Shown here: in pieces, positions 1 through 64,000 of the stretch
Layout: the number at the start of each line of letters is the position of its first letter
Position numbering within the stretch: position 1 is the stretch's first letter
NCBI GenBank assembly: GCA_018971485.1
Contig: JAGXAQ010000008.1
Location: 1 to 64,000, forward strand
Length of the DNA stretch: 64,000 bases
Reading direction: 5' to 3'
From: Pseudomonadota bacterium
GTDB lineage: Bacteria; Pseudomonadota; Gammaproteobacteria; Burkholderiales; REEB80
The notes under the pieces: model-generated
Told to the model about the DNA's origin: nothing
What the model saw: only the letters and a program-made list of their open reading frames with translations
Databases searched by the model: none
Position numbers and translations under genes: made by a program

Positions 1-693
1 GCATATATACTGGTATCTGGCGTTGTAAAGGTTACTACTGTTGATGAAGACCAGCAGGAAGTCATTCTTGATCAACCGAGTGAGGGAGAAATTTTTGGCT
101 TTTCTTCCATGCTATCTCAAACACCCCATACAAGTGAAGCGACTACATACGAAGAAACCGAATGCATTGAGATGGATCGCAACGATATCCAGAACCTGCT
201 TCATAGCAAACCGGATGCCGGGCTAGATCTCATGATTACCATTAGTAAACAATTTCAAGGAGCGCAACAGCTCATTCGTACCCGGGCAGCCCGCAACCCC
301 AATGAACTGATTGAGGAAAATGAAACACTAGGAGAGCATATCGCCGACCTGGTAGCCTCATTTGGCGGATCATGGAGATTCATCATTCTGTTCGCAACTA
401 TTTTACTTGTTTATACCTTTATCAATGTTCAGTTAGGCCATCAGGCCTGGGATCCATATCCTTTTATTCTGCTCAACCTGTTTTTATCAATGCTTGCAGC
501 CATTCAGGCGCCCGTCATTATGATGAGCCAGAACCGCCAGGATAAAAAGGACAGGTTAAGAAGTGAACCGGATTTTGATGTCAATAGACGTGCGCACGCA
601 GAAATTCAGGGCTTAGCTAACAAAATCAATCTCCTGAATGACAAGCTAGGGGATATTGAAGACCTTCTCAACAAAAACCAGCACAGCCATTAA
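1..693 (+). CDS. Cyclic-nucleotide-binding / DUF1003 membrane protein (5' truncated)
   Basis: The gene is cut by the left edge of the window; the reading frame is open from base 1 and ends at the TAA at 691-693. The first 60 or so visible residues read as the end of a cNMP-binding (CAP-like) beta-barrel, with the phrases LVSGVVKV and EGEIFGFSSML, a typical layout before the C-terminal helix of such domains. The remainder is a DUF1003 domain, with two closely spaced hydrophobic helices (FIILFATILLVYTFINV and FILLNLFLSMLAAIQAPV) and the SQNRQDKKDR segment that follows them in this family. A short helical tail ends the protein. It is probably an inner-membrane protein whose soluble domain senses a ligand. 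The function of DUF1003 is not established. Start and ligand cannot be judged because the N-terminus is missing. Confidence 0.8.
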   Translation, partial: AYILVSGVVKVTTVDEDQQEVILDQPSEGEIFGFSSMLSQTPHTSEATTYEETECIEMDRNDIQNLLHSKPDAGLDLMITISKQFQGAQQLIRTRAARNPNELIEENETLGEHIADLVASFGGSWRFIILFATILLVYTFINVQLGHQAWDPYPFILLNLFLSMLAAIQAPVIMMSQNRQDKKDRLRSEPDFDVNRRAHAEIQGLANKINLLNDKLGDIEDLLNKNQHSH

Positions 694-1274
694 ATACATT
701 TATCGTGCGAACTGAAGCAAAAATACTCGCTCAGTTTGGACTGCTTTGTAATGATTCGTAATTTCAAATCCAACCCAGAAAATGACGCCCAATAGCCATA
801 CTAACAGTCAATAACACTCACCTTTAAAAATTTATCTTCTAAATCCCCTGCTTTTTAAAAACCATACCTTTACTTTCCATCACTATTTTACGTATTCACT
901 AATAAATAGATAAAATAACGATGACATCAGATTGCCATAACAGGCTTTTTTAACTTTGATATCCATCATGTTGTCCTGTTATACCAAACCATATGATGAG
1001 ATCCAAACAAATCTGGTGCCAGCTTGAATAGTGAAACTACAGATATCTTTTATCCAGTTAGCCCCATTTAAAAAATCATTGGATTAAACTATCCTGTTCT
1101 TACCCATGGATTAAAAGCAGGATAGCTCTCCATTACATTTCGTACCAACAAAACATTTGAAAAGATAAATAGGCAAACCCAACCAACCATTACATGACTT
1201 TTGAGAACAGAAGAATACAAGCAATTGAACTACAGGCATCCTATCCTTTCAACCTTCTTCAAGGAACACATAGC
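694..1274. other. AT-rich intergenic region
   Basis: About 580 bases without a convincing gene. An open frame starting at 1194 only extends the downstream VOC gene and lacks a ribosome binding site. The stretch is rich in A/T runs. The only structure seen is an imperfect inverted repeat, CTATCCTG at 1089-1096 and CAGGATAG at 1118-1125, with a 21-base loop. It probably contains the promoter of the following gene, but no clear -35/-10 pair was identified. Confidence 0.5.
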
Positions 1275-1691
1275 ATGCAAATTCAACCTTATCTTTTTTT
1301 CGCCGGACGGTGTGAAGAAGCCATCGGCTATTATCAGAAAACATTGGGGGCCAAAGTTAATTTCCTGATGAGGTTTAAAGAAAGCCCTGATCCCATTCCA
1401 CCTAATAAATTACCCCCGGGGTGGGAAGATAAAATCATGCATGGAAGTTTACAGGTGGGCCACTCTACCTTACTGCTTTCGGATGGACAAAACGCGGGTC
1501 AGCCCGATTTTAGGGGAATTTCGCTAACCCTATCTGTTGATTCAGATGAACAAGCCAAGCTAATCTTCACAAGACTAGCTCAAAACGGGCAAATTAACAT
1601 GCCTCTTGGAGCTACTTTTTTTGCTTCAAGCTTTGGCATGCTGACTGATTACATGGGAGTTACCTGGATGATTATTGCGGGGCAAAAATAA
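1275..1691 (+). CDS. VOC family protein (PhnB/YjdN-like)
   Basis: A 138-residue protein of the vicinal oxygen chelate superfamily, closest in feel to the PhnB/YjdN (glyoxalase-like) group. It begins MQIQPYLFFAGRCEEAIGYY, the usual opening of this group, and continues with a KIMHG element, a LLLSDG strand and the terminal FGMLTDYMGVTWMI segment (compare F-G-x-x-x-D-x-x-G-x-x-W-M-I in homologues). The ATG at 1275 was chosen over an upstream start at 1194 because AAGGA lies about ten bases before it and homologues begin here. Members are usually small dimers that bind a metal or a small ligand; the substrate is generally unknown and cannot be inferred here. It stands alone upstream of the dioxygenase gene on the same strand. 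Confidence 0.8.
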   Translation: MQIQPYLFFAGRCEEAIGYYQKTLGAKVNFLMRFKESPDPIPPNKLPPGWEDKIMHGSLQVGHSTLLLSDGQNAGQPDFRGISLTLSVDSDEQAKLIFTRLAQNGQINMPLGATFFASSFGMLTDYMGVTWMIIAGQK

Positions 1692-1775
1692 TCAACTCCC
1701 TGCACACCTTAATAATAAGTTAACCATGGATTCCTATCAGAAGGAATTTTCAATACACATGGAGACACCTGTTCA

Positions 1776-2576
1776 ATGAAAATCAAAACTCAACCTGTCT
1801 TATTTATCTCTCATGGGGGAGGGCCATGGCCTTATATTGAAGACATGCGACCCCACTTTGCCAGAACTACCTATGGATTGCGAAAATTAGCCAATGAACT
1901 ACCCCAGGTTCCCAGCGCGGTGATTATAGTATCCGGCCATTGGCAAACACCAGGATTTCAGGTCTCAAGTTCAGCTCACCCGGCCATGGAATATGATTAT
2001 TCCGGCTTTCCGGAACATACTTATCACATTTCCTACCCGGCTCCTGGTTCCCCTGAATTAGCACAGAAAATAATAGACACACTCGCACTGAAAAATCTGT
2101 CTTGCCAAGCCAACCCTGAGCGTGGGCTGGATCATGGAATATTTGTTCCGATGGTCATCATGTTTCCTGAAGCAAATATTCCAATCGTAAGCCTGTCTAT
2201 CCGGTCAAGCTTTAATGCTGCCGAACATCTTGTTCTGGGTGACGCTCTTTCATGTTTACGCCATGAAAATGTTTTGATTATTGGCAGTGGCCTGAGTTAC
2301 CACAACTTGCGCCAATTTGGCAGCACTGAAGCCGGAATTGTATCGAAAACATTTGAGGACTGGCTTTTTACCACTCTCACTCATCCAGACAAAACGATAC
2401 GGAACCATAGACTAATTAAATGGGAACAGGCCCCTGAAGCCAGAAAAGCACACCCCCGGGAAGATCACCTCATTCCTTTAATGGTCATCGCTGGAGCTGC
2501 AGGAGATGAGCCAGGGGAAAGGGTCATCCTTGATGAGGTCTGGAATGTAACCATGAGCTCCTATCGCTTTGGCTGA
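1776..2576 (+). CDS. ygiD: DODA-type extradiol ring-cleavage dioxygenase (YgiD-like)
   Basis: A 266-residue member of the LigB/DODA family of extradiol dioxygenases, cytoplasmic metalloenzymes that open catecholic rings (the E. coli homologue YgiD acts on DOPA in vitro). Visible metal and acid-base histidines are H13 in FISHGGGP, H55 in SGHWQ, H176 in GLSYHN and H231 in REDHLIPL; the RGLDHGIFVP block is also typical. Length matches the family (about 260 residues). It follows the VOC gene on the same strand after 84 bases. Its 3' end overlaps by 16 bases the convergent DUF2789 gene. The natural substrate is unknown; many bacterial members are annotated only as class III aromatic dioxygenases. 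Confidence 0.88.
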   Translation: MKIKTQPVLFISHGGGPWPYIEDMRPHFARTTYGLRKLANELPQVPSAVIIVSGHWQTPGFQVSSSAHPAMEYDYSGFPEHTYHISYPAPGSPELAQKIIDTLALKNLSCQANPERGLDHGIFVPMVIMFPEANIPIVSLSIRSSFNAAEHLVLGDALSCLRHENVLIIGSGLSYHNLRQFGSTEAGIVSKTFEDWLFTTLTHPDKTIRNHRLIKWEQAPEARKAHPREDHLIPLMVIAGAAGDEPGERVILDEVWNVTMSSYRFG

Positions 2577-2818
2577 TTACCATCATAACCATGCAAGCAC
2601 AGGTTCAGCTCATCAATAATTTCAGCCCAGTCTGCATCGCCTTGAGCCTCTTCCCACAAAAACTGGGCTTGAGCAGCATTCCAAAAAGGGGCCTCGCTTA
2701 ACAATACCGCCTTATTCAATCCCCGGTGATCCAGAATAAACCGCTCAATATAACCAGCATCCGAAGGCATCCCCATCTGTGCAAAAAGCTGTTCCATGGA
2801 ATGATTAGGTGGATTCAT
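2561..2818 (-). CDS. DUF2789 family protein
   Basis: A small soluble protein of 85 residues. The pattern MEQLFAQMGMPSDAGYIERFI, followed by LSEAPFWNAAQAQFLWEEA and DADWAEIIDELNLCLH, is the signature of DUF2789, a proteobacterial family of unknown function. The ATG at 2818 was preferred over one seven codons upstream because AAGGAG sits five bases before it. The gene converges on the dioxygenase gene, and the two 3' ends overlap by 16 bases, so both strands are coding there. No catalytic motif can be recognised. Confidence 0.85.
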   Translation of the reverse strand: MNPPNHSMEQLFAQMGMPSDAGYIERFILDHRGLNKAVLLSEAPFWNAAQAQFLWEEAQGDADWAEIIDELNLCLHGYDGNQPKR

Positions 2819-2927
2819 AGCTCCTTCACTGTCAAACACAGCAGATTAAACATCTACTCTAAGCCATATATTGATTAACAGACTTCTGAATATAAGACAA
2901 CAGTAGCTTATATGTCCAGGTTTAGGG

Positions 2928-4775
2928 TCATTCATCGATCTGCATTTCAAGTTTCAGCCAGGACTCTTCAAGCTCCTCTACAGTCTTTTCAAGTTCTCGC
3001 CGTTGCTCGGTCAATTCAATCAGCGCCAGGCCATCTTTCTGAACGTACAGTTTCGGACTACCAAGACAGTCATCAATATTTTTTAATTCCTGCTGCAAAT
3101 GAACCAGTTCAGTTTCAAGCTTCGCCTGCTTCGAAAGAAGCGCCTTTTTTCTCAACTTCAAGACAGGTCGTGTCATACCCGGTTTCAGACTGCCCTCAGA
3201 AGAAGAAGCCATCTTGACTTTTACCCAATCAGCATAGTCATCCAAATCACCTTCAAACAACCGGACAGACTGATCTGATACCACCCATAATTCATCCGGG
3301 ACCATTTTCATGAGAGCCCGATCATGAGAAATCAATACCACTGCTCCGGCATACTCCTCAAGGGCCAGTGCCAAAGCATCCCGCATATCCAGATCCAGAT
3401 GGTTAGTCGGTTCATCCAATAATAATACATGAGGCCGCTGCCATGCGAGCAAAGCCAGGGCCAAACGGCTTTTTTCACCTCCTGAAAAATGTGCTACAAC
3501 GCGATTCTCGCGATCTCCTCCCAAACCAAATGTACCCAAGAAGGTACGCAGTACTAAAACAGGTTCATCTGGAGCCAATTTCTGGAGATGCTCAAGAGGT
3601 GTGGCAAAACCATCCAGTGCTTCAAGCTGATGCTGTGAAAAATATCCAATCCGTACGGATGGATTCACTTCAATTTGCCCTTGCTGAGGAAACAGATCTC
3701 CGGTTAATAATTTGATAAAACTTGTTTTTCCGGCTCCATTCTGGCCTAACAATCCAATTCGATCACCCTGTAAAAGTCTAAAATTAGTTCGCTTGAACAA
3801 CAAAGGTTGCCCTTCGTAACCAAATGCTAAATCAGTACAGCACATTAATACCTGTGGACTGGATTCCGGCGCCTCAATTCGAAGCTCGAAATGCTGGACA
3901 TGGCTATAGATCGGGGCAAGTCTGGTTAATCTTTCTAATGCTTTAAGTCGGCTTTGTGCCTGTTTGGCCTTAGTTGCCTTGGCACGGAACCGTCGAACAA
4001 AGTCTTCTAAATGAGCTACCTTAGATTGTTGGATCTGAAGCGCATGTTTATGCTGGCTCAAGCGCTCAGCATGGGTCCTCTCGAAATCATCATAATTTCC
4101 TGTATATAAATCAATAGCATAATTCTGAATATGGGCGATTTTATCCACACAGGCATTAAGAAAAATCCGATCATGTGAAACAATAATCATACTGCCAGGA
4201 TAAGACAGAAGATAGGATTCAAGCCAGATAATGGCTTCCATGTCTAAATGATTGGTTGGCTCATCAAGCAAAAGCAAATCAGCCCGTTTCATCAATGCCC
4301 TGGCCAAATTAACCCTCATACGCCACCCACCTGACAGATCAGAAACGAGGCCAGTCATTTGTGCAGAAGAAAAACCCAGTCCATGCAAAAGCCTGGCTGC
4401 CCTTGAACGGGCACTATACCCATCAATAGCTTCATAATAATTGTGTGCCTCAAACCACATCTCGTCATGCTTCTTGCTAGCCAAGACCCGCTCTATTTCA
4501 CGCAACTGAACATCACCATCAATTACAAAATCAAGAACGCTGCGCTCCACTTTAAACAATTCTTGTTCAACATAAGCCATTGCCTTTCCAGACTGAAAAT
4601 CGATTTGGCCACTGTCCACATCAAGCTGGCCTAGCAACAAACGAAAAAATGTAGATTTACCACAACCATTACAACCAACCAGACCCAATCGCTGGCCTTC
4701 AAACACCTGTAGCGAAACCCTTTTAAACAAGGGCTCTCCAGCAATTGAGTAACTCATGTCCCTGATTTCTAGCAT
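2928..4775 (-). CDS. ABC-F family ATPase (YheS-like)
   Basis: A 615-residue soluble protein with two ABC nucleotide-binding domains and no membrane segment, so an ABC-F ribosome-associated ATPase rather than a transporter. Domain 1 has Walker A GCNGCGKST at residues 34-42, the signature LSGGW, and Walker B LLLLDEPTNHLD. A charged linker with FRAKATKAKQAQSR follows. Domain 2 has GQNGAGKTS, FSGGEKSR and a second LLLDEPTNHLD. The C-terminal 70 residues form a strongly charged coiled coil (KQAKLETELVHLQQELKN). Size and layout fit the YheS group of ABC-F proteins, which act on translating ribosomes. The gene stands alone, divergent from trxC. Confidence 0.9.
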   Translation of the reverse strand: MLEIRDMSYSIAGEPLFKRVSLQVFEGQRLGLVGCNGCGKSTFFRLLLGQLDVDSGQIDFQSGKAMAYVEQELFKVERSVLDFVIDGDVQLREIERVLASKKHDEMWFEAHNYYEAIDGYSARSRAARLLHGLGFSSAQMTGLVSDLSGGWRMRVNLARALMKRADLLLLDEPTNHLDMEAIIWLESYLLSYPGSMIIVSHDRIFLNACVDKIAHIQNYAIDLYTGNYDDFERTHAERLSQHKHALQIQQSKVAHLEDFVRRFRAKATKAKQAQSRLKALERLTRLAPIYSHVQHFELRIEAPESSPQVLMCCTDLAFGYEGQPLLFKRTNFRLLQGDRIGLLGQNGAGKTSFIKLLTGDLFPQQGQIEVNPSVRIGYFSQHQLEALDGFATPLEHLQKLAPDEPVLVLRTFLGTFGLGGDRENRVVAHFSGGEKSRLALALLAWQRPHVLLLDEPTNHLDLDMRDALALALEEYAGAVVLISHDRALMKMVPDELWVVSDQSVRLFEGDLDDYADWVKVKMASSSEGSLKPGMTRPVLKLRKKALLSKQAKLETELVHLQQELKNIDDCLGSPKLYVQKDGLALIELTEQRRELEKTVEELEESWLKLEMQIDE

Positions 4776-4913
4776 GAAGCTATTCTAACAGAAGACAGGC
4801 CGCCTTCCCATTTAGCCCTCCCTTTAAATTTCTTCTTGCTTATAAAGCAGGTAACTTGAAATTCCTTTCACATCACACCATCTTGTTTATTAGACATATT
4901 TGATGAACCTATC

Positions 4914-5354
4914 ATGAACCTGCATCTGATTTGCCCTTACTGCCAGACTATTAACCAAATTCCCGGGCACCGCCTGTCACAGCAACCAAAATGCGGAAAA
5001 TGCCATGGATTTTTATTCAGTGCTCGCCCAATTGAATTGGGTGCAGATAACTGGCCACGTTATCTAGCCCATACCGGTGTACCAATGCTAATCGATTTCT
5101 GGGCTCCCTGGTGTGGCCCATGTAAATTAATGGGCCCTGCTTTTGAGCAGGCCTGCAAAGAACTGGAACCCAAGATATTACTCGGGAAAATCAATACGGA
5201 AAACGAGAAGACCCTGGCAGCCCAGTTTGGCATCAAGAGCATCCCGACACTCATTCTTTTCGTTAATGGAGCAGAAATTTCGCGCCAAAGTGGCGCCATG
5301 GGCAAACAGGACATTATCAGGTGGGTTCAAGATAAGCTCAGGCCAGCCTCATGA
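4914..5354 (+). CDS. trxC: Thioredoxin 2 (TrxC)
   Basis: A 146-residue cytoplasmic thioredoxin that reduces protein disulfides. The catalytic WCGPC motif is at residues 66-70 within a normal thioredoxin fold, with the cis-proline region SIPTL further on. The N-terminal 35 residues carry two CxxC pairs, C7/C10 and C27/C30, which form the zinc-binding extension that separates TrxC from TrxA. The length agrees with E. coli TrxC (139). The gene is divergent from the ABC-F gene with 138 bases between them and convergent with galE. TrxC is often under peroxide control, but no OxyR-like site was identified here. Confidence 0.93.
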   Translation: MNLHLICPYCQTINQIPGHRLSQQPKCGKCHGFLFSARPIELGADNWPRYLAHTGVPMLIDFWAPWCGPCKLMGPAFEQACKELEPKILLGKINTENEKTLAAQFGIKSIPTLILFVNGAEISRQSGAMGKQDIIRWVQDKLRPAS

Positions 5355-5414
5355 AAAATCCGGGACAAAAATATTAACCTCATCCTGAATCTTTCTATAC
5401 TTTCCCAGGGTGCT

Positions 5415-6386
5415 TTACTGTTGCATGCATGCAAAATTCCATGCATGACTAATAATTGAATCCAGTGCAGGATAATGAGGCTGCCATCCTAATTCAACCT
5501 GTGCACGAGTTGCATCAGCTACAAGATGAGATGGATCTCCAGCACGCCGTGCGACTATCTGAAAGGGCACTGGCTTTCCAGTAACCCGTTTGACCGCCTC
5601 TAGCACCTCCCAAACTGAAAAGCCATGCCCATTACCCAAATTATAAGCGCTACTGGGTGCACCGCTCATCAATGCCTGAAATGCCAGCAGATGAGCAACA
5701 CATAAATCGGTAACGTGAATATAGTCCCGGATACAGCTTCCATCTGCCGTATCATAATCTGTACCAAATATTGTAACTGGATCGGCTTTACCTGCAGCCG
5801 CCTTGAGTAGCAATGGTATCAGATGGGTTTCAGGCAGATGACGCTCCCCTGCCCGCCCCAGCGGATCAGCGCCTGCTGCATTGAAGTAACGCAGACTAAT
5901 CGATTTAAGATCATAAGCTCGTTCATAATCTTGCAGAATCTGCTCCACCATCCATTTACCTTTTCCATAAGGGTTCACCGGATTCTTAGGGTGATCTTCA
6001 GTAATGGGGATGACCTGTGGTTCTCCATAAACTGCTGCTGATGAGGAAAAAACCAGTTTTTTAATCTTATGACGCACCATGGCATTCAACAGGATGATCG
6101 TATTGACCAGGTTATTTTCATAATAGGGGGCGGGTTCTAGAATTGATTCGGCCACCTGGATAAAAGAGGCAAAATGCATGACACCATCAAAATTCATCCT
6201 GCCAAACAAATCATCAAGCAGGGTCGAGTCTGCTATGTTTCCCTTAACCAGGGGGACTCCTTGCACTGCATCTGCATGGCCTTTCGACAAATCGTCCAGT
6301 ACCAGAACGTCATGACCTGTCTCAACAAGTGCCAGAACCATATGGGAACCAATATAACCTGCCCCGCCTACCACCATGATCCGCAT
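5415..6386 (-). CDS. galE: UDP-glucose 4-epimerase
   Basis: A 323-residue short-chain dehydrogenase-type epimerase interconverting UDP-glucose and UDP-galactose in the cytoplasm. The Rossmann NAD-binding motif GGAGYIGSH is at residues 7-15. The catalytic serine region is SSSAAVYG at about 114-121, and Y140 with K144 (YGKGK) forms the YxxxK pair. LRYFNAAGADP and IRDYIHVTDL are further GalE hallmarks. It lies 50 bases downstream of the large glycosyltransferase fusion on the same strand and is probably co-transcribed with it, supplying UDP-galactose for that polysaccharide or glycan. Confidence 0.95.
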   Translation of the reverse strand: MRIMVVGGAGYIGSHMVLALVETGHDVLVLDDLSKGHADAVQGVPLVKGNIADSTLLDDLFGRMNFDGVMHFASFIQVAESILEPAPYYENNLVNTIILLNAMVRHKIKKLVFSSSAAVYGEPQVIPITEDHPKNPVNPYGKGKWMVEQILQDYERAYDLKSISLRYFNAAGADPLGRAGERHLPETHLIPLLLKAAAGKADPVTIFGTDYDTADGSCIRDYIHVTDLCVAHLLAFQALMSGAPSSAYNLGNGHGFSVWEVLEAVKRVTGKPVPFQIVARRAGDPSHLVADATRAQVELGWQPHYPALDSIISHAWNFACMQQ

Positions 6387-6436
6387 ATTATCCAGCCCTT
6401 TCGACCACCAACAAAATAGTTTTCCCTTGTTTGTCT

Positions 6437-9361
6437 CTAAGATACAGTTGGGACAAGAACCCAGGCATATCGAACAGGCAATGCATCAGACTTTAAGAAA
6501 CGAACAATTCGCGTGTAAAAAGGATGCAGGTACCATCCAATATCGGTCCACACCTGAAAAGTAGTACTAGGCTCTTTAACAGAATAAAACAGTATGCATT
6601 TTGAAATACACGGCAACAGATTTTTTAATGTATCTCTCCATTGAGACAGATCAAACTCACCTTCACCCGCATCGCAGATTAGGCAATCAAAAGATTCTTC
6701 TAAAGCTATATTTTCAGATAGGCAGAAAGAAAATTCAGTTGGGCGATCAGTCAAGAAATGGGCATCCAGATAACTGACCCGATTAAAACCTATCTGACGA
6801 AGCTGGTTCACCCATGCTGCCTCATCCTGTCCAATATGCAAGGCCGTATCCAGGTTCAACCTTCTCATCAGATCCTGATATTCCGGAAAAACCATGCTTG
6901 AGGTCTGACCGAGGACTAACTGCTCCATCATATTCGTTAAAACGGATGGCAAGGAATCCACATAAAGATGATCATACTGATGTACAAAACCAACGGCAAA
7001 AGGATCAGCCACGATCACTGTGTCATCTACCCTCGTATAACCTGTTGATTGAGCATAATTCAAGGATATTACAGCTAACTCATCTTCAGTCAGGCAAGGG
7101 TTTTGTTTAAGGCGATCATAAAGAGCATGCCAGTGCCAAGCTTCAGAAGTCTTAGCGATATCGGGATTTTTAGAAAGATTGGCAAGCCAGCCGGATAAAA
7201 TCTTGCAGGATAACTGGCGGGAACTGCGAACAGGGAAATGGGCCAATCTCACACCAGATAACAGGGTATGGGACAATGAAGTCTTATCTGTCTGGGATAC
7301 GGAATGATTACCTTCAGCAATCTCAACCGTCTCAGGATCGATTGCACCAGACACGACTACCTTATAATATCCAGGCGTTTCCTGCTGGCGCCGGAATATC
7401 ATCCTGGCCAGAGTTGACGCCGGGTATTGCCCATCCTGCACAGGCTGGTAAACATAGGTACTCCAGGCTAGAACACCATGATGTCCGGATGGAAGATGGC
7501 CTAGTTCCTCTTCCAATGCAGCCCGGGTAGGGGCCATGATGAATTCATCAGCATCAAGAGCAAAAAGGTAATCCGGACTAAAAACCAGACAGGCCTGTCT
7601 GCATAACTGGCTCATCCGCCTACTTTGAAAATGGCCAAACAGCGGATCATCCTGAACTACCACTGACAGGCCTTCACGTTGCAGCTGGACCAAAATTTCA
7701 CGCGTACCATCAACTGAACCATTATCTACAATAAGAAGGGCATCCAAAAAACGCAGGTTATGCCGGACAAATGACTCAATCACATCTCCCTCATTCCTAA
7801 CGACAGATAACCCTACCAGAACCAATCGAGCCTGGACTGGCTCTGGTTCAAGCAAAGGGGCTTTAACAGGAGTACAAGCCAGAGCAGGGCCAGGTTGAAC
7901 CTGGCTGACCATTTCCATTTCACTAGGGGTTAAACGACGTTTTTTCAACTCAACCAGCATTGAGTCTACCGCCCGGGGAACGGCGGCAATTTTCTCCACA
8001 GGCTCCCCTTTTTTATGTAAGACCTCACCAGCCGGGCTTAACATATACTGAAGTGATGCGAGCTCAAAACGCCAGCGGTTCCAACCTAAATACCAAAACC
8101 AGTCCGTATAATACAGCCAGCTTTTCTCATTAAAGGCGCGCACATGCGTTGGATCCTGCCAAGCACCATAGGACAAATCATACGGCACATTAATCCGAAA
8201 AATTCCGCCCTCCTTCAATAAGGCAAGACAATTGGTCATGGTCATGACCAAATCATTTACATGTTCCAAAACATCGAAGGCTTGAATAAGATCAAAATGG
8301 CCTTCCTGCAGATGTACGTCTCCAAAACGCCTGGTTTTGAAATATAAGCCTGATAGCGGAATGGCCTGACTAATGTCATGAATGACATCCGGATTCCAGG
8401 CCGGATTAATATCCATGTTAAGAAAATCTTCCTTGCTATCTTTCCCGCTTCCTAAATTGAGTTTTAATGGTAAATCCAGTTGACTGGATTTAAGCTGCAT
8501 CGTTTCAAACAAAGCCTGTTTCAATATGGCACTTTGTGGTTTATCGCGTATCAGGCGGAACCCGCTTTGGGCAATAGATTGCCTGCGTTCTGGATCTGCA
8601 GCCAAATCAATACAGGTCTTGACCAGGTTATCATAAGACACCAAGGCCAGACCTGTCGAAAAAGCGTCTTCCATGGGATCCGGGCCCGATTCAGAGACTA
8701 CACAAACCTGATTGGCTAACAGATAGAAAATACGAACTATTTCGAAAATTTTAGATTCATAAAAATGAATATTCAGAACAACTTTTGAACGGGCTATCAA
8801 GGCATCCCGTTCTTGTCCATACACGCCAAAAAGACGAACAACCTTAAGGCCTTGTGCTTCCAAAGCATCTAGAATAACCTGGCGTCTCTGATTCATGGAG
8901 CCATAAAACAACACATCAATATCTTCATCCTGACGGACAATTCGACTTAATTGTGGCACATATCCAAGCGAAACATGACGCACCAAACCAATGTTATGTT
9001 CTTGCATATAGGCAATATTACGTTCACTGTAATCCCAGACCTCATGACTGCGAAGCAAGTCAAGATAGAAATCCTCCAGCCAAACTGAATCTGGATCCAT
9101 TTGCTCCAGATTGAAAATGATGGCTTCAGGATTCACTGAAACAGGGGGCATTTTCGCCAATAAATTAGCCCCCAGCAATACAGGACGGCGACCTGGCTCA
9201 TTAAGATTTGCCGTAACAATCGAATCAATTCCCAATTCAAGCAAACCAAAATGGAGTGCTTCAGCTACCTCAATCAACCCAAGGATATGGGGATAATCAG
9301 GTGGTGCCACCAAGGTAATGGCAAATTTTTCCGACACACTCACTGACTTGAAAGCATCCAT
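6437..9361 (-). CDS. Three-domain glycosyltransferase-methyltransferase-glycosyltransferase fusion
   Basis: A 974-residue protein with no signal peptide or clear membrane segment. Residues 1 to about 285 resemble a GT-B-type (CgeB-like) glycosyltransferase, with DVLFYGSMNQRR, SKVVLNIHFYESKIFE and the SESGPDP donor-site region. Residues 298 to about 430 are a class I SAM methyltransferase: LNLGSGKDS at 301-309, FDVLEHVNDL, and LLKEGGIFRINVPYD. Residues 515 to about 760 are a GT-A/family 2-like transferase with VVRNEGD at 520-526, VDNGSVDGT at 545-553 and the metal site LDADEF at 602-607. The last 170 residues are unassigned. It probably builds and methylates part of a cell-surface glycan. The ATG at 9361 follows a very G-rich SD at unusually short distance, so the exact start is uncertain. 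galE follows in the same direction. Confidence 0.8.
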   Translation of the reverse strand: MDAFKSVSVSEKFAITLVAPPDYPHILGLIEVAEALHFGLLELGIDSIVTANLNEPGRRPVLLGANLLAKMPPVSVNPEAIIFNLEQMDPDSVWLEDFYLDLLRSHEVWDYSERNIAYMQEHNIGLVRHVSLGYVPQLSRIVRQDEDIDVLFYGSMNQRRQVILDALEAQGLKVVRLFGVYGQERDALIARSKVVLNIHFYESKIFEIVRIFYLLANQVCVVSESGPDPMEDAFSTGLALVSYDNLVKTCIDLAADPERRQSIAQSGFRLIRDKPQSAILKQALFETMQLKSSQLDLPLKLNLGSGKDSKEDFLNMDINPAWNPDVIHDISQAIPLSGLYFKTRRFGDVHLQEGHFDLIQAFDVLEHVNDLVMTMTNCLALLKEGGIFRINVPYDLSYGAWQDPTHVRAFNEKSWLYYTDWFWYLGWNRWRFELASLQYMLSPAGEVLHKKGEPVEKIAAVPRAVDSMLVELKKRRLTPSEMEMVSQVQPGPALACTPVKAPLLEPEPVQARLVLVGLSVVRNEGDVIESFVRHNLRFLDALLIVDNGSVDGTREILVQLQREGLSVVVQDDPLFGHFQSRRMSQLCRQACLVFSPDYLFALDADEFIMAPTRAALEEELGHLPSGHHGVLAWSTYVYQPVQDGQYPASTLARMIFRRQQETPGYYKVVVSGAIDPETVEIAEGNHSVSQTDKTSLSHTLLSGVRLAHFPVRSSRQLSCKILSGWLANLSKNPDIAKTSEAWHWHALYDRLKQNPCLTEDELAVISLNYAQSTGYTRVDDTVIVADPFAVGFVHQYDHLYVDSLPSVLTNMMEQLVLGQTSSMVFPEYQDLMRRLNLDTALHIGQDEAAWVNQLRQIGFNRVSYLDAHFLTDRPTEFSFCLSENIALEESFDCLICDAGEGEFDLSQWRDTLKNLLPCISKCILFYSVKEPSTTFQVWTDIGWYLHPFYTRIVRFLKSDALPVRYAWVLVPTVS

Positions 9362-9564
9362 ACTCCCCCTGTATTTTATTTAATCCCGCCAACTCGGATG
9401 AGGAACAAGAGTGTCAAACCGGACACATCCAGCGGGTCAATTTAAACAAATTTTTGTTATATAACCATTTTTTCAAACTGATAGCAAACAGGCCCAAACA
9501 GCCAATTGAAAGTCGGCCAGGATTCCGTTAGGCTTGTCGTTCAATTATCCAGCATCATGAGCTC

Positions 9565-10305
9565 ATGCGAACTGCTATCATCACCGCCTATTATCGTGAA
9601 CCACGTAAAATACTTGAGCGCTGTATTGCGTCCGTCAAATCACAAACTGCCCTGGCTGATCATATCCTGATTTCAGATGGATATCCTCAAGACTGGATTC
9701 TGGAGCAACAAGTCAGGCATATCAGCCTGGACCAGGCGCATGCCGATTATGGTGACTCTCCACGATCTATTGGCCTGGTACTGGCCATTCGTGAACAATA
9801 TGATGCCATTCAATTCCTGGATGCGGATAACACTCTCAATTCCAATCATGTTGAACTGATGTGGACGATTCAACAGATCCGAAACCTGGACGTCGTGGTT
9901 TCCACCCGTCGATTCCTTCGCACGGATGGCAGTATCCTCCCTTTTACCTGGCAAGCCGATGAAACCGGAGATCATGTAGACACAGGATGTTATTTTTTTA
10001 CCCGTTCTGCCTATGCCTCAGCATTAAAATGGAGCCTGATTCCAAAGCAATTGAGTTGTATTGGCGACCGGATTTTTTTATCTATGATTAAAACTACCGG
10101 CTTACGCGTTGAAAGGGCCATAGAACCGACCGTTGGCTACACCACGCTATGGAAAGATGTCTACGAAGCGGTAGGCGAGCCTCTCCCTATGGGGGCTAAA
10201 ACACTGGATCGAGAAATTTCTGAAATGAATCGGTGGTGGCACAGTCTGTCTTCAGAAGAAAGAAAGTTAATTCAAACTACCCTGGGGGTAGAAATTACGG
10301 TTTAA
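9565..10305 (+). CDS. GT-A fold glycosyltransferase (family 2-like)
   Basis: A 246-residue soluble protein opening with the nucleotide-sugar binding strand MRTAIITAYYREP, then ASVKSQT and ILISDGYP (DG at 39-40). The metal-binding FLDADN is at 85-89, as in family 2 transferases, followed by a GDRIFLSMI element at the acceptor side. No membrane segment is visible. It is divergent from the large glycosyltransferase fusion with a 203-base gap, so the two may be functionally linked in glycan assembly. It is shorter than most family 2 enzymes but appears intact. Donor and acceptor cannot be predicted. Confidence 0.72.
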   Translation: MRTAIITAYYREPRKILERCIASVKSQTALADHILISDGYPQDWILEQQVRHISLDQAHADYGDSPRSIGLVLAIREQYDAIQFLDADNTLNSNHVELMWTIQQIRNLDVVVSTRRFLRTDGSILPFTWQADETGDHVDTGCYFFTRSAYASALKWSLIPKQLSCIGDRIFLSMIKTTGLRVERAIEPTVGYTTLWKDVYEAVGEPLPMGAKTLDREISEMNRWWHSLSSEERKLIQTTLGVEITV

Positions 10306-10461
10306 TCCTCTTGTTTCCAAACATCAGTGATTTTATTTTTTCTTCTAAACGGCAGTTTGTATCATCTGGATTTTGCAGGCCGGCTACCAAGCTGATTTCC
10401 TGAAAACCAAATATCACATTGCTAAAAGCTTACAGTAATACATATCGCAAGGAGCTAAATT

Positions 10462-13104
10462 TTGACTGATGAGAAAACACCACAGACCACCTACCTAAAG
10501 AACTACCGAACCCCTGACTGGCTAGTCGATTTTGTAGACATCACTTTTGATCTTTATGAGACACATGCATTTGTCCATACTCGTTTAAATCTGCGACAGA
10601 ACCCTGTATCCAAGCTTGTCCCTGTAATTCTTTTTGGTGAAGATCTTGAACTCATGTCACTTGAATTCTCTGGCACCCCAATCCCTTTTAAATCAGATCA
10701 ATACCAAATCACCTTTTCTGCTCCTGCAAAAGAATTTACCCTTGACATAATTACACGGTTAAAACCACAGGAAAACACGCGCCTTGAAGGATTATATCGA
10801 TCCAAAGGCATGTTTTGCACACAATGCGAAGCGGAAGGATTTAGACGTATCACCTATTACCCGGACCGCCCGGATGTCATGGCCCGATTCAGGACAACCA
10901 TCCAGGCTGAACAAGCCCGCTATCCTGTTCTACTTTCAAATGGAAACCGGATCAGCTCACGAACTCTGCCCAATAAAAGGCATGAAGTAGTTTGGGATGA
11001 TCCATTTCCTAAGCCCAGTTATCTGTTTGCCCTGGTTGCTGGAAACCTTTATTCAACAGAAGATAACTATATCACGTCTAAAAACCGTAAAGTCCAACTC
11101 AGCATTTATGTTGAAAAAGACAACCTGGACAAGACATTCCATGCTATGGCCTCACTCAAGCAGGCAATGCGGTGGGACGAAGAGCGTTTTGGTCTGGAAT
11201 ATGATCTGGATACCTACATGATCGTGGCTGTAAATGACTTTAATATGGGCGCAATGGAAAACAAGGGGCTGAATATTTTTAATTCAAAATATATTCTGGC
11301 TTCCGACAAAACTGCAACTGATCAGGATTATGAAAATATTCAAGGAGTAATTGGACATGAATACTTTCACAACTGGACTGGTAACCGTGTCACCTGCAGG
11401 GACTGGTTTCAACTAAGCCTTAAGGAAGGCTTAACCGTTTTCCGGGATCAGGAATTCACATCTGATCTCAACTCACGACCAGTTAAACGCATTCAGGATG
11501 TCAAACTGCTCCGTACGGCTCAGTTCGCCGAAGATGCAGGACCTATGAGCCATCCTGTCCGCCCGGAATCCTATATCGAAATTTCAAACTTCTATACCCT
11601 GACTATCTATGAAAAAGGGGCTGAAATCATTCGAATGCTTCATACCCTTTTAGGAGAAAAAACCTTTCAAGAGGGAATGAAGTGCTACTTTTCAAGACAT
11701 GATGGCCAGGCTGTAACTACTGATGATTTCGTTGCGGCAATGGAGCAGGCTTCAGGCAGAAATCTTAAGCAATTCAAGCTATGGTACAGCCAGGCAGGGA
11801 CACCAGAAATTCATGTCCGTGCCGAACATGATCCTGATCAAAAAACCTATACGCTCTTTTTCAGACAGCACACGCCCCCTACTCCGGGGCAGCCTTCCAA
11901 GCAGGCTCTACTGATCCCTTTTGCCCTGGCCCTTCTAGACAAAAAGGGCCAAGAACTGCCTTTAACCATCCAGGGTGAGCCTACAGAGACAGGTCCTGCC
12001 AGCCCAAAAAGCAAGCTTGTAGAGATCACTAAAGAACAGCAATCCATAACATTTCTGAATATTAAAGAAGAACCTGTCCCCTCCCTGTTACGCAACTTTT
12101 CCGCACCCGTCAAACTTAGTTTTGACTTCACAGACAATATGCTTGCATTCTTGTCCCAACATGACACCGATCCTTTCAACCGATGGGAGGCGGGGCAAAA
12201 TCTTGCCCTAAAATTTCTAGCGATCCTTGTCAAGGAACATCAGCAGGATCTGCCTTTTACTTCTCCTGAAAAAATACTCACCCTGTTCAGATCTATACTT
12301 GCCGATCCAGACCTTGATGATGCCTTCAAAGCCCTCAGCCTAACTTTGCCTAATGAACAATATCTGGCTGAGCAGTTTAACCGGATTGACGTGGAAGCCA
12401 TCCATGCCGCACATTTATTCCTCACGCAATTTCTAGCTCAATCCCTGCAGGACCAATGGATCAGAACTTATCAAGCCAGAAAAAACGACCAACCCAATCG
12501 TGATGGACAAAGCATAGGTCGCCGCTCCTTGAAAAACCTGAGCCTGCATTACTTATCCCATCTCGAAGAAGCAACATGTACAGCAGTCATCCAGGAGCAA
12601 TTTTATGGCTCACAATGCATGACAGATGAAATTTCAGCTCTTATCTGTCTCGAACGAAAGGGTGGAGATCTTCGAGAACAAGGCTTGGAACATTTTTATA
12701 ATCGATGGAGCAATCAACCCCTTATTATAGACAAATGGTTTACCATTCAGGCTACATCAAATCATCCGGAGGCCTTCAACCAGGTGCAAAAACTGGTTGC
12801 CCATCCTGATTTTACCTTAAGCAACCCTAATCGCGTCCGTTCACTGCTTGGTGCTTTTTCTCACAGTAATCTGTCCGGTTTTCACCAAAAAGAAGGACAG
12901 GTTTATAATTTTTTCGCCTGCATTATTTGTGATCTCGACTCCAGAAATCCCCAATTGGCATCACGACTCGCACAGGCCTTTTCCAAATGGCGTAAATTTG
13001 ACGAACAAAGGGGTGACCACATGAAAGCAGCACTGGAAAACATTCTGAAAAAAACGGATCTATCTAAAGATACATATGAAATTGTTGAAAAAAGTCTGTC
13101 CTGA
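10462..13104 (+). CDS. pepN: Aminopeptidase N
   Basis: An 880-residue M1-family zinc aminopeptidase that removes N-terminal residues from peptides in the cytoplasm. The substrate-anchoring GAMEN motif is at 263-267. The zinc site is HEYFH at 299-303 with the third ligand E322 in SLKEGLTVF. The C-terminal helical domain typical of bacterial PepN follows (E. coli 870 residues). The start is TTG at 10462: AAGGAG at 10449-10454 stands seven bases before it, and no ATG of suitable position exists. The gene is followed in the same direction by the exonuclease gene after 106 bases; no terminator was seen between them. Confidence 0.95.
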   Translation: MTDEKTPQTTYLKNYRTPDWLVDFVDITFDLYETHAFVHTRLNLRQNPVSKLVPVILFGEDLELMSLEFSGTPIPFKSDQYQITFSAPAKEFTLDIITRLKPQENTRLEGLYRSKGMFCTQCEAEGFRRITYYPDRPDVMARFRTTIQAEQARYPVLLSNGNRISSRTLPNKRHEVVWDDPFPKPSYLFALVAGNLYSTEDNYITSKNRKVQLSIYVEKDNLDKTFHAMASLKQAMRWDEERFGLEYDLDTYMIVAVNDFNMGAMENKGLNIFNSKYILASDKTATDQDYENIQGVIGHEYFHNWTGNRVTCRDWFQLSLKEGLTVFRDQEFTSDLNSRPVKRIQDVKLLRTAQFAEDAGPMSHPVRPESYIEISNFYTLTIYEKGAEIIRMLHTLLGEKTFQEGMKCYFSRHDGQAVTTDDFVAAMEQASGRNLKQFKLWYSQAGTPEIHVRAEHDPDQKTYTLFFRQHTPPTPGQPSKQALLIPFALALLDKKGQELPLTIQGEPTETGPASPKSKLVEITKEQQSITFLNIKEEPVPSLLRNFSAPVKLSFDFTDNMLAFLSQHDTDPFNRWEAGQNLALKFLAILVKEHQQDLPFTSPEKILTLFRSILADPDLDDAFKALSLTLPNEQYLAEQFNRIDVEAIHAAHLFLTQFLAQSLQDQWIRTYQARKNDQPNRDGQSIGRRSLKNLSLHYLSHLEEATCTAVIQEQFYGSQCMTDEISALICLERKGGDLREQGLEHFYNRWSNQPLIIDKWFTIQATSNHPEAFNQVQKLVAHPDFTLSNPNRVRSLLGAFSHSNLSGFHQKEGQVYNFFACIICDLDSRNPQLASRLAQAFSKWRKFDEQRGDHMKAALENILKKTDLSKDTYEIVEKSLS

Positions 13105-13210
13105 CATAAATTTTAATGTGGACAAATCTAGAATCCTTCTGGCTAAACTTGAAATCCGGCTTGAATAATGTTCGGTCTCATATCCCGGCTTTTCTGTAAA
13201 AGGCATAACT

Positions 13211-14095
13211 ATGACCCTTGAGAAAATGGCCCAAATCCTAACGGAAAGTGGTCACTACAAAGTCTTAAAAGCTTATGAACCCCCTTCGGCTTATTATCCG
13301 GATGACGGGTGTGAAAAGCGAATTGGTCTCATTCTGGATACTGAAGATACGGGAACGGATTATGAAACAGACACCATTATTGAACTAGGTATGGTTAAAT
13401 TTGAATATGACCCGCTAAACGGACGTATTTTCCGAATTCTTGAGCACTATGACGAATACAACGATCCGGGTTATCCCCTGCCAGAAAAAATTACACAGCT
13501 GACTGGAATCACGGATGCTATGCTGGCAGGAAAAAGGCTGAGTGGGGATGACATCCACACCTTTGTCCAAAATGTAGATCTTGTTATCGCACATAATGCC
13601 GGATTTGATAGAAAATTCTGCGAAGCGCTTCATCCTGATTTCATAAAACTAAGCTGGGCCTGTTCAATGAAAGATATTGACTGGCCCAACGAAAGAATAG
13701 AAAGCCGAAAGCTTGATTACATTGCAGCTCAACTCGGTTTTTTCTTCACAGGTCACCGTGCCGTCAATGATTGTCTTGCTACGCTCCATATCCTGTCAAA
13801 AAACCTTCCTGTATCGGGCAGTCTGGCATTACAGAAACTGCTTGAGCAGGCCAGGAAAACAACCTACCGCATTTATGCCATTAATGCGCCGTTTGCACAC
13901 AAGGATATATTGAGAAAAAAAGGATATGCCTGGAATGACGGCAGTAACAATCAACCCAAGGCCTGGTTCATCGAAGTGACAGAGGAACAGCGGGAAGGAG
14001 AACTTGATTTTCTCTACAAAGAAATATATCAAGGAGAGCCTAACTTGCCTCAAGTTCGCATTACTGCCAGAAATCGCTATTCAAACCGGATATGA
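13211..14095 (+). CDS. DEDDh-type 3'-5' exonuclease
   Basis: A 294-residue protein with an RNase T / DnaQ epsilon-type exonuclease domain. The first metal-binding motif is LDTEDTG (D43 and E45), the second is in HNAGFDRKF, and the third is the H..D pair in GHRAVNDC, so all four acidic residues and the DEDDh histidine are present. A 40-residue N-terminal extension precedes the domain, and about 85 residues follow it (RKKGYAWNDG and WFIEVTEEQREGELDFL). Such stand-alone exonucleases act on DNA or RNA 3' ends; which one cannot be decided. The gene follows pepN and converges on parC. Confidence 0.82.
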   Translation: MTLEKMAQILTESGHYKVLKAYEPPSAYYPDDGCEKRIGLILDTEDTGTDYETDTIIELGMVKFEYDPLNGRIFRILEHYDEYNDPGYPLPEKITQLTGITDAMLAGKRLSGDDIHTFVQNVDLVIAHNAGFDRKFCEALHPDFIKLSWACSMKDIDWPNERIESRKLDYIAAQLGFFFTGHRAVNDCLATLHILSKNLPVSGSLALQKLLEQARKTTYRIYAINAPFAHKDILRKKGYAWNDGSNNQPKAWFIEVTEEQREGELDFLYKEIYQGEPNLPQVRITARNRYSNRI

Positions 14096-14161
14096 AGCCA
14101 TATTCATCTAAAGACTCTTTCATTCAACCTATTCTAATACCGCTCATTCAAACCATGCTGT

Positions 14162-16543
14162 TTATCCCAATCGGGGAGATTTAAGGGTTTTACCAAGCAG
14201 AGCCCCTTTTTTGGCTCGACCTGAAATAAAAGTATCCAGCATTTCATTCTGCAGGATTTGCTCAACTACCTTGCCTGAACGACCCTGCCCCACCAATTTC
14301 AATTTTTTCTCACCCAGAACAGCCACATTTATCAGACGGGACGTTGAATTAAGCTTCATAAGCATCAGCCCTCGGCCACGAGACATCATCTTAACCTCAC
14401 TCAAAGCAAAAACCAGTAACCGGTAATCATCTGAAAGCAGGGCAAGTTTTTCGTACTGTGGATTCGTCACCCTGACTGGTAACAGGGGGATCTCCTGTTC
14501 ATAAAGTGTCATAAAAGTCTTACCCGAACGGTTACGGCTAGCCAAGTCTTCGAGTGAAGCCATAAAACCATATCCCCCATTGCATGAAAAAAGATAAAGA
14601 TCCTCAGATTTTCCGGAAAGCATGAATAAAACCCGGGCCCCTTGCTGCAAATCAACCAGAGTTGCTACCGGTACTCCATCACCCCGCCCCCCTGGAATAT
14701 TAGCGACAGCAACTGAGTAGGCTCGGCCTAATTCATCCAGAAAATACACCTGATCGACTGAACGCGTTTCAACATGGGATAGATATTGATCTCCGCTCTT
14801 GTAGTTTTGAGCATTTAAATCAATGCCGTGTCCGCTACGCAGCCTGACCCACCCTTTCTGTGAAAGAATAATCGTTACCGGTTCATTAACAACTGAACGT
14901 GTAAAAGAAGCACTGCTGGCTTCCTGAATCAGCGTACGCCTGTCATCGCCATAACGCTCTGCATCGCGACGAATCTCCTTTATCATATTCCTACGCAAAA
15001 TACTCTCGTCTGCCAGAAGTTCCTCCAGAACCGTTTTTTCATTTCCCAGTTCAGCCAGTTCCTGCTCAATCCTGATTCCCTCAAGGCGTGCGAGCTGGCG
15101 TAAGCGGATATCCAATATATCGTTGGCTTGCACCTCAGTCAGGTTAAACGCTTTAACCAGTTCTTCCTTAGGTTGATCAGAAGAGCGGATAATCCGTATC
15201 ACTTCATCAATATTCAAATAGACAATACGCCGTCCTTCCAGAATATGGATACGGTCGACAACCCTGCCCAGGCGATACTGGCTACGGCGTGTAATCGTCA
15301 ATATGCGAAAAGCTACCCACTCGGCAAGAAGCGCGGCAAGACTTTTCTGGGTAGGTTTGCCATCTATCCCAATCACAACTAAATTCATGGAATAATTAAT
15401 TTCCAAAGAAGTATGAGACAGCAGAGCCTGCATCAATTCATGCTGATCCTGCCTGGATGATCTGGGCTCAAACACCAGGCGGACCGCTTCTTCCTTGTCT
15501 GACTCGTCACGGAGCACTTCTATCAACCCGGAAAAAAGCTGTTTCAGGTTCTTCTGGGCAAGTGAAATATCCTTCTCGCCTTTCCTGGGCTGAGGATTCG
15601 TTAAAGCGTCTATCTCTTGCATCACCAGGCTTGCAGAAACCCCATGCGGAAGTTCATAAACGACAATACGCCACTGGCCCCGGGCTAATTCCTCGACTTT
15701 CCAGCGGGCCCGTAGTCGTATACTCCCCCGCCCCTGCTCATAAGCCTGGATCATCTCCTCATGAGCAGTAATAATCTGCCCTCCACCTGGAAAATCGGGG
15801 CCCTTGATATATTGCATCAAGCTTGCCGTATTTAGTCTAGGATGCTTAATCAGTTCAACGGCAGCTTGAGCAACCTCAACCATATTATGCGAAGGTGTCT
15901 CTGTTGCAAGACCAACTCCAATACCGGTCTGACCATTCAATAAAATCAGGGGGAGCCTAGCTGGCAGCAGCTTTGGTTCCTGCAGCGTTCCATCATAGTT
16001 GGCAACATACTCAACTGTACCCTGATCAATTTCAGACAGCACAAGTTCGGACAACTCTGAAAGTTTAGCTTCCGTATAACGCATGGCTGCCGGGTTATCT
16101 CCGTCCCTTGAACCAAAATTTCCTTCGCCGGTAATCAAGGGATAACGCATGCTGAATTCCTGTGCCAATCTAACCATCGCATCATAGGCGGCCTGATCCG
16201 AATGGGGGTGCCATTTGCCCAGGACTTCTCCTACTACCCGAGCAGATTTAACTGGTTTGGAAACATGGGTGATACCTAATTCATGCATGGCGAAAAGGAT
16301 ACGGCGCTGGACATGCTTTAATCCATCACAGACATCTGGAATAGCCCTCCCCTTAACGACACTCATCGCATAGGCCAGATAGGCATGTTCTGCATATTCA
16401 CCCAGTGGATGAAAATCTCGTTCAGGCTGCTGAATTCCACCATTGCCACCAGAAGGGGGCTGCTCCTTTCCACCCGAAGCCTGTGTCGCATCTATATCAC
16501 GATGGACCATCCGGCCAAAAAGGTCCAGAGTCAATTCATCCAT
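14162..16543 (-). CDS. parC: DNA topoisomerase IV subunit A
   Basis: A 793-residue type IIA topoisomerase A subunit, partner of ParE encoded at 38414-40414; the enzyme decatenates daughter chromosomes. After a Gly/Gln-rich N-terminal extension of about 45 residues come AYAMSVVKGRAIPD and DGLKHVQRRILFAM, then the catalytic tyrosine Y156 in AAMRYTEAK. The C-terminal half contains the degenerate beta-pinwheel repeats (KGALLGK and similar). The quinolone-determining region reads HPHSDQAAYDA at 112-122, where almost all relatives have HPHGD; the codon is TCG. Convergent with the exonuclease gene. Assigned to ParC rather than GyrA because of the short C-terminal domain without a clear GyrA box. Confidence 0.92.
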   Translation of the reverse strand: MDELTLDLFGRMVHRDIDATQASGGKEQPPSGGNGGIQQPERDFHPLGEYAEHAYLAYAMSVVKGRAIPDVCDGLKHVQRRILFAMHELGITHVSKPVKSARVVGEVLGKWHPHSDQAAYDAMVRLAQEFSMRYPLITGEGNFGSRDGDNPAAMRYTEAKLSELSELVLSEIDQGTVEYVANYDGTLQEPKLLPARLPLILLNGQTGIGVGLATETPSHNMVEVAQAAVELIKHPRLNTASLMQYIKGPDFPGGGQIITAHEEMIQAYEQGRGSIRLRARWKVEELARGQWRIVVYELPHGVSASLVMQEIDALTNPQPRKGEKDISLAQKNLKQLFSGLIEVLRDESDKEEAVRLVFEPRSSRQDQHELMQALLSHTSLEINYSMNLVVIGIDGKPTQKSLAALLAEWVAFRILTITRRSQYRLGRVVDRIHILEGRRIVYLNIDEVIRIIRSSDQPKEELVKAFNLTEVQANDILDIRLRQLARLEGIRIEQELAELGNEKTVLEELLADESILRRNMIKEIRRDAERYGDDRRTLIQEASSASFTRSVVNEPVTIILSQKGWVRLRSGHGIDLNAQNYKSGDQYLSHVETRSVDQVYFLDELGRAYSVAVANIPGGRGDGVPVATLVDLQQGARVLFMLSGKSEDLYLFSCNGGYGFMASLEDLASRNRSGKTFMTLYEQEIPLLPVRVTNPQYEKLALLSDDYRLLVFALSEVKMMSRGRGLMLMKLNSTSRLINVAVLGEKKLKLVGQGRSGKVVEQILQNEMLDTFISGRAKKGALLGKTLKSPRLG

Positions 16544-16884
16544 AAATACTCCAGCTGCAATAACCCGATTGTCAAAGTATTTTGTTCAAAAAAACATCAA
16601 GCCTAAAAAAATCAGCACTTGCCTGGTCTGCATAAACCATTTCTGAATAAAAATATTCATATCCCATAAAAAAGTTCATGAAAAGAACATCCAGAGGCCA
16701 CGCAAATTCCTAAAGTTTTAACCAGAGCAAAAAATTAGAAGGGTATAGATAACACCCTGTTTCAAACTGAAAACAAATCAATCCATTTCACAAAAGTTTC
16801 ATATATTTTTAAGTTTCAGGTAATTCTCAATCCGTAAACTGTGCATCAGTTAGTTTATTAATTCTGTCGAAAAGGAGCACCACC
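16544..16884. other. Divergent intergenic region between parC and the small membrane peptide gene
   Basis: 341 bases without an assignable gene. Short frames here run into parC in antisense and have no ribosome binding site. The stretch is AT-rich and must hold the promoters for parC (minus) and the 58-residue peptide (plus), but no confident -35/-10 pair was identified by eye. Confidence 0.5.
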
Positions 16885-17061
16885 ATGCAAAACCATCTTA
16901 TCAGCAACTTCCCCACCCTTGGTGTCGTATTTGTAATTCTTGCCGGGATGATTCAGTTTGTAGCCTTGCAATTTGCTACCCCAAACAATACACCATCCGG
17001 GTCAAACAGCAAAGATAACACTGAGGAGAGTACAGCTTACTATAGCCTTCGCAGCATGTAA
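16885..17061 (+). CDS. Small single-pass membrane protein, 58 residues
   Basis: An ATG at 16885 is preceded by AAGGAG at 16872-16877 with optimal spacing and opens a 58-codon frame ending in TAA at 17059-17061. The product starts MQNHLISNFP, has one hydrophobic helix at about residues 11-31 (TLGVVFVILAGMIQFVALQF), and ends in a polar Asn/Ser/Thr-rich tail that finishes YYSLRSM. It is a likely inner-membrane micropeptide with the tail on one side of the membrane. I do not recognise the family. A strong stem-loop terminator follows directly at 17073-17128, so the gene looks like an independent transcription unit between parC and the deaminase-like gene. Confidence 0.6.
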   Translation: MQNHLISNFPTLGVVFVILAGMIQFVALQFATPNNTPSGSNSKDNTEESTAYYSLRSM

Positions 17062-17072
17062 TGGTATATTGT

Positions 17073-17128
17073 AAAAAAGGAATACCGGCCCTGGCTCATT
17101 TACTGCTCTAGCCGGTATTTTCCTTTTA
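17073..17128 (+). terminator. Rho-independent terminator after the small membrane protein gene
   Basis: An A-rich arm AAAAGGAATACCGGC and its complement GCCGGTATTTTCCTTTT pair around a loop of about 20 bases, ending in a T-rich tract on the plus strand. Because both flanks are A/T-rich it could also stop transcription arriving from the other side. It separates the peptide gene from the downstream exported protein. Confidence 0.7.
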
Positions 17129-17244
17129 AGGTCTTAATTCCGGCGCTTATCTTAAAAATCAGGTTCCCTAAAAAAGCCTTTATATTTTCCATCAAGTTTT
17201 AGCTTGTTTTGCCGATAAAGAATAGACTGATCGGAAAAACTGCT

Positions 17245-18873
17245 ATGCCAATTTGCCAAAAGCCTATCCACCGATATTCTATCGCATTGATATTTTTTTT
17301 CGGAGTGGCTCACCTCGCCTATGCGCAACTAACCCAACTTCCCCTTCCCCCGTCGAGAATGAAAGAACGCATCATACGGGAGAAAATAATCAAGCAGGAT
17401 ATAAAAAAAATCAAGCAGATGCGTCTGACAGCTCCAGAACGCAACACTGCCATCTGGTTTGAAAAAAACCGCTACAATTCTCCATTACGCTGGATTTTCT
17501 TATCCGGCATGCCCAAGGGCGCAGATCTGCACAATAGCCTGGCATCAGGGGCCTACGCTGAAAACATGCTCAATTATGCAGCCCAAAATGGCAAATGCAT
17601 CAATGCCAAGACCTACTCGGTGAATGATCCCCCCTGTCACACTCTGGAATCCCCATCCGTAAAGGAAGCCATCCAGGATGATGAATTACGCAACCGTATT
17701 ATTGATGCATGGTCAATGCGTGATTTTCCTGAAAACCACAATAGTTACGCGCATTACCTATCAGCTTTTGTAAAATTTGCCCCAGCTATTCCAGGACATC
17801 GGGGAGACATTCTGGCCCTCATGCTAGAGCAGGCAGCTGCGCAAAAAGTCCTGTACATGGAAGTCCCTCTTAAACTGGTTCACAAACAGGCCAAAGAACT
17901 AGGCGATCGGGCCGGAATCGGATCAGATTACCCGCATGTATTCAAACGGCTCAACTCTTCAGGGCTGAATACAATCATTGATAGGGCCCGATCCAAGCTG
18001 GATCATATCAACCGGGTACTCAACCGGAAACTCGGATGCGATTCATCTCATCCTAAACCGGGATGTTATGTCAGGGCACGTTTTTTATATCAGGTCAATC
18101 GAAATCTACCCCCGAATGAAGTCTTTGCTCAGCTGGTCGTTGGATATGAACTGGCCAGCAGCGTACCCATGGTTGCCGGAGTAAACCTGTCTATCCCTGA
18201 GGATGGAGGAAACGCTATTCGCTATTATCAAGAACAGATGGATATGATTGCGTTTCTTCATAAAAGGTTTCCATCAGTTCATCTCAGCCTAACCGCAGGA
18301 GATCTCGTTCAAGGACTTGTTCCACCTGACGAGCTAACCAATCACATCCAGGATGCCCTGGATATTGCCCATGCCAATCGTATCGAACAGGGCCTAGACA
18401 TCGCCTACGAAACCAATCCAAACCAACTCATTAATACAATGAAAAAAAATCGGGTATTAGTACTAAACTGTCTTGCAACTGACAACAACTTCCTGAATCT
18501 CAATAGCAGTGAAGTACCTCTGGATTACTATCTTCAGCACCATATCCCGATTGCCTTGGCAACCTGTGACGAGGGCATCAACCGTTCCGATCTCACTAAC
18601 GAATTCGAGATTGCCTCAACCAGCTTTAATATCAGTTATCCGCAGCTGAAAGAATTCGCCAGAAACAGCCTCGAATACAGTTTTCTCAACGGACAAAGCC
18701 TATGGGCTAACTATACCCGGCATATTCGAGTCTCACCCTGTCTTCATGACATACCCGGACGGGATGAACCCGATGCGTCCTGCAAGGTGTTTCTTGCAGA
18801 CAATCTGCGTGCCCGTAAGGAGTGGGAACTAGAAGTGCAGTTTGCCCACTTTGAGGCAGAATACGGGCACTAG
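17245..18873 (+). CDS. Exported adenosine-deaminase-like protein, probably catalytically inactive
   Basis: A 542-residue protein starting with a signal peptide (positive HR near residue 10, hydrophobic SIALIFFFGV, cleavage near AYA-Q at 27/28), so exported to the periplasm. The rest follows the adenosine deaminase / ADGF TIM-barrel: MPKGADLHNS (89-98), SLTAGDL (348-354), RIEQGLDIAYE (379-389) and TCDEGINRSDLTNEF (440-454). In active enzymes these read HxH, HAGE, GHG and DD. Here the second metal histidine is Ser98, the HAGE histidine is Thr350 and its glutamate Asp353, the GHG histidine is Gln382, and the first aspartate is Cys441. Only H96 and D442 remain. I infer a pseudoenzyme, perhaps a binding protein. 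The ATG at 17245 was chosen over TTG at 17209 because the signal peptide starts there. Confidence 0.75.
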   Translation: MPICQKPIHRYSIALIFFFGVAHLAYAQLTQLPLPPSRMKERIIREKIIKQDIKKIKQMRLTAPERNTAIWFEKNRYNSPLRWIFLSGMPKGADLHNSLASGAYAENMLNYAAQNGKCINAKTYSVNDPPCHTLESPSVKEAIQDDELRNRIIDAWSMRDFPENHNSYAHYLSAFVKFAPAIPGHRGDILALMLEQAAAQKVLYMEVPLKLVHKQAKELGDRAGIGSDYPHVFKRLNSSGLNTIIDRARSKLDHINRVLNRKLGCDSSHPKPGCYVRARFLYQVNRNLPPNEVFAQLVVGYELASSVPMVAGVNLSIPEDGGNAIRYYQEQMDMIAFLHKRFPSVHLSLTAGDLVQGLVPPDELTNHIQDALDIAHANRIEQGLDIAYETNPNQLINTMKKNRVLVLNCLATDNNFLNLNSSEVPLDYYLQHHIPIALATCDEGINRSDLTNEFEIASTSFNISYPQLKEFARNSLEYSFLNGQSLWANYTRHIRVSPCLHDIPGRDEPDASCKVFLADNLRARKEWELEVQFAHFEAEYGH

Positions 18874-19787
18874 CTCCCCAAGGGTTCGATTCCGTTCAAG
18901 GTGGCAAAGCAGCTACGCTTAATACTCGAAACAAATGCCTTCACATAGGCCTTAGACTCAAAAGGTTCAAGAACTGCAGCAAAAAGATTACTCCACAGTC
19001 CCTGCAGCCCAATGGGCCGGGCACTGACATAACCATAATTGAGATAATTCGTTAAGCCCCAGTTCGGCAGCGCTGCGATACCACGCCGACTTGCTACAAG
19101 CTGTAAAATAGCAACTGTAAGCTCGGCAGTTCGCCTGTCGGGATTAATTCCACATGGCAACAGTACCTGGCGATATAAATCAATCTGCTCAAGCGGAACG
19201 GGGTAGGTGATCAGGGTTTCTCCTGCGAAATGATCTGGGGTGAGCCGTTTAAAGCCGGTTAAGGGATGATCATTTGCCATGACTGCCAGAAGCTCAAATC
19301 TGAACAATGGAAAATAACTGACGCCTGGCTGCAAGGAATCTTCCGAAGTAACAACCAAATCCGCCTTTTCTGAATACAGCAGATCAATCGGATGGCTATG
19401 AAACCCAGAAACCAGATCCAGCTCAACTTCAGGCCACTGCTGTCTAAAATCATCCATCACCGGCATCAGCCAGTCAAAACAGGTATGGCATTCAATAGCG
19501 ATTCGCAAACGGCCGGATTGGGTCAAAGACTGCTGTAAAATATCTCTTTCAGCTTCTTCAACAGCATCACGAATATGATAGGCCAGCTTCACCAGACGCT
19601 CACCAGCCTGAGTCAGGGTCAGGGGATGAGTTCGCCTGTCAACCAGTTTCTGGCCAAAATAATCTTCCATCTGTTTTAGCTGATGAGACAAGGCAGACTG
19701 GGTTAAATGTATTCGCCGGGCCGATTTAGTCAAACTTCCCGACTCTTTAATTGCCAAAAGTGTCGTAAGGTGGCGCATTTCAATCAT
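18870..19787 (-). CDS. metR: LysR-type regulator MetR
   Basis: A 305-residue LysR-family regulator: N-terminal winged helix (HLTTLLAIKESGSLTKSARRI, then LTQSALSHQLKQME) followed by a periplasmic-binding-protein-like effector domain. The sequence and its position divergent from metE identify it as MetR, which uses homocysteine as co-regulator in enterobacteria and activates metE. A consensus MetR site lies four bases upstream of its start (19791-19803), suggesting self-repression together with metE activation. Its stop overlaps the stop of the convergent deaminase-like gene in a shared CTAG at 18870-18873. Confidence 0.93.
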   Translation of the reverse strand: MIEMRHLTTLLAIKESGSLTKSARRIHLTQSALSHQLKQMEDYFGQKLVDRRTHPLTLTQAGERLVKLAYHIRDAVEEAERDILQQSLTQSGRLRIAIECHTCFDWLMPVMDDFRQQWPEVELDLVSGFHSHPIDLLYSEKADLVVTSEDSLQPGVSYFPLFRFELLAVMANDHPLTGFKRLTPDHFAGETLITYPVPLEQIDLYRQVLLPCGINPDRRTAELTVAILQLVASRRGIAALPNWGLTNYLNYGYVSARPIGLQGLWSNLFAAVLEPFESKAYVKAFVSSIKRSCFATLNGIEPLGS

Positions 19788-19790
19788 ACA

Positions 19791-19803
19791 TGAATAAAAT
19801 TCA
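19791..19803. promoter_or_regulatory. MetR binding site
   Basis: The palindrome TGAATAAAATTCA matches the known MetR consensus TGAA-N5-TTCA perfectly. It lies between the divergent metR and metE genes, 80 bases before the metE start and immediately before the metR start, the arrangement expected for activation of metE and autoregulation of metR. Confidence 0.8.
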
Positions 19804-19882
19804 TAAAATTATAAAAATAATTCGTTTGTTTCATTAAGATTATCCCGGCATGATAATCCTGTCAAACAAAAGGAAACTGTAC

Positions 19883-22144
19883 ATGACTACCTTACATATC
19901 AGCGGATTTCCGCATATCGGCAGGAAACGGGAATTCAAGCACGCTCTGGACGCCTATTGGTCTGGAACTCTTTCTCAGCAAAAACTGGTTCAGACAGCTC
20001 ACGCCGTCCGCGAAGAAAACTGGGGCATCCAGATAGCAAGTGGACTGGATTGGCTTACTGTCGGAGATTTTTCCTATTATGACCAAATGCTGGATCTTAC
20101 TTGCATGCTTGGTGCCATCCCTAAACGTTTTGATATCTCTCCCGAAAAAGCGGATCTGGATGCCTATTTCATTCTGGCTCGTGGGGCAAAAAATACTCCA
20201 GCACTTGCCTTAACCAAATGGTTTGATACCAACTATCACTATCTGGTACCAGAAGTGTCTTCAAAAACCACTTTTTCAGCCTACCCTACCCTTTTAACCG
20301 AAGCGATTCAGGCTGCAAAACTGCATCAACTTCCAGTAAAAGCAACACTGATTGGCCCGTTAACCTGGCTTTATCTATCTCACCCGGATAAAAACTTCGA
20401 CCGCCTACAATTGCTTCCTGGCTTGATAGAAACATTCAAGGTTCTCCTCAAGGCATTTAAGGAAGCGGGAGCGGGGCTGATAGAACTTTACGAACCTGCC
20501 TTGGGGCTTGATCTTGACCCGAACTGGATAGAACAGATCACACCCACCTATAACAGCTTATGCCAGTCCACGCCCATTCTTTTATCTACTGTTTTTAGTT
20601 CAGTTAACTATCTGGCCCCCCTGCTTAACCACCTTAAAATATCAGGATTGCACCTGGATATCGTTCGTGGCCCTGAACAGCTGGAGTTATTCCTAAACAC
20701 CTACCCAAAAGATAAGTTTCTATCCCTGGGCGTCATAGATGGACGAAATGTCTTTAAGGCCAATCTAAGAGAAGTGTTACAACAAGTCGATGTAGCCCAT
20801 AAAAAAATAGGCGCCCGTTTATGGCTTGCCACAAGTTGCTCATTACTCCATTGTCCAATCGATATTAAGGAAGAAACCAGGCTGGATCCAACATTGAAAT
20901 CGTGGCTGGCTTTCTCGGTTCAGAAACTGGAAGAATTAGCTTTACTTAAAAAAGGACTGGATCAGGGTATCAAGTCTATTGAAGCCGATCTAAGGCAATC
21001 TGATCAAATTGCACAGGCAAGGCAAGATAATGAATTTGCCAGAAATAATACAGTACGAGACCGCGTTCAATCCATCGCGGTTGCTGACTTGAACCGGAAA
21101 AGTCCTTTTCCCCAACGAAAAATCCAGCAACAGGAAAAACTGAAATTACCCCCCTTACCCACGACGACCATTGGTTCGTTCCCGCAAACTGCCGATATTC
21201 GTAAGGCGCGGGCAGCATTTCGCGCCAATCACATGGAAGCATCTGAATACCATGAATTCATCAGCCATGAAATCCGAATGGCCATTCAGCACCAAAACAG
21301 CCTGGGACTGGATGTATTAGTCCATGGAGAGGCCGAGCGATCCGACATGGTGGAGTTTTTTGCAGAAAAACTGGATGGATTTTTGCTCACCCAGAATGGG
21401 TGGGTCCAAAGTTATGGATCGCGATGTGTAAAACCCCCTATCATTTATGGTGATGTAAGCCGCCCTAAGCCTATGACTGTTGGATGGACTCATTTCGCCC
21501 AAAGCATCACCACTCGTCCTGTCAAAGGCATGTTAACAGGACCCATCACCCTTATGGGCTGGTCATTCGTCAGAGAAGACCTGTCGCGAGAAGCCGTCCT
21601 GCTCCAGTTGGCTCTTGCCGTGCGTGATGAAGTTGAGGATCTTGAATCTGCAGGAATTGGAATCATCCAGATAGATGAACCCGCTTTCAGAGAAGGCTTG
21701 CCTCTTAGAAAAGGCATGCGCGAAACATGGCTTAAGCAGGCTGTGAATGCATTTCGCCTGGCTTCTTCTGGGGTATCAGATGCAACGCAAATTCATACCC
21801 ATATGTGCTATTCTGAATTTAGCGAAATCCTGGATGCGATCAAGGCATTGGATGCCGATGTCATCAGCATTGAAGCGTCGCGCTCGAAAATGGCTTTACT
21901 TGAAGATATCTCAAATTATCCGAATGATATCGGCCCGGGCGTCTATGATATCCACTCACCACGAATCCCTGAACAGGAAGAAATTGCAACCCTGATTGGG
22001 CGGGCTCTTGAGAAGATTCCAGCAGATCGCCTATGGATTAACCCGGATTGCGGCCTTAAAACCCGAAATTGGAGAGAGGTAAAAATAGCTTTGGAAAACA
22101 TGGTAAAAGCGGCTCAGTCTGAGCGTAAGAAATTAGCAGGCTAA
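19883..22144 (+). CDS. metE: Cobalamin-independent methionine synthase
   Basis: A 753-residue 5-methyltetrahydropteroyltriglutamate-homocysteine methyltransferase, the same length as E. coli MetE, making methionine in the cytoplasm without B12. It consists of two homologous barrels: an N-terminal one beginning ISGFPHIGRKREFK and a C-terminal catalytic one starting near TTIGSFPQTADIRKAR. Zinc ligands are visible in IHTHMCYSEF (His and Cys), in the ISIEASR glutamate region and in NPDCGLKTR (Cys). The ATG at 19883 was chosen because AAAGGA precedes it and homologues start with this MTTLH-like segment. It is controlled from the divergent metR region and ends at a strong terminator. Confidence 0.96.
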   Translation: MTTLHISGFPHIGRKREFKHALDAYWSGTLSQQKLVQTAHAVREENWGIQIASGLDWLTVGDFSYYDQMLDLTCMLGAIPKRFDISPEKADLDAYFILARGAKNTPALALTKWFDTNYHYLVPEVSSKTTFSAYPTLLTEAIQAAKLHQLPVKATLIGPLTWLYLSHPDKNFDRLQLLPGLIETFKVLLKAFKEAGAGLIELYEPALGLDLDPNWIEQITPTYNSLCQSTPILLSTVFSSVNYLAPLLNHLKISGLHLDIVRGPEQLELFLNTYPKDKFLSLGVIDGRNVFKANLREVLQQVDVAHKKIGARLWLATSCSLLHCPIDIKEETRLDPTLKSWLAFSVQKLEELALLKKGLDQGIKSIEADLRQSDQIAQARQDNEFARNNTVRDRVQSIAVADLNRKSPFPQRKIQQQEKLKLPPLPTTTIGSFPQTADIRKARAAFRANHMEASEYHEFISHEIRMAIQHQNSLGLDVLVHGEAERSDMVEFFAEKLDGFLLTQNGWVQSYGSRCVKPPIIYGDVSRPKPMTVGWTHFAQSITTRPVKGMLTGPITLMGWSFVREDLSREAVLLQLALAVRDEVEDLESAGIGIIQIDEPAFREGLPLRKGMRETWLKQAVNAFRLASSGVSDATQIHTHMCYSEFSEILDAIKALDADVISIEASRSKMALLEDISNYPNDIGPGVYDIHSPRIPEQEEIATLIGRALEKIPADRLWINPDCGLKTRNWREVKIALENMVKAAQSERKKLAG

Positions 22145-22160
22145 AGCTACTGCCAAACCA

Positions 22161-22200
22161 GGGGGGCTATTTTCCCACAAATAGCCTCCCTCTTGTCTTT
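22161..22200 (+). terminator. Rho-independent terminator of metE
   Basis: GGGGGGCTATTT pairs with AAATAGCCTCCC (one G-U pair) around a six-base loop, 16 bases after the metE stop, and is followed by the T-rich TCTTGTCTTT. Confidence 0.85.
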
Positions 22201-22334
22201 ATTATCTTCCGCCCGTTTAAATGGGCTCTAAATCTGCCCTGGTTGGAGCATCAACCGGACTATGGTTAATAAATCCACGCAAAAAACATTTCCTGACTTA
22301 AGCTCAGGATTACAAATAAATTTAATGTGACCGG

Positions 22335-23330
22335 TCAAGGTTTAGCTGCACTTGGAGCAGTAATGGAAGACAGGCCAGAGCCATTTAATTTCTCTATAAC
22401 CGGCTTCATATTGGCCGGAGCAGGTGTTTCCATCAGAATCATGGATAAAATCAGAACCAATACAACCATGACTGAAACACAAAAACCTACAAACCTGCCC
22501 TTTTTTATCAAAAAAGGATTTTTTTTCAATCTGGCTTTGCGGCTTTTAGGTAAATAAAACAGCACACAAACCAAAAGCATTACAGCAGCCACAGCCATCT
22601 TGAAGATGAATACATGCCCATAACTTGAATACCAAAGACTGCTAACTTCACCTAAGCGCAAATAGGCTTCAAACAACCCACTCGCCAATAATACCAAGAA
22701 AGTCCACAACAATAACCAGGAAAGGCGGGAATAACATTTCATCTGTAGTTCATCTCGCTTGCCGACCTCCAAACCAACCAGGCCAGCAGGCAAAAGATAA
22801 GTAAGCGTTATAAAACTTCCACCCAGTATTGCCGTAGCCACAAGATGGGTCCAGTCTATCAATTCAATTACCGTAAAATTACCAAAATTCCCCGATCTGC
22901 CTATTGCTGTAATACTTAGGAGTAAAAGCGCATTAATCAAAAGAAAAAAACCACTGACATCTTTCTCAGGCAATCGTTTTCTGCAAAAACCATACCCCAG
23001 TATCAAAACAGCCAGAGCAATAAAGTGAATAAGCCATGCATGACCGAAATGGGACTCCATCAAAATTTGTCCCATTAAGGAAAATGTCTGCCATAATCCT
23101 GCCTTCCCTCCAAGAATCAGGGCATTTACGATAAAGTGACTGATACTTCCCAATATAAGTGTCGTTAATGACCAAAGATAAAAGCGGCCAAAACGCTGAA
23201 TCAGTGGAATCAGCACAACACTATCTTCAGATAGAAGCCACAGGCGTGATGCAAACAAACCCATGACCATATAAGAGCCCAACAGATCAAGCGTACCAAA
23301 CACGATTTTAAGGTGGATAAGATTCATCAA
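22335..23330 (-). CDS. CopD-family membrane protein
   Basis: A 331-residue polytopic inner-membrane protein with about eight hydrophobic helices. The second half matches the CopD/PcoD fold: the helix pair LSWLLLWTFLVLLASGLFEAYLRLG, then the YSSYGHVFIFKMAVAAVMLLV block (compare T-P-Y-G-x-x-x-x-x-K in CopD proteins). A polar Ser/Pro-rich tail of about 25 residues ends the protein. CopD proteins are linked to copper import or handling; no CopC partner is encoded nearby, so this role is only an inference. The gene is convergent with metE and divergent from the PAP2 phosphatase gene. Confidence 0.7.
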   Translation of the reverse strand: MMNLIHLKIVFGTLDLLGSYMVMGLFASRLWLLSEDSVVLIPLIQRFGRFYLWSLTTLILGSISHFIVNALILGGKAGLWQTFSLMGQILMESHFGHAWLIHFIALAVLILGYGFCRKRLPEKDVSGFFLLINALLLLSITAIGRSGNFGNFTVIELIDWTHLVATAILGGSFITLTYLLPAGLVGLEVGKRDELQMKCYSRLSWLLLWTFLVLLASGLFEAYLRLGEVSSLWYSSYGHVFIFKMAVAAVMLLVCVLFYLPKSRKARLKKNPFLIKKGRFVGFCVSVMVVLVLILSMILMETPAPANMKPVIEKLNGSGLSSITAPSAAKP

Positions 23331-23466
23331 CTCAAGCCTATTGTTATAAAAACTAAACCATAACTAAAACCAAACTGCATGAGTATATCAAAGGTCGGGA
23401 AAATCGCCTAAACGCTCTGGACGCATCCCTTTCATATTTGTATGATGTTGCTTTTCCAACTAGAAG

Positions 23467-24084
23467 ATGATTTTACAGAAAACCTACATGGATCAATTTA
23501 ACATTCAACTGTTCATGGCTCTCAATGCTCCCGCAGGCCTTCATGGCTTAGCCCTCATCATACCGGTGCTGATTGAGAAATACTTGATCTTTGCTGTCCC
23601 CGTCTTGATGATTTTCGAATGGTTATGGAGTGAAACAAGCCAAAGAAATCAACTGGTCGTAACCCTGATTGCTATCCTTTTCTCCTTAAAACTTGCACAG
23701 TTTGCAGGGCACCACTGGTTCTTTCCACGACCGGATGTTCTAGGCATTGGCCATACCTATTTAGCTCATAGCGCCAACAGCTCATTTCCAAGCGTTCACC
23801 TGACCATCGTTTGGATTGGCGCCTTAGGTTTCCTTATGCATAAAAACACAAGGAACAAAGGTCTTGTCCTTATTTTGCTGGGATTCATTATTGCCTGGGA
23901 CAGCATCTATTTAGGGATACATTATCCAATTGACATAATGGGGGCCATCGTGATTGCCACTGGAAGCATCATTCTGGTGAAAATTTTTGAATCCCTTCTA
24001 GCCTATCTTGTCACGCCATGGCTGGAAAAAGGCTATCGTTTTATCTTCAGGTCTGCGATAAACAAGGGGTGGTTCAAACCATAA
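23467..24084 (+). CDS. PAP2-family membrane phosphatase (BcrC/YbjG-like)
   Basis: A 205-residue inner-membrane protein with five or six helices and the phosphatidic acid phosphatase 2 signature blocks: FFPRPDV, then SSFPSVH, then SIYLGIHYPIDIMG. This resembles the undecaprenyl-pyrophosphate phosphatases BcrC and YbjG, which recycle the lipid carrier for cell-wall and polysaccharide synthesis. The third block lacks the usual arginine (WDSIYLGIH instead of xxRIYLGVH); the catalytic histidines are present. A start at 23488 (MDQFNIQL) is also possible; neither has a good SD. It is divergent from the CopD-like gene and convergent with the TPR gene, five bases away. Confidence 0.75.
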   Translation: MILQKTYMDQFNIQLFMALNAPAGLHGLALIIPVLIEKYLIFAVPVLMIFEWLWSETSQRNQLVVTLIAILFSLKLAQFAGHHWFFPRPDVLGIGHTYLAHSANSSFPSVHLTIVWIGALGFLMHKNTRNKGLVLILLGFIIAWDSIYLGIHYPIDIMGAIVIATGSIILVKIFESLLAYLVTPWLEKGYRFIFRSAINKGWFKP

Positions 24085-24088
24085 CCTG

Positions 24089-24517
24089 TCACGACCGTTT
24101 AACAGGAATCTTCCCAAACTGTCCGGACAGAGGAACTGGTGCACTCAGGTAAGCCACCTGAACCTGTCGGGCCACTTCAGGGTTAATAGCAGAAAGAGAA
24201 TGACAGACCTGCTCAATATCCGCTCTTCTGCCTTGCTTATCATAAAGTGTCGCAAGTATCACCAAGGCATCCAGATTAGCGGGAGACAAAGATAGCGCCT
24301 GCTTTAAGGAGGCTTCAGCCTGTTTATACTCCCCTAGCATCATAAGCGCTTCACCCAGTACAGCTAAAACAAGAGCATGGTTAGGTTGATGTTCAAAAGC
24401 GATTTGTGCAATATCCCTAACCTTATCCCAATCATCTTCTTCAGCCGCACTACGACATTCGTCCAGCCAATCCATACATGAATCCAAAAAAAGGGGGACA
24501 TGGCAAGGCACATCCAT
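24089..24517 (-). CDS. TPR-repeat protein at the end of the formate dehydrogenase operon
   Basis: A soluble protein of about 142 residues made mainly of tetratricopeptide helices: WDKVRDIAQIAFEHQPN, HALVLAVLGEALMMLGEYKQAEASLKQALSLSP, and LDALVILATLYDKQGR. Such repeats mediate protein-protein contact. The start is uncertain: an ATG at 24517 is given, but GTG at 24526 (GGAG five bases before) or TTG at 24541 would add three or eight residues. It is the last gene on the same strand after fdsD (gap 73 bases with a G-rich tract), so it may be part of the fds operon, possibly as an assembly or partner protein. That is inference only; the gene is not part of the classical fds set. Confidence 0.65.
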   Translation of the reverse strand: MDVPCHVPLFLDSCMDWLDECRSAAEEDDWDKVRDIAQIAFEHQPNHALVLAVLGEALMMLGEYKQAEASLKQALSLSPANLDALVILATLYDKQGRRADIEQVCHSLSAINPEVARQVQVAYLSAPVPLSGQFGKIPVKRS

Positions 24518-24590
24518 TTCAGGCACTCGAACTCCGACCAAGGTATCCGTTTAACCCTACCCCCTACCCGTTAGTATCACTTTGCAACAC

Positions 24591-24824
24591 TTAAACCGAC
24601 AAATTGCCACGGTGTGACTTAAGCGCGCGAAGTACGAGTTCATTAAGACCTTCACCAGAACGGTGATCGACATGATAAAAAATCCGTGAACGCATGCTCG
24701 GTGCCCAGAATCTTTTAATATGATTGGCAACTCCGGCCTCGGCAAGCGCCTGATCAGGTTCAGCGTTAAAAAAGGCACCTATCTGATTAGCCATATAAAC
24801 CAATGTATCCGTATTATCCTTCAT
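24591..24824 (-). CDS. fdsD: NAD-dependent formate dehydrogenase delta subunit
   Basis: A 77-residue protein with the FdsD pattern LVYMANQIGAFFNAEPDQAL, then VANHIKRFWAPSMRSRI and GLNELVLRAL. FdsD is a small subunit or accessory protein of soluble molybdenum-containing NAD-dependent formate dehydrogenases such as that of Cupriavidus. Its start overlaps the end of fdhD by 11 bases, indicating translational coupling. Length is typical (70-80 residues). Confidence 0.88.
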   Translation of the reverse strand: MKDNTDTLVYMANQIGAFFNAEPDQALAEAGVANHIKRFWAPSMRSRIFYHVDHRSGEGLNELVLRALKSHRGNLSV

Positions 24825-25671
24825 ATCCCTTCTCTTCCTTTTCTATAACCCGTTCAGCATGGCTATAAACCACATGTTGCCGATTACGTGTAAAACCAAG
24901 CAGCGTCAAGCCTGATTCCCCAGCCATTCTGACAGCCAGGGAAGTGGGTGCTGATATGGCAGCAAGAAGTGAAATACCAGCTGTAACGCTTTTCTGTACC
25001 ATCTCATAGCTCGCCCGACTGGTAATCAAAGCCATACCTGATCCTGCATCCAGATCCAGGAAAGCGAGCGCACCAATTAGCTTATCCAGGGCGTTATGCC
25101 TTCCAACATCCTCCCGCACCACCTGAACCTGCCCCTTGGCTGTTGCAAAAGCTGCCGCATGAACTGCTCCGGTTATATGATGCAACTGCTGCAGTTGTGA
25201 CAGTTCATCAAATGCAGCGTGTACGGCATCCCCCTGAACTTCGATTTGACGCGATAAAGGTCTCGGATGTCTGAGCGCATGCGCCAGATTCTCCGCACCA
25301 CAAATTCCACATCCAGTGCGGCCTGTCAGGTTTCTTCGCTTTTCCTTGAGAAAGCGCATCCGATCCCCTGCAATCGTCAATTTCACCTCAATGCCACCAG
25401 AACCGTAATCCGTATTGATATCAAAAATCTCATCCCGACTTACCACAATCTCTTCTGTCAGACTGAAGCCTACTGCAAAATCTTCAAGATCAGAAGGCGT
25501 CGCAAGCATGACTGCATGAGAAATACCGTTATAGACCATTGCTACCGGTACCTCTTCAGCCACATATTCCTCAGACGCCTTCGCCTTGCCTCCCGCAACG
25601 CTTATAGCCCGACATGGCCTGTAACCAGATTCTGCTGTCACCTCAACAACTGGTAAACACTGTCTAAGCAC
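24814..25671 (-). CDS. fdhD: Formate dehydrogenase accessory sulfurtransferase FdhD (FdsC)
   Basis: A protein of about 285 residues that transfers sulfur from IscS to the molybdenum cofactor of formate dehydrogenase, a step needed for activity. The catalytic cysteine loop is seen in GRTGCGICGAENL; EDFAVGFSLTEEIV and REDVGRHNALDKLIG are family hallmarks. I placed the start at GTG 25671, which overlaps the fdsA stop by 8 bases (GTGCTTAG) and follows a GGGAAG SD. A TTG at 25713 would add 14 residues but has no SD. In fds operons this gene is called fdsC. Confidence 0.9.
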   Translation of the reverse strand: MLRQCLPVVEVTAESGYRPCRAISVAGGKAKASEEYVAEEVPVAMVYNGISHAVMLATPSDLEDFAVGFSLTEEIVVSRDEIFDINTDYGSGGIEVKLTIAGDRMRFLKEKRRNLTGRTGCGICGAENLAHALRHPRPLSRQIEVQGDAVHAAFDELSQLQQLHHITGAVHAAAFATAKGQVQVVREDVGRHNALDKLIGALAFLDLDAGSGMALITSRASYEMVQKSVTAGISLLAAISAPTSLAVRMAGESGLTLLGFTRNRQHVVYSHAERVIEKEEKGYEG

Positions 25672-28519
25672 TGACTTCCCGCTTTTCCAGAAGATCCAGC
25701 TGCTCTTTAGCAAAAGCCGTATACTGTTTTTGCCATTGAGAAGGCTGAGTCACGGTTTGAACCTGCACAGCCGTTACCTTGTATTCAGGACAATTAGTCG
25801 CCCAGTCTGAATTTTCGGTCGTAATGACGTTACAACCGGAAAACGGAAAGTGAAAGGTGGTATAAACCACACCTGGCTGCATTCGTTCTGAAATGTTTGC
25901 CCGGAGCACGGTTTCACCAGCGCGGCTGGTTATGCCAACCCAATCTCCGTCCTTGATACCTCTTTCTTCTGCGTCATGAGGATGTATCTCCAGAACATCT
26001 TCCGAATGCCAGCGATTATTATGCGTTCGACGGGTTTGCGCACCCACATTGTATTGCGACAGGATTCTGCCGGTAGTCAATATCAATGGATATTTGGCAT
26101 TTACCTTTTCAGAAGTAGGCACATACTCGGTAATTACAAAATTTCCTTTCCCACGGACAAATTCTTCTATATGCATAATAGGGGTACCAACCGGTGCCTT
26201 ATCATTGCAAGGCCACTGGATACTGCCTAATTCGTCCAGTTTCTTGAAACTCACACCAGTAAAGGTAGGGGTAAGAGAAGCAATCTCATCCATGATTTCT
26301 GATGCATGGCTATAGTTCATAGGGTAGCCTAGTGCATTAGACAGTTTTTGCGTAATTTCCCAGTCTTCATAGCCATTTACCGGGTCCATAACGCGACGTA
26401 CCATCGAAATCCGACGCTCAGCATTCGTAAAGGTTCCGCTCTTCTCAAGAAAAGACGATCCCGGCAAAAATACATGGGCATACATGGCTGTTTCATTAAG
26501 AAACATATCCTGTACAACAATACATTCCATGGATTCAAGTGCTGAAGTTACATGATGGGTATCCGGATCAGACTGCAGGATATCTTCACCCTGCAAATAC
26601 AACCCCCTGAAATTACCATAGATCGCTTCATCAAACATGTTGGGAATGCGCAACCCCGGCTCGCCAGAAAGCTTAACATTCCATTTCGACTCAAACTGTT
26701 CACGAACAGTCTTATCAGATACATGCCGGTAGCCTGGCAGTTCATGAGGGAAAGAACCCATGTCACAGGATCCTTGAACATTGTTCTGGCCCCGCAATGG
26801 ATTTACTCCTACACCTTCTCTGCCCAAATTATTGGTTGCCATAGCGATATTGGCAATACCCATAACTGCAGTTGAGCCCTGGGCATGTTCAGTTACACCC
26901 AATCCATAATAGATAGCTGCATTCTTGGCTGTAGCATAAAGTCGGGCAGCTTCCCGGATCAGGTTTGCACTGACACCTAAATCAGATTCAAGGGCTTCAG
27001 GCGAATTTTTGGGCTGGCTGACAAATGCTGCCCACTTTTCAAATGCAGGAGTTTCACAACGGGCCCTCACAAAACTTTCATCGTACAGTTTCTCAGTCAC
27101 AATCACATGAGCTAACGCATTAAGCATTGCCACATTTGTTCCTGGACGGAGTGGAAGATGATAGTCCGCCTGGATATGGACACTGCTCACCAAATCAATG
27201 GCCCGAGGGTCAATCACAATCAACTTGGCCCCTTCGCGCAGGCGACGTTTCATCTGTGAACCAAAAACCGGGTGCGCATCTGTTGGGTTGGCTCCAATTA
27301 CCAAAATAACATCTGACTTCATAACTGAATCAAAGGTCTGTGTGCCGGCTGACTCCCCAAGAGTCACTTTCAGTCCATACCCGGTAGGAGAATGGCATAC
27401 ACGGGCACAGGTATCGACATTGTTATTACCAAAAGCAGTGCGAACCAACTTCTGGACAACATAGACATCTTCATTCGTGCAGCGGGAAGACGTAATACCC
27501 CCGACAGAATCGACACCATATTTGGCCTGGATACGCTTGAATTCAGATGCAGCATAATTAATCGCCTCATCCCAGCTCACTTCTTTCCAGGCATCCTTAA
27601 TACTCTTGCGGATCATGGGCTTTTTAATACGGTCAGGATGTGTAGCATAGCCCCAGGCAAAACGTCCTTTCACACAGGAGTGCCCATGATTCGCATGCCC
27701 GTTCTTGTCCGGAGTCATATTAACTACACGATTTCCCTGCATTTCCGCAACGAATGAACATCCCACCCCACAATAGGCACAAGTTGTCACTATCTTGTGA
27801 TCAGGTTGTCCATATTCAATAATGGAATTTTCCATCAGTGTGGCGGTAGGGCAAGCCTGTACACACGCTCCGCATGAAACACATTCTGATTCCATGAAAG
27901 CCTGATCCTGAGACGCAGCTACTTTCGAATCAAAAGCACGGCCATCTATTGTAAGGGCAAACGTACCTTGCACCTCCTCACAGGCCCGCACACAACGGGA
28001 GCAAACAATACACTTGGAAGGATCAAAGGTAAAATAAGGATTAGAGGTATCTTTCTCAGCTTTCAGATGATTCTTGCCATCATAGCCATAGCGAACCTCA
28101 CGAAGGCCAACCACCCCCGCCATATCCTGCAACTCACAATCACCATTAGCAGCACAGGTCAGACAATCCAGGGGATGATCAGAAATATAAAGTTCCATGG
28201 TATTGCGACGAAGTTCAGCCAGCTTGTCAGTTTGAGTTTTAACCTCCATTCCTGGCTTAACCAAAGTCGTACAGGAAGCTGGATACCCCCGTTCACCAGC
28301 AATTTCAACCAGGCACAGGCGACAGGATCCAAACGCTTCCAAATTATCGGTTGCACACAGCTTTGGAATATTAATCCCCATTTCCGCCGCAGCGCGCATG
28401 ACTGATGTCCCTTCTGGAACACTAACCTCACGACCATCAATTGACAAGGTTACCATTGTGTCAGACTCTCTTGAAGGCGTGCCCAGGTCCAACTGAAAAA
28501 TTTCACCCATATATGTCAT
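25664..28519 (-). CDS. fdsA: NAD-dependent formate dehydrogenase alpha subunit
   Basis: A 951-residue molybdenum bis-MGD oxidoreductase that oxidises formate to CO2 in the cytoplasm. The N-terminus is NuoG-like: a [2Fe-2S] domain with CATDNLEAFGSCRLC, the His-Cys3 site HPLDCLTCAANGDC, then two [4Fe-4S] clusters in CIVCSRCVRAC and CVSCGACVQACP. The catalytic part begins with the CAYCGVGC cluster, and the molybdenum-ligating cysteine appears in the CARVCHSPTGYGL segment. The C-terminal cofactor-binding domain contains LTTGRILSQYNVG. AAGGAG stands eight bases before the ATG at 28519. It lies 15 bases after fdsB in the fdsGBA order of betaproteobacterial soluble formate dehydrogenases. Confidence 0.95.
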   Translation of the reverse strand: MTYMGEIFQLDLGTPSRESDTMVTLSIDGREVSVPEGTSVMRAAAEMGINIPKLCATDNLEAFGSCRLCLVEIAGERGYPASCTTLVKPGMEVKTQTDKLAELRRNTMELYISDHPLDCLTCAANGDCELQDMAGVVGLREVRYGYDGKNHLKAEKDTSNPYFTFDPSKCIVCSRCVRACEEVQGTFALTIDGRAFDSKVAASQDQAFMESECVSCGACVQACPTATLMENSIIEYGQPDHKIVTTCAYCGVGCSFVAEMQGNRVVNMTPDKNGHANHGHSCVKGRFAWGYATHPDRIKKPMIRKSIKDAWKEVSWDEAINYAASEFKRIQAKYGVDSVGGITSSRCTNEDVYVVQKLVRTAFGNNNVDTCARVCHSPTGYGLKVTLGESAGTQTFDSVMKSDVILVIGANPTDAHPVFGSQMKRRLREGAKLIVIDPRAIDLVSSVHIQADYHLPLRPGTNVAMLNALAHVIVTEKLYDESFVRARCETPAFEKWAAFVSQPKNSPEALESDLGVSANLIREAARLYATAKNAAIYYGLGVTEHAQGSTAVMGIANIAMATNNLGREGVGVNPLRGQNNVQGSCDMGSFPHELPGYRHVSDKTVREQFESKWNVKLSGEPGLRIPNMFDEAIYGNFRGLYLQGEDILQSDPDTHHVTSALESMECIVVQDMFLNETAMYAHVFLPGSSFLEKSGTFTNAERRISMVRRVMDPVNGYEDWEITQKLSNALGYPMNYSHASEIMDEIASLTPTFTGVSFKKLDELGSIQWPCNDKAPVGTPIMHIEEFVRGKGNFVITEYVPTSEKVNAKYPLILTTGRILSQYNVGAQTRRTHNNRWHSEDVLEIHPHDAEERGIKDGDWVGITSRAGETVLRANISERMQPGVVYTTFHFPFSGCNVITTENSDWATNCPEYKVTAVQVQTVTQPSQWQKQYTAFAKEQLDLLEKREVSA

Positions 28520-28534
28520 TTTTATTCTCCTTGC

Positions 28535-30097
28535 CTACAGATTGGCCACTTTGGCATCACCAGCAGCAGCACCAAAGTCTTCCGGGAAATGATTAAGTGC
28601 TGAAAGCACAGGGAAAGGGGTCATCCCCCCCATTGCACAAAGCGAACCATCAATCATGGTCGTACACAGATCACGCAGCAAATGAATCTGTCTTGGACGA
28701 CTATTGTTGGCGATAATCTTGTCTATAACCTCTACACCACGCTGAGATCCAATACGGCATGGTGTACACTTGCCACAGGATTCAATAGCGCAAAACTCCA
28801 TTGCATAACGCGCCTGTTGCGCCATATCGACTGTGTCATCAAAAACAACAATGCCCCCATGACCCAATACCGCTGAGATATCAGAAAATTTTTCATAATC
28901 CAGGGGAACATCAAACTGAGACTCCGGGATATAGGCTCCAAGGGGGCCTCCAACCTGTACAGCCCGAACAGAACGTCCACTTTTCGTGCCAAGACCATAC
29001 TCAAAAATTATTTCTCTCAAGGTCACACCAAAGGCACGCTCAATCAACCCGCCCTGTTTTACGTTTCCGGTAAGCTGAATTGGAAGAGTGCCTCGTGAAC
29101 GTCCCATACCATAATCCTTGTAATAGGCACTACCTTTGTCCAGGATAATGGGAACTGTTGCCAGGGAGATTACATTATTCACAAGAGTGGGTTTACCCAT
29201 GAAACCACTCACAGCAGGCTGGGGGGGGCGATATCGAACCAACCCTCTTTTGCCTTCAAGGCTTTCAAGCAAAGACGTTTGCTCCCCGCAGATATAAGCT
29301 CCTGCAGCACGACGCACTTCCAGATCAAATGAAAAGCCTGATCCACGGATATTATTGCCAAGATAGCCTTTTTCATAGGCAATCTTGATAGCTGCATTCA
29401 ATACATCAAAAGCATGTGGATATTCAGAGCGAAGATAAATATATCCTTGGGCAGCACCAACACCAATGCCGGCAATAGTCATCCCTTCAATCAACACAAA
29501 GGGATCGCCTTCCATAATCATGCGGTCTGAATAAGTACCTGAATCACCTTCATCAGCATTACAAACCACATATTTTACGTCAGATACACTGGCACGGACT
29601 TCCTGCCATTTTTTTCCGGTGCGCCCTGCCGCACCACCACGACCTCGCAATCCGGATGCGCCAATTTCAGCCACTATACCTTCACTACCCAGGCTGATAG
29701 CCCGCTCAAGACCACGATATCCCTCATGATCAATATAATCTTCAATAGACAGCGGACTGGTAATTCCAACCCGCGCAAAAGTCAGCCGTTCTTGTTTAGC
29801 CAAAAATGGAATGTTTTCCGTCAGTCCATGGCCAAGAACATGCTTACCACCGGATACAAACCCCGCATCAAAAAGCCCTGCTACATCTGAAGGCTCAACC
29901 GGACCATACGCTACACGCCCATCAGGAGTTTCCACCTCAACCAAGGGTTCAAGCCAGAGCAGGCCCCGGGATCCATTCCTTACGATGGTTATCTTTTCAT
30001 TTCTTCTGTGAGCTTCCTGCTCAATTTCCACAGCTACCTCATTCGCCCCAACGGATAACGAGGCACTATCCTGTGGAACATAAATCTTGATTGTCAT
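28535..30097 (-). CDS. fdsB: NAD-dependent formate dehydrogenase beta subunit
   Basis: A 520-residue NuoF-like flavoprotein that takes electrons from FdsA and reduces NAD+. An N-terminal thioredoxin-like region is followed by the FMN/NAD domain with GLRGRGGAAGRTGKKWQ and NADEGDSGTYSDR. The segment GAYICGEQTSLLESLEGKRG and the [4Fe-4S] motif ESCGKCTPCRIG near residue 440 complete the family signature. Its start overlaps the fdsG stop by four bases (ATGA), showing tight coupling. Confidence 0.95.
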   Translation of the reverse strand: MTIKIYVPQDSASLSVGANEVAVEIEQEAHRRNEKITIVRNGSRGLLWLEPLVEVETPDGRVAYGPVEPSDVAGLFDAGFVSGGKHVLGHGLTENIPFLAKQERLTFARVGITSPLSIEDYIDHEGYRGLERAISLGSEGIVAEIGASGLRGRGGAAGRTGKKWQEVRASVSDVKYVVCNADEGDSGTYSDRMIMEGDPFVLIEGMTIAGIGVGAAQGYIYLRSEYPHAFDVLNAAIKIAYEKGYLGNNIRGSGFSFDLEVRRAAGAYICGEQTSLLESLEGKRGLVRYRPPQPAVSGFMGKPTLVNNVISLATVPIILDKGSAYYKDYGMGRSRGTLPIQLTGNVKQGGLIERAFGVTLREIIFEYGLGTKSGRSVRAVQVGGPLGAYIPESQFDVPLDYEKFSDISAVLGHGGIVVFDDTVDMAQQARYAMEFCAIESCGKCTPCRIGSQRGVEVIDKIIANNSRPRQIHLLRDLCTTMIDGSLCAMGGMTPFPVLSALNHFPEDFGAAAGDAKVANL

Positions 30098-30579
30098 TTA
30101 CCCTCTCCCTGGAGACGTGCCACCAGTGAATCAAACTTATCTTCTGTCATGCGGCCATGAATCTCATCGCGATCAATCATGATCGCTGGAGCACAGGAAC
30201 AATTGCCTAAACAATAGATTGGCTCAAGACCAAACATCCCGGATTCACTTACTTCATGAAAGTCGAGCCCGAGCCGATTTTTAATATGCACCACCAAATC
30301 ATTGGCTTTCATGGACTGACAGGCTTCAGCCCTGCATACGTGGACAGTATGCTTGGCTGGCGGGGAAGTACGAAAATAATGATAAAAACTAATCACGCCA
30401 TGGACTTCAGCCCGGGATAAATTAAGACCGTCTGCAATTGCCTCCACAGCCTCATCGGGAACATATCCCAAAATATCCTGGATACCATGCAATACTGGCA
30501 GTAGCCCACCGGGGGTATGTTGATGATGCTCTATCACTTTTTGGACCGCCTGACGATCCCAGTCCTGCTGTGCAGTCAT
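30094..30579 (-). CDS. fdsG: NAD-dependent formate dehydrogenase gamma subunit
   Basis: A 161-residue NuoE-like [2Fe-2S] protein, the first gene of the fds operon. The cluster ligands are in VCRAEACQS and in CLGNCSCAPA. LPVLHGIQDILGYVP and GVISFYHYFRT are typical of the NuoE thioredoxin-like fold. GGAAGG lies five to six bases before the ATG at 30579. The operon promoter must be in the 277-base divergent region shared with the regulator gene at 30857. Confidence 0.93.
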   Translation of the reverse strand: MTAQQDWDRQAVQKVIEHHQHTPGGLLPVLHGIQDILGYVPDEAVEAIADGLNLSRAEVHGVISFYHYFRTSPPAKHTVHVCRAEACQSMKANDLVVHIKNRLGLDFHEVSESGMFGLEPIYCLGNCSCAPAIMIDRDEIHGRMTEDKFDSLVARLQGEGK

Positions 30580-30648
30580 AATACCTTCCCAAATTATTCA
30601 CAAAAATTAAATATGCAATATCAAACCAGTTAAATATAGGCATGATTG

Positions 30649-30658
30649 TGCATATGCA
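30649..30658. promoter_or_regulatory. Perfect palindrome in the fdsG upstream region
   Basis: TGCATATGCA is a perfect 10-base palindrome 70 bases upstream of fdsG. A related ATATGCAAT sequence occurs at 30611. Either could be part of a regulator site in the divergent fds promoter region. No known consensus was matched. Confidence 0.3.
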
Positions 30659-30779
30659 ATCCATTACTTTATTACCTGTTAACAATATAGCAAAGGTTTG
30701 GTATTTGAAAAATATGAAAAATAATGCATAGGATAGGGATCAGCCAATTGCAGCAAAATACATATGTTTATTTTTACAT

Positions 30780-30808
30780 ATATTTAATACAGGCTCAATA
30801 TGATACAT
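30780..30808. promoter_or_regulatory. Candidate operator shared with the aldehyde dehydrogenase promoter
   Basis: ATATTTAATACA at 30780-30791 and ATATGATACAT at 30798-30808 recur with two more bases of spacing at 33961-33991, in the other divergent promoter that is controlled by a paralogous regulator. Conservation of 12 consecutive bases, then of ATATGAT-purine-pyrimidine-AT, in two non-coding regions suggests a common binding site. It lies about 50-75 bases before the regulator gene. Confidence 0.5.
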
Positions 30809-30856
30809 TTTTAAAGTTGAACAACTGTATCCACCAGGCAGGGATTAAAACCCACC

Positions 30857-31942
30857 ATGCTCGAAGTCAATATTAAACCTGTATGGCTCTTTCGGACTGA
30901 ATCTGGACAGGATTTTGATCTACAGCTTCTTAACCTATTACGTGAAATTCATGCTACCGGGAAATTGACTCATGCCTCTACAAGGGTAGGGCTGTCCTAC
31001 CGCCATGCATGGAACATGATTGCACGCTGGTCAGATTTTTTTGGCAATCCACTTGTACGGATGGAAAAAGGCCGGGGAGCCAAACTGACCCTCCTGGGAG
31101 AAAAACTGCTTTGGGCAGAAGAAAGAATCCAGGCCAGGCTCGCTCCGCAATTCAAAAATCTTTGCAGTGAACTGGAGCTTGAAATCAACCGCGCACTCAA
31201 CGAGTCCAAACAGGTATTGCGTATTCGGGCAAGTCATGGCTATGCCATTGCAAAACTTGTCGAGCACATGAGCCGCTGCATCGACATCCAACTGGATCTG
31301 CAGTACCTTGGCAGTCGGGAAGCTCTTCAAAGCCTCGAACGGCGCGAATGTGATCTGGCTGGATTCCATATTCCAGAAAGCCTGCTCGGCAAAGAAGCTA
31401 TTGAACGCTTCTACCCTGAATTCCATCGGCGACCCATGACTACCATTCACTTTGTCACCAGACGCCAGGGGCTAATTCTTGCCAAAAACAACCCTTTGAA
31501 ACTTAATGGCTTTCAGGACATTACACAAAAGAATGCGCGCTATATCAACCGCCAGCATGGCTCAGGTACACGCATGCTATTTGAATTACTCCTCGAACAT
31601 CACGGAATACAAAAAGAAACAATAAATGGCTACCAGCAGGAAGAATTCACACACGATGCTGTCGCCGCATTCGTGGCAAGCGGGATGGCTGATGCAGGCC
31701 TTGGAATTGAAGCTGCAGCCCGTCATTTTAATCTTGACTTTATTCCCCTGGCACGAGAACACTACATGCTCGCCTGTCGTCCGGAAGCAGTAGATACGCC
31801 CTATATCCGTGATTTGCTCATCCTGCTTAAGACACCCAGCTTTCGAGAAGCAATTAACAACATTCCAGGCTATGCCGCACCCCTTGCCGGGGTTCTTGCC
31901 AAACCAGGTGAACTCTTTGGCGAACAGCCCACCCAGCCTTGA
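30857..31942 (+). CDS. ModE-like HTH regulator with PBP-like ligand domain (paralogue 1)
   Basis: A 361-residue regulator. Residues 1-110 resemble the winged-helix N-terminus of ModE: LLREIHATGKLTHASTRVGLSYRHAW, then FFGNPLVRMEKGRGAKLTLLGEKLL. The rest is a PBP-like domain of the molybdate-binding type (RIRASHGYAIAKL, ECDLAGFHIPE, GSGTRMLFELLL, HDAVAAFVASGMADAGLGIE). It is divergent from the molybdenum-dependent formate dehydrogenase operon, so I infer that it controls fds, perhaps sensing molybdate, formate or another small anion. This is not the LysR-type FdsR known from Cupriavidus. About half of its residues are identical to those of the protein encoded at 34076-35152. Confidence 0.8.
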   Translation: MLEVNIKPVWLFRTESGQDFDLQLLNLLREIHATGKLTHASTRVGLSYRHAWNMIARWSDFFGNPLVRMEKGRGAKLTLLGEKLLWAEERIQARLAPQFKNLCSELELEINRALNESKQVLRIRASHGYAIAKLVEHMSRCIDIQLDLQYLGSREALQSLERRECDLAGFHIPESLLGKEAIERFYPEFHRRPMTTIHFVTRRQGLILAKNNPLKLNGFQDITQKNARYINRQHGSGTRMLFELLLEHHGIQKETINGYQQEEFTHDAVAAFVASGMADAGLGIEAAARHFNLDFIPLAREHYMLACRPEAVDTPYIRDLLILLKTPSFREAINNIPGYAAPLAGVLAKPGELFGEQPTQP

Positions 31943-32434
31943 CAAAAAAATCGAATCATTTCCATTTAAGAACCTATTGCACCCTAAATCTCAGGAAAAT
32001 AATGGCGCTATTTCTGCTGTTCAACCTTACATATGTCTTCTGTTTTGTAAAAAGAACCACTTCAAGACCATCTACTAGTTTAGCAGCAGAATTCTGTCTG
32101 GAAATCTAACGCTATCTATGCGGCAACAACAAATCGAGACTTACTGGTGAATACCGGTTTCAAATCGGAATTACTTTTTCGAATGTTCATCTATCGGCAT
32201 GCAACCACCATCAGCAATCACCTCATTTATTACCGCTACCTGAACTGTTTTTCAAACAAGTTGTTACATATGAAACAGGTCACCAAGTTTCTGGGCTAAT
32301 CCGCCCCTGTCTTTTCACAAAACACATGATTCAACAAAGTAGCTGAAACCAGCCTTCCAACGATAAGAATGCACCTAATCAAAAAAAAGGCCGGGGGAGA
32401 GCCGGCCAAAGGAGACAACAGGAGATAAAATCGC
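31943..32434. other. Intergenic region between regulator 1 and aldehyde dehydrogenase
   Basis: About 490 bases without a supported gene. The only clear element is the minus-strand terminator at 32381-32407. A short antisense-type frame reading from regulator 1 into this region has no ribosome binding site and was not accepted. Confidence 0.6.
32381..32407 (-). terminator. Rho-independent terminator of the aldehyde dehydrogenase gene
   Basis: On the minus strand GGCCGG, a seven-base loop and CCGGCC are followed by eight T residues, 28 bases after the aldehyde dehydrogenase stop. This is a textbook GC stem with a U tract and implies a monocistronic transcript. Confidence 0.9.
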
Positions 32435-33898
32435 TTATGCTGCCTTTTGTTTCAAATTAATCCAGACTACCTTCGATTCCGTGTAATGGTCAAGGACCTC
32501 CCTCCCTCGTTCACGACCTATTCCTGAATCTCCAGAACCGCCCCACGGCAGACGAATATCTGTCGGACCATAAGTGTTCACCCATACCGTTCCTGCCTTA
32601 AGTCGAGATGATAGCGTATGGGCTCGGGTAATGTCCTGGCTCCAGACTGCTGCAGCCAGGCCATAACGAGTGCCATTGGCCATGGCAATAGCCTCGTCCT
32701 CGCTCTTGAACCGCAATACGGATGCAACAGGCCCAAAAATTTCTTCCTGGGAAATTCTCATATCATGCTTTACATTGGCAAATACTGCGGGACTCAGAAA
32801 ATAACCTTTGTTACCCAGCCGCTCACCACCCGATACAAGACTTGCCCCTTCTTTCTCACCTATATGGATATAATCCATTACCCGGTTCATCTGGGATTCA
32901 GAAATGAGAGGTCCCATCAGGGTTTGAGGATCAAGTGGATCTCCTACCCGCATCGTTCTGGCCCGCTGGGCCAGACGCTCTACAAAATCGTCATACACCG
33001 ATTCTTCCACCAGAATACGCGAACCCGCTGAACAAACCTGACCAGAATTAAAAAAAATCCCGCTTGAAGAAGCCTTGACTGCTGCATCCAGATCCGCATC
33101 CGCAAAAACCACGTTTGCCGATTTTCCACCCAATTCAAGCCCAACACGCTTAAAACTACCGGCAGCAGCAATCATCATGTTACGCCCTACATCCACCGAC
33201 CCGGTAAAAGAAATAAAATTCACGTCAGGATGTTCAACCAACGCTTGACCCGTTACCCTGCCACTACCTGGAACTATATTAAACACCCCTGGCGGAATAC
33301 CAGCTTCAATCGACAGCTCAGCCAGTTTAAGAACAGACAACGGGGTCAAGGCAGCAGGCTTAAGCACAACCGTACAGCCAGATGCAAGTGCGGGTGCAAT
33401 TTTCCACATGGCAATCATCAATGGAAAATTCCAGGGCACAATGGCCGCTACCACTCCAACCGGTTCACGCACTGTATAAGTCAATGCATCTGTACGGGCC
33501 GGGATAACCTCCCCGTGAATCTTGTCGGCCCAGCCTGCATAATAGCGAATGGTATCAAGAGCTGCAGGCACATCCTGACGCAGTACGGCACTAATAGGCT
33601 TACCCGCATCCAAACTTTCAAGCCTTGCCAGTTCATCACTATTTTTCTCGATGAGATCAGCATACCCCATCAAAATCCGGCTCCGCTCAGCAACACTCAT
33701 TCTGGCCCATGGGCCTTTTTCCAAAGCATGCCGTGCTGCCATAACTGCCTTGTCTACATCTTCAGCAGATGCCTCAGAAACCATGCCAATCATTTCACCC
33801 GTTGCAGGATTAATGGTTGAAAAAGTATTTCCTGTTGATGAATCAACCCAATGGCCATTTATAAATAAACGATAACAGGGTATATCGATTCTTTTCAT
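32435..33898 (-). CDS. NAD(P)-dependent aldehyde dehydrogenase
   Basis: A 487-residue aldehyde dehydrogenase of the betaine/acetaldehyde-type ALDH superfamily, oxidising an aldehyde to the acid in the cytoplasm. VPWNFPLMIAMWKIAPAL and the cofactor loop FTGSVDVGR are seen; the general base glutamate is in LELGGKSA and the catalytic cysteine in NSGQVCSAGSR. The C-terminus has WVNTYGPTDIRLPWGG. GGAGGT stands eight bases before the ATG at 33898. It is divergent from regulator 2 and shares an operator-like element with the fds promoter, suggesting induction together with formate oxidation. The substrate cannot be fixed from sequence. Confidence 0.92.
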   Translation of the reverse strand: MKRIDIPCYRLFINGHWVDSSTGNTFSTINPATGEMIGMVSEASAEDVDKAVMAARHALEKGPWARMSVAERSRILMGYADLIEKNSDELARLESLDAGKPISAVLRQDVPAALDTIRYYAGWADKIHGEVIPARTDALTYTVREPVGVVAAIVPWNFPLMIAMWKIAPALASGCTVVLKPAALTPLSVLKLAELSIEAGIPPGVFNIVPGSGRVTGQALVEHPDVNFISFTGSVDVGRNMMIAAAGSFKRVGLELGGKSANVVFADADLDAAVKASSSGIFFNSGQVCSAGSRILVEESVYDDFVERLAQRARTMRVGDPLDPQTLMGPLISESQMNRVMDYIHIGEKEGASLVSGGERLGNKGYFLSPAVFANVKHDMRISQEEIFGPVASVLRFKSEDEAIAMANGTRYGLAAAVWSQDITRAHTLSSRLKAGTVWVNTYGPTDIRLPWGGSGDSGIGRERGREVLDHYTESKVVWINLKQKAA

Positions 33899-33960
33899 GT
33901 AGCACCTCCAAATGACTTGCCAGACAGCTTTTAAACCCTTAATATAAGAGATGTTGCATC

Positions 33961-33991
33961 ATATTTAATACATAAATAACATATGATGTAT
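33961..33991. promoter_or_regulatory. Candidate operator, copy 2 of the fds-region element
   Basis: ATATTTAATACA (33961-33972) and ATATGATGTAT (33981-33991) match the element at 30780-30808, with a spacer of eight rather than six bases. The same stretch holds the inverted repeat CATCATAT (33957-33964) and ATATGATG (33981-33988). It lies between the divergent aldehyde dehydrogenase and regulator 2 genes, about 60-90 bases from each start. Confidence 0.5.
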
Positions 33992-34004
33992 ATAGCATAT
34001 ATAC
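33988..34004. promoter_or_regulatory. ModE-box-like palindrome
   Basis: GTATATA-GCA-TATATAC is a perfect 7-base inverted repeat around three bases. ModE boxes contain TATATA half-sites, so this fits the ModE-like DNA-binding domain of the adjacent regulator, although spacing differs from the E. coli site. Confidence 0.45.
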
Positions 34005-34075
34005 ATATAATTTAACATCCATAAATAGTAATTTAACACTGTTTGTTATAAATAAAAATATGAGGTGTATTTCAT

Positions 34076-35152
34076 ATGATTGAAGTCAATTTAAAAGCTG
34101 TTTGGCTCTTTAGCACTCCAGCAGGGCATGAGAAGGAAGTTCCTATATTCAACCTCCTGCAGGCTATCGACAATACAGGCAAATTAACGTTTGCCGCCAG
34201 GGAAGTGGGCTTATCCTATCGCCATGCATGGGATCTACTCGAAAAATGGGGGCAGTTTTTTGGTCAGCCACTCGTAAAGATGAAACAGGGGCGGGGAGCT
34301 ATTCTAACCCCTCTAGGCGATAAACTTATCTGGGCGGATAAGCGGGTTAAAGCAAGACTCACAGCCCAGCTAACCAACCTGGCATCTGAACTCGAAGTGG
34401 AAATCAACCAGATTGTCTCAAGCGAACGGCATGTTGTGAAACTGCATGCAAGCCATGGATTTGCAGTAGCCGAGATGCGGGAACGGCTGCACAACAATCC
34501 TTATGTCCAACTTGATCTTCAATACCGGGGCGGAGAAGAGGCCTTAGCCGAGCTTTGTCGCTCTGAATGCGATCTTGCAGGCTTTCATGTGCCCACCGGA
34601 GCAGCCCGAAAAGAATCTCTTGCACGTTATGCCAAATGGCTCAAGCCCAGTAAAAACTACCGGGTCATCCGTTTTGTAACAAGGCAACAGGGAATTATGG
34701 TCAAGAAAGGCAATCCACTAGGCATCACCAACCTATCTGATATTTCTCATGAGCCAGTACGATTTGTAAATCGGGAACCAAGTTCAGGTACACGCATGCT
34801 CTTTGACATTCTGCTTGAACAGCAAAATATCCCCGCCCACCAGATTCAAGGCTACCAGAAAGAAGAACTTACGCATAACGCAGTAGCAGCCTATGTGGCC
34901 AGTGATATGGCAGACGCTGGGTTTGGCGTTGAAGCAGCCGCAAGGCAATTTAGCCTGGATTTCATCCCCTTAAACCAGGAGGACTATTATCTACTCTGTC
35001 GATTTGAAACACTTGAAAAACCAGGCGTCAAGGAAATTATCAAGCTTCTCCAGAATGAAGACTTTCAGCAAGCCATTATGCAGCTACCCGGGTATTCCTC
35101 CCGGAATGCAGGTGAAATTGCAACCTTGACAGATGAATTTCACACCGGATAA
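34076..35152 (+). CDS. ModE-like HTH regulator with PBP-like ligand domain (paralogue 2)
   Basis: A 358-residue regulator with the same architecture as the protein at 30857-31942: a ModE-type winged helix (NTGKLTFAAREVGLSYRHAW, GQPLVKMKQGRGAILTPLGDKL) followed by a PBP-like domain (KLHASHGFAVAEM, ECDLAGFHVPTG, SSGTRMLFDILL, HNAVAAYVASDMADAGFG). By eye about 55 of the first 100 residues are identical. GAGGTG lies nine bases before the ATG. It is divergent from the aldehyde dehydrogenase and probably regulates it and itself through the palindromic sites between them. The ligand may differ from that of paralogue 1. Confidence 0.8.
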   Translation: MIEVNLKAVWLFSTPAGHEKEVPIFNLLQAIDNTGKLTFAAREVGLSYRHAWDLLEKWGQFFGQPLVKMKQGRGAILTPLGDKLIWADKRVKARLTAQLTNLASELEVEINQIVSSERHVVKLHASHGFAVAEMRERLHNNPYVQLDLQYRGGEEALAELCRSECDLAGFHVPTGAARKESLARYAKWLKPSKNYRVIRFVTRQQGIMVKKGNPLGITNLSDISHEPVRFVNREPSSGTRMLFDILLEQQNIPAHQIQGYQKEELTHNAVAAYVASDMADAGFGVEAAARQFSLDFIPLNQEDYYLLCRFETLEKPGVKEIIKLLQNEDFQQAIMQLPGYSSRNAGEIATLTDEFHTG

Positions 35153-35174
35153 AACCAGGACACATCCTTCCATC

Positions 35175-35804
35175 TTAACAGACCAGAACGCCACCTGATT
35201 GAGCTTTCAACTTAACGAAAAGCCCGCCGCCATAAGAACTAAAATACTGAATCTGAAAACCAGCCTTCCTAATCAGTGAAACCGTATCCCGATTAAGATG
35301 ACACCCTCCAGCCAGGTGTTTCCATAGAGGGGTCAATCCATCCTGTAAGGCTGATACCCAAGAATTTTTTATGCGTACATGCTCCAGTGCCAGCAAGAAA
35401 CCATCCGGTTTTAATACCCGCTGTAATTCCTGAAGAGCCAAAAAGGGATCTGAAATCGTACAGAAAACAAGACAGGCAACCACTGTGTCAAATGTATTGT
35501 CAGCAAAAGGAAGAAACTGGGCATCTGCCTGCACAAGAATCAACTGTTCAGAAAAAAGGCTGTTTTTCTTTCTTGAACGCTCAAGCATTCCTCTGTCCGG
35601 CTCAACTGCAATTACCCGCTCCACTGAATGGTAAAAAGGATAATTAACCCCGGTGCCAGACCCTATCTCCAAGACCTCTCCTCTGGCGGACTCCAGAAGT
35701 TGCTGCCGAAGCAATCTCAGCCCCATCCCTTCAATAGGGCGCATTGCCATATCATAAACAAGGGGGAAAAATCGAACCATAATGACCCGGAAGCCTTTTC
35801 CCAT
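35175..35804 (-). CDS. Class I SAM-dependent methyltransferase
   Basis: A 209-residue methyltransferase. Motif I is VLEIGSGTGVNYPFY, followed by the acidic VIAVEPDRGML, the FLPFADNTFDTVVA block and the LKPDGFLLALEHVR strand, as in UbiE-like or phospholipid methyltransferases. A start at 35780 (MVRFFPLVYD) is also possible. It lies downstream of the hydroxylase gene on the same strand (gap 117 bases) and ends 22 bases from the convergent regulator 2. The neighbouring membrane hydroxylase makes a lipid substrate thinkable, but there is no direct evidence. Confidence 0.78.
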   Translation of the reverse strand: MGKGFRVIMVRFFPLVYDMAMRPIEGMGLRLLRQQLLESARGEVLEIGSGTGVNYPFYHSVERVIAVEPDRGMLERSRKKNSLFSEQLILVQADAQFLPFADNTFDTVVACLVFCTISDPFLALQELQRVLKPDGFLLALEHVRIKNSWVSALQDGLTPLWKHLAGGCHLNRDTVSLIRKAGFQIQYFSSYGGGLFVKLKAQSGGVLVC

Positions 35805-35921
35805 TTACCGCAATAACAGCAAGGCGCAGGTTTTTTCTGCCTCATCCTGTAACGATACAATTTCTAGCCTATTAGAAACATAAACTCAAATCAGTCCGTT
35901 CCTCAGCCCAGCCTCTTGCCT

Positions 35922-37043
35922 TCAGGTCAGGAATAATCCAAGGCAAGCCAAAAAAGTGGATTGGATTAAAACAACTTTCGAAAGACGCAAACGACCTTGG
36001 ATAGCCGCACCTAACAGCCATAACCCGGATACTATAAAAAGGGCAAGACCAACCGATTGAGGCACACTTAATTGATGAACATTCCACAAAAGATAAGCTG
36101 TTGCCCCAATCATTCCTGAAAACTGGATACAACCAAACCACAAGGTTAAACGACTCACAGGTGGATCATAACGTTTAACCCGTTTCACGTTAAAAGTACC
36201 AGCATAAGCCTGCCCTTGAGGTTTCCATCCTGGTGGCATAAACAATATCTTCATCTTGTTTTTCAGACACACGGCTGACCTAACGTCCTTAACCAATCCC
36301 CAATAAATGCCTGCCACTGCCCAGATTGGATCCCAGCTTTGAAGCAGGGGACGCGTTCCAAAAACACAAGGCATGTTTTCTTCAGCAAAAGTTCCAAACA
36401 AACGATCCCAAATAACCAGCATCCCCCCATAATTCCGGTTAATATATTCATCATTAATGGCATGATGCACCCGATGATTGGAAGGAGACGAAAAAATACG
36501 GTCGAACCAACCCAGCTTGCCAATATGCTCCGTATGTATCCAGATTTGATAAAGCAAAACAACGAGTCCTGCAATACCAAAATTCCAGGGAGGAACTCCA
36601 ACCAGTGCCATTGGCAAATAAAAGGCCCACCCCAGGATCATATAAGCGCTCTCCTGGCGCAAAGCAGTAGAAAAATTAAAATCCTGGCTTTGATGATGTA
36701 CAACATGCGCTGCCCATAAGATAGCAGACTGATGTGACATGCGATGCAGCCAATAATCGCAAAAATCAAAGAAAATGATTGCAATGATCCAGCCTTCCCA
36801 GCTAGCCCAGAATCTTTCCGCCTGGGTAATAGCCAGATGATGATATACAATCGTATACAACCCTATCTGAAAAAGGCGGGTGAATACCGCAACAACCTGG
36901 CTCAGCAGCCCTTGGCTTAAACTGCTGATGGCATCATTTATCCGATAGGTATTATGCCCTGTAATCCAGCCATATACCCATTCAGCTAAAATAAGCAGCA
37001 TAAAAACCGGAAAAGCAAAAACTATAATTCTATGCATATCCAT
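35922..37043 (-). CDS. Sterol desaturase / fatty acid hydroxylase family membrane protein
   Basis: A protein of about 373 residues with several membrane helices and the three histidine clusters of the di-iron fatty acid hydroxylase superfamily: DYWLHRMSH, AAHVVHHQS and NHRVHHA, plus IHTEHIG between them. These enzymes hydroxylate or desaturate lipids in the membrane. A C-terminal region of about 100 residues has two or three further helices. The ATG at 37043 was chosen because the segment upstream is poorly hydrophobic and lacks an SD; a start at 37130 would add 29 residues. It follows the antiporter gene on the same strand. Confidence 0.8.
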   Translation of the reverse strand: MDMHRIIVFAFPVFMLLILAEWVYGWITGHNTYRINDAISSLSQGLLSQVVAVFTRLFQIGLYTIVYHHLAITQAERFWASWEGWIIAIIFFDFCDYWLHRMSHQSAILWAAHVVHHQSQDFNFSTALRQESAYMILGWAFYLPMALVGVPPWNFGIAGLVVLLYQIWIHTEHIGKLGWFDRIFSSPSNHRVHHAINDEYINRNYGGMLVIWDRLFGTFAEENMPCVFGTRPLLQSWDPIWAVAGIYWGLVKDVRSAVCLKNKMKILFMPPGWKPQGQAYAGTFNVKRVKRYDPPVSRLTLWFGCIQFSGMIGATAYLLWNVHQLSVPQSVGLALFIVSGLWLLGAAIQGRLRLSKVVLIQSTFLACLGLFLT

Positions 37044-37139
37044 TTTATACCCACCACTGGCCAGAAGCAGTACCTCTTTGTTCATACATAAATAAAAACA
37101 ATGAGTTGACCAACTCATCAATTTTACCAAAAAAACAAA

Positions 37140-38405
37140 TCATAACGATGAACCCTGAAACAGGCTGCGTTTAATAACCTTGCTTAAGCTCAATCCTTGA
37201 ACCAGAACTGAAAAAACAACAACCATATAAGTTGCCGACAAAATCATTTCTTTATCAGCCAGGTGAGGTAAAGATAAAGCCATCGCTATTGACAGTCCAC
37301 CACGTAAACCGGCCCAGGTCATCACTGTGATTTCGCCCTTTGAAAAAGGGTGGCGTATACGCACCAATCCAACAGAAAGCACTATGCTCATCCAGCGGCC
37401 TATCAGAACGACTACAATCGACATAAGCCCTAAAGCCAAAAAAACAAGTTCGGGAGATAACGCAATCACCTCAAGTCCAACCAGCATGAAAAGCACAGCA
37501 TTGAGAATATCATCAACCAATTCCCAAAATAAATCCAGCCTCTGGATTGAAACAGATTCGACACCTTGAACCTGCCCCCTGTTTCCCATGACCAGACCAG
37601 CAACTACAATTGCAATCGGGGCTGACATGTGAAGAAGCTCCGCCAGAACATATCCACCAGAAGCCAGAGCCAGAGTAAATAAAATTTCAACCTGGTAATC
37701 ATTCACTTTACGTAATAAAAGAAATACCCCCTTCCCCATCACATAGCCTAAAGCCATTCCACCAACTGCCTCTTTCAACAAAAAAAGCGACACACCGGAT
37801 ACTGTAGGTTGACGGGGGCTCATTACCATACTCAACAAAGTTAAGAACACAACGATCCCTACACCATCATTAAAAAGGGACTCGGCAGTAATGACTACCT
37901 CAAGAGACTTGGGCGTATTCATTTTTTTCATGATCCCCAAAACAGAAATGGGATCAGTTGGTGCAATCAAGGCGCCAAATAATAAGGCATGTAAAAGGGG
38001 AATCTTCAGGTTCAAAAGCTGGCCTGCTCCCCAAAAAAGGCCTCCTGTTATAAAAGTTGCAAAGAAAACACCCAGGGTAGCCATTACCATTACCGGCCAT
38101 TTCTGCCTGTTTAATTCAGCAAGATTAACATGCATGGCGCCCGCAAAAAGAAAAAACGCAAGAATCCCATGTAATAATAGCTTATTGAAATCAATACGAT
38201 TTACAAAATAACTCACTGTGCCTACATGGATTAATCCTGTTTCGGCCAACCCGATAAGAACAAGCGACAAAACCAGTGATATCACCATAAGACCAATTGT
38301 GGCCGGTAAATGCATATATGCATGATTGATATAGCTTGCCATTGCGGCCAAGCACAAAATGATAGCTATGGTTTCAAAAAGGGTCATATTAAACTCATTC
38401 AACAA
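37140..38405 (-). CDS. CPA1-family cation:proton antiporter
   Basis: A 421-residue inner-membrane protein with about 12 helices. The ion-binding signature of the CPA1 (NhaP/NHE) group is present: GALIAPTDPISVLGIMKK and AESLFNDGVGIVVF, with the two acidic residues in the core, then the arginine region TWAGLRGGLSIAMALSLP. It exchanges Na+ or K+ for protons to control pH and salt. It begins eight bases after the parE stop and is probably translated from the same transcript. An alternative start at 38387 (MTLFETIAI) is possible. Confidence 0.9.
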   Translation of the reverse strand: MLNEFNMTLFETIAIILCLAAMASYINHAYMHLPATIGLMVISLVLSLVLIGLAETGLIHVGTVSYFVNRIDFNKLLLHGILAFFLFAGAMHVNLAELNRQKWPVMVMATLGVFFATFITGGLFWGAGQLLNLKIPLLHALLFGALIAPTDPISVLGIMKKMNTPKSLEVVITAESLFNDGVGIVVFLTLLSMVMSPRQPTVSGVSLFLLKEAVGGMALGYVMGKGVFLLLRKVNDYQVEILFTLALASGGYVLAELLHMSAPIAIVVAGLVMGNRGQVQGVESVSIQRLDLFWELVDDILNAVLFMLVGLEVIALSPELVFLALGLMSIVVVLIGRWMSIVLSVGLVRIRHPFSKGEITVMTWAGLRGGLSIAMALSLPHLADKEMILSATYMVVVFSVLVQGLSLSKVIKRSLFQGSSL

Positions 38406-38413
38406 ACCTGAAA

Positions 38414-40414
38414 TCAGGCATGAGTATCAATTTCTTCGTCCACCCGATCACCATGCAGTTCCATCCAGTTTCGCCGCGCTTCTGCCTCCTTTTTAGCCAT
38501 CAGCATCTGAAATAATTCTTGGGTGGTGGGTCGATCCGGCATATCCAGAATCCGGACAGGAAGCAAACGCCGGGTATCTGGATTCATAGTCGTTTCCCAG
38601 AGCTGATCCGGATTCATTTCACCTAAACCCTTAAAACGGGTTACAGTCCAGGATCCATCGCGAACCTTTTCCGCACGCAGTTTTTCTTCAATCACATTCA
38701 GTTCATTCGCATCAAGGGCATAAATCTTGCGCAGAGGACGGTTTTTCCCTAATGCGGGAACATCAACGCGGTACAGGGGTGGGTGGGCAATATAGACATT
38801 ACCTTGTTCAATTAGCTTGGGAAAATGCCGATAAAAAAGGGTCAGTAACAGCACCTGGATATGAAACCCATCGACATCTGCATCCGACATGATGCATATC
38901 TTTCCATAGCGCAACCCTGACAAATCAATGGCATCTTCAGCCGTGTGCGGATCGACACCGATAGCCACAGCTATATCATGAATTTCACTATTGGCGAGCA
39001 AACGATCCTTATCCACTTCCCAGGAATTAAGACCTTTTCCCCTCAAAGGCAAAATGGCTTGAGTATCTTTGCTACGGCCGAGTTTAGCCGACCCCCCTGC
39101 AGAATCCCCCTCCACTAGAAAAAGTTCTGAACGCGCAGGATCTTTCTCTTCACAATCGGTTAATTTACCTGGTAGAACCGCTACCCCATTCGATTTTTTT
39201 CGCTCCACCTTCTGTTGCTGTTTCAATCGACTGCTGGCCTGATTGATAGCCAGATCGGCTATTGCCCGGCCATATTCCAGATGTTCATTTAACCAGAGTT
39301 CAAGCGGATCCCTTACGAGCATACTGATGAGCTTGACCGCATCCCGTGAATTGAGCTTTTCTTTTACCTGGCCCTGAAACTGGGGATCCAGTATTCTGGC
39401 AGACAATACAAAACAGGTTTTACCCCAAATATCATCAGCTGTAAGCTTTACTCCCCTTGGCATCATGCTATGGTGCTCGGCAAAAGCCTTGACAGCCTCA
39501 AACAGGGCCTGGCGAAGGCCTGCTTCATGTGTTCCTCCATTGGCAGTCGGGATCAGATTCACAAAACTCTCACCTCCTCCTCCTTCTGCACACCAGGCCA
39601 TCGCCCAGGCTACGCCTTCCCCTTCAGCAAAAACCTCTCCTGCTTCCTTCTGGCCAATGTACTTCTCACCTGAAAATATGCCAGCCACCTGTTCTTTTCC
39701 ATCCAGCATTTCTAAAAGATAGCCCGACAGACCATCAGGATAATGCCAGCTTCGCGTATCAAGCTTCCCCCCTTCGCATTCAACCCCGAAAATGACTTCC
39801 ACACCAGGTAACAATACCGCTTTTGAACGTAACAGGCGCTCCATATCCAGTACCGGAATTCGCGCAGAATCGAAGTACTTCGGATCCGGCCAGACTCTGA
39901 CATGAGTACCTGTTTCTCGGTTATTTTTAAGTTTTTCAATAGGCTCAATAGGGGATATCACTTCTCCATTTGAAAATACGATATGGTGAACATACCCTTC
40001 ACGGCGGACATTGACTTCCAAGCGCGTAGACAAGGCATTTGTAACAGATACACCCACACCATGAAGGCCTCCGGCAAAAGCATAGGCCCCAACTCCGGAG
40101 GTTTTATCAAACTTGCCTCCGGCATGAAGACGTGTAAAAACCAGCTCGACTACCGGGACTTTTTCTTCTGGATGCAACCCTACCGGGATCCCGCGGCCAT
40201 TATCCTCAACAGAGACCGAACCATCACCATGTAATGTCACTGTCATCCGACGAGCAAACCCGGCCAAGGCCTCATCAGCAGCATTGTCAATAACTTCTTG
40301 AATGATATGAACCGGATTATCTGTCCGGGTATACATGCCCGGGCGCTCCTTAACCGGCTCCAGTCCCTTGAGAACCCGGATATCTGCTTCTGCATACTGA
40401 CTGACTATTGCCAT
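38414..40414 (-). CDS. parE: DNA topoisomerase IV subunit B
   Basis: A 666-residue GHKL-ATPase topoisomerase subunit, partner of ParC at 14162-16543. ATP-site blocks are EVIDNAADEALAG, VEDNGRGIPVG and GGLHGVGVSVTNALS. The TOPRIM domain has EGDSAGGSAKLGR and DADVDGFHIQVLLL, and PLRGKGLN is conserved. The length (about 630-660) and the lack of the GyrB-specific insert support ParE. It is first in a run of minus-strand genes with the antiporter. A terminator of the upstream tatD operon separates it from that operon. Confidence 0.93.
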   Translation of the reverse strand: MAIVSQYAEADIRVLKGLEPVKERPGMYTRTDNPVHIIQEVIDNAADEALAGFARRMTVTLHGDGSVSVEDNGRGIPVGLHPEEKVPVVELVFTRLHAGGKFDKTSGVGAYAFAGGLHGVGVSVTNALSTRLEVNVRREGYVHHIVFSNGEVISPIEPIEKLKNNRETGTHVRVWPDPKYFDSARIPVLDMERLLRSKAVLLPGVEVIFGVECEGGKLDTRSWHYPDGLSGYLLEMLDGKEQVAGIFSGEKYIGQKEAGEVFAEGEGVAWAMAWCAEGGGGESFVNLIPTANGGTHEAGLRQALFEAVKAFAEHHSMMPRGVKLTADDIWGKTCFVLSARILDPQFQGQVKEKLNSRDAVKLISMLVRDPLELWLNEHLEYGRAIADLAINQASSRLKQQQKVERKKSNGVAVLPGKLTDCEEKDPARSELFLVEGDSAGGSAKLGRSKDTQAILPLRGKGLNSWEVDKDRLLANSEIHDIAVAIGVDPHTAEDAIDLSGLRYGKICIMSDADVDGFHIQVLLLTLFYRHFPKLIEQGNVYIAHPPLYRVDVPALGKNRPLRKIYALDANELNVIEEKLRAEKVRDGSWTVTRFKGLGEMNPDQLWETTMNPDTRRLLPVRILDMPDRPTTQELFQMLMAKKEAEARRNWMELHGDRVDEEIDTHA

Positions 40415-40433
40415 CTATTCTCGTTCCCGATAG

Positions 40434-40461
40434 AAAAAACACCTGTATTCAGACAGGTGTT
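40434..40461 (-). terminator. Terminator of the plsX-tatD operon
   Basis: On the minus strand AACACCTGT, a six-base loop and ACAGGTGTT form a perfect nine-base stem followed by TTTTCT, about 100 bases after the tatD stop and 20 bases before the parE start. Confidence 0.82.
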
Positions 40462-40562
40462 AATTGAACTCTCCCGATTTTAAGGACCCTGCTCCACAAA
40501 ATCAAACACGAGAAAATAAGCCTGAAACAGGTAACATGATATGCACTAAGACATTCTTTAAG

Positions 40563-41333
40563 CTATCTGCTGGCCCGCTGAAATAACCGAAAAAAATTCT
40601 TTCCGGTTTCCTCAATAACTGTCTCTATAGACATATTCCGCAAAAAAGCTATTTGTTCTGCCACATAACGAACATACGCAGGCTCGTTCACTTTACCCCG
40701 ATAGGGAATGGGGGCCAGATATGGAGAATCTGTCTCAACCAGCATTCGTTCCATCGGGATTTTTTTTGCCACTTCCTGCAAAACGATTGCATTCTTAAAA
40801 GTGACAATCCCTGAAAAGGAAATATAAAATCCGAGATCCATAGCCTTTTCAGCGACATCTAAAGTTTCGGTAAAGCAATGCATAACCCCTCCCACCTCGC
40901 TTGCGCGCTCATCATGCATTATACGCAAGGTATCATCAGCAGCCTGTCGGGTATGGATAATAAGAGGTAAGCCGGTTTGTCTGGCAGCCTGAATATGTGT
41001 GGCAAAACGCTGTCTCTGCCAGTCAGGTGCACTGCCCTGACGAAAATAATCCAGGCCTGTTTCTCCAATCGCAACCACTTTAGGATGACCAGCAAGTCTC
41101 ACCAGTTCCTCCACACCTGGCTCAGCTATAACCTCTTCATCTGGATGAAGCCCCACTGAGGCATATATATGTGGAAATCTTTCAGCAAGCGCTATCACTT
41201 CATGCAGGCGCTCAAGAGTAACGCTGACACACAAAGCCCGCTCTACTCTGGCTTCTTCCATGCGAGCCATAACTTCATCAAGGCATGAAGACAGTTCAGA
41301 AAAGTTCAAATGGCAATGCGAATCGACCAGCAT
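40563..41333 (-). CDS. tatD: TatD-family metal-dependent hydrolase
   Basis: A 256-residue TIM-barrel deoxyribonuclease of the TatD family (YcfH group). Metal ligands appear in VDSHCHLNF (two histidines), in AIGETGLDYF (glutamate), in LIIHTRQA and GVMHCFTE (histidines), and in VETDSPYLAP (aspartate). It is the last gene of the long minus-strand operon after the PilZ gene (gap 31 bases) and is followed by a terminator. Its cellular role is DNA repair or turnover rather than Tat export, in spite of the name. Confidence 0.93.
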   Translation of the reverse strand: MLVDSHCHLNFSELSSCLDEVMARMEEARVERALCVSVTLERLHEVIALAERFPHIYASVGLHPDEEVIAEPGVEELVRLAGHPKVVAIGETGLDYFRQGSAPDWQRQRFATHIQAARQTGLPLIIHTRQAADDTLRIMHDERASEVGGVMHCFTETLDVAEKAMDLGFYISFSGIVTFKNAIVLQEVAKKIPMERMLVETDSPYLAPIPYRGKVNEPAYVRYVAEQIAFLRNMSIETVIEETGKNFFRLFQRASR

Positions 41334-41364
41334 TGTAATTCCTGCTTAAAAATGAGTATCCAAT

Positions 41365-41793
41365 TTACATGGTATGGGTAATGCGGATATTCTGTCCAAC
41401 ACCAGCCAATAAGCCTTCAATGCGGCGTTTGGCAATCTGGCCATTTTCATTAGCACTAAACTGAACACCAATACCCTGTTTTTTGTGCCCCGGGGCCTGT
41501 GATGGCGTAATCCAAACAACTCGGCCATCGACTTTAACCGGATTAGGATCATCTAGAAGATGCAACAACATAAAAACTTCATCCTGAAGGCCGTAAGCCC
41601 GCGTCGTAGGGATAAACAGTCCCCCGCCTACTATAAAAGGCATCCAGGCTGAATAAAGTGCCTCTTTTTCCTTGATCCGCAAGGAGATGACACCAGGTCG
41701 ATCTGGCTGATGATGCCCTTCGGTATTGGCTCCAGCCTGCATCGAACCTGACGTTAGCACAACCGGTTCCTTCTGATTGATGTTAATTGACAT
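41365..41793 (-). CDS. pilZ: PilZ-domain protein (type IV pilus assembly PilZ)
   Basis: A 142-residue protein. GVISLRIKEKEALYSAWMPF, then GGGLFIPTTRAYGLQDEVFMLLHL and GIGVQFSANE match PilZ itself, the type IV pilus assembly protein of Pseudomonas and betaproteobacteria. The RxxxR motif that binds c-di-GMP is absent, as in canonical PilZ, so it is unlikely to bind the nucleotide. Its place between holB and tatD is the conserved one in these bacteria. The partners in pilus assembly (PilB, FimX) are not in this window. Confidence 0.85.
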   Translation of the reverse strand: MSININQKEPVVLTSGSMQAGANTEGHHQPDRPGVISLRIKEKEALYSAWMPFIVGGGLFIPTTRAYGLQDEVFMLLHLLDDPNPVKVDGRVVWITPSQAPGHKKQGIGVQFSANENGQIAKRRIEGLLAGVGQNIRITHTM

Positions 41794-41832
41794 AAGTTAT
41801 GCCGCCATTTTACTTAAACCCAGCCTTTAAAA

Positions 41833-42819
41833 TCATGAAACTGGATGGTTGGCAAATAAAGCCCGGTAATCCAGCAACATCTCCTCCAGACTCAGTTGAG
41901 CATTCAGAGGGTGCTCAGCTGTCCTCAAGGACTCAGTAATCTGCTGTGCAAAACGGGCAAGCTCAACCCGACCAGCACGCCCTGCAAGCGAGGCAAGCAC
42001 CTCGCGCCTGTCAGAATGACACCGGACTTGGCCAATAGCAAGCAGGTTAAGTAAATCCATAACCCAAAAATATACCCAGGAAAAAATTTTTCCTCGCTCA
42101 ACCTGCATGATTTTCTCGGTTAAATCAATCACGTTCAACTCTAAAGGTTTGGATAATCCTTCCAACAATATCTGTCGCACCGATTCATCTTCCCCCTCAC
42201 TCAATTTTAACGCAAGTAAAGGAGCCCCCCTGGCTCGTTCCAGCCAGTTTTCAGCCTGGCTTAAACCTTGTAATTCCAGCCAGCCCAAAGCTTCCTGTCT
42301 GTCCGGGAGTTCCATTTCAACTTGAGCACACCGACTTAAAATAGTAGGAAGAAGCCTACCCGGGTGGTGAGCCACAAGTATAAGATAAGTTCCAGGATTT
42401 GGCTCTTCCAACGTTTTTAAAAGCGAATTGGCGGCGGAAATATTAAGAGACTCGGCAGGATGAATCAAAACCACACGACAGCCATTTTGATGAGCCGTAA
42501 GACTTAGCATCTCACCCAGATCCCGAATCTGTTCCACTTTAATCAAGCGAGACATTTTCTTTCCGTCTTCTTCTTCATCTGGACAGATTTCGACATAATC
42601 GGGATGCACCCCTTGCATCATGAAATGGCAACCAGAACAGCTTCCGCAAGCGCCTCGAAACTTATCCTGTCTGGAACACAGGAGTAGTGCCGCCAAGCAG
42701 CGCGCAAAATGAAGCTTGCCTATACCTTGCCTGCCGTGAATCAATATTCCATGAGGCAAGGCTTCAACTCTTGCAACCTTGTCCCAAAGCGCTTTATGCC
42801 ATGGATAGGGAAGCATCAT
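41833..42819 (-). CDS. holB: DNA polymerase III delta' subunit
   Basis: A 328-residue clamp-loader subunit. The P-loop-like GRQGIGKLHFARCLA is near residue 30, followed by the zinc-binding CGSCSGCHFMMQGVHPD and the AAA+ block AANSLLKTLEEPNP, with LILVAHHPGRLLPTILSRC as sensor region. The start overlaps the tmk stop by four bases (ATGA), a common tmk-holB arrangement. The protein works in the replisome to load the sliding clamp. Confidence 0.92.
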   Translation of the reverse strand: MMLPYPWHKALWDKVARVEALPHGILIHGRQGIGKLHFARCLAALLLCSRQDKFRGACGSCSGCHFMMQGVHPDYVEICPDEEEDGKKMSRLIKVEQIRDLGEMLSLTAHQNGCRVVLIHPAESLNISAANSLLKTLEEPNPGTYLILVAHHPGRLLPTILSRCAQVEMELPDRQEALGWLELQGLSQAENWLERARGAPLLALKLSEGEDESVRQILLEGLSKPLELNVIDLTEKIMQVERGKIFSWVYFWVMDLLNLLAIGQVRCHSDRREVLASLAGRAGRVELARFAQQITESLRTAEHPLNAQLSLEEMLLDYRALFANHPVS

Positions 42820-43427
42820 AATAAAAATGGATCCAGTATGTTTGATACATCTGCCCTGATGGCCTCAATCGAACGGTGGGCATCAATCACCTGGATTCTG
42901 GCATGATTCCTGGCCCGTTCAAGATAAGAGCAGCGAACCCGCTCAAAAAAATCCTGCTGCTCCTGCTCAAACCGATCCAGTTGGCGAGCCTTGAGCACAC
43001 GGGAATGGGCTACTTCTACCGGCAAATCAAAATAAAAAGTCAAATCCGGTTCAAAATTCTTCTGTACCCAGTATTCCAGTATTTCAAGCCGTGATGATGG
43101 CATACCTCTTCCTCCCCCCTGATAGGCATAGCTTGCATCACTGAACCTGTCACTTAATACCCAGGCTCCCCGTGACAGGGCCGGCAAAATAACCTGGGAC
43201 AGGTGTTCGTTGCGTGCGGCAAACATTAGCATCGCTTCTGTATCCGGCTGCATGGGCTGCTGCAGGAGCAAATCGCGCAAGACTTCGCCCAAAACTGTTC
43301 CACCTGGCTCTCGCGTAGTAACCAGCTCCAGGCCTTTTGCCCGGATCTTTTCAGAAATCCAGGCTACATGGGTACTCTTGCCTGCCCCATCCATTCCTTC
43401 TAGCGTAATAAACTTTCCTTTAATCAC
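42816..43427 (-). CDS. tmk: Thymidylate kinase
   Basis: A 203-residue kinase converting dTMP to dTDP. The P-loop GMDGAGKST is at residues 11-19. The DRF motif (LSDRFSDASYAYQGGGRG) and TTREPGGT, both part of the dTMP site, are present. Four-base overlaps with mltG upstream and holB downstream indicate coupled translation. Confidence 0.95.
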   Translation of the reverse strand: MIKGKFITLEGMDGAGKSTHVAWISEKIRAKGLELVTTREPGGTVLGEVLRDLLLQQPMQPDTEAMLMFAARNEHLSQVILPALSRGAWVLSDRFSDASYAYQGGGRGMPSSRLEILEYWVQKNFEPDLTFYFDLPVEVAHSRVLKARQLDRFEQEQQDFFERVRCSYLERARNHARIQVIDAHRSIEAIRADVSNILDPFLL

Positions 43428-44434
43428 TTGCTTCCCTTCTCATAGTGATTGATTGCGCTAATCTGTTGAGCCAAGGTCCGTGAAAACTGGTGTGTCCCAT
43501 TGCCCCGGGATACAAAATAAAGATCCTGTGTTTTGGCTGGATGCAAGGCAGCAAGGATTGCATCCAAGCAAGGCAGGGCGATAGGGGTCGGCGGGAGCCC
43601 ATACCGGACATATGTATTGTAAGGCGTATCCTGCTTTAAATCCGAACGGGTCAATACGCCGTGATAATTGGAACCCATGCCATAAATGACAGTTGGATCC
43701 GTCTGAAGCTTCATATTAAGGTGAAGCCGGTTAAGAAATACGCCTGCAATGATAGGTCGCTCTTTGGCATTCGCCGTTTCTTTTTCAATCAAAGAAGCCA
43801 TGATCAAGGCATCATAGGGAGTCTGATAAGGCAAGCCTTGAGCCCTATTTTTCCACGCCGAATCTAGTTCTGACTGCATTTCATTCCAGGCGCGCCGATA
43901 CAACTGCAAATCATTCATGCCAGGAAGATAATGATAAACATCCGGCATGAATTCTCCTTCCGGAGGCCCTGATGCTCCGATGGCCTTCATGAGTTGGCTA
44001 TTACTCATGTCCTTTGTCTCATGCACCAACCCCGCCTCGCTATCAATCAAGGCACGCATTTGCCGGAAAGTCCAGCCATCTATAATATGAATAGCATGTT
44101 CTTGTGGATCATCTTCTGAAATCAGGGCAGATAGACGCCAGGGAGTAACAGGGTCATCCAGGGCATAATTTCCTGCCTTGGCAGAAGCAGAACGCCCCTG
44201 TAACCGCATCAGGAGAGTAAAAGGCCAGGCTTGAGGCAAAACGCCCTGTTGCACCAATTGCTCCGACACTTCCCTCAGACTGCTGTCATGCTGGATAATA
44301 AAAACCCTGGAGCGCAGAGGAAGTGGTGTAACCAGATAATCGACATACCAGGCCACAAGGAGGAAGACACACAACAATACCACTTTCCCATACCCGAATC
44401 GGAACAGGCGCTGTCGGCTTCTTTTACGCTTCAT
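43424..44434 (-). CDS. mltG: Endolytic murein transglycosylase MltG
   Basis: A protein of about 336 residues with one N-terminal membrane anchor (FGYGKVVLLCVFLLVAWYV) and a periplasmic YceG domain. The catalytic glutamate is in MASLIEKETANAKERP, followed by FLNRLHLNMKLQTDPTVIYG. MltG cleaves nascent glycan strands and sets their length. The ATG at 44434 was chosen because GAGG lies before it and it overlaps the pabC stop by only 11 bases; a start at 44506 would be far inside pabC. The pabC-mltG-tmk order is widely conserved. Confidence 0.93.
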   Translation of the reverse strand: MKRKRSRQRLFRFGYGKVVLLCVFLLVAWYVDYLVTPLPLRSRVFIIQHDSSLREVSEQLVQQGVLPQAWPFTLLMRLQGRSASAKAGNYALDDPVTPWRLSALISEDDPQEHAIHIIDGWTFRQMRALIDSEAGLVHETKDMSNSQLMKAIGASGPPEGEFMPDVYHYLPGMNDLQLYRRAWNEMQSELDSAWKNRAQGLPYQTPYDALIMASLIEKETANAKERPIIAGVFLNRLHLNMKLQTDPTVIYGMGSNYHGVLTRSDLKQDTPYNTYVRYGLPPTPIALPCLDAILAALHPAKTQDLYFVSRGNGTHQFSRTLAQQISAINHYEKGSK

Positions 44435-45251
44435 CCTCAGCCTCAAGCAAAGCCCGAAGCTCAGATATGGATTTCCCCTTACCCCAGGTACGATCTTCCA
44501 TCTCACGAATCTGCAACAGGCCCATCACGCTGTTACAGATCATGACCTCATCCGCATCAAGAAGCCTCTGCGGCCTAACCTGAACCTCTTTGATTCCAGT
44601 CTGGACAAGCTCCATCAGTCTTGAACGCTGAACACCTGCAACACCACACATGGATAGGTCAGGGGTGTACCAGTTTTCACCCTCCCTAAATACAAGATTA
44701 CTTGAAACGCCTTCGATCACATCCCCTTCGGTATCCCGCATCACCCCCTCAAAAATCAATGGATCGTGCCATTCCAGCCGCGCCAGGACATTTTCCAAAC
44801 GATTTAGATGCTTGATGCCTGCAAGCCTGGGTTGCCGCGCAAGGCGGGTTTCACACCAACGCACACGCACCCCTTCATTTAATATGGCTGAATCAAAAAC
44901 GGGCAAAGCAGTCAGGCTGATAATACGGGTAACCGGCTGGCCAGGATTCACAGCATACCCTCGTGCAGATTCACCACGCGTCACTGTCAAACGCAAAACA
45001 CCATTCGGAGTGTCTTGTGTCATAATGGAAAAATCGCGCAAAAAGAAAACTTCTTCGGGGCAGGAAATATGAAGGGCGGCACAGTCAGAATGCAGTTTTT
45101 CATACTGACGCTTCCAGTTCTGGATCCTGCCCTTTTTCATCAAAAAGGTACGGAACACGCCATCTCCGTACATCAAACCGCGATCACGGGCTATAATCTG
45201 CTCTGTCGATACGCCGTTCACAAGTACCATGAAAAATCCGTTCATATCCAT
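44424..45251 (-). CDS. pabC: Aminodeoxychorismate lyase
   Basis: A 275-residue class IV PLP enzyme that converts 4-amino-4-deoxychorismate to p-aminobenzoate for folate. RGLMYGDGVFRTF is the family opening; the PLP lysine is in GIKHLNRLENVLA; EGVSSNLVF and CNSVMGLLQI are typical. A start at 45230 (MVLVNGVST) matches homologues better but neither start has a strong SD. It lies between fabF and mltG, as in E. coli. Confidence 0.9.
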   Translation of the reverse strand: MDMNGFFMVLVNGVSTEQIIARDRGLMYGDGVFRTFLMKKGRIQNWKRQYEKLHSDCAALHISCPEEVFFLRDFSIMTQDTPNGVLRLTVTRGESARGYAVNPGQPVTRIISLTALPVFDSAILNEGVRVRWCETRLARQPRLAGIKHLNRLENVLARLEWHDPLIFEGVMRDTEGDVIEGVSSNLVFREGENWYTPDLSMCGVAGVQRSRLMELVQTGIKEVQVRPQRLLDADEVMICNSVMGLLQIREMEDRTWGKGKSISELRALLEAEDEA

Positions 45252-45362
45252 TCTAAGGATTCATCAGGATAATCAATTCCACCTCTATCTGAAGAGGCTG
45301 TAATACCCAGCATCTTCTCTTGTCTCATGTCACGATGATACAGATCAACAAGAGGAAAAATA

Positions 45363-46601
45363 TCAGATTCGACGGAACACAAGCGTACCGTTAGTTCCCC
45401 CAAAACCAAAAGAATTGGACAATGCAAGATCAATACGCATCCCCCGGGCCTTATTTGGAACATAGTCCAGATCACAGACCGGATCCGGATCAGTCAAGTT
45501 AATTGTAGGAGGAGCCTTCTGATCCCTAACCGCCAAAGCTGTAAAGATTGCTTCAACGCCGCCCGCAGCTCCAAGAAGGTGTCCCGTTGCTGATTTCGTC
45601 GAACTGACCGCAAGCTTTGCAGCATGATTTCCAAAACAGTTTTTCACCGCCATGGTTTCGGCAACATCTCCAAGAGGTGTAGAAGTGCCATGTGCATTAA
45701 TATAGTTCACCTCATCCAAGGCAGAACCTGCATTCTTTAAAGCATTACGCATACAGCGTGCTGCACCTTCCCCCGTTTCAACAGGAGCCGTCATATGATA
45801 GGCATCCGCACTCATGCCAAATCCAGCAAGCTCAGCATAAATATGGGCTCCACGTGCCTTGGCATGCTCATACTCCTCTAAGACCAGGACGCCTGCTCCT
45901 TCTCCAATCACAAATCCATCACGACCCTTGTCCCAAGGTCGACTTGCCCCTTCCGGATCATCATTTCTCGTCGAAAGGGCCCGGGCGGCAGCAAAGCCAC
46001 CCACACCCAGCGGGGTAATGGCCGCTTCAGTTCCTCCGGCAACCATAACATCCACATCCCCATATTCAATCAGTCGTGCTGACTCACCAATACAATGAGT
46101 TGCAGTCGTACAGGCTGTCACCATCGCCAGATTTGGGCCCTTGAAACCATGCATGATCGATACATGGCCTGAAATCATATTAATAATTGAACCCGGAATA
46201 AAAAATGGGGAGATGCGTCGCGCACCCCCTTCCAGATAGGTCGCATGCATCTCTTCAATCAAATGCAATCCACCAATACCTGAGCCGATATTTACCCCGA
46301 TCCGTTCAGCATTATCCGCCGTTGCCACCACACCTGAATCAGAAACAGCCTGTATGGCAGCCGCAATACCATAATGGATAAAAGTATCCATCCGACGGGC
46401 ATCACGCGACTGGATATACTGACCCACATCGAAACCTTTGACCTGTCCCGCTATTTGCGAACCAAAGGTCTCCGGATCAAAATGGGTAATACGAGACACC
46501 CCAGAACGTCCGGCCAATATGTTTGTCCAGGCCTCATCGATCGTATTGCCAACAGGCGAAATGATGCCCAGACCAGTAATAACCACTTTGCGTTTAGACA
46601 A
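45363..46601 (-). CDS. fabF: 3-oxoacyl-ACP synthase II
   Basis: A 412-residue condensing enzyme (KAS II) elongating acyl-ACP in the cytoplasm. The catalytic Cys is in [12 protein letters not shown] and the two histidines are in [11 protein letters not shown] and [26 protein letters not shown] opens the protein. Gap to acpP 35 bases. Length is normal for FabF. Confidence 0.96.
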
Positions 46602-46636
46602 AACGCCTCCTGTACCCTCTTGTTAGACCAAAAACT

Positions 46637-46873
46637 CTATTTCAGGTGGCTGTTGATATAGTCCATTGCCTGCTTGACCGTGGTAATTTTTTCAGCATCA
46701 TCATCTGGAATTTCACACTCGAATTCTTCCTCAAGTGCCATCACCAACTCTACGGTATCCAGAGAATCAGCTCCTAGATCATCAACGAATGAAGAATCAG
46801 TCTTAACGTCTGCTTCATTCACACCTAATTGTTCCGCAACGATTTTTTTAACGCGTTGCTCGATGTTTTCCAT
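46637..46873 (-). CDS. acpP: Acyl carrier protein
   Basis: A 78-residue acidic carrier of acyl chains. The phosphopantetheine attachment site is S37 in [18 protein letters not shown]. Very acidic with four helices as usual. It sits between fabG and fabF; the gap to fabG is 104 bases and may carry a separate promoter, since acpP is normally expressed at high level. Confidence 0.97.
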
Positions 46874-46977
46874 CTTGAATTACCCTTTCGTGGCGATAGG
46901 TGCCCAAATTTGGGCTGATTTAAAAAATGCGAGCATATCAAATTTTACGCCCTTCGCAAAATCAGAATTCGCCCTCA

Positions 46978-47724
46978 TCAGTCCATATGCATGCCTCCAT
47001 TGACATGCATTGTTGATCCTGTAATATAGCCTGCCTCATCTGAGGCCAGAAATGAAACGGCAGCTGCAACATCCTTAACCGAACCCAAGCGTCCAAGAGG
47101 GATATGGGCAAGCAACCCCTCCCGCTGGGATTCATTAAGCGCACGAGTCATGTCCGTGTCAATAAAACCCGGAGCCACACAATTCACGGTAATATTGCGA
47201 CTCCCCACTTCCCGGGCCAGGGATTTGGTAAATCCAATAAGGCCAGCCTTGGCAGCCGCATAATTGGCCTGCCCAGCATTGCCCATAACCCCAACAACCG
47301 AAGTAATGCTGATAATTCTTCCAGAGCGGGCTTTCATCATGTCACGCAAAACGGCCCGGCACAAAGTAAAAACCGAGTTCAAATTAGTTTGCAAAACTTC
47401 ATTCCATTGAGTGTCACTCATACGCATAAGCAACATATCGCGAGTAATTCCTGCATTATTGACCAATATCTGGACAGATCCATAAGTTTGCCGGATATGA
47501 TCTACAGCTGTGGTCACTGCTTCGGAATCGGTCACATCAAGCACCATGCCTTCTCCCCTGATGCCCATTGTTCTGAATGTTTCCGAAATACGGTGGGCAG
47601 ACTCTTCCGTTGTAGCTGTTCCTATGACTGTAGCACCATCAGCGCCCAACCGATGGGCGATGGCCTGACCAATCCCGCGTGAAGCACCTGTAACCCAGGC
47701 TATCTGGTTATTCAATCGGCTCAT
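46978..47724 (-). CDS. fabG: 3-oxoacyl-ACP reductase
   Basis: A 248-residue short-chain dehydrogenase reducing 3-oxoacyl-ACP with NADPH. Cofactor motif GASRGIGQAIA, NNAGITRD, and the catalytic YAAAKAG with Tyr and Lys, preceded by SITSVVG with the Ser. Ends with TGSTMHVNGGMHMD, typical of FabG. Located between fabD (gap 16 bases) and acpP. Confidence 0.96.
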   Translation of the reverse strand: MSRLNNQIAWVTGASRGIGQAIAHRLGADGATVIGTATTEESAHRISETFRTMGIRGEGMVLDVTDSEAVTTAVDHIRQTYGSVQILVNNAGITRDMLLMRMSDTQWNEVLQTNLNSVFTLCRAVLRDMMKARSGRIISITSVVGVMGNAGQANYAAAKAGLIGFTKSLAREVGSRNITVNCVAPGFIDTDMTRALNESQREGLLAHIPLGRLGSVKDVAAAVSFLASDEAGYITGSTMHVNGGMHMD

Positions 47725-47740
47725 CCTTGTCCATTCCTCA

Positions 47741-48673
47741 TCAACCTATGGCTAAAACAGCAAGTTCCAAAGCCTGCGCATCCACCAGGGCCAGTGCTTC
47801 TATCCTGTCTGTAACCCGTTTATTGATTCCTGTCAAAACCTTTCCAGGTCCGGCCTCAGCCAAATGTGTCACACCTGCCGCTTCAAAAGCAAGGATCGTA
47901 TCTGACCATCGTACTGCAGAATAGAGTTGGCGGGTCAATGCATCACGAATGGCATTCGGATCATCATAAGCCTTTACATCAGCATTGTGCAGTACACGCA
48001 TCCCAGGTTTTTTGAAATTAACCGATGCCAGCTCAGCTGAAAGTTCCAATGCGGCATCACGAAGCAAAGAACAATGCGAAGGAACCGATACGGGCAAGAG
48101 TACAGCCCGTTTTGCCCCTCTGGCCTTTGCCTGCTCCATAGCCCTTCCTACAGCTTCACGGTGGCCTGCAATCACCACTTGCAGCGGGCAGTTATAATTT
48201 GCCGCTTCAACAGTACTGTTTTCTGAACTAGCCTCCAGACAGACCTCTCGGATGGTTTCATCATTAAGCCCAAGGATAGCCGCCATTGCGCCGCTCCCTT
48301 CAGCTACTGCTGCCTGCATCAGTTCCGCTCGCAGCCGGACAAGCCGTAAAGCGTCAGAAAAATCAAGGCAACCTGAAGCAACCAGTGCCGCATATTCACC
48401 CAGACTGTGACCAGCCATGTACTCAGGCCTGACATCAGAACGCTCACAGAATGCCCGAAAAATAGCCACACCTGTTGCCAGCATTACTGGCTGGGTATGA
48501 ACCGTTTGGGCCAATATCTCAGCTGGCCCTTCTTCAATCAGCTTCCAAAGATCCTGCCCCAACACCTCTGCAGCTTCAGAAAAAGTGTCTTTCACAACAG
48601 GAAGACCGGAAAACCCCGTGAGCATTCCCACTGACTGGGCTCCTTGTCCTGGAAACACGAATCCTAATTTCAT
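47741..48673 (-). CDS. fabD: Malonyl-CoA:ACP transacylase
   Basis: A 310-residue transferase loading malonyl units on ACP. The nucleophile is in AGHSLGEYAALVA; FVFPGQGAQSVGM opens the protein. The His partner is in VPSHCSLL. The ATG at 48673 was chosen because GGGGAG precedes it and homologues begin MKLGFVFPGQG; an upstream start at 48751 would run into fabH. Confidence 0.95.
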   Translation of the reverse strand: MKLGFVFPGQGAQSVGMLTGFSGLPVVKDTFSEAAEVLGQDLWKLIEEGPAEILAQTVHTQPVMLATGVAIFRAFCERSDVRPEYMAGHSLGEYAALVASGCLDFSDALRLVRLRAELMQAAVAEGSGAMAAILGLNDETIREVCLEASSENSTVEAANYNCPLQVVIAGHREAVGRAMEQAKARGAKRAVLLPVSVPSHCSLLRDAALELSAELASVNFKKPGMRVLHNADVKAYDDPNAIRDALTRQLYSAVRWSDTILAFEAAGVTHLAEAGPGKVLTGINKRVTDRIEALALVDAQALELAVLAIG

Positions 48674-48689
48674 TAGCTCCCCCTGCACC

Positions 48690-49649
48690 TTAATATCGAA
48701 CCAGCACTGAACCCCATGTAAATCCTCCTCCAAACGCCTCCATGAGAACAACTTCTCCCCGCTTTATGCGCCCATCACAGACGCCTTCGTGAAAAGCTAG
48801 CGGAATGGAAGCTGCTGAGGTATTACCGTGGGTTGCGACAGTAACAATAACCTGTTCCATACTCATGGATAGTTTTTTTGCCGTCGCCTGGATAATTCGA
48901 ATGTTGGCCTGGTGCGGAACCAACCAGTCAATCTCGCTTTTCTGCATGCCACTGGCGGCCAGGGTATCATCCACAATTTCATCAAGCGTATTAACCGCCA
49001 TCCTAAAAACTGAGCTCCCTTCCATAGCCAGTTTCGCATTCCGTTCCGGATGGCGGGAAACACCAGATGGAACACAAAGCTGCGGAGCATAACGCCCGTC
49101 AGCATGAATACGAGAACTGATAATGCCCGGCTGCTGCGATGCCTGCAGAATCATTGCTCCTGCACCATCTCCAAACAGAATGCAGTTAGAACGATCTGTC
49201 CAGTCCACAATCCGGGACATAACCTCTGCACCCACCACCAAAACCGTACGATGCATGCCACTGCGGATAAAGCTATCTGCCACAGATAAAGCATAGACGA
49301 AACCGCTGCAGACTGCCTGAATATCAAAAGCTCCACCATGGTTTCGAACCCCAAGCTTATCCTGTAACAAACAGGCCGTGCTAGGAAAAATCAAATCAGG
49401 GGTCGTGGTTGCAACAATAATCAAGTCAAGATCCGCGGCTTCAATCCCGGCATTTTCAATAGCCTTGAGACTAGCCTTAAAGGCTAAATCACTTGCCGCC
49501 TCATCCTCTGCTGCAATATGGCGCGAATGGATACCGGTTCGAGACACAATCCACTCATCGGATGTTTCTACCATTTGACTCAGTTCTTGATTATCCATCT
49601 GCCGTTCTGGCAAATAGGATCCAGTACCCAGAATACGGGAATACATCAA
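48690..49649 (-). CDS. fabH: 3-oxoacyl-ACP synthase III
   Basis: A 319-residue initiating condensing enzyme joining acetyl-CoA and malonyl-ACP. The catalytic Cys is in [14 protein letters not shown], the His in [11 protein letters not shown], and the Asn in [22 protein letters not shown] is the usual start. The first codons overlap the plsX stop by four bases (ATGA). Confidence 0.96.
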
Positions 49650-50662
49650 TTCAGCCCTTTACCCGTGAGTGAAATCTGATTGTTAATCCGCTGCAAAACA
49701 CCCGTCATAACCGCCTGTTGCGCACGTTCCAGTGCAAAACGAAAAGCAAACCTATCTGCTGATCCATGACTTTTAATCACCACTGCCTGCAAACCCAACA
49801 GGGTAGCCCCATTATAACGCCGGTGATCCACCCGTTTACGAAAACCAAGCAATACTGGGGAACAAATACATGCAGCCAGACGGGTCAAGGTATTTCGCCT
49901 GAATTCCTGCCTGAGAAACTCTCCCATCATCTGGGCCAGTCCTTCTGAAGCCTTTAAAACCACATTACCCACAAAACCATCACAAACAACAATATCGGTT
50001 GTTCCGTTGTATATATCCGTTCCTTCAACATTGCCATAAAAATTAAGACCACTCTCTTTCAAAAGCAAGCCTGCTTCTTTAACGGTCTCGCTCCCCTTAA
50101 TTTCTTCCTCACCAACGTTAAGCAATCCAACAGTAGGACGATCTTTATGCTCAACAGCGGAAACAAGCATTGCTCCCATCATGCCAAACTGAAGCAGTTG
50201 CAAAGGAGTACAGTCCACATTTGCGCCTAGATCCAGCATGTGCACATGGCCTTTGATCGTAGGAAGGATAGTGGATATAGCCGGGCGCTCGACTCCGGGC
50301 AGCATTTTAAGGACATAACGTGATGTCGCCATTAAGGCACCTGTATTTCCAGCAGAAACACAAGCCTGCGCTTCACCCGCCTTAACGAGATTAAGCGCGA
50401 CCCGCATAGATGAATCTTTCTTGTTTTTAAGAGCAAACTGGGGCGATTCATCCATCTCGACCACCTGGCTTGCTGGATGAATACTCAAACGGTCCCCCAC
50501 AACCAGTTGATGCGTAGCTAGCTGAGCTTCAATACTCTCGGCCACACCCACCAGAATGACTCTTGTTTCTGGCGATAACGCAAGAAAATCAAGAACCGCT
50601 GGTACCGCCACTGACGGCCCATGATCCCCACCCATTGCGTCTACCGCAATTGTTATCGTCAT
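49646..50662 (-). CDS. plsX: Phosphate acyltransferase PlsX
   Basis: A 338-residue enzyme forming acyl-phosphate from acyl-ACP for phospholipid synthesis. Typical blocks: [19 protein letters not shown] at the start, then [19 protein letters not shown] and [13 protein letters not shown]. It stands 29 bases after rpmF and is coupled to fabH. Confidence 0.95.
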
Positions 50663-50691
50663 AGCATGAAAAATGGCAAGCCTGCCAGGAA

Positions 50692-50871
50692 TTATTCGCC
50701 CTTGGCTTTCATCACCTTACGGCCACGGTAATACCCGTTCGGGCTCACATGGTGACGCAGATGCACCTCTCCTGACGTTGGTTCTACCGCAAGAGGCGGA
50801 TTAACCAGAAAATCATGGGCACGATGCATCCCGCGCTTTGAAGGTGACTTCTTGTTCTGTTGAACAGCCAT
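50692..50871 (-). CDS. rpmF: 50S ribosomal protein L32
   Basis: A 59-residue basic protein read on the minus strand from the ATG at 50871. It begins [20 protein letters not shown] and includes [14 protein letters not shown], the typical L32 sequence. Zinc-binding cysteines are absent, as in the Cys-free type of L32. It sits in the conserved yceD-rpmF-plsX order, one base after the yceD stop. Confidence 0.96.
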
Positions 50872-50872
50872 T

Positions 50873-51382
50873 TTAGAACTCCTTAGATGGTTTCAGGCCT
50901 GACCCAGTTATTACAGAAAAAAATGGCTTTTTCTCTGCAGGTGAACCAACTGGCCCATGACCTACACAATCCGTTTCTGCATGCATAGGCGAAAACGGCA
51001 ATGCCAATAGTATTTCCTCTTCCACAAGGCCATTCACATCCATTGCAGAATCGACCGGTATCTGTTCCAGCTTTTCATCAGCACCAGCCGGTTGTAACAG
51101 ACGACTATCTTCAACAATTTCAAATCCGGGGCATAACTTAACCGGCCACCTCATCTCTTCCAGACATCTTTGGCAAACCAGATTCAGCCAGCCAGACACT
51201 TCAAGATGAAGAAAGCAGGACCCCTCTTTTGCCGAACCGATAAGAGTAAAATCAATTTCCCCCTTACCTGCGACATCCCGGAGTCTTTCCGTATTTTCTG
51301 GCATCATTATACCATGCAACGTCCATCCGCTCTGCGCAAAACGAACATTATCAATGAAATTCTGTTCAGACAGTTCAAACAT
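50873..51382 (-). CDS. yceD: DUF177 family protein YceD
   Basis: A protein of about 169 residues of the YceD/DUF177 family. The central [16 protein letters not shown] with a CxxC pair, and the acidic [21 protein letters not shown], are the family signature. It has been linked to 23S rRNA or large-subunit accumulation in bacteria and plants. The start at 51382 ([12 protein letters not shown]) matches homologues, although no good SD precedes it; upstream frames toward 51499 would overlap the divergent maf gene. Confidence 0.87.
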
Positions 51383-51472
51383 AAGGGCGGAATAATATAA
51401 TGTTTGCCAGATACTGTCAAAACCAGCTATGCTTTTTTTGGCTTGAAAACAATCCCGGAAACAGCACAACGA

Positions 51473-52072
51473 ATGATAAAAAACCTTCCTTGCGAACAAA
51501 AGCTCGTTCTAGCTTCATCCAGCCGATACCGACGCCAGCTTCTAGATCGACTGGGCATTCCATACACTGCCGTATCTCCTCATGTGGATGAAACACCACG
51601 ATCTGACGAAAAAGCAGCTGACACCGCAAAAAGACTGGCACTAAGCAAAGCCCGTGCTGTTGCCAAAACCTACCCTGAATCACTCATCATTGGTTCAGAT
51701 CAGGTCGCACTTCTTGAAGGAGAATTGCTTGGTAAACCCCATACCCACGAAAAAGCAGTCCTTCAGCTTCAAAAAATGCGGGGGAAAACCGTCGTGTTCC
51801 ACACAGCCTTATGTCTGCTTGATGCCAAGAAAAATGAATATACGCTGGAAGACGTGCCCACACAGCTTCTTTTTCGCAATCTAAGCAATGAGCAGATTGA
51901 AAACTATCTCAGGCGAGAACAGCCATATGATTGCGCAGGTTCAGCCAAATCAGAGGGGCTCGGTATTGCGCTCATCCAAAGCATGCAGGGCGAGGATCCC
52001 AACGCATTGATTGGCCTGCCTCTCATCAAACTGGTTTCCATGCTGGAACAACATGGATTAAAAGTCATCTGA
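51473..52072 (+). CDS. maf: Maf-like nucleotide pyrophosphatase (YceF type)
   Basis: A 199-residue Maf/HAM1-type house-cleaning pyrophosphatase. LASSSRYRRQLLDRLG, VDETPR, GSDQVA and YDCAGSAKSEGLGI are characteristic of the YceF subfamily, which hydrolyses m7GTP. The ATG at 51473 (MIKNLPCEQK) was chosen because upstream residues do not belong to the family. It is divergent from yceD, a conserved arrangement. The rsmI-like gene follows on the same strand. Confidence 0.9.
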   Translation: MIKNLPCEQKLVLASSSRYRRQLLDRLGIPYTAVSPHVDETPRSDEKAADTAKRLALSKARAVAKTYPESLIIGSDQVALLEGELLGKPHTHEKAVLQLQKMRGKTVVFHTALCLLDAKKNEYTLEDVPTQLLFRNLSNEQIENYLRREQPYDCAGSAKSEGLGIALIQSMQGEDPNALIGLPLIKLVSMLEQHGLKVI

Positions 52073-52244
52073 TAATATTTTCGACGATTCTTCTGGCGCG
52101 CCCCTATCTCTTAGGTCACGGTCTTTTTCTAAAACGGTCGATCCGCTTCTTACAACCTAATCTGGCTACCATTCAAGGAAACAATCCCCTAAACTCCCAA
52201 TATAAACCATTTCAGCATTTATCCTTAACAGAACAGGCCCTATC

Positions 52245-53015
52245 ATGCAACCTGGCACGCTCCACCTGATCCCTACACCCTTAGGCCCTACCTGCGCGGC
52301 ACAATGCCTGCCTTTGCCCGTGATCGAAAAAATCAGCAGGATAAGACACTTTGCCGTAGAACAAAGCAAAACTGCGCGGGCTTTCCTAAACCAATTCAAG
52401 CTAGAAGTCCGGATTCAGGATATCAATATCCAACCCATCCCCAAACATGCCAGCCCCTCCGAACTCGAAACGCTGCTCCTGCCTGTATTAAACGGTGAAG
52501 ATATGGGCATCCTGTCAGAGGCAGGATGCCCTGCTATCGCCGATCCTGGTTCCGACCTGGTACGGCTGGCGCACTCAATGGATATCCCTGTTTACCCCCA
52601 TATCGGCCCTTCATCCATTCTTCTGGCCCTGATGGCAAGCGGTCTCAATGGTCAGCAATTTACATTTCATGGATATTTACCTATTCCCCATCAAGACCGG
52701 CACCGTGCACTCTTACACCTGGAGACAGTTTCAGCCAAGGAAAATATAACCCAGATATTCATTGAAACACCATATAGAAACCATGCAATGCTCGACAGAC
52801 TTCTTACCAGCTTGCAACCAGACACACACCTGGCTGTTGCTTGCGATCTGAGCTTACCGACACAATGGATTCAAAGCAGGCCCATCCACTTATGGAAAAG
52901 CATGAACGTTGATCTCAACAGGCGACCAGCCATTTTCCTGTTTCTCGCAGCAGCTGACCCATCCAGAATCCTCCCCTCTCAATTCAGGCGCACTTCAGTT
53001 CGTGTCAAAGGATAA
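52245..53015 (+). CDS. RsmI-like tetrapyrrole-methylase-family SAM methyltransferase
   Basis: A 256-residue protein of the YraL/RsmI fold. LHLIPTPLGP opens it, then GILSEAGCPAIADPGSDLVRLAH and HIGPSSILLALMASGLNGQQFTFHGYLP, which are the SAM-binding blocks seen in RsmI (16S rRNA C1402 2'-O-methyltransferase). It is probably not the true RsmI but the paralogue usually found next to maf in betaproteobacteria, and its substrate is unknown. Its 3' end overlaps the convergent sppA by 37 bases. Confidence 0.82.
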   Translation: MQPGTLHLIPTPLGPTCAAQCLPLPVIEKISRIRHFAVEQSKTARAFLNQFKLEVRIQDINIQPIPKHASPSELETLLLPVLNGEDMGILSEAGCPAIADPGSDLVRLAHSMDIPVYPHIGPSSILLALMASGLNGQQFTFHGYLPIPHQDRHRALLHLETVSAKENITQIFIETPYRNHAMLDRLLTSLQPDTHLAVACDLSLPTQWIQSRPIHLWKSMNVDLNRRPAIFLFLAAADPSRILPSQFRRTSVRVKG

Positions 53016-53947
53016 AACCATGAATGAATCAATCCAGCAGCAACACTTTGACCAAAATGAGTACCGACCCGGTTGGCAAGTCGCTCAACCAGTCCCTGCT
53101 GTTGTGTGTAATTGACAATTCTGGGAGCCCCTATCACATTTCTGGCAACCGTATTAACGCTACCAAAACCATCAGCCAGTCCCATTTTAACTGCAGTCGT
53201 ACCAGTCCATACCAGGCCACTGAAGATACTAGGGGTCACATGCAAGCGGCTTCCGCGTCCTTTTTCAACTGCCTGGATAAACTGCTCGTGCACTTGATCC
53301 AGAAGTTTTTCCGCGAAAACCTTCTCATCAGGTTTCAAAGGAGAAAAGGGATCCAAAAAACCCTTATGCTTGCCAGCCGTAATAAGGCGACGCTCTACCC
53401 CTACTTTTTTCATAATGCCTGTAAACCCGAACCCGTCCATCAGCACACCAATCGATCCAACCAGACTTGCCGGATTCACATAAATCTTGTCAGCAGCAAC
53501 TGCGACATAATACCCCCCGGAAGCGCACAAATCTCCCGCAACTACGTACAAGGGCTTGTGTGGATATTTTTGTCGCAGACGCCACATCTCATCATTAATT
53601 TCACTGGCCTGCACAGGGCTTCCTCCAGGGCTATTGATCTCCAGGATAACGCCCTTTGAGTTCGGATTGGCAAAAGCCTCATCCAGTGCCTTATTAATAC
53701 GGTCGGCACTAGCCGGACCATGGGCAGCAATTTCTCCATCCAGATCAACAACAGCAGTATGCTCCCCAATGGCACCAGTTCCTGTACCACCTATCCAGCC
53801 CAAAAAAACCAGAATCAGAAAGATGATGATGAGAAGCGTGGCCACTTTGAAAAAAATACTCCAGCGACGTGCACGGCGCAGCTCTGCGATATAGCTAGCA
53901 GCCAGTTGTTCAAGCGAAGTCCTCTCGGGAATTTGGGGTTCGGACAT
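52979..53947 (-). CDS. sppA: Signal peptide peptidase SppA (S49 family)
   Basis: A 322-residue membrane-anchored serine protease with one helix near residues 35-52 (ATLLIIIFLILVFLGWI). The catalytic serine is in GDLCASGGYYVAVAADKI and the lysine in LITAGKHKGFLDPF. It digests signal peptides left in the membrane. It ends the short minus-strand group rluC-gph-Rieske-sppA; the gap to the Rieske gene is 27 bases. Confidence 0.92.
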   Translation of the reverse strand: MSEPQIPERTSLEQLAASYIAELRRARRWSIFFKVATLLIIIFLILVFLGWIGGTGTGAIGEHTAVVDLDGEIAAHGPASADRINKALDEAFANPNSKGVILEINSPGGSPVQASEINDEMWRLRQKYPHKPLYVVAGDLCASGGYYVAVAADKIYVNPASLVGSIGVLMDGFGFTGIMKKVGVERRLITAGKHKGFLDPFSPLKPDEKVFAEKLLDQVHEQFIQAVEKGRGSRLHVTPSIFSGLVWTGTTAVKMGLADGFGSVNTVARNVIGAPRIVNYTQQQGLVERLANRVGTHFGQSVAAGLIHSWFYPLTRTEVRLN

Positions 53948-53974
53948 GAATACTTCCTTTATTTTCCTGTATGA

Positions 53975-54340
53975 TTAAAACAACTCGATTAGGGGAGCGT
54001 CCAGCAGCATAATATGATTATCCTCTTCAACCACCTTAAGGGGAACAAGCCGTTTTCCTCCACATGGACCTCCAAGGCAGTACCCGCTTTCAGGGGCATA
54101 AATTGCGCCATGGGTTGAACAGATAAGATACTGACCGGAGCTATCAAAAAAATCTCCTTCCTGCCAATCCAGTTCAACCGGGACATGGGCACAACGGTTG
54201 ACATAGCCCCGTGGTCGCCCCTCATAACGAATAATAAAAGCTGAAAGCACCTCGCCATCAACCTCAATCTCGAAACGAAATCCCTTTCCCTGTTCCAAAA
54301 CCTGATCACTATCACATATCAGGCGTTTTGCATAAGCCAT
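53975..54340 (-). CDS. Rieske [2Fe-2S] ferredoxin-like protein
   Basis: A 121-residue soluble protein with the Rieske cluster motif CAHVPVELDW (CxH) and CSTHGAIYAPESGYC (CxxH). It probably carries electrons to an unidentified partner. Its start overlaps the end of the gph-like gene by 22 bases. Such small Rieske proteins stand between gph and sppA in many betaproteobacteria; their partner is not established. Confidence 0.88.
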   Translation of the reverse strand: MAYAKRLICDSDQVLEQGKGFRFEIEVDGEVLSAFIIRYEGRPRGYVNRCAHVPVELDWQEGDFFDSSGQYLICSTHGAIYAPESGYCLGGPCGGKRLVPLKVVEEDNHIMLLDAPLIELF

Positions 54341-54969
54341 GAACGCATCTCCGGATAGCTATGAACAATGGCTAACGGGGCCGCCACATTTAAAGCCTCC
54401 TGCAAATGGGCCCCAAAACTGACAGCAAGCCCTGCAACACCTGCATTAAGCGCCATAAACATGTCATGAGAGGTATCCCCAATCATGAGCACCCGATGAG
54501 GTTCGACATTCAACTTTTCCATCAACCGAAACAGCATTTCAGGATAAGGTTTCGATAAACACTCATCCGCACAACAACTTGCATCAAAAAACACTTCCAA
54601 TCCAGCCTCCCTGAAAGCAGTATCAAGTCCACGCCGGCTTTTTCCGGTTGCTACAGCCAGAAGAAACCCACGCTGCCGGCATTCAGCCAGAAGTTCACGG
54701 GCTCCATCAAAAAGCTTCTGGTTACCCGGCACAAGATAATGTTCCCGATAACACTCTATAAACAAAGCATGATCCTGGGGCCGAAGAACCGGTGCAATCA
54801 GTTCTATTGCCTCGGTCAATCCCAGGCCAATGACCTGCCTCGCCTGAGATTCAGAGGGGATAGCAATACTCATGTCAGCACAAGCGTTTTGAAGACTCAC
54901 AACAATATGAGCTACCGAATCTGATAACGTTCCATCCCAGTCAAACACCAGCAAATCAAATTTATTCAT
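54319..54969 (-). CDS. gph: HAD-family phosphatase (phosphoglycolate phosphatase-like)
   Basis: A 216-residue HAD hydrolase. Motif I is DLLVFDWDGTLSDS with the nucleophile Asp, motif II VATGKSRRGL, and motifs III/IV SKPYPEMLF and MIGDTSHDMFMALNAG. The length and the alpha-helical cap fit the Gph/YieH group. It is placed after rluC, as in related bacteria. The specific substrate is not proven by sequence. Confidence 0.85.
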   Translation of the reverse strand: MNKFDLLVFDWDGTLSDSVAHIVVSLQNACADMSIAIPSESQARQVIGLGLTEAIELIAPVLRPQDHALFIECYREHYLVPGNQKLFDGARELLAECRQRGFLLAVATGKSRRGLDTAFREAGLEVFFDASCCADECLSKPYPEMLFRLMEKLNVEPHRVLMIGDTSHDMFMALNAGVAGLAVSFGAHLQEALNVAAPLAIVHSYPEMRSWLMQNA

Positions 54970-54993
54970 AACTGAAACCCAAATAGCCAGTCA

Positions 54994-55929
54994 TCAGAGC
55001 CCCTGCCATGGGATTGACTTGTAAAATATTTCAAGATCCACAGGCAAGGGGGCTTCCAGAGCCAGCGGCTCTCCTGTTAAGGGATGACCGAAACGAAGCG
55101 TTCTTGCATGCAGGAACATCCGCTTCAAGCCTTGCTTGGCCAACCCGGCATTGTACGAATAATCCCCATATTTGTCGTCTCCTGCAATCGGATGCCCCTT
55201 ATGGGCAAGATGCACCCTGATCTGATGAGTGCGTCCAGTCTTAAGTTCAGCCTCTAGCAAAGTAAATTCATCACAGACCGCCTTGCAAGTAAATACCGTT
55301 CTGGATTCCTGCCCTCCCGCTTCTACCTGAACCCTTCTTTCCCCTGAAGCCAGGGCATATTTTTTCAGCGGCACATTAATTTCAAAATGAGTCTCCTGAA
55401 CCGACCCCTTGACCAAGGCCCAATAAAATTTATGTACCTGGCCTTTCCGAATCATCTCGTGCAACAAAACCAAGGCCCGCCTTTTTTTGGCAATCATGAT
55501 TAACCCGGAAGTCTCTCTATCCAGACGATGAACCAGCTCAAGACATTTCGCATGAGGACGACTGGATCGGATTTGCTCTATAAGCCCAAAGCTCACACCG
55601 CTACCTCCATGAACAGCAAGCCCTGAGGGTTTGTCCACCACCAACAGGGCATCATCCTCAAACACAACCCGAACCTGAACCACTGAAGATTTCTTCGGTA
55701 CAGCAGGAGGCTGTCCCATTCTTACTGGTGGAATGCGTACACGATCACCTGGCATGAGTCGATAAACAACATCAATACGCCTGCTATTGACCCGAACTTC
55801 CCCACTCCGTACGATACGATAGATATGACTTTTAGGCACACCCTTGAGCAGCTTAATCAAAAAATTGTCAATCCGCTGACCCTCGCTGGATTCATCTACA
55901 ACTTGAAATATTACAGAGTCTTTGATCAT
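54994..55929 (-). CDS. rluC: 23S rRNA pseudouridine synthase RluC
   Basis: A protein of about 311 residues with an S4 RNA-binding domain (SSEGQRIDNFLIKLLKGVPK) and the RluA-type catalytic domain with LVHRLDRETSGLIMIAKKR containing the catalytic Asp. It modifies uridines of 23S rRNA. The ATG at 55929 was chosen by length compared with E. coli RluC; an upstream ATG at 56010 would add 27 residues without homologous sequence. Divergent from rne. Confidence 0.9.
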   Translation of the reverse strand: MIKDSVIFQVVDESSEGQRIDNFLIKLLKGVPKSHIYRIVRSGEVRVNSRRIDVVYRLMPGDRVRIPPVRMGQPPAVPKKSSVVQVRVVFEDDALLVVDKPSGLAVHGGSGVSFGLIEQIRSSRPHAKCLELVHRLDRETSGLIMIAKKRRALVLLHEMIRKGQVHKFYWALVKGSVQETHFEINVPLKKYALASGERRVQVEAGGQESRTVFTCKAVCDEFTLLEAELKTGRTHQIRVHLAHKGHPIAGDDKYGDYSYNAGLAKQGLKRMFLHARTLRFGHPLTGEPLALEAPLPVDLEIFYKSIPWQGL

Positions 55930-56104
55930 ATTGAAAAACTTGCTTATACTTGTTAATGGAACGGTTTTGGGTTTTCTTGACGCCGAATGGCCATCATCAC
56001 TCACCATCAAACCGTATGAACAGTTTTGGTTAAGTCGCTCACCAGATAAAGTAGCGAGTGTAGACTAATGATAGACGCGCTCTCAAGCACAAGCAGATTT
56101 CCGT

Positions 56105-56127
56105 ACCCTGCCCAATGATGTCAGGGT
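56105..56127 (+). promoter_or_regulatory. Stem-loop in the rne leader region
   Basis: ACCCTG and CAGGGT form a six-base stem with an 11-base loop, between the divergent rluC and rne genes. It may be part of the rne 5' leader. Confidence 0.4.
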
Positions 56128-56247
56128 CTTTAAGTGACATAACCAGCATCATACCGAATCGTCGCGATCACCTATGACCGGATGTATTAACTTATCGAGT
56201 GAACCAAGATAGCAAGTATATCAGCTTATTGGACTGGTTTGTCCTGC

Positions 56248-56266
56248 CCCGTGTGCTGAGCGCGGG
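56248..56266 (+). promoter_or_regulatory. Hairpin covering the rne ribosome binding site
   Basis: CCCGTGT, loop GCTGA and GCGCGGG pair (with two G-U pairs) directly before the SD GGGAG at 56264-56268. The 3' arm includes part of the SD, so folding would limit translation. This fits autoregulation of RNase E through its leader, known in E. coli. Confidence 0.55.
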
Positions 56267-56278
56267 AGAACGTACAAA

Positions 56279-59080
56279 ATGAAAAGAATGTTGTTTAATG
56301 CAACCCAGGCAGAAGAACTGCGCGTTGCAATAGTAGATGGACAAAAACTCATTGATTTGGATATTGAGTCAGCAGGAAAGGAACAGCGCAAAAGTAATAT
56401 CTACAAAGGGATTATCACCCGGATTGAACCCAGCCTGGAAGCTGCCTTCATTGATTATGGAACAGATAGGCACGGCTTTCTTCCCTTCAAGGAAATTTCT
56501 CGCAGCAATTTCAGAAGCGGTGATCATGAGAGCCAGCAACGCCCTCGCATCCAGGATGTCCTCAAGGAAGGGCAAGAACTTATTGTACAGGTAGAAAAGG
56601 ATGAGCGAGGCAACAAAGGGGCAGCGCTAACCACCTTTATCAGCCTTGCAGGCCGCTATCTGGTGCTTATGCCCAACAATCCCCGCGGAGGCGGTGTTTC
56701 ACGCCGAGTAGAAGGGGATGAGCGTGTCGAGCTTCGTGATACCATTGCACAGCTTGAAGTTCCATCAGGCATGAGCATCATTGCCAGAACAGCTGGTATC
56801 GGCCGCTCACTGGAAGAGCTTAACTGGGATCTAACCTATCTGACCCAACTCTGGCGTGCCATCGAAACTGCCTCGGAAAGTCAAAAAGCCCCCTTCCTGA
56901 TATACCAGGAAGGCAGCCTTGTCATTCGCGCTATCCGGGATTATTTCCAGCCCGATATAGGCGAGATCCTCATTGACACCCCGCTCATTCATGAACAGGC
57001 ACTGCAGTTCATGAGTCATGTAATGCCACAGAATGTAAACCGGATCAAGTTCTACAAGGATGATACTCCCCTTTTCTCCCGGTTTCAGATTGAACACCAG
57101 ATTGAAACCGCCTACTCTCGTGAAGTCGCTCTTCCTGCTGGTGGAGCTATCGTTATCGACCATACAGAGGCACTGGTTTCAATTGACGTCAACTCAGCCC
57201 GGGCTACCCGGGGTACCGATATTGAAACAACTGCACTTAACACCAACCTGGAAGCGGCCGAAGAAATAGCAAGGCAACTCAGATTAAGGGATCTGGGCGG
57301 GCTCATTGTCATTGATTTCATTGACATGGAAAATCCACGTAACCAGAGGGAGGTTGAAAACCGGTTACGCGATGCCCTGCACTATGACCGGGCACGTGTC
57401 CAGACTGGAAAGATTTCCCGCTTTGGGCTCCTGGAGCTTTCCCGCCAAAGACTTCAACCTTCTTTGGGTGAGACCAGCCACATCCCTTGTCCACGCTGCC
57501 ATGGCACAGGCCATATCCGTGGAACGGAATCTTCTGCCCTGCATATCTTGCGTATCCTTGAAGAAGAAGCGATGAAGGAACATTCTGCCGCCGTACACGC
57601 CCAGGTTCCCGTTGATGTTGCCACTTTCCTCCTTAACGAAAAACGGGCGGACATTCACAGCATCGAAAGCAGACTCAAGGTGGATATTGTCCTTATCCCC
57701 AATACCCTTCTTGAAACTCCTCATTATTCCGTCAACCGGTTACGTCATGATGAAATTGATGATATGGAGATCAAACCCAGTTACCGTATGGTGGAAACTC
57801 CGACAGAACCAAGCCTGGTTGAGACAACTGAAATGGCTCACCCTATCCCCATGCAAGCAGCAGTTCAGGGTATCACCCCTCAAGGAGTAGCGCCTGGCAC
57901 CACTTCGCGGGGTATTTTTTCCCGTATCTCAAACTGGCTTCAGCAGTTGGGGGCAGAAACTGATTCAGGACGCTCTCAATCAACACCCAAGGATAAACAC
58001 CAAACAACCTCAACAACCCGTGCAGAACACCAAGCCCATGACTCCCATCGCAACGACAACCGTCGTAATTCAGGTCAACGCAGTAACAGGGACAACCGCA
58101 CGCGTTCCGGGCAACGCCATGAAACCAGCCCTGCATCTCTAGACAAACCAATAGAACGCTTAAATGAAAAAAACCAGTCAGCGACTGCTGCCGAGTCAAC
58201 CACACCAGGTCAAACCAGGCAAGGACGGCCCAATAACAATCGCCGCAACACGAATGAACGTGGAGAGGGAAATCAAGACCCGCGCCGACATCGGGATCCC
58301 AACAAAAAATTCCAGCAAGCTGACCGGACAGAAGAAAGGAACTCTCGACCTACACGCGATATCCGTCAGAATTCCAGCATTCAGCCTGTTTCCCAGCCAA
58401 ATGAAACCGCGGCTTCATCAGATAACGGACCCAGGCAGGAACCCCACGCAGCCAGCAATATAGAAATATCCACTGAAACACAAACTGTACCAGCGAACTT
58501 TATAGCCCCTCCTATTGATGCATCCCACCAGGAATCTTTGGTTGAACCAGCCAAGGAAAGCATGGACAAAATAGCCCAGACAGAACAGGCCTTTCCTCCA
58601 GCGCAAAAAGATGAGGCGCCATCCCGCCGTAACAATACCCGCAGACGGCGTCGCCCTGCAACTGAACAGGATTCTACTGTCAAAACAACAGACACACCCC
58701 CTTCAGCTGAACAACAGGCAGAGCTGGAACTGGAACAAAAACCTGATACTCCAACTCCTTCGCGCCGGACACGTGAGAAAAAACCTGCAGCCAAAAAAGC
58801 TGGCCCTCAACCTGAGAACAAGAAGGAGGCCCTTCCCCAGAAACAGGCCAGAGAGGCGAACCAGACCAAAACAAGAAAACCAGTAAAACCTGATTTAAGC
58901 ACACCTATCATTCCAGATCTCATTCAGGTGGAAACACGTTCCAGGCCGGAGGCAACATCTGCCACTCCCCAATCCAGCAATAAACAGGCTAAATCCACCT
59001 CTAAACGCTGGACGCCAACCCCTCTTCCCCTGGATGAAGAAGGCCCCATGGTTCAAGTAGAAACCAAACCAAAAGGTTAG
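56279..59080 (+). CDS. rne: Ribonuclease E
   Basis: A 933-residue endoribonuclease. Order: S1-type RNA-binding region (residues about 38-120, [20 protein letters not shown]), 5'-sensor and RNase H-like parts, then the catalytic DNase I-like region with [13 protein letters not shown] and [11 protein letters not shown] carrying the two metal-binding aspartates. The Zn-link CPRCHGTGH near residue 402 holds the tetramer. The last 400 residues are low-complexity, Arg/Gln/Thr/Pro-rich, with [11 protein letters not shown], and would form a disordered scaffold for a degradosome. GGGAG precedes the ATG by ten bases but lies in a hairpin. A strong terminator follows. Confidence 0.95.
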
Positions 59081-59103
59081 GAAAACCCTAACCCATAGGA
59101 CCC

Positions 59104-59143
59104 ATTTCCCCTTAGAATGTTTCATTCAAGGGGAAATTTCTTT
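59104..59143 (+). terminator. Rho-independent terminator of rne
   Basis: ATTTCCCCTT and AAGGGGAAAT form a perfect ten-base stem, extended inside by GAATG/CATTC with one bulged A, followed by TTTCTTTC, 24 bases after the rne stop. Confidence 0.9.
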
Positions 59144-59281
59144 CCTGTAATGCTTTTTGGTGTTACCCCTTGTTTTTTCTATCCCTAAATCGGCTATTAA
59201 AAGGTAAATGAACACGGATAGGTAAATGAGCGATTTCAACATGCCCTTTGTCCAAATCCTCTTATTCAATAAAACATAAAA

Positions 59282-60361
59282 GTGCAGGACATCAAAATCT
59301 TACGTATCTGCTTTTTTTCAACACTATTCATCCTGCTCTGGTCAGGGGCTATAAAAACGGCCAGTGCACAATCCAATCAACCTGTTTTAACCTCGCTACA
59401 ACTGTTCACTGAAACTGTATCAGTTCTCAAAGGTGGAATGGCTCATGCCACTCGCTATGACAAAGTTCTGGAGGGTAGTCTTGAAACAGATACACAGGCA
59501 GATGGCCTATGGTCTGGTGGGCGGGCTAAAATCTCCCTTTATCACATCTCAAGCGGACACCCAAGCAGTACCCTTATTGGTGATGAGCAAGGTGCAAGCA
59601 ATCTTGATGCACCTGATGAAACCAGAATCTATGAGGCTTGGTACCAACAAAGATTTCCCTATCATCAAGCCCTTCTGAAAACCGGACTTATTGATTTAAA
59701 CCAGACATTCGATGTAACAAGGGATGCAGGATTATTCCTGAATGCTTCTTTCGGGGTAACACCAACCCTCTCGCTTGATACTAACGCTTCCATTTACCCT
59801 ATCCCTGGAGCTGCCATTGTGGCAGAAGCCTCTTTTCACGGCTACAAAGGGTTGGCAGGGCTTTTCCAGGCCCATCCTCTGGATAGGCAACATTTCATAC
59901 ACCACGGACTCATGCAGATTCTTGAAATCAACCATGACGGAATAAAACTTGGAGCCTGGCAACAAAACGGGCCAACAACAAGCTCGAATGCAGGTTTATA
60001 TGGAATAGCTGACAAAACCCTCTACAAATCAGGAAATGGTGCACGTCTGGCAGGGTTTATACAATTAGGGGCAAGTCGCTCAACTATCAATTCCATCCCC
60101 TATTTTACAGGGGGGGGACTGGTTCTGTCAGGCTTCTATCCAACCCGGCGAGAGGATGTGGCCGGCATCGGTTTTGCCAATGCCGCTACACGTGGGCCAG
60201 GGGCTGCCGCAGAAACTTCAATTGAAGTCACCTACTCTGCACCCATAACCCACCGACTCATACTCCAACCGGATTTTCAGCTTATTCTTCATCCGGGTGG
60301 ACTAGAAGCCTCTCCACGCGCTGAGGTGTTTCTTCTACGGGCACAATGGATTCTTTTTTAA
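59282..60361 (+). CDS. OprB-type carbohydrate-selective porin
   Basis: A 359-residue outer-membrane protein. A signal peptide is seen (ICFFSTLFILLWSGAIKTASA-Q, cleaved near residue 29). The body matches the OprB family: RIYEAWYQQRFP, KTGLIDLNQTFDV, LFLNASFGVTP, and alternating amphipathic strands throughout, ending with a C-terminal phenylalanine (AQWILF), the usual OmpA/BAM signal. It is read from GTG at 59282, the only good start in frame; the SD is weak. OprB proteins take up sugars, but specificity cannot be read. A short direct repeat lies upstream. Confidence 0.82.
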   Translation: MQDIKILRICFFSTLFILLWSGAIKTASAQSNQPVLTSLQLFTETVSVLKGGMAHATRYDKVLEGSLETDTQADGLWSGGRAKISLYHISSGHPSSTLIGDEQGASNLDAPDETRIYEAWYQQRFPYHQALLKTGLIDLNQTFDVTRDAGLFLNASFGVTPTLSLDTNASIYPIPGAAIVAEASFHGYKGLAGLFQAHPLDRQHFIHHGLMQILEINHDGIKLGAWQQNGPTTSSNAGLYGIADKTLYKSGNGARLAGFIQLGASRSTINSIPYFTGGGLVLSGFYPTRREDVAGIGFANAATRGPGAAAETSIEVTYSAPITHRLILQPDFQLILHPGGLEASPRAEVFLLRAQWILF

Positions 60362-60439
60362 TCACTCGGTTTAAGGTTTAATCATCCGGACAAGCAAACA
60401 GCCCTTGATACAAGACAAGCTAACACAGAAAATCCCCAA

Positions 60440-62473
60440 TCAAATCTCCATCACATCTCCTGCACCAAAAAGCAGCTGCTTCATCAACTTTAGCTCATCC
60501 CGCAAAAGGGCGGCACGTTCGAACTCCAGATTCTTTGCCGCTGATAGCATCGCCTTTTCCAAGCGCTTGATTTCCTTGGCTGCCGTTTTTTCATCCATAT
60601 TTTTAATGGTGCGGCGTGCTTTTTCTTCACGCAACGTTTTGTTAGCGGATTCAGGATCATAAATACCATCAATAATGTCCTTGATGCCTTTATTGACACC
60701 CCGTGGAACAATATGGTTTATTTCATTAAAAAGAATCTGTTTCTCCCGCCGGCGCTCCGTTTCACCAATAGCTTTTTTCATGGAATCCGTCATGCGGTCA
60801 GCATAAAGAATCGCAGTGCCATTAAGATTTCTTGCTGCCCGGCCAATAGTCTGAATCAAAGAGCGGGCAGAACGCAAGAACCCTTCTTTGTCAGCATCCA
60901 GAATAGCCACCAGTGAAACCTCAGGAATATCCAATCCCTCGCGCAACAAGTTAATGCCAACAAGAACATCAAATTCGCCAAGGCGCAAATCCCGAATAAT
61001 TTCAACCCGCTCAACCGTATCAATATCTGAATGCAGATAACGGACACGAGCACCATGCTCGGTTAAATAATCGGTCAAGTCTTCAGCCATACGTTTGGTG
61101 AGTGTTGTGACCAATATACGCTCACCCAAACCCACCCTTAAAGTGATCTCCGATAACAAATCATCCACCTGTGTCTGGGCGGGACGAACTTCAATCCTGG
61201 GATCCACAAGGCCGGTGGGGCGCACAAGCTGCTCAACAACCTGCGCTGAGTGCTGTGCTTCATAATCCGCAGGTGTTGCAGACACAAAAACTGTTTGACG
61301 CATGACTTTCTCGAATTCTTCAAACTTGAGTGGCCGGTTATCAATGGCCGAAGGGAGCCTGAAACCATAATCCACAAGGTTTTCCTTACGTGCACGGTCT
61401 CCTTTGTACATTCCACCAATCTGGGGCACGGTAACATGGCTCTCATCAATGATCATCAAGGCATCCGGTGGCAGATAGTCAATAAGGGTAGGAGGGGGCT
61501 CTCCAGGCTGACGCCCGGACAAATGACGTGAATAATTTTCAATTCCTTTGCAAAAACCAAGCTCGTTGAGCATTTCCAGATCAAAACGGGTACGCTGTTC
61601 AATCCGCTGAAGCTCAACCAACTGATTTTGACTCTGAAAGTACATCATACGATCACGCAGCTCCTCTTTTATGGCTTCAATCGCACGTAAAGTCGTCTCG
61701 CGAGGCGTGACATAATGACTAGATGGATAAACCGTATAACGGCCTACCTTCTGAAGAATCTGGCCAGTAAGAGGGTCAAACATTAGAAGGGTCTCAACTT
61801 CATCATCAAAAAGACTTACCCTAAGTGCATGTTCAGCATTTTCTGCAGGAAAGACATCAATTACATCACCACGTACCCGAAAGGTTCCCCTTGCAAAATC
61901 CACCTCGTTCCGGTCGTACTGCATCTGGGTTAAGCGACGAATGATCTCGCGCTGCCCTACCTTGTCCCCTTCATGCAGATGCAGAATCATTGCATGATAA
62001 TCCACCGGATCTCCGATACCATAAATGGCCGATACGGTTGCCACTATAATGGCGTCCTTGCGTTCAAGAAGAGCCTTGGTTGCAGACAGCCTCATCTGCT
62101 CAATATGCTCATTAATGGATGAATCTTTTTCAATAAAAAGATCCCGGGATGGGACATAAGCTTCAGGTTGATAATAATCGTAATACGAGACAAAATATTC
62201 CACGGCATTATGCGGAAAAAACTCCCGCATTTCAGAATAAAGCTGGGCGGCTAACGTCTTGTTCGGTGCCATGATCATGGCAGGACGACCTAATCTTGCA
62301 ATTGCATTGGCAATTGTATAGGTCTTGCCTGAACCGGTAACGCCCAAAAGGGTCTGAAATGATAAGCCACTATCAAACCCCTCAACCAGCTTGTCAATCG
62401 CCTGAGGCTGATCCCCTGCTGGAAGAAAAGGTTGAAAGAGCTTATAAGGGCTATTGGGGAAAGTAACAATCAC
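60440..62473 (-). CDS. uvrB: Excinuclease ABC subunit B
   Basis: A 677-residue DNA-repair helicase-like protein. Walker A is [10 protein letters not shown], then the DNA-binding beta-hairpin [12 protein letters not shown], helicase motifs DESHVTVPQ and QTIGRAARN, and the C-terminal UVR domain [20 protein letters not shown] for UvrA/UvrC contact. The start was put at GTG 62473 ([16 protein letters not shown]) because an extended -10 promoter ends at 62506, so a TTG start at 62506 would lie inside the promoter. No strong SD. Divergent from the aminotransferase gene. Confidence 0.94.
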
Positions 62474-62505
62474 AGGTAAAATATTCTGATATCCATATCT
62501 GCACA

Positions 62506-62514
62506 ATTATATCA
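62506..62514 (-). promoter_or_regulatory. Extended -10 promoter of uvrB
   Basis: TGATATAAT on the minus strand is a perfect extended -10 (TGnTATAAT). Transcription would begin near 62499, giving a leader of about 25 bases to the GTG at 62473. No convincing -35 was found at the right distance, as allowed for extended -10 promoters. Confidence 0.6.
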
Positions 62515-62552
62515 TGCAGACACAGTAACTTCATTTTTGCAAGGACAGGATT

Positions 62553-63746
62553 TTGGAGCTCTCACACCGTGTTCAGGCCATCAAGCCTTCCCCGACGCTA
62601 GCCGTCACTTCCCGTGCAGCCCGGCTTAAATCTGAAGGGCATGACATCATCAGTCTGGGGGCTGGTGAGCCTGATTTCGATACCCCTGCCCATATCAAGC
62701 AGGCGGCTATTGAGGGAATTAACAAAGGATATACCAAATACACTGATGTCGGTGGCACGCCCACTTTAAAAAAAGCAGTCGCCCATAAATTCAAGCGTGA
62801 AAATGGCATCCAGTATCAAACCCGCCAAATCCTGGTATCCTGTGGCGGCAAGCAAAGCTTCTTCAATCTCGTACAGGCTTTGATCAACCCTGGGGATGAA
62901 ATCATTATTCCGGCACCTTACTGGGTCTCTTACCCGGACATCGTAATACTTGCTGGAGGCACACCGGTTTTTATAGATGCAGGCATTAATCAAGGTTTCA
63001 AAATCACCCCTGAACAGCTTGAAATGAGCATTACCCCCCGTACACGGCTGGTAGTCATCAATAGTCCGGGCAATCCCAGCGGGGCAGTCTATACCATTGA
63101 GGAACTTGCAGCGCTTGGGAAAATCATAGCTCGTCACCCTAATATCGTTATAGCCAGTGATGACATGTACGAACATGTTAACCTTTCAGGTAAACCTTTC
63201 GTCAACATCCTCAATGCCTGCCCCGATCTATATGACCGCACCCTTCTTCTAAACGGGGTATCCAAAGCGTATGCAATGACTGGATGGCGTATCGGATATG
63301 CAGCAGGACCGGAAAAAATTATCACCGCCATGACAAACGTACAGTCACAAAGCACTTCCAATCCAAGTTCTATCTCTCAAGTAGCCGCGCTTGCCGCGCT
63401 TGAAGGCTCTCAAGACTGTATCACACCAATGGTAAAAGCTTTCAGACAGCGCCATGAATTTGTCGTCAACGCCCTTAATGCTATAAAAGGGGTTCAATGC
63501 CTTAAATCTGGTGGCGCTTTTTATGCTTTTCCCCACGTTCAGGAAGCGATTCAACAACTTCACAAGACAAACCAGCTTTCAAGGGCTGACGATATCGCCT
63601 TATCTGAATTTTTACTTGAAAAAGCAGAAGTAGCAGTCGTTCCTGGATCAGCATTTGGCATGGAAGGTTATATCAGGCTTTCATTTGCCACATCCATGAA
63701 CAATCTTGAAAAAGCACTGGCCAGGATTACTCAAATCCTGTCCTAG
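62553..63746 (+). CDS. Aspartate aminotransferase (class I, AspAT-Ib type)
   Basis: A 397-residue PLP aminotransferase. Signature parts are IISLGAGEPDFDTPAHIK, the PYWVSYPD region, NSPGNPSGAVY, and the PLP lysine in LNGVSKAYAMTGWRIGYAAGP. It transfers the amino group of aspartate (or glutamate) to 2-oxoglutarate (or oxaloacetate); related enzymes also act on other amino acids. The TTG at 62553 is the start: AAGGA lies before it and homologues begin with the same MxLSxRVxxIKPSPT pattern. Divergent from uvrB. Confidence 0.9.
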   Translation: MELSHRVQAIKPSPTLAVTSRAARLKSEGHDIISLGAGEPDFDTPAHIKQAAIEGINKGYTKYTDVGGTPTLKKAVAHKFKRENGIQYQTRQILVSCGGKQSFFNLVQALINPGDEIIIPAPYWVSYPDIVILAGGTPVFIDAGINQGFKITPEQLEMSITPRTRLVVINSPGNPSGAVYTIEELAALGKIIARHPNIVIASDDMYEHVNLSGKPFVNILNACPDLYDRTLLLNGVSKAYAMTGWRIGYAAGPEKIITAMTNVQSQSTSNPSSISQVAALAALEGSQDCITPMVKAFRQRHEFVVNALNAIKGVQCLKSGGAFYAFPHVQEAIQQLHKTNQLSRADDIALSEFLLEKAEVAVVPGSAFGMEGYIRLSFATSMNNLEKALARITQILS

Positions 63747-64000
63747 GATATCCCTACTTCAATACTGGATGCCCTATGTGAAACCCAGGTAAACAAAGCC
63801 ATCCAGTGCATAAAAAATCAACTTTTCATATTTGCCTGGAAAATATAGGGGGCAATGCCCAGCAAAGAAATTTGACAGCAGAGCACGGAGCATTCCAGTC
63901 TCAATGCACTAAACCACGCATATTGAAACAGGGTCATATGTTTATCATATACCACACTATCCTAAGTTAAACGCAACAGGAACGCGGCCAAACATAATAT
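63747..64000. other. Intergenic region at the right edge
   Basis: 254 bases after the aminotransferase gene without a supported gene. ACTGGATG at 63764-63771 and CATCCAGT at 63800-63807 form an eight-base stem with a long loop and a following A-rich stretch; it could be a weak terminator but lacks a U tract close to the stem. Confidence 0.5.

Follow-up and report, generated by a model that had tools for sequence, protein, structure and literature searches.

Two related regulator genes lie in the window analysed here, the 64,000 nucleotides at positions 1 to 64,000 of contig JAGXAQ010000008.1 from a member of the Pseudomonadota. One of them is divergent from the fds operon for a NAD-linked formate dehydrogenase and the other from a gene for an aldehyde dehydrogenase (ALDH), which raises the question of whether the two promoters carry an operator of common design and, if so, what that operator is. 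The sequence comparisons below indicate that both intergenic regions very probably contain operators, 20-bp dyads of the form ATATG-N10-CATAT, for a single family of regulators that combine a ModE-like winged helix with a PF12727 domain and are FdsR-like by position.

The two gene pairs and their regulators

The fds cluster looks complete, with fdsG, fdsB, fdsA, fdhD/fdsC and a small ORF at the place of fdsD, and regulator 1 is divergent from it (Table 1). In Cupriavidus necator (Ralstonia eutropha) H16, the passage of PMC8808070 that cites Oh and Bowien (1999) places fdsGBACD under "dual control" by fdsR. FdsR is the regulator of an operon for a NAD-linked Mo formate dehydrogenase, to which regulator 1 is likened by gene position alone. 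A regulator gene adjoining and divergent from an fds operon was found in the window, in the congener and at about 90 sampled loci, including those of Pseudomonas, Halomonas, Marinobacterium and Azoarcus. Both gene pairs are present in the congener (genome G001) in unchanged order, the orthologue of regulator 1 (88% identical) adjoining fds and that of regulator 2 (87% identical) adjoining ALDH. An ALDH-paired paralogue of the C. necator FdsR was not described in the papers found.

Table 1. Genes, predicted operators and previously quoted elements at the two loci (positions in the window; G001 is the congener)
Feature	Position	Strand	Remarks
fdsD-like small ORF, 77 aa, final gene of the fds cluster	24591..24824	-	identity inferred from position and size alone
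fdhD/fdsC, formate dehydrogenase accessory sulfurtransferase	24814..25713	-	TIGR00129 218 bits (cut-off 140.9); PF02634
fdsA, NAD-linked Mo/W formate dehydrogenase alpha subunit	25664..28519	-	TIGR01591 932 bits (cut-off 666)
fdsB, NuoF-like subunit	28535..30097	-	PF01512, PF10589
fdsG, NuoE-like subunit, opens the fds operon	30094..30579	-	NF004638 220 bits (cut-off 198)
Predicted operator copy ATAGGCATGATTGTGCATAT, 1 mismatch	30636..30655		about 57 bp upstream of fdsG start; exact dyad at aligned place in G001
Predicted operator copy ATATGAAAAATAATGCATAG, 1 mismatch	30712..30731		likewise 1 mismatch at aligned place in G001
Predicted operator ATATGTTTATTTTTACATAT, exact	30762..30781		start at -95 from regulator 1; conserved in G001
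First element of the initial annotation	30780..30808	+	just its first 2 bp lie within the fds operator; not conserved in G001
Regulator 1, FdsR-like by position; ModE/LysR-type winged helix and PBP_like PF12727	30857..31942	+	
NAD(P)-dependent aldehyde dehydrogenase (ALDH)	32435..33898	-	PF00171; below every NCBIfam equivalog cut-off
Second element of the initial annotation	33961..33991	+	its final 11 bp form the left portion of the ALDH operator; not conserved in G001
Predicted operator ATATGATGTATATAGCATAT, exact	33981..34000		start at -95 from regulator 2; exact dyad at aligned place in G001
Predicted operator ATATGAGGTGTATTTCATAT, exact	34058..34077		start at -18; the regulator 2 ATG begins within its right half; unmatched in G001
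Regulator 2, paralogue of regulator 1, divergent from the ALDH gene	34076..35152	+	

The description of the two regulators as paralogues with a ModE-like DNA-binding domain is borne out by their 50% identity over 349 aa and by their winged-helix scores. Both match the ModE N-terminal DNA-binding model TIGR00637 as related, sub-cut-off proteins (40.4 and 49.9 bits against 98.5, E values of 2e-10 and 3e-13), and the winged-helix motif SYRxxW is invariant in 35 aligned relatives. The C-terminal part is assigned with far larger scores to PF12727, PBP_like (202 and 203.8 bits, Pfam cut-off 27). An AlphaFold model (pLDDT 88.8) has a PBP-like C-terminal domain, and together with PDB comparisons it predicts a winged helix, a linker helix and a two-lobe PBP effector domain. 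The likeness of the proteins to ModE lies in a winged helix of low score; in place of the tandem molybdate-binding domains of ModE (PMC545781), the regulators carry the PF12727 domain. The top Foldseek hits of the model are full-length LysR-type structures, and regulators such as BenM, CatM, CbnR and OxyR share the winged helix, the linker helix, the PBP-type effector domain and the divergent gene arrangement. In contrast to LysR-type proteins, however, the effector domain belongs to PF12727, and both LysR-type signatures compared stay below their Pfam cut-offs (HTH_1 25.3 and 24.9 against a gathering threshold of 26.6; LysR_substrate 27.7 for regulator 1 against 28).

A conserved dyad upstream of the regulators

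The conserved element common to the two intergenic regions has the consensus ATATGMA-N6-TKCATAT. The exact dyad occurs at three sites in the 1.93-Mb genome, all within these two regions, and the reversed control pattern has no match there. None of 20,000 shuffles of both regions gave a dyad in each. All five copies but that at 34058 are matched at the aligned place in the congener with at most one mismatch. Both loci thus combine a PF12727 score above cut-off with a dyad upstream of the regulator gene. A promoter scan of the region returned no excess of predictions over shuffles (8 against 7.0), and an Rfam search of the region gave no matches.

The same dyad recurs across the regulator family. 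In a first set of 110 upstream regions of family members from the order, which includes the fdsG-regulator intergenic regions where the dyad was initially spotted by eye, 45 have an exact copy: 29 of 52 at fds loci, 2 of 2 at ALDH loci (the window and the congener) and 14 of 56 elsewhere. Spacers of 2 to 20 other than 10 gave at most 2 matches in any context of this set, and shuffles about 0. In a second set, 81 upstream regions from named genomes gathered by protein similarity and mostly from alpha- and gammaproteobacteria, 65 have an exact copy and 80 a copy with at most one mismatch, the next best spacer giving 7 exact matches. When 188 distinct regions are taken together, one or more sites with no more than one mismatch precede the regulator at 76 of 90 fds, 35 of 36 ALDH and 42 of 62 other loci; since many sampled genomes are closely related (Bradyrhizobium, Halomonas, Pseudomonas), these counts are not independent events, yet the pattern still spans classes. 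The consensus was derived from a matrix of 268 distinct sites, with TATGMA-N6-TKCATA as its inner part.

The position of the dyad is also preferred. The commonest family position is -18 from the regulator start, with 46 fds-locus sites exactly there; a second fds-locus site mostly lies at -94 to -98, and site pairs are mostly 76-80 bp apart. Roughly one sixth of the fds regions and one third of the others, including most of families f2 and f42, have no site at up to one mismatch, indicating that the box has drifted or been lost in places. A third paralogue, regulator 3 (G000:C32:6184-7251, with a counterpart on G001:C262), likewise has no upstream dyad at up to one mismatch in either genome.

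The dyad is rich in A and T, and in other genomes single copies are also found away from such loci, as would be expected if it were bound generally by a global or nucleoid factor and not by these regulators. That it is confined to these loci in its own genome, and tracks the regulator gene across several classes at preferred positions, makes such an origin hardly credible. A wide inverted repeat, CATAT-N16-ATATG, was also considered; it suits both window loci, fails in the wider family and was replaced by the N10 form.

The operator of ModE itself has a related layout. The ModE box is ATCGNTATATA-N6-TATATANCGAT (PMC545781), and the inner dyad likewise has 6-bp half-sites that begin with TAT and are separated by N6, but its half-site letters differ. 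TATATA-N6-TATATA within two mismatches was found at neither locus, with one chance-level match elsewhere in the scan. No description of an ATATG-N10-CATAT operator was found in the open literature, and Oh and Bowien (1999) may partly describe the operator.

The element proposed in the initial annotation, ATATTTAATACA followed after 6 or 8 bp by ATATGATRYAT, is related to the dyad only in part. Its sequences were quoted exactly, at 30780-30808 and 33961-33991, and a motif search found these two matches and no others in the whole 1.93-Mb genome. Shuffles of the whole window gave no match to it; the fair null, however, is given by shuffles of the two intergenic regions, which are AT-rich (25-30% GC). 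Under this null, the full two-block composite, which was defined post hoc, arises in only 10 of 10,000 shuffles, but a common 12-mer arises in 126 of 2000 shuffled pairs. The congener lacks the element at both loci despite having both gene pairs, and the 6/8-bp spacing is not conserved as an operator feature. The 12-mer, at up to one mismatch, was absent from comparable positions across roughly 190 upstream regions of the family and occurred at one different position in the congener. Its register relative to the dyad also differs: at fds the element starts on the final 2 bp of the dyad, and at ALDH it ends within the dyad's left half. It is thus very improbable that this element is the operator itself, and as drawn it appears to be mostly coincidence, given its absence from the congener, the frequency of shared 12-mers in shuffles, the post hoc composite and a right block that, at one of the loci, belongs to a predicted operator. 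The palindrome GTATATA-GCA-TATATAC noted beside it is present at about 33988-34004, but it is missing from the congener and does not hold as an operator. What survives in substance is the claim of a common operator in two divergent promoters, with the delimitation changed to ATATG-N10-CATAT, a unit that overlaps the quoted element at both loci.

Origin of the two modules

A common operator next to paralogous regulators could be explained by a recent local duplication of regulator/target pairs, as the proposed duplicated module implied, in which case the shared DNA would be residual homology and not a selected operator. The pairs are indeed neighbours, and the identity between the regulators is compatible with such an origin. 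In the tree, however, regulator 2 joins a Novimethylophilus regulator (support 100/97) and regulator 1 stands apart on an open fork, and a constraint joining the window regulators with their congener orthologues in one clade was rejected (p-AU 0.0165). The two intergenic regions align no better than shuffles, their best local alignment being equalled or bettered in 719 of 1000, and the dyad is found in unrelated genomes as well. Residual homology is therefore a very improbable account of the shared DNA. With the joint clade rejected, and fds-regulator and ALDH-regulator pairs occurring separately in many genomes, a recent tandem duplication is disfavoured, although the long branches urge caution.

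The second pairing has a distribution of its own. ALDH and regulator genes adjoin at 33 loci, nearly all alphaproteobacterial, including those of Bradyrhizobium, Afipia, Mesorhizobium and Labrys, and the ALDHs of these loci are 61-68% identical to that of the window. A constraint joining the ALDH-linked regulators was rejected (p 1e-8), and it seems that ALDH became paired with a regulator, or that the pairing moved, on more than one occasion.

Predicted regulation, ligand and metabolic role

If the dyads are operators, each regulator would bind its own copies in dimeric form. The -18 copy extends into the ATG of regulator 2 and, when occupied, would bring about autoregulation, and transcription of the divergent fds or ALDH operon would be controlled from the upstream copies. 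Sites 76-80 bp apart probably cooperate. Cross-binding between the two loci would be expected from the winged-helix motif and operator sequence that the regulators have in common. Binding of a small anion (formate, molybdate or tungstate) by the C-terminal domain would be predicted to change DNA binding.

An anion ligand is likely on the basis of the modelled PBP fold and of an arginine/threonine pair, invariant R232 and near-invariant T238, at the spacing of R118 and T124 of TupA, which are implicated in tungstate binding (PMC5517513); S126 and D279 are further candidate counterparts. In structural comparisons, the domain is similar to binding proteins for phosphate, molybdate and tungstate (PstS-type Z 18.6, ModA 17.1, TupA 3lr1 16.1). 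LysR effector domains score nearly as high (Z 16.9), and the fold comparison consequently does not decide among LysR-, ModA-, TupA- and PstS-type ligands. A reading in which the sensor responds to molybdate or tungstate in the manner of TupA or ModA, and not to formate, is favoured by genomic context: relatives of the regulators adjoin genes resembling tungstate transporters of the TupA/TupB families (below equivalog cut-offs), and one genome (G007) has two dyads ahead of a tupA-like gene that does not adjoin the regulator. Other relatives neighbour an MFS protein of the lactate or oxalate-formate antiporter kind, or FdhF/YdeP oxidoreductases. The arginine/threonine pair, however, is unspecific for tungsten or molybdenum, and some targets, such as the MFS transporter and ALDH, require no metal. 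The Cupriavidus FdsR system, moreover, is formate-inducible (Km about 130 uM; PMC7057948), which would favour formate if FdsR belongs to this regulator family. The metal-oxyanion reading, which competes with the formate version and not with the operator itself, thus has slightly less than an even chance.

The ALDH may in turn be connected to formate metabolism. At 8 of the 33 alphaproteobacterial loci the gene after ALDH is of the formyl-transferase type, most like the N-terminal hydrolase domain of 10-formyltetrahydrofolate (10-formyl-THF) dehydrogenase (3e-60). In the window genome a 54% identical relative is encoded at C4:99490-100389, where it lies downstream of a gene resembling those for CoA-transferases. 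This arrangement recalls ALDH1L1, the 10-formyltetrahydrofolate dehydrogenase, with the difference that here the parts are separate proteins and no carrier domain is seen. These neighbours suggest that the ALDH handles one-carbon (formyl) units, in which case its pairing with fds would be sensible. The co-ordination of formate and aldehyde oxidation proposed for the two modules gains some weight from the formyl-hydrolase-like proteins that sometimes adjoin the ALDH relatives, and we infer it on this basis. A broader scheme, in which one operator code and an oxyanion-sensing family tie molybdenum/tungsten status to one-carbon disposal, would set the metal-dependent fds beside a metal-free, split 10-formyl-THF dehydrogenase (ALDH and formyl hydrolase), with tungstate uptake in the regulon in some genomes; this scheme is unlikely.

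The dyad is thus a well-supported predicted operator of regulators of a known kind, and its presence at ALDH adds a second module that was not expected. Soluble formate dehydrogenases have a central place in biotechnology based on formate, yet the open papers found say little about the DNA code by which these enzymes are controlled. A compact and well-conserved operator would allow targets to be predicted in many genomes, and it opens the ligand of the PF12727 domain to direct tests. It also places the aldehyde dehydrogenase module, by regulator and predicted operator, in the same regulatory family as fds.

Position of the predicted operator at the regulator start

The predicted operator at 34058-34077, between the aldehyde dehydrogenase (ALDH) gene and regulator 2 (dyad ATATG-N10-CATAT), like the family's copies that begin 18 bp before the regulator start, extends into the regulator start codon, and the start lies within CATATG in 37 of the 192 upstream regions of the family. 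The -18 position leaves scant space for a ribosome-binding site, and a regulator transcript with this arrangement is possibly leaderless.

Features and their coordinates
Feature	Genome or locus	Position
Dyad at regulator 2	window	34058-34077
Gap, regulator 1 end to ALDH end (~490 bp)	window	31943-32434
Two dyads 5' of tupA-like gene	G007:C92 (L250)	L250:4074-4206
Third regulator paralogue	G000:C32 (L035)	C32:6163-7251
Third regulator paralogue	second genome of genus (L034)	L034:8032-9120
Formyl hydrolase relative	G000:C4 (L248)	C4:99490-100389 (L248:6488-7411)
Formyl-hydrolase-like gene after regulated ALDH	L139	L139:1239-2210
Matching genes after regulated ALDH	L140, L143, L149, L177, L178, L180, L200	

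Other dyads and regulators

In G007, another sampled genome, no regulator gene adjoins the tupA-like gene preceded by the two dyads; this gene is a possible target in trans of the regulator. A short-chain dehydrogenase gene lies convergent to the third paralogue in each of the two genomes of the genus, and the paralogue's upstream region holds no dyad in either.

Formyl-hydrolase-like genes

The gap beyond regulator 1 holds no convincing gene. In the window's genome, a 54% relative of the ALDH-linked formyl hydrolase-like protein is encoded immediately 3' of a formyl-CoA/CoA-transferase-like gene and close to a malic-enzyme-like gene. The 323-aa product of the L139 gene, like those of its matching genes, is closest to the hydrolase domain of 10-formyl-THF dehydrogenase; it and ALDH could together constitute a split form of that enzyme.
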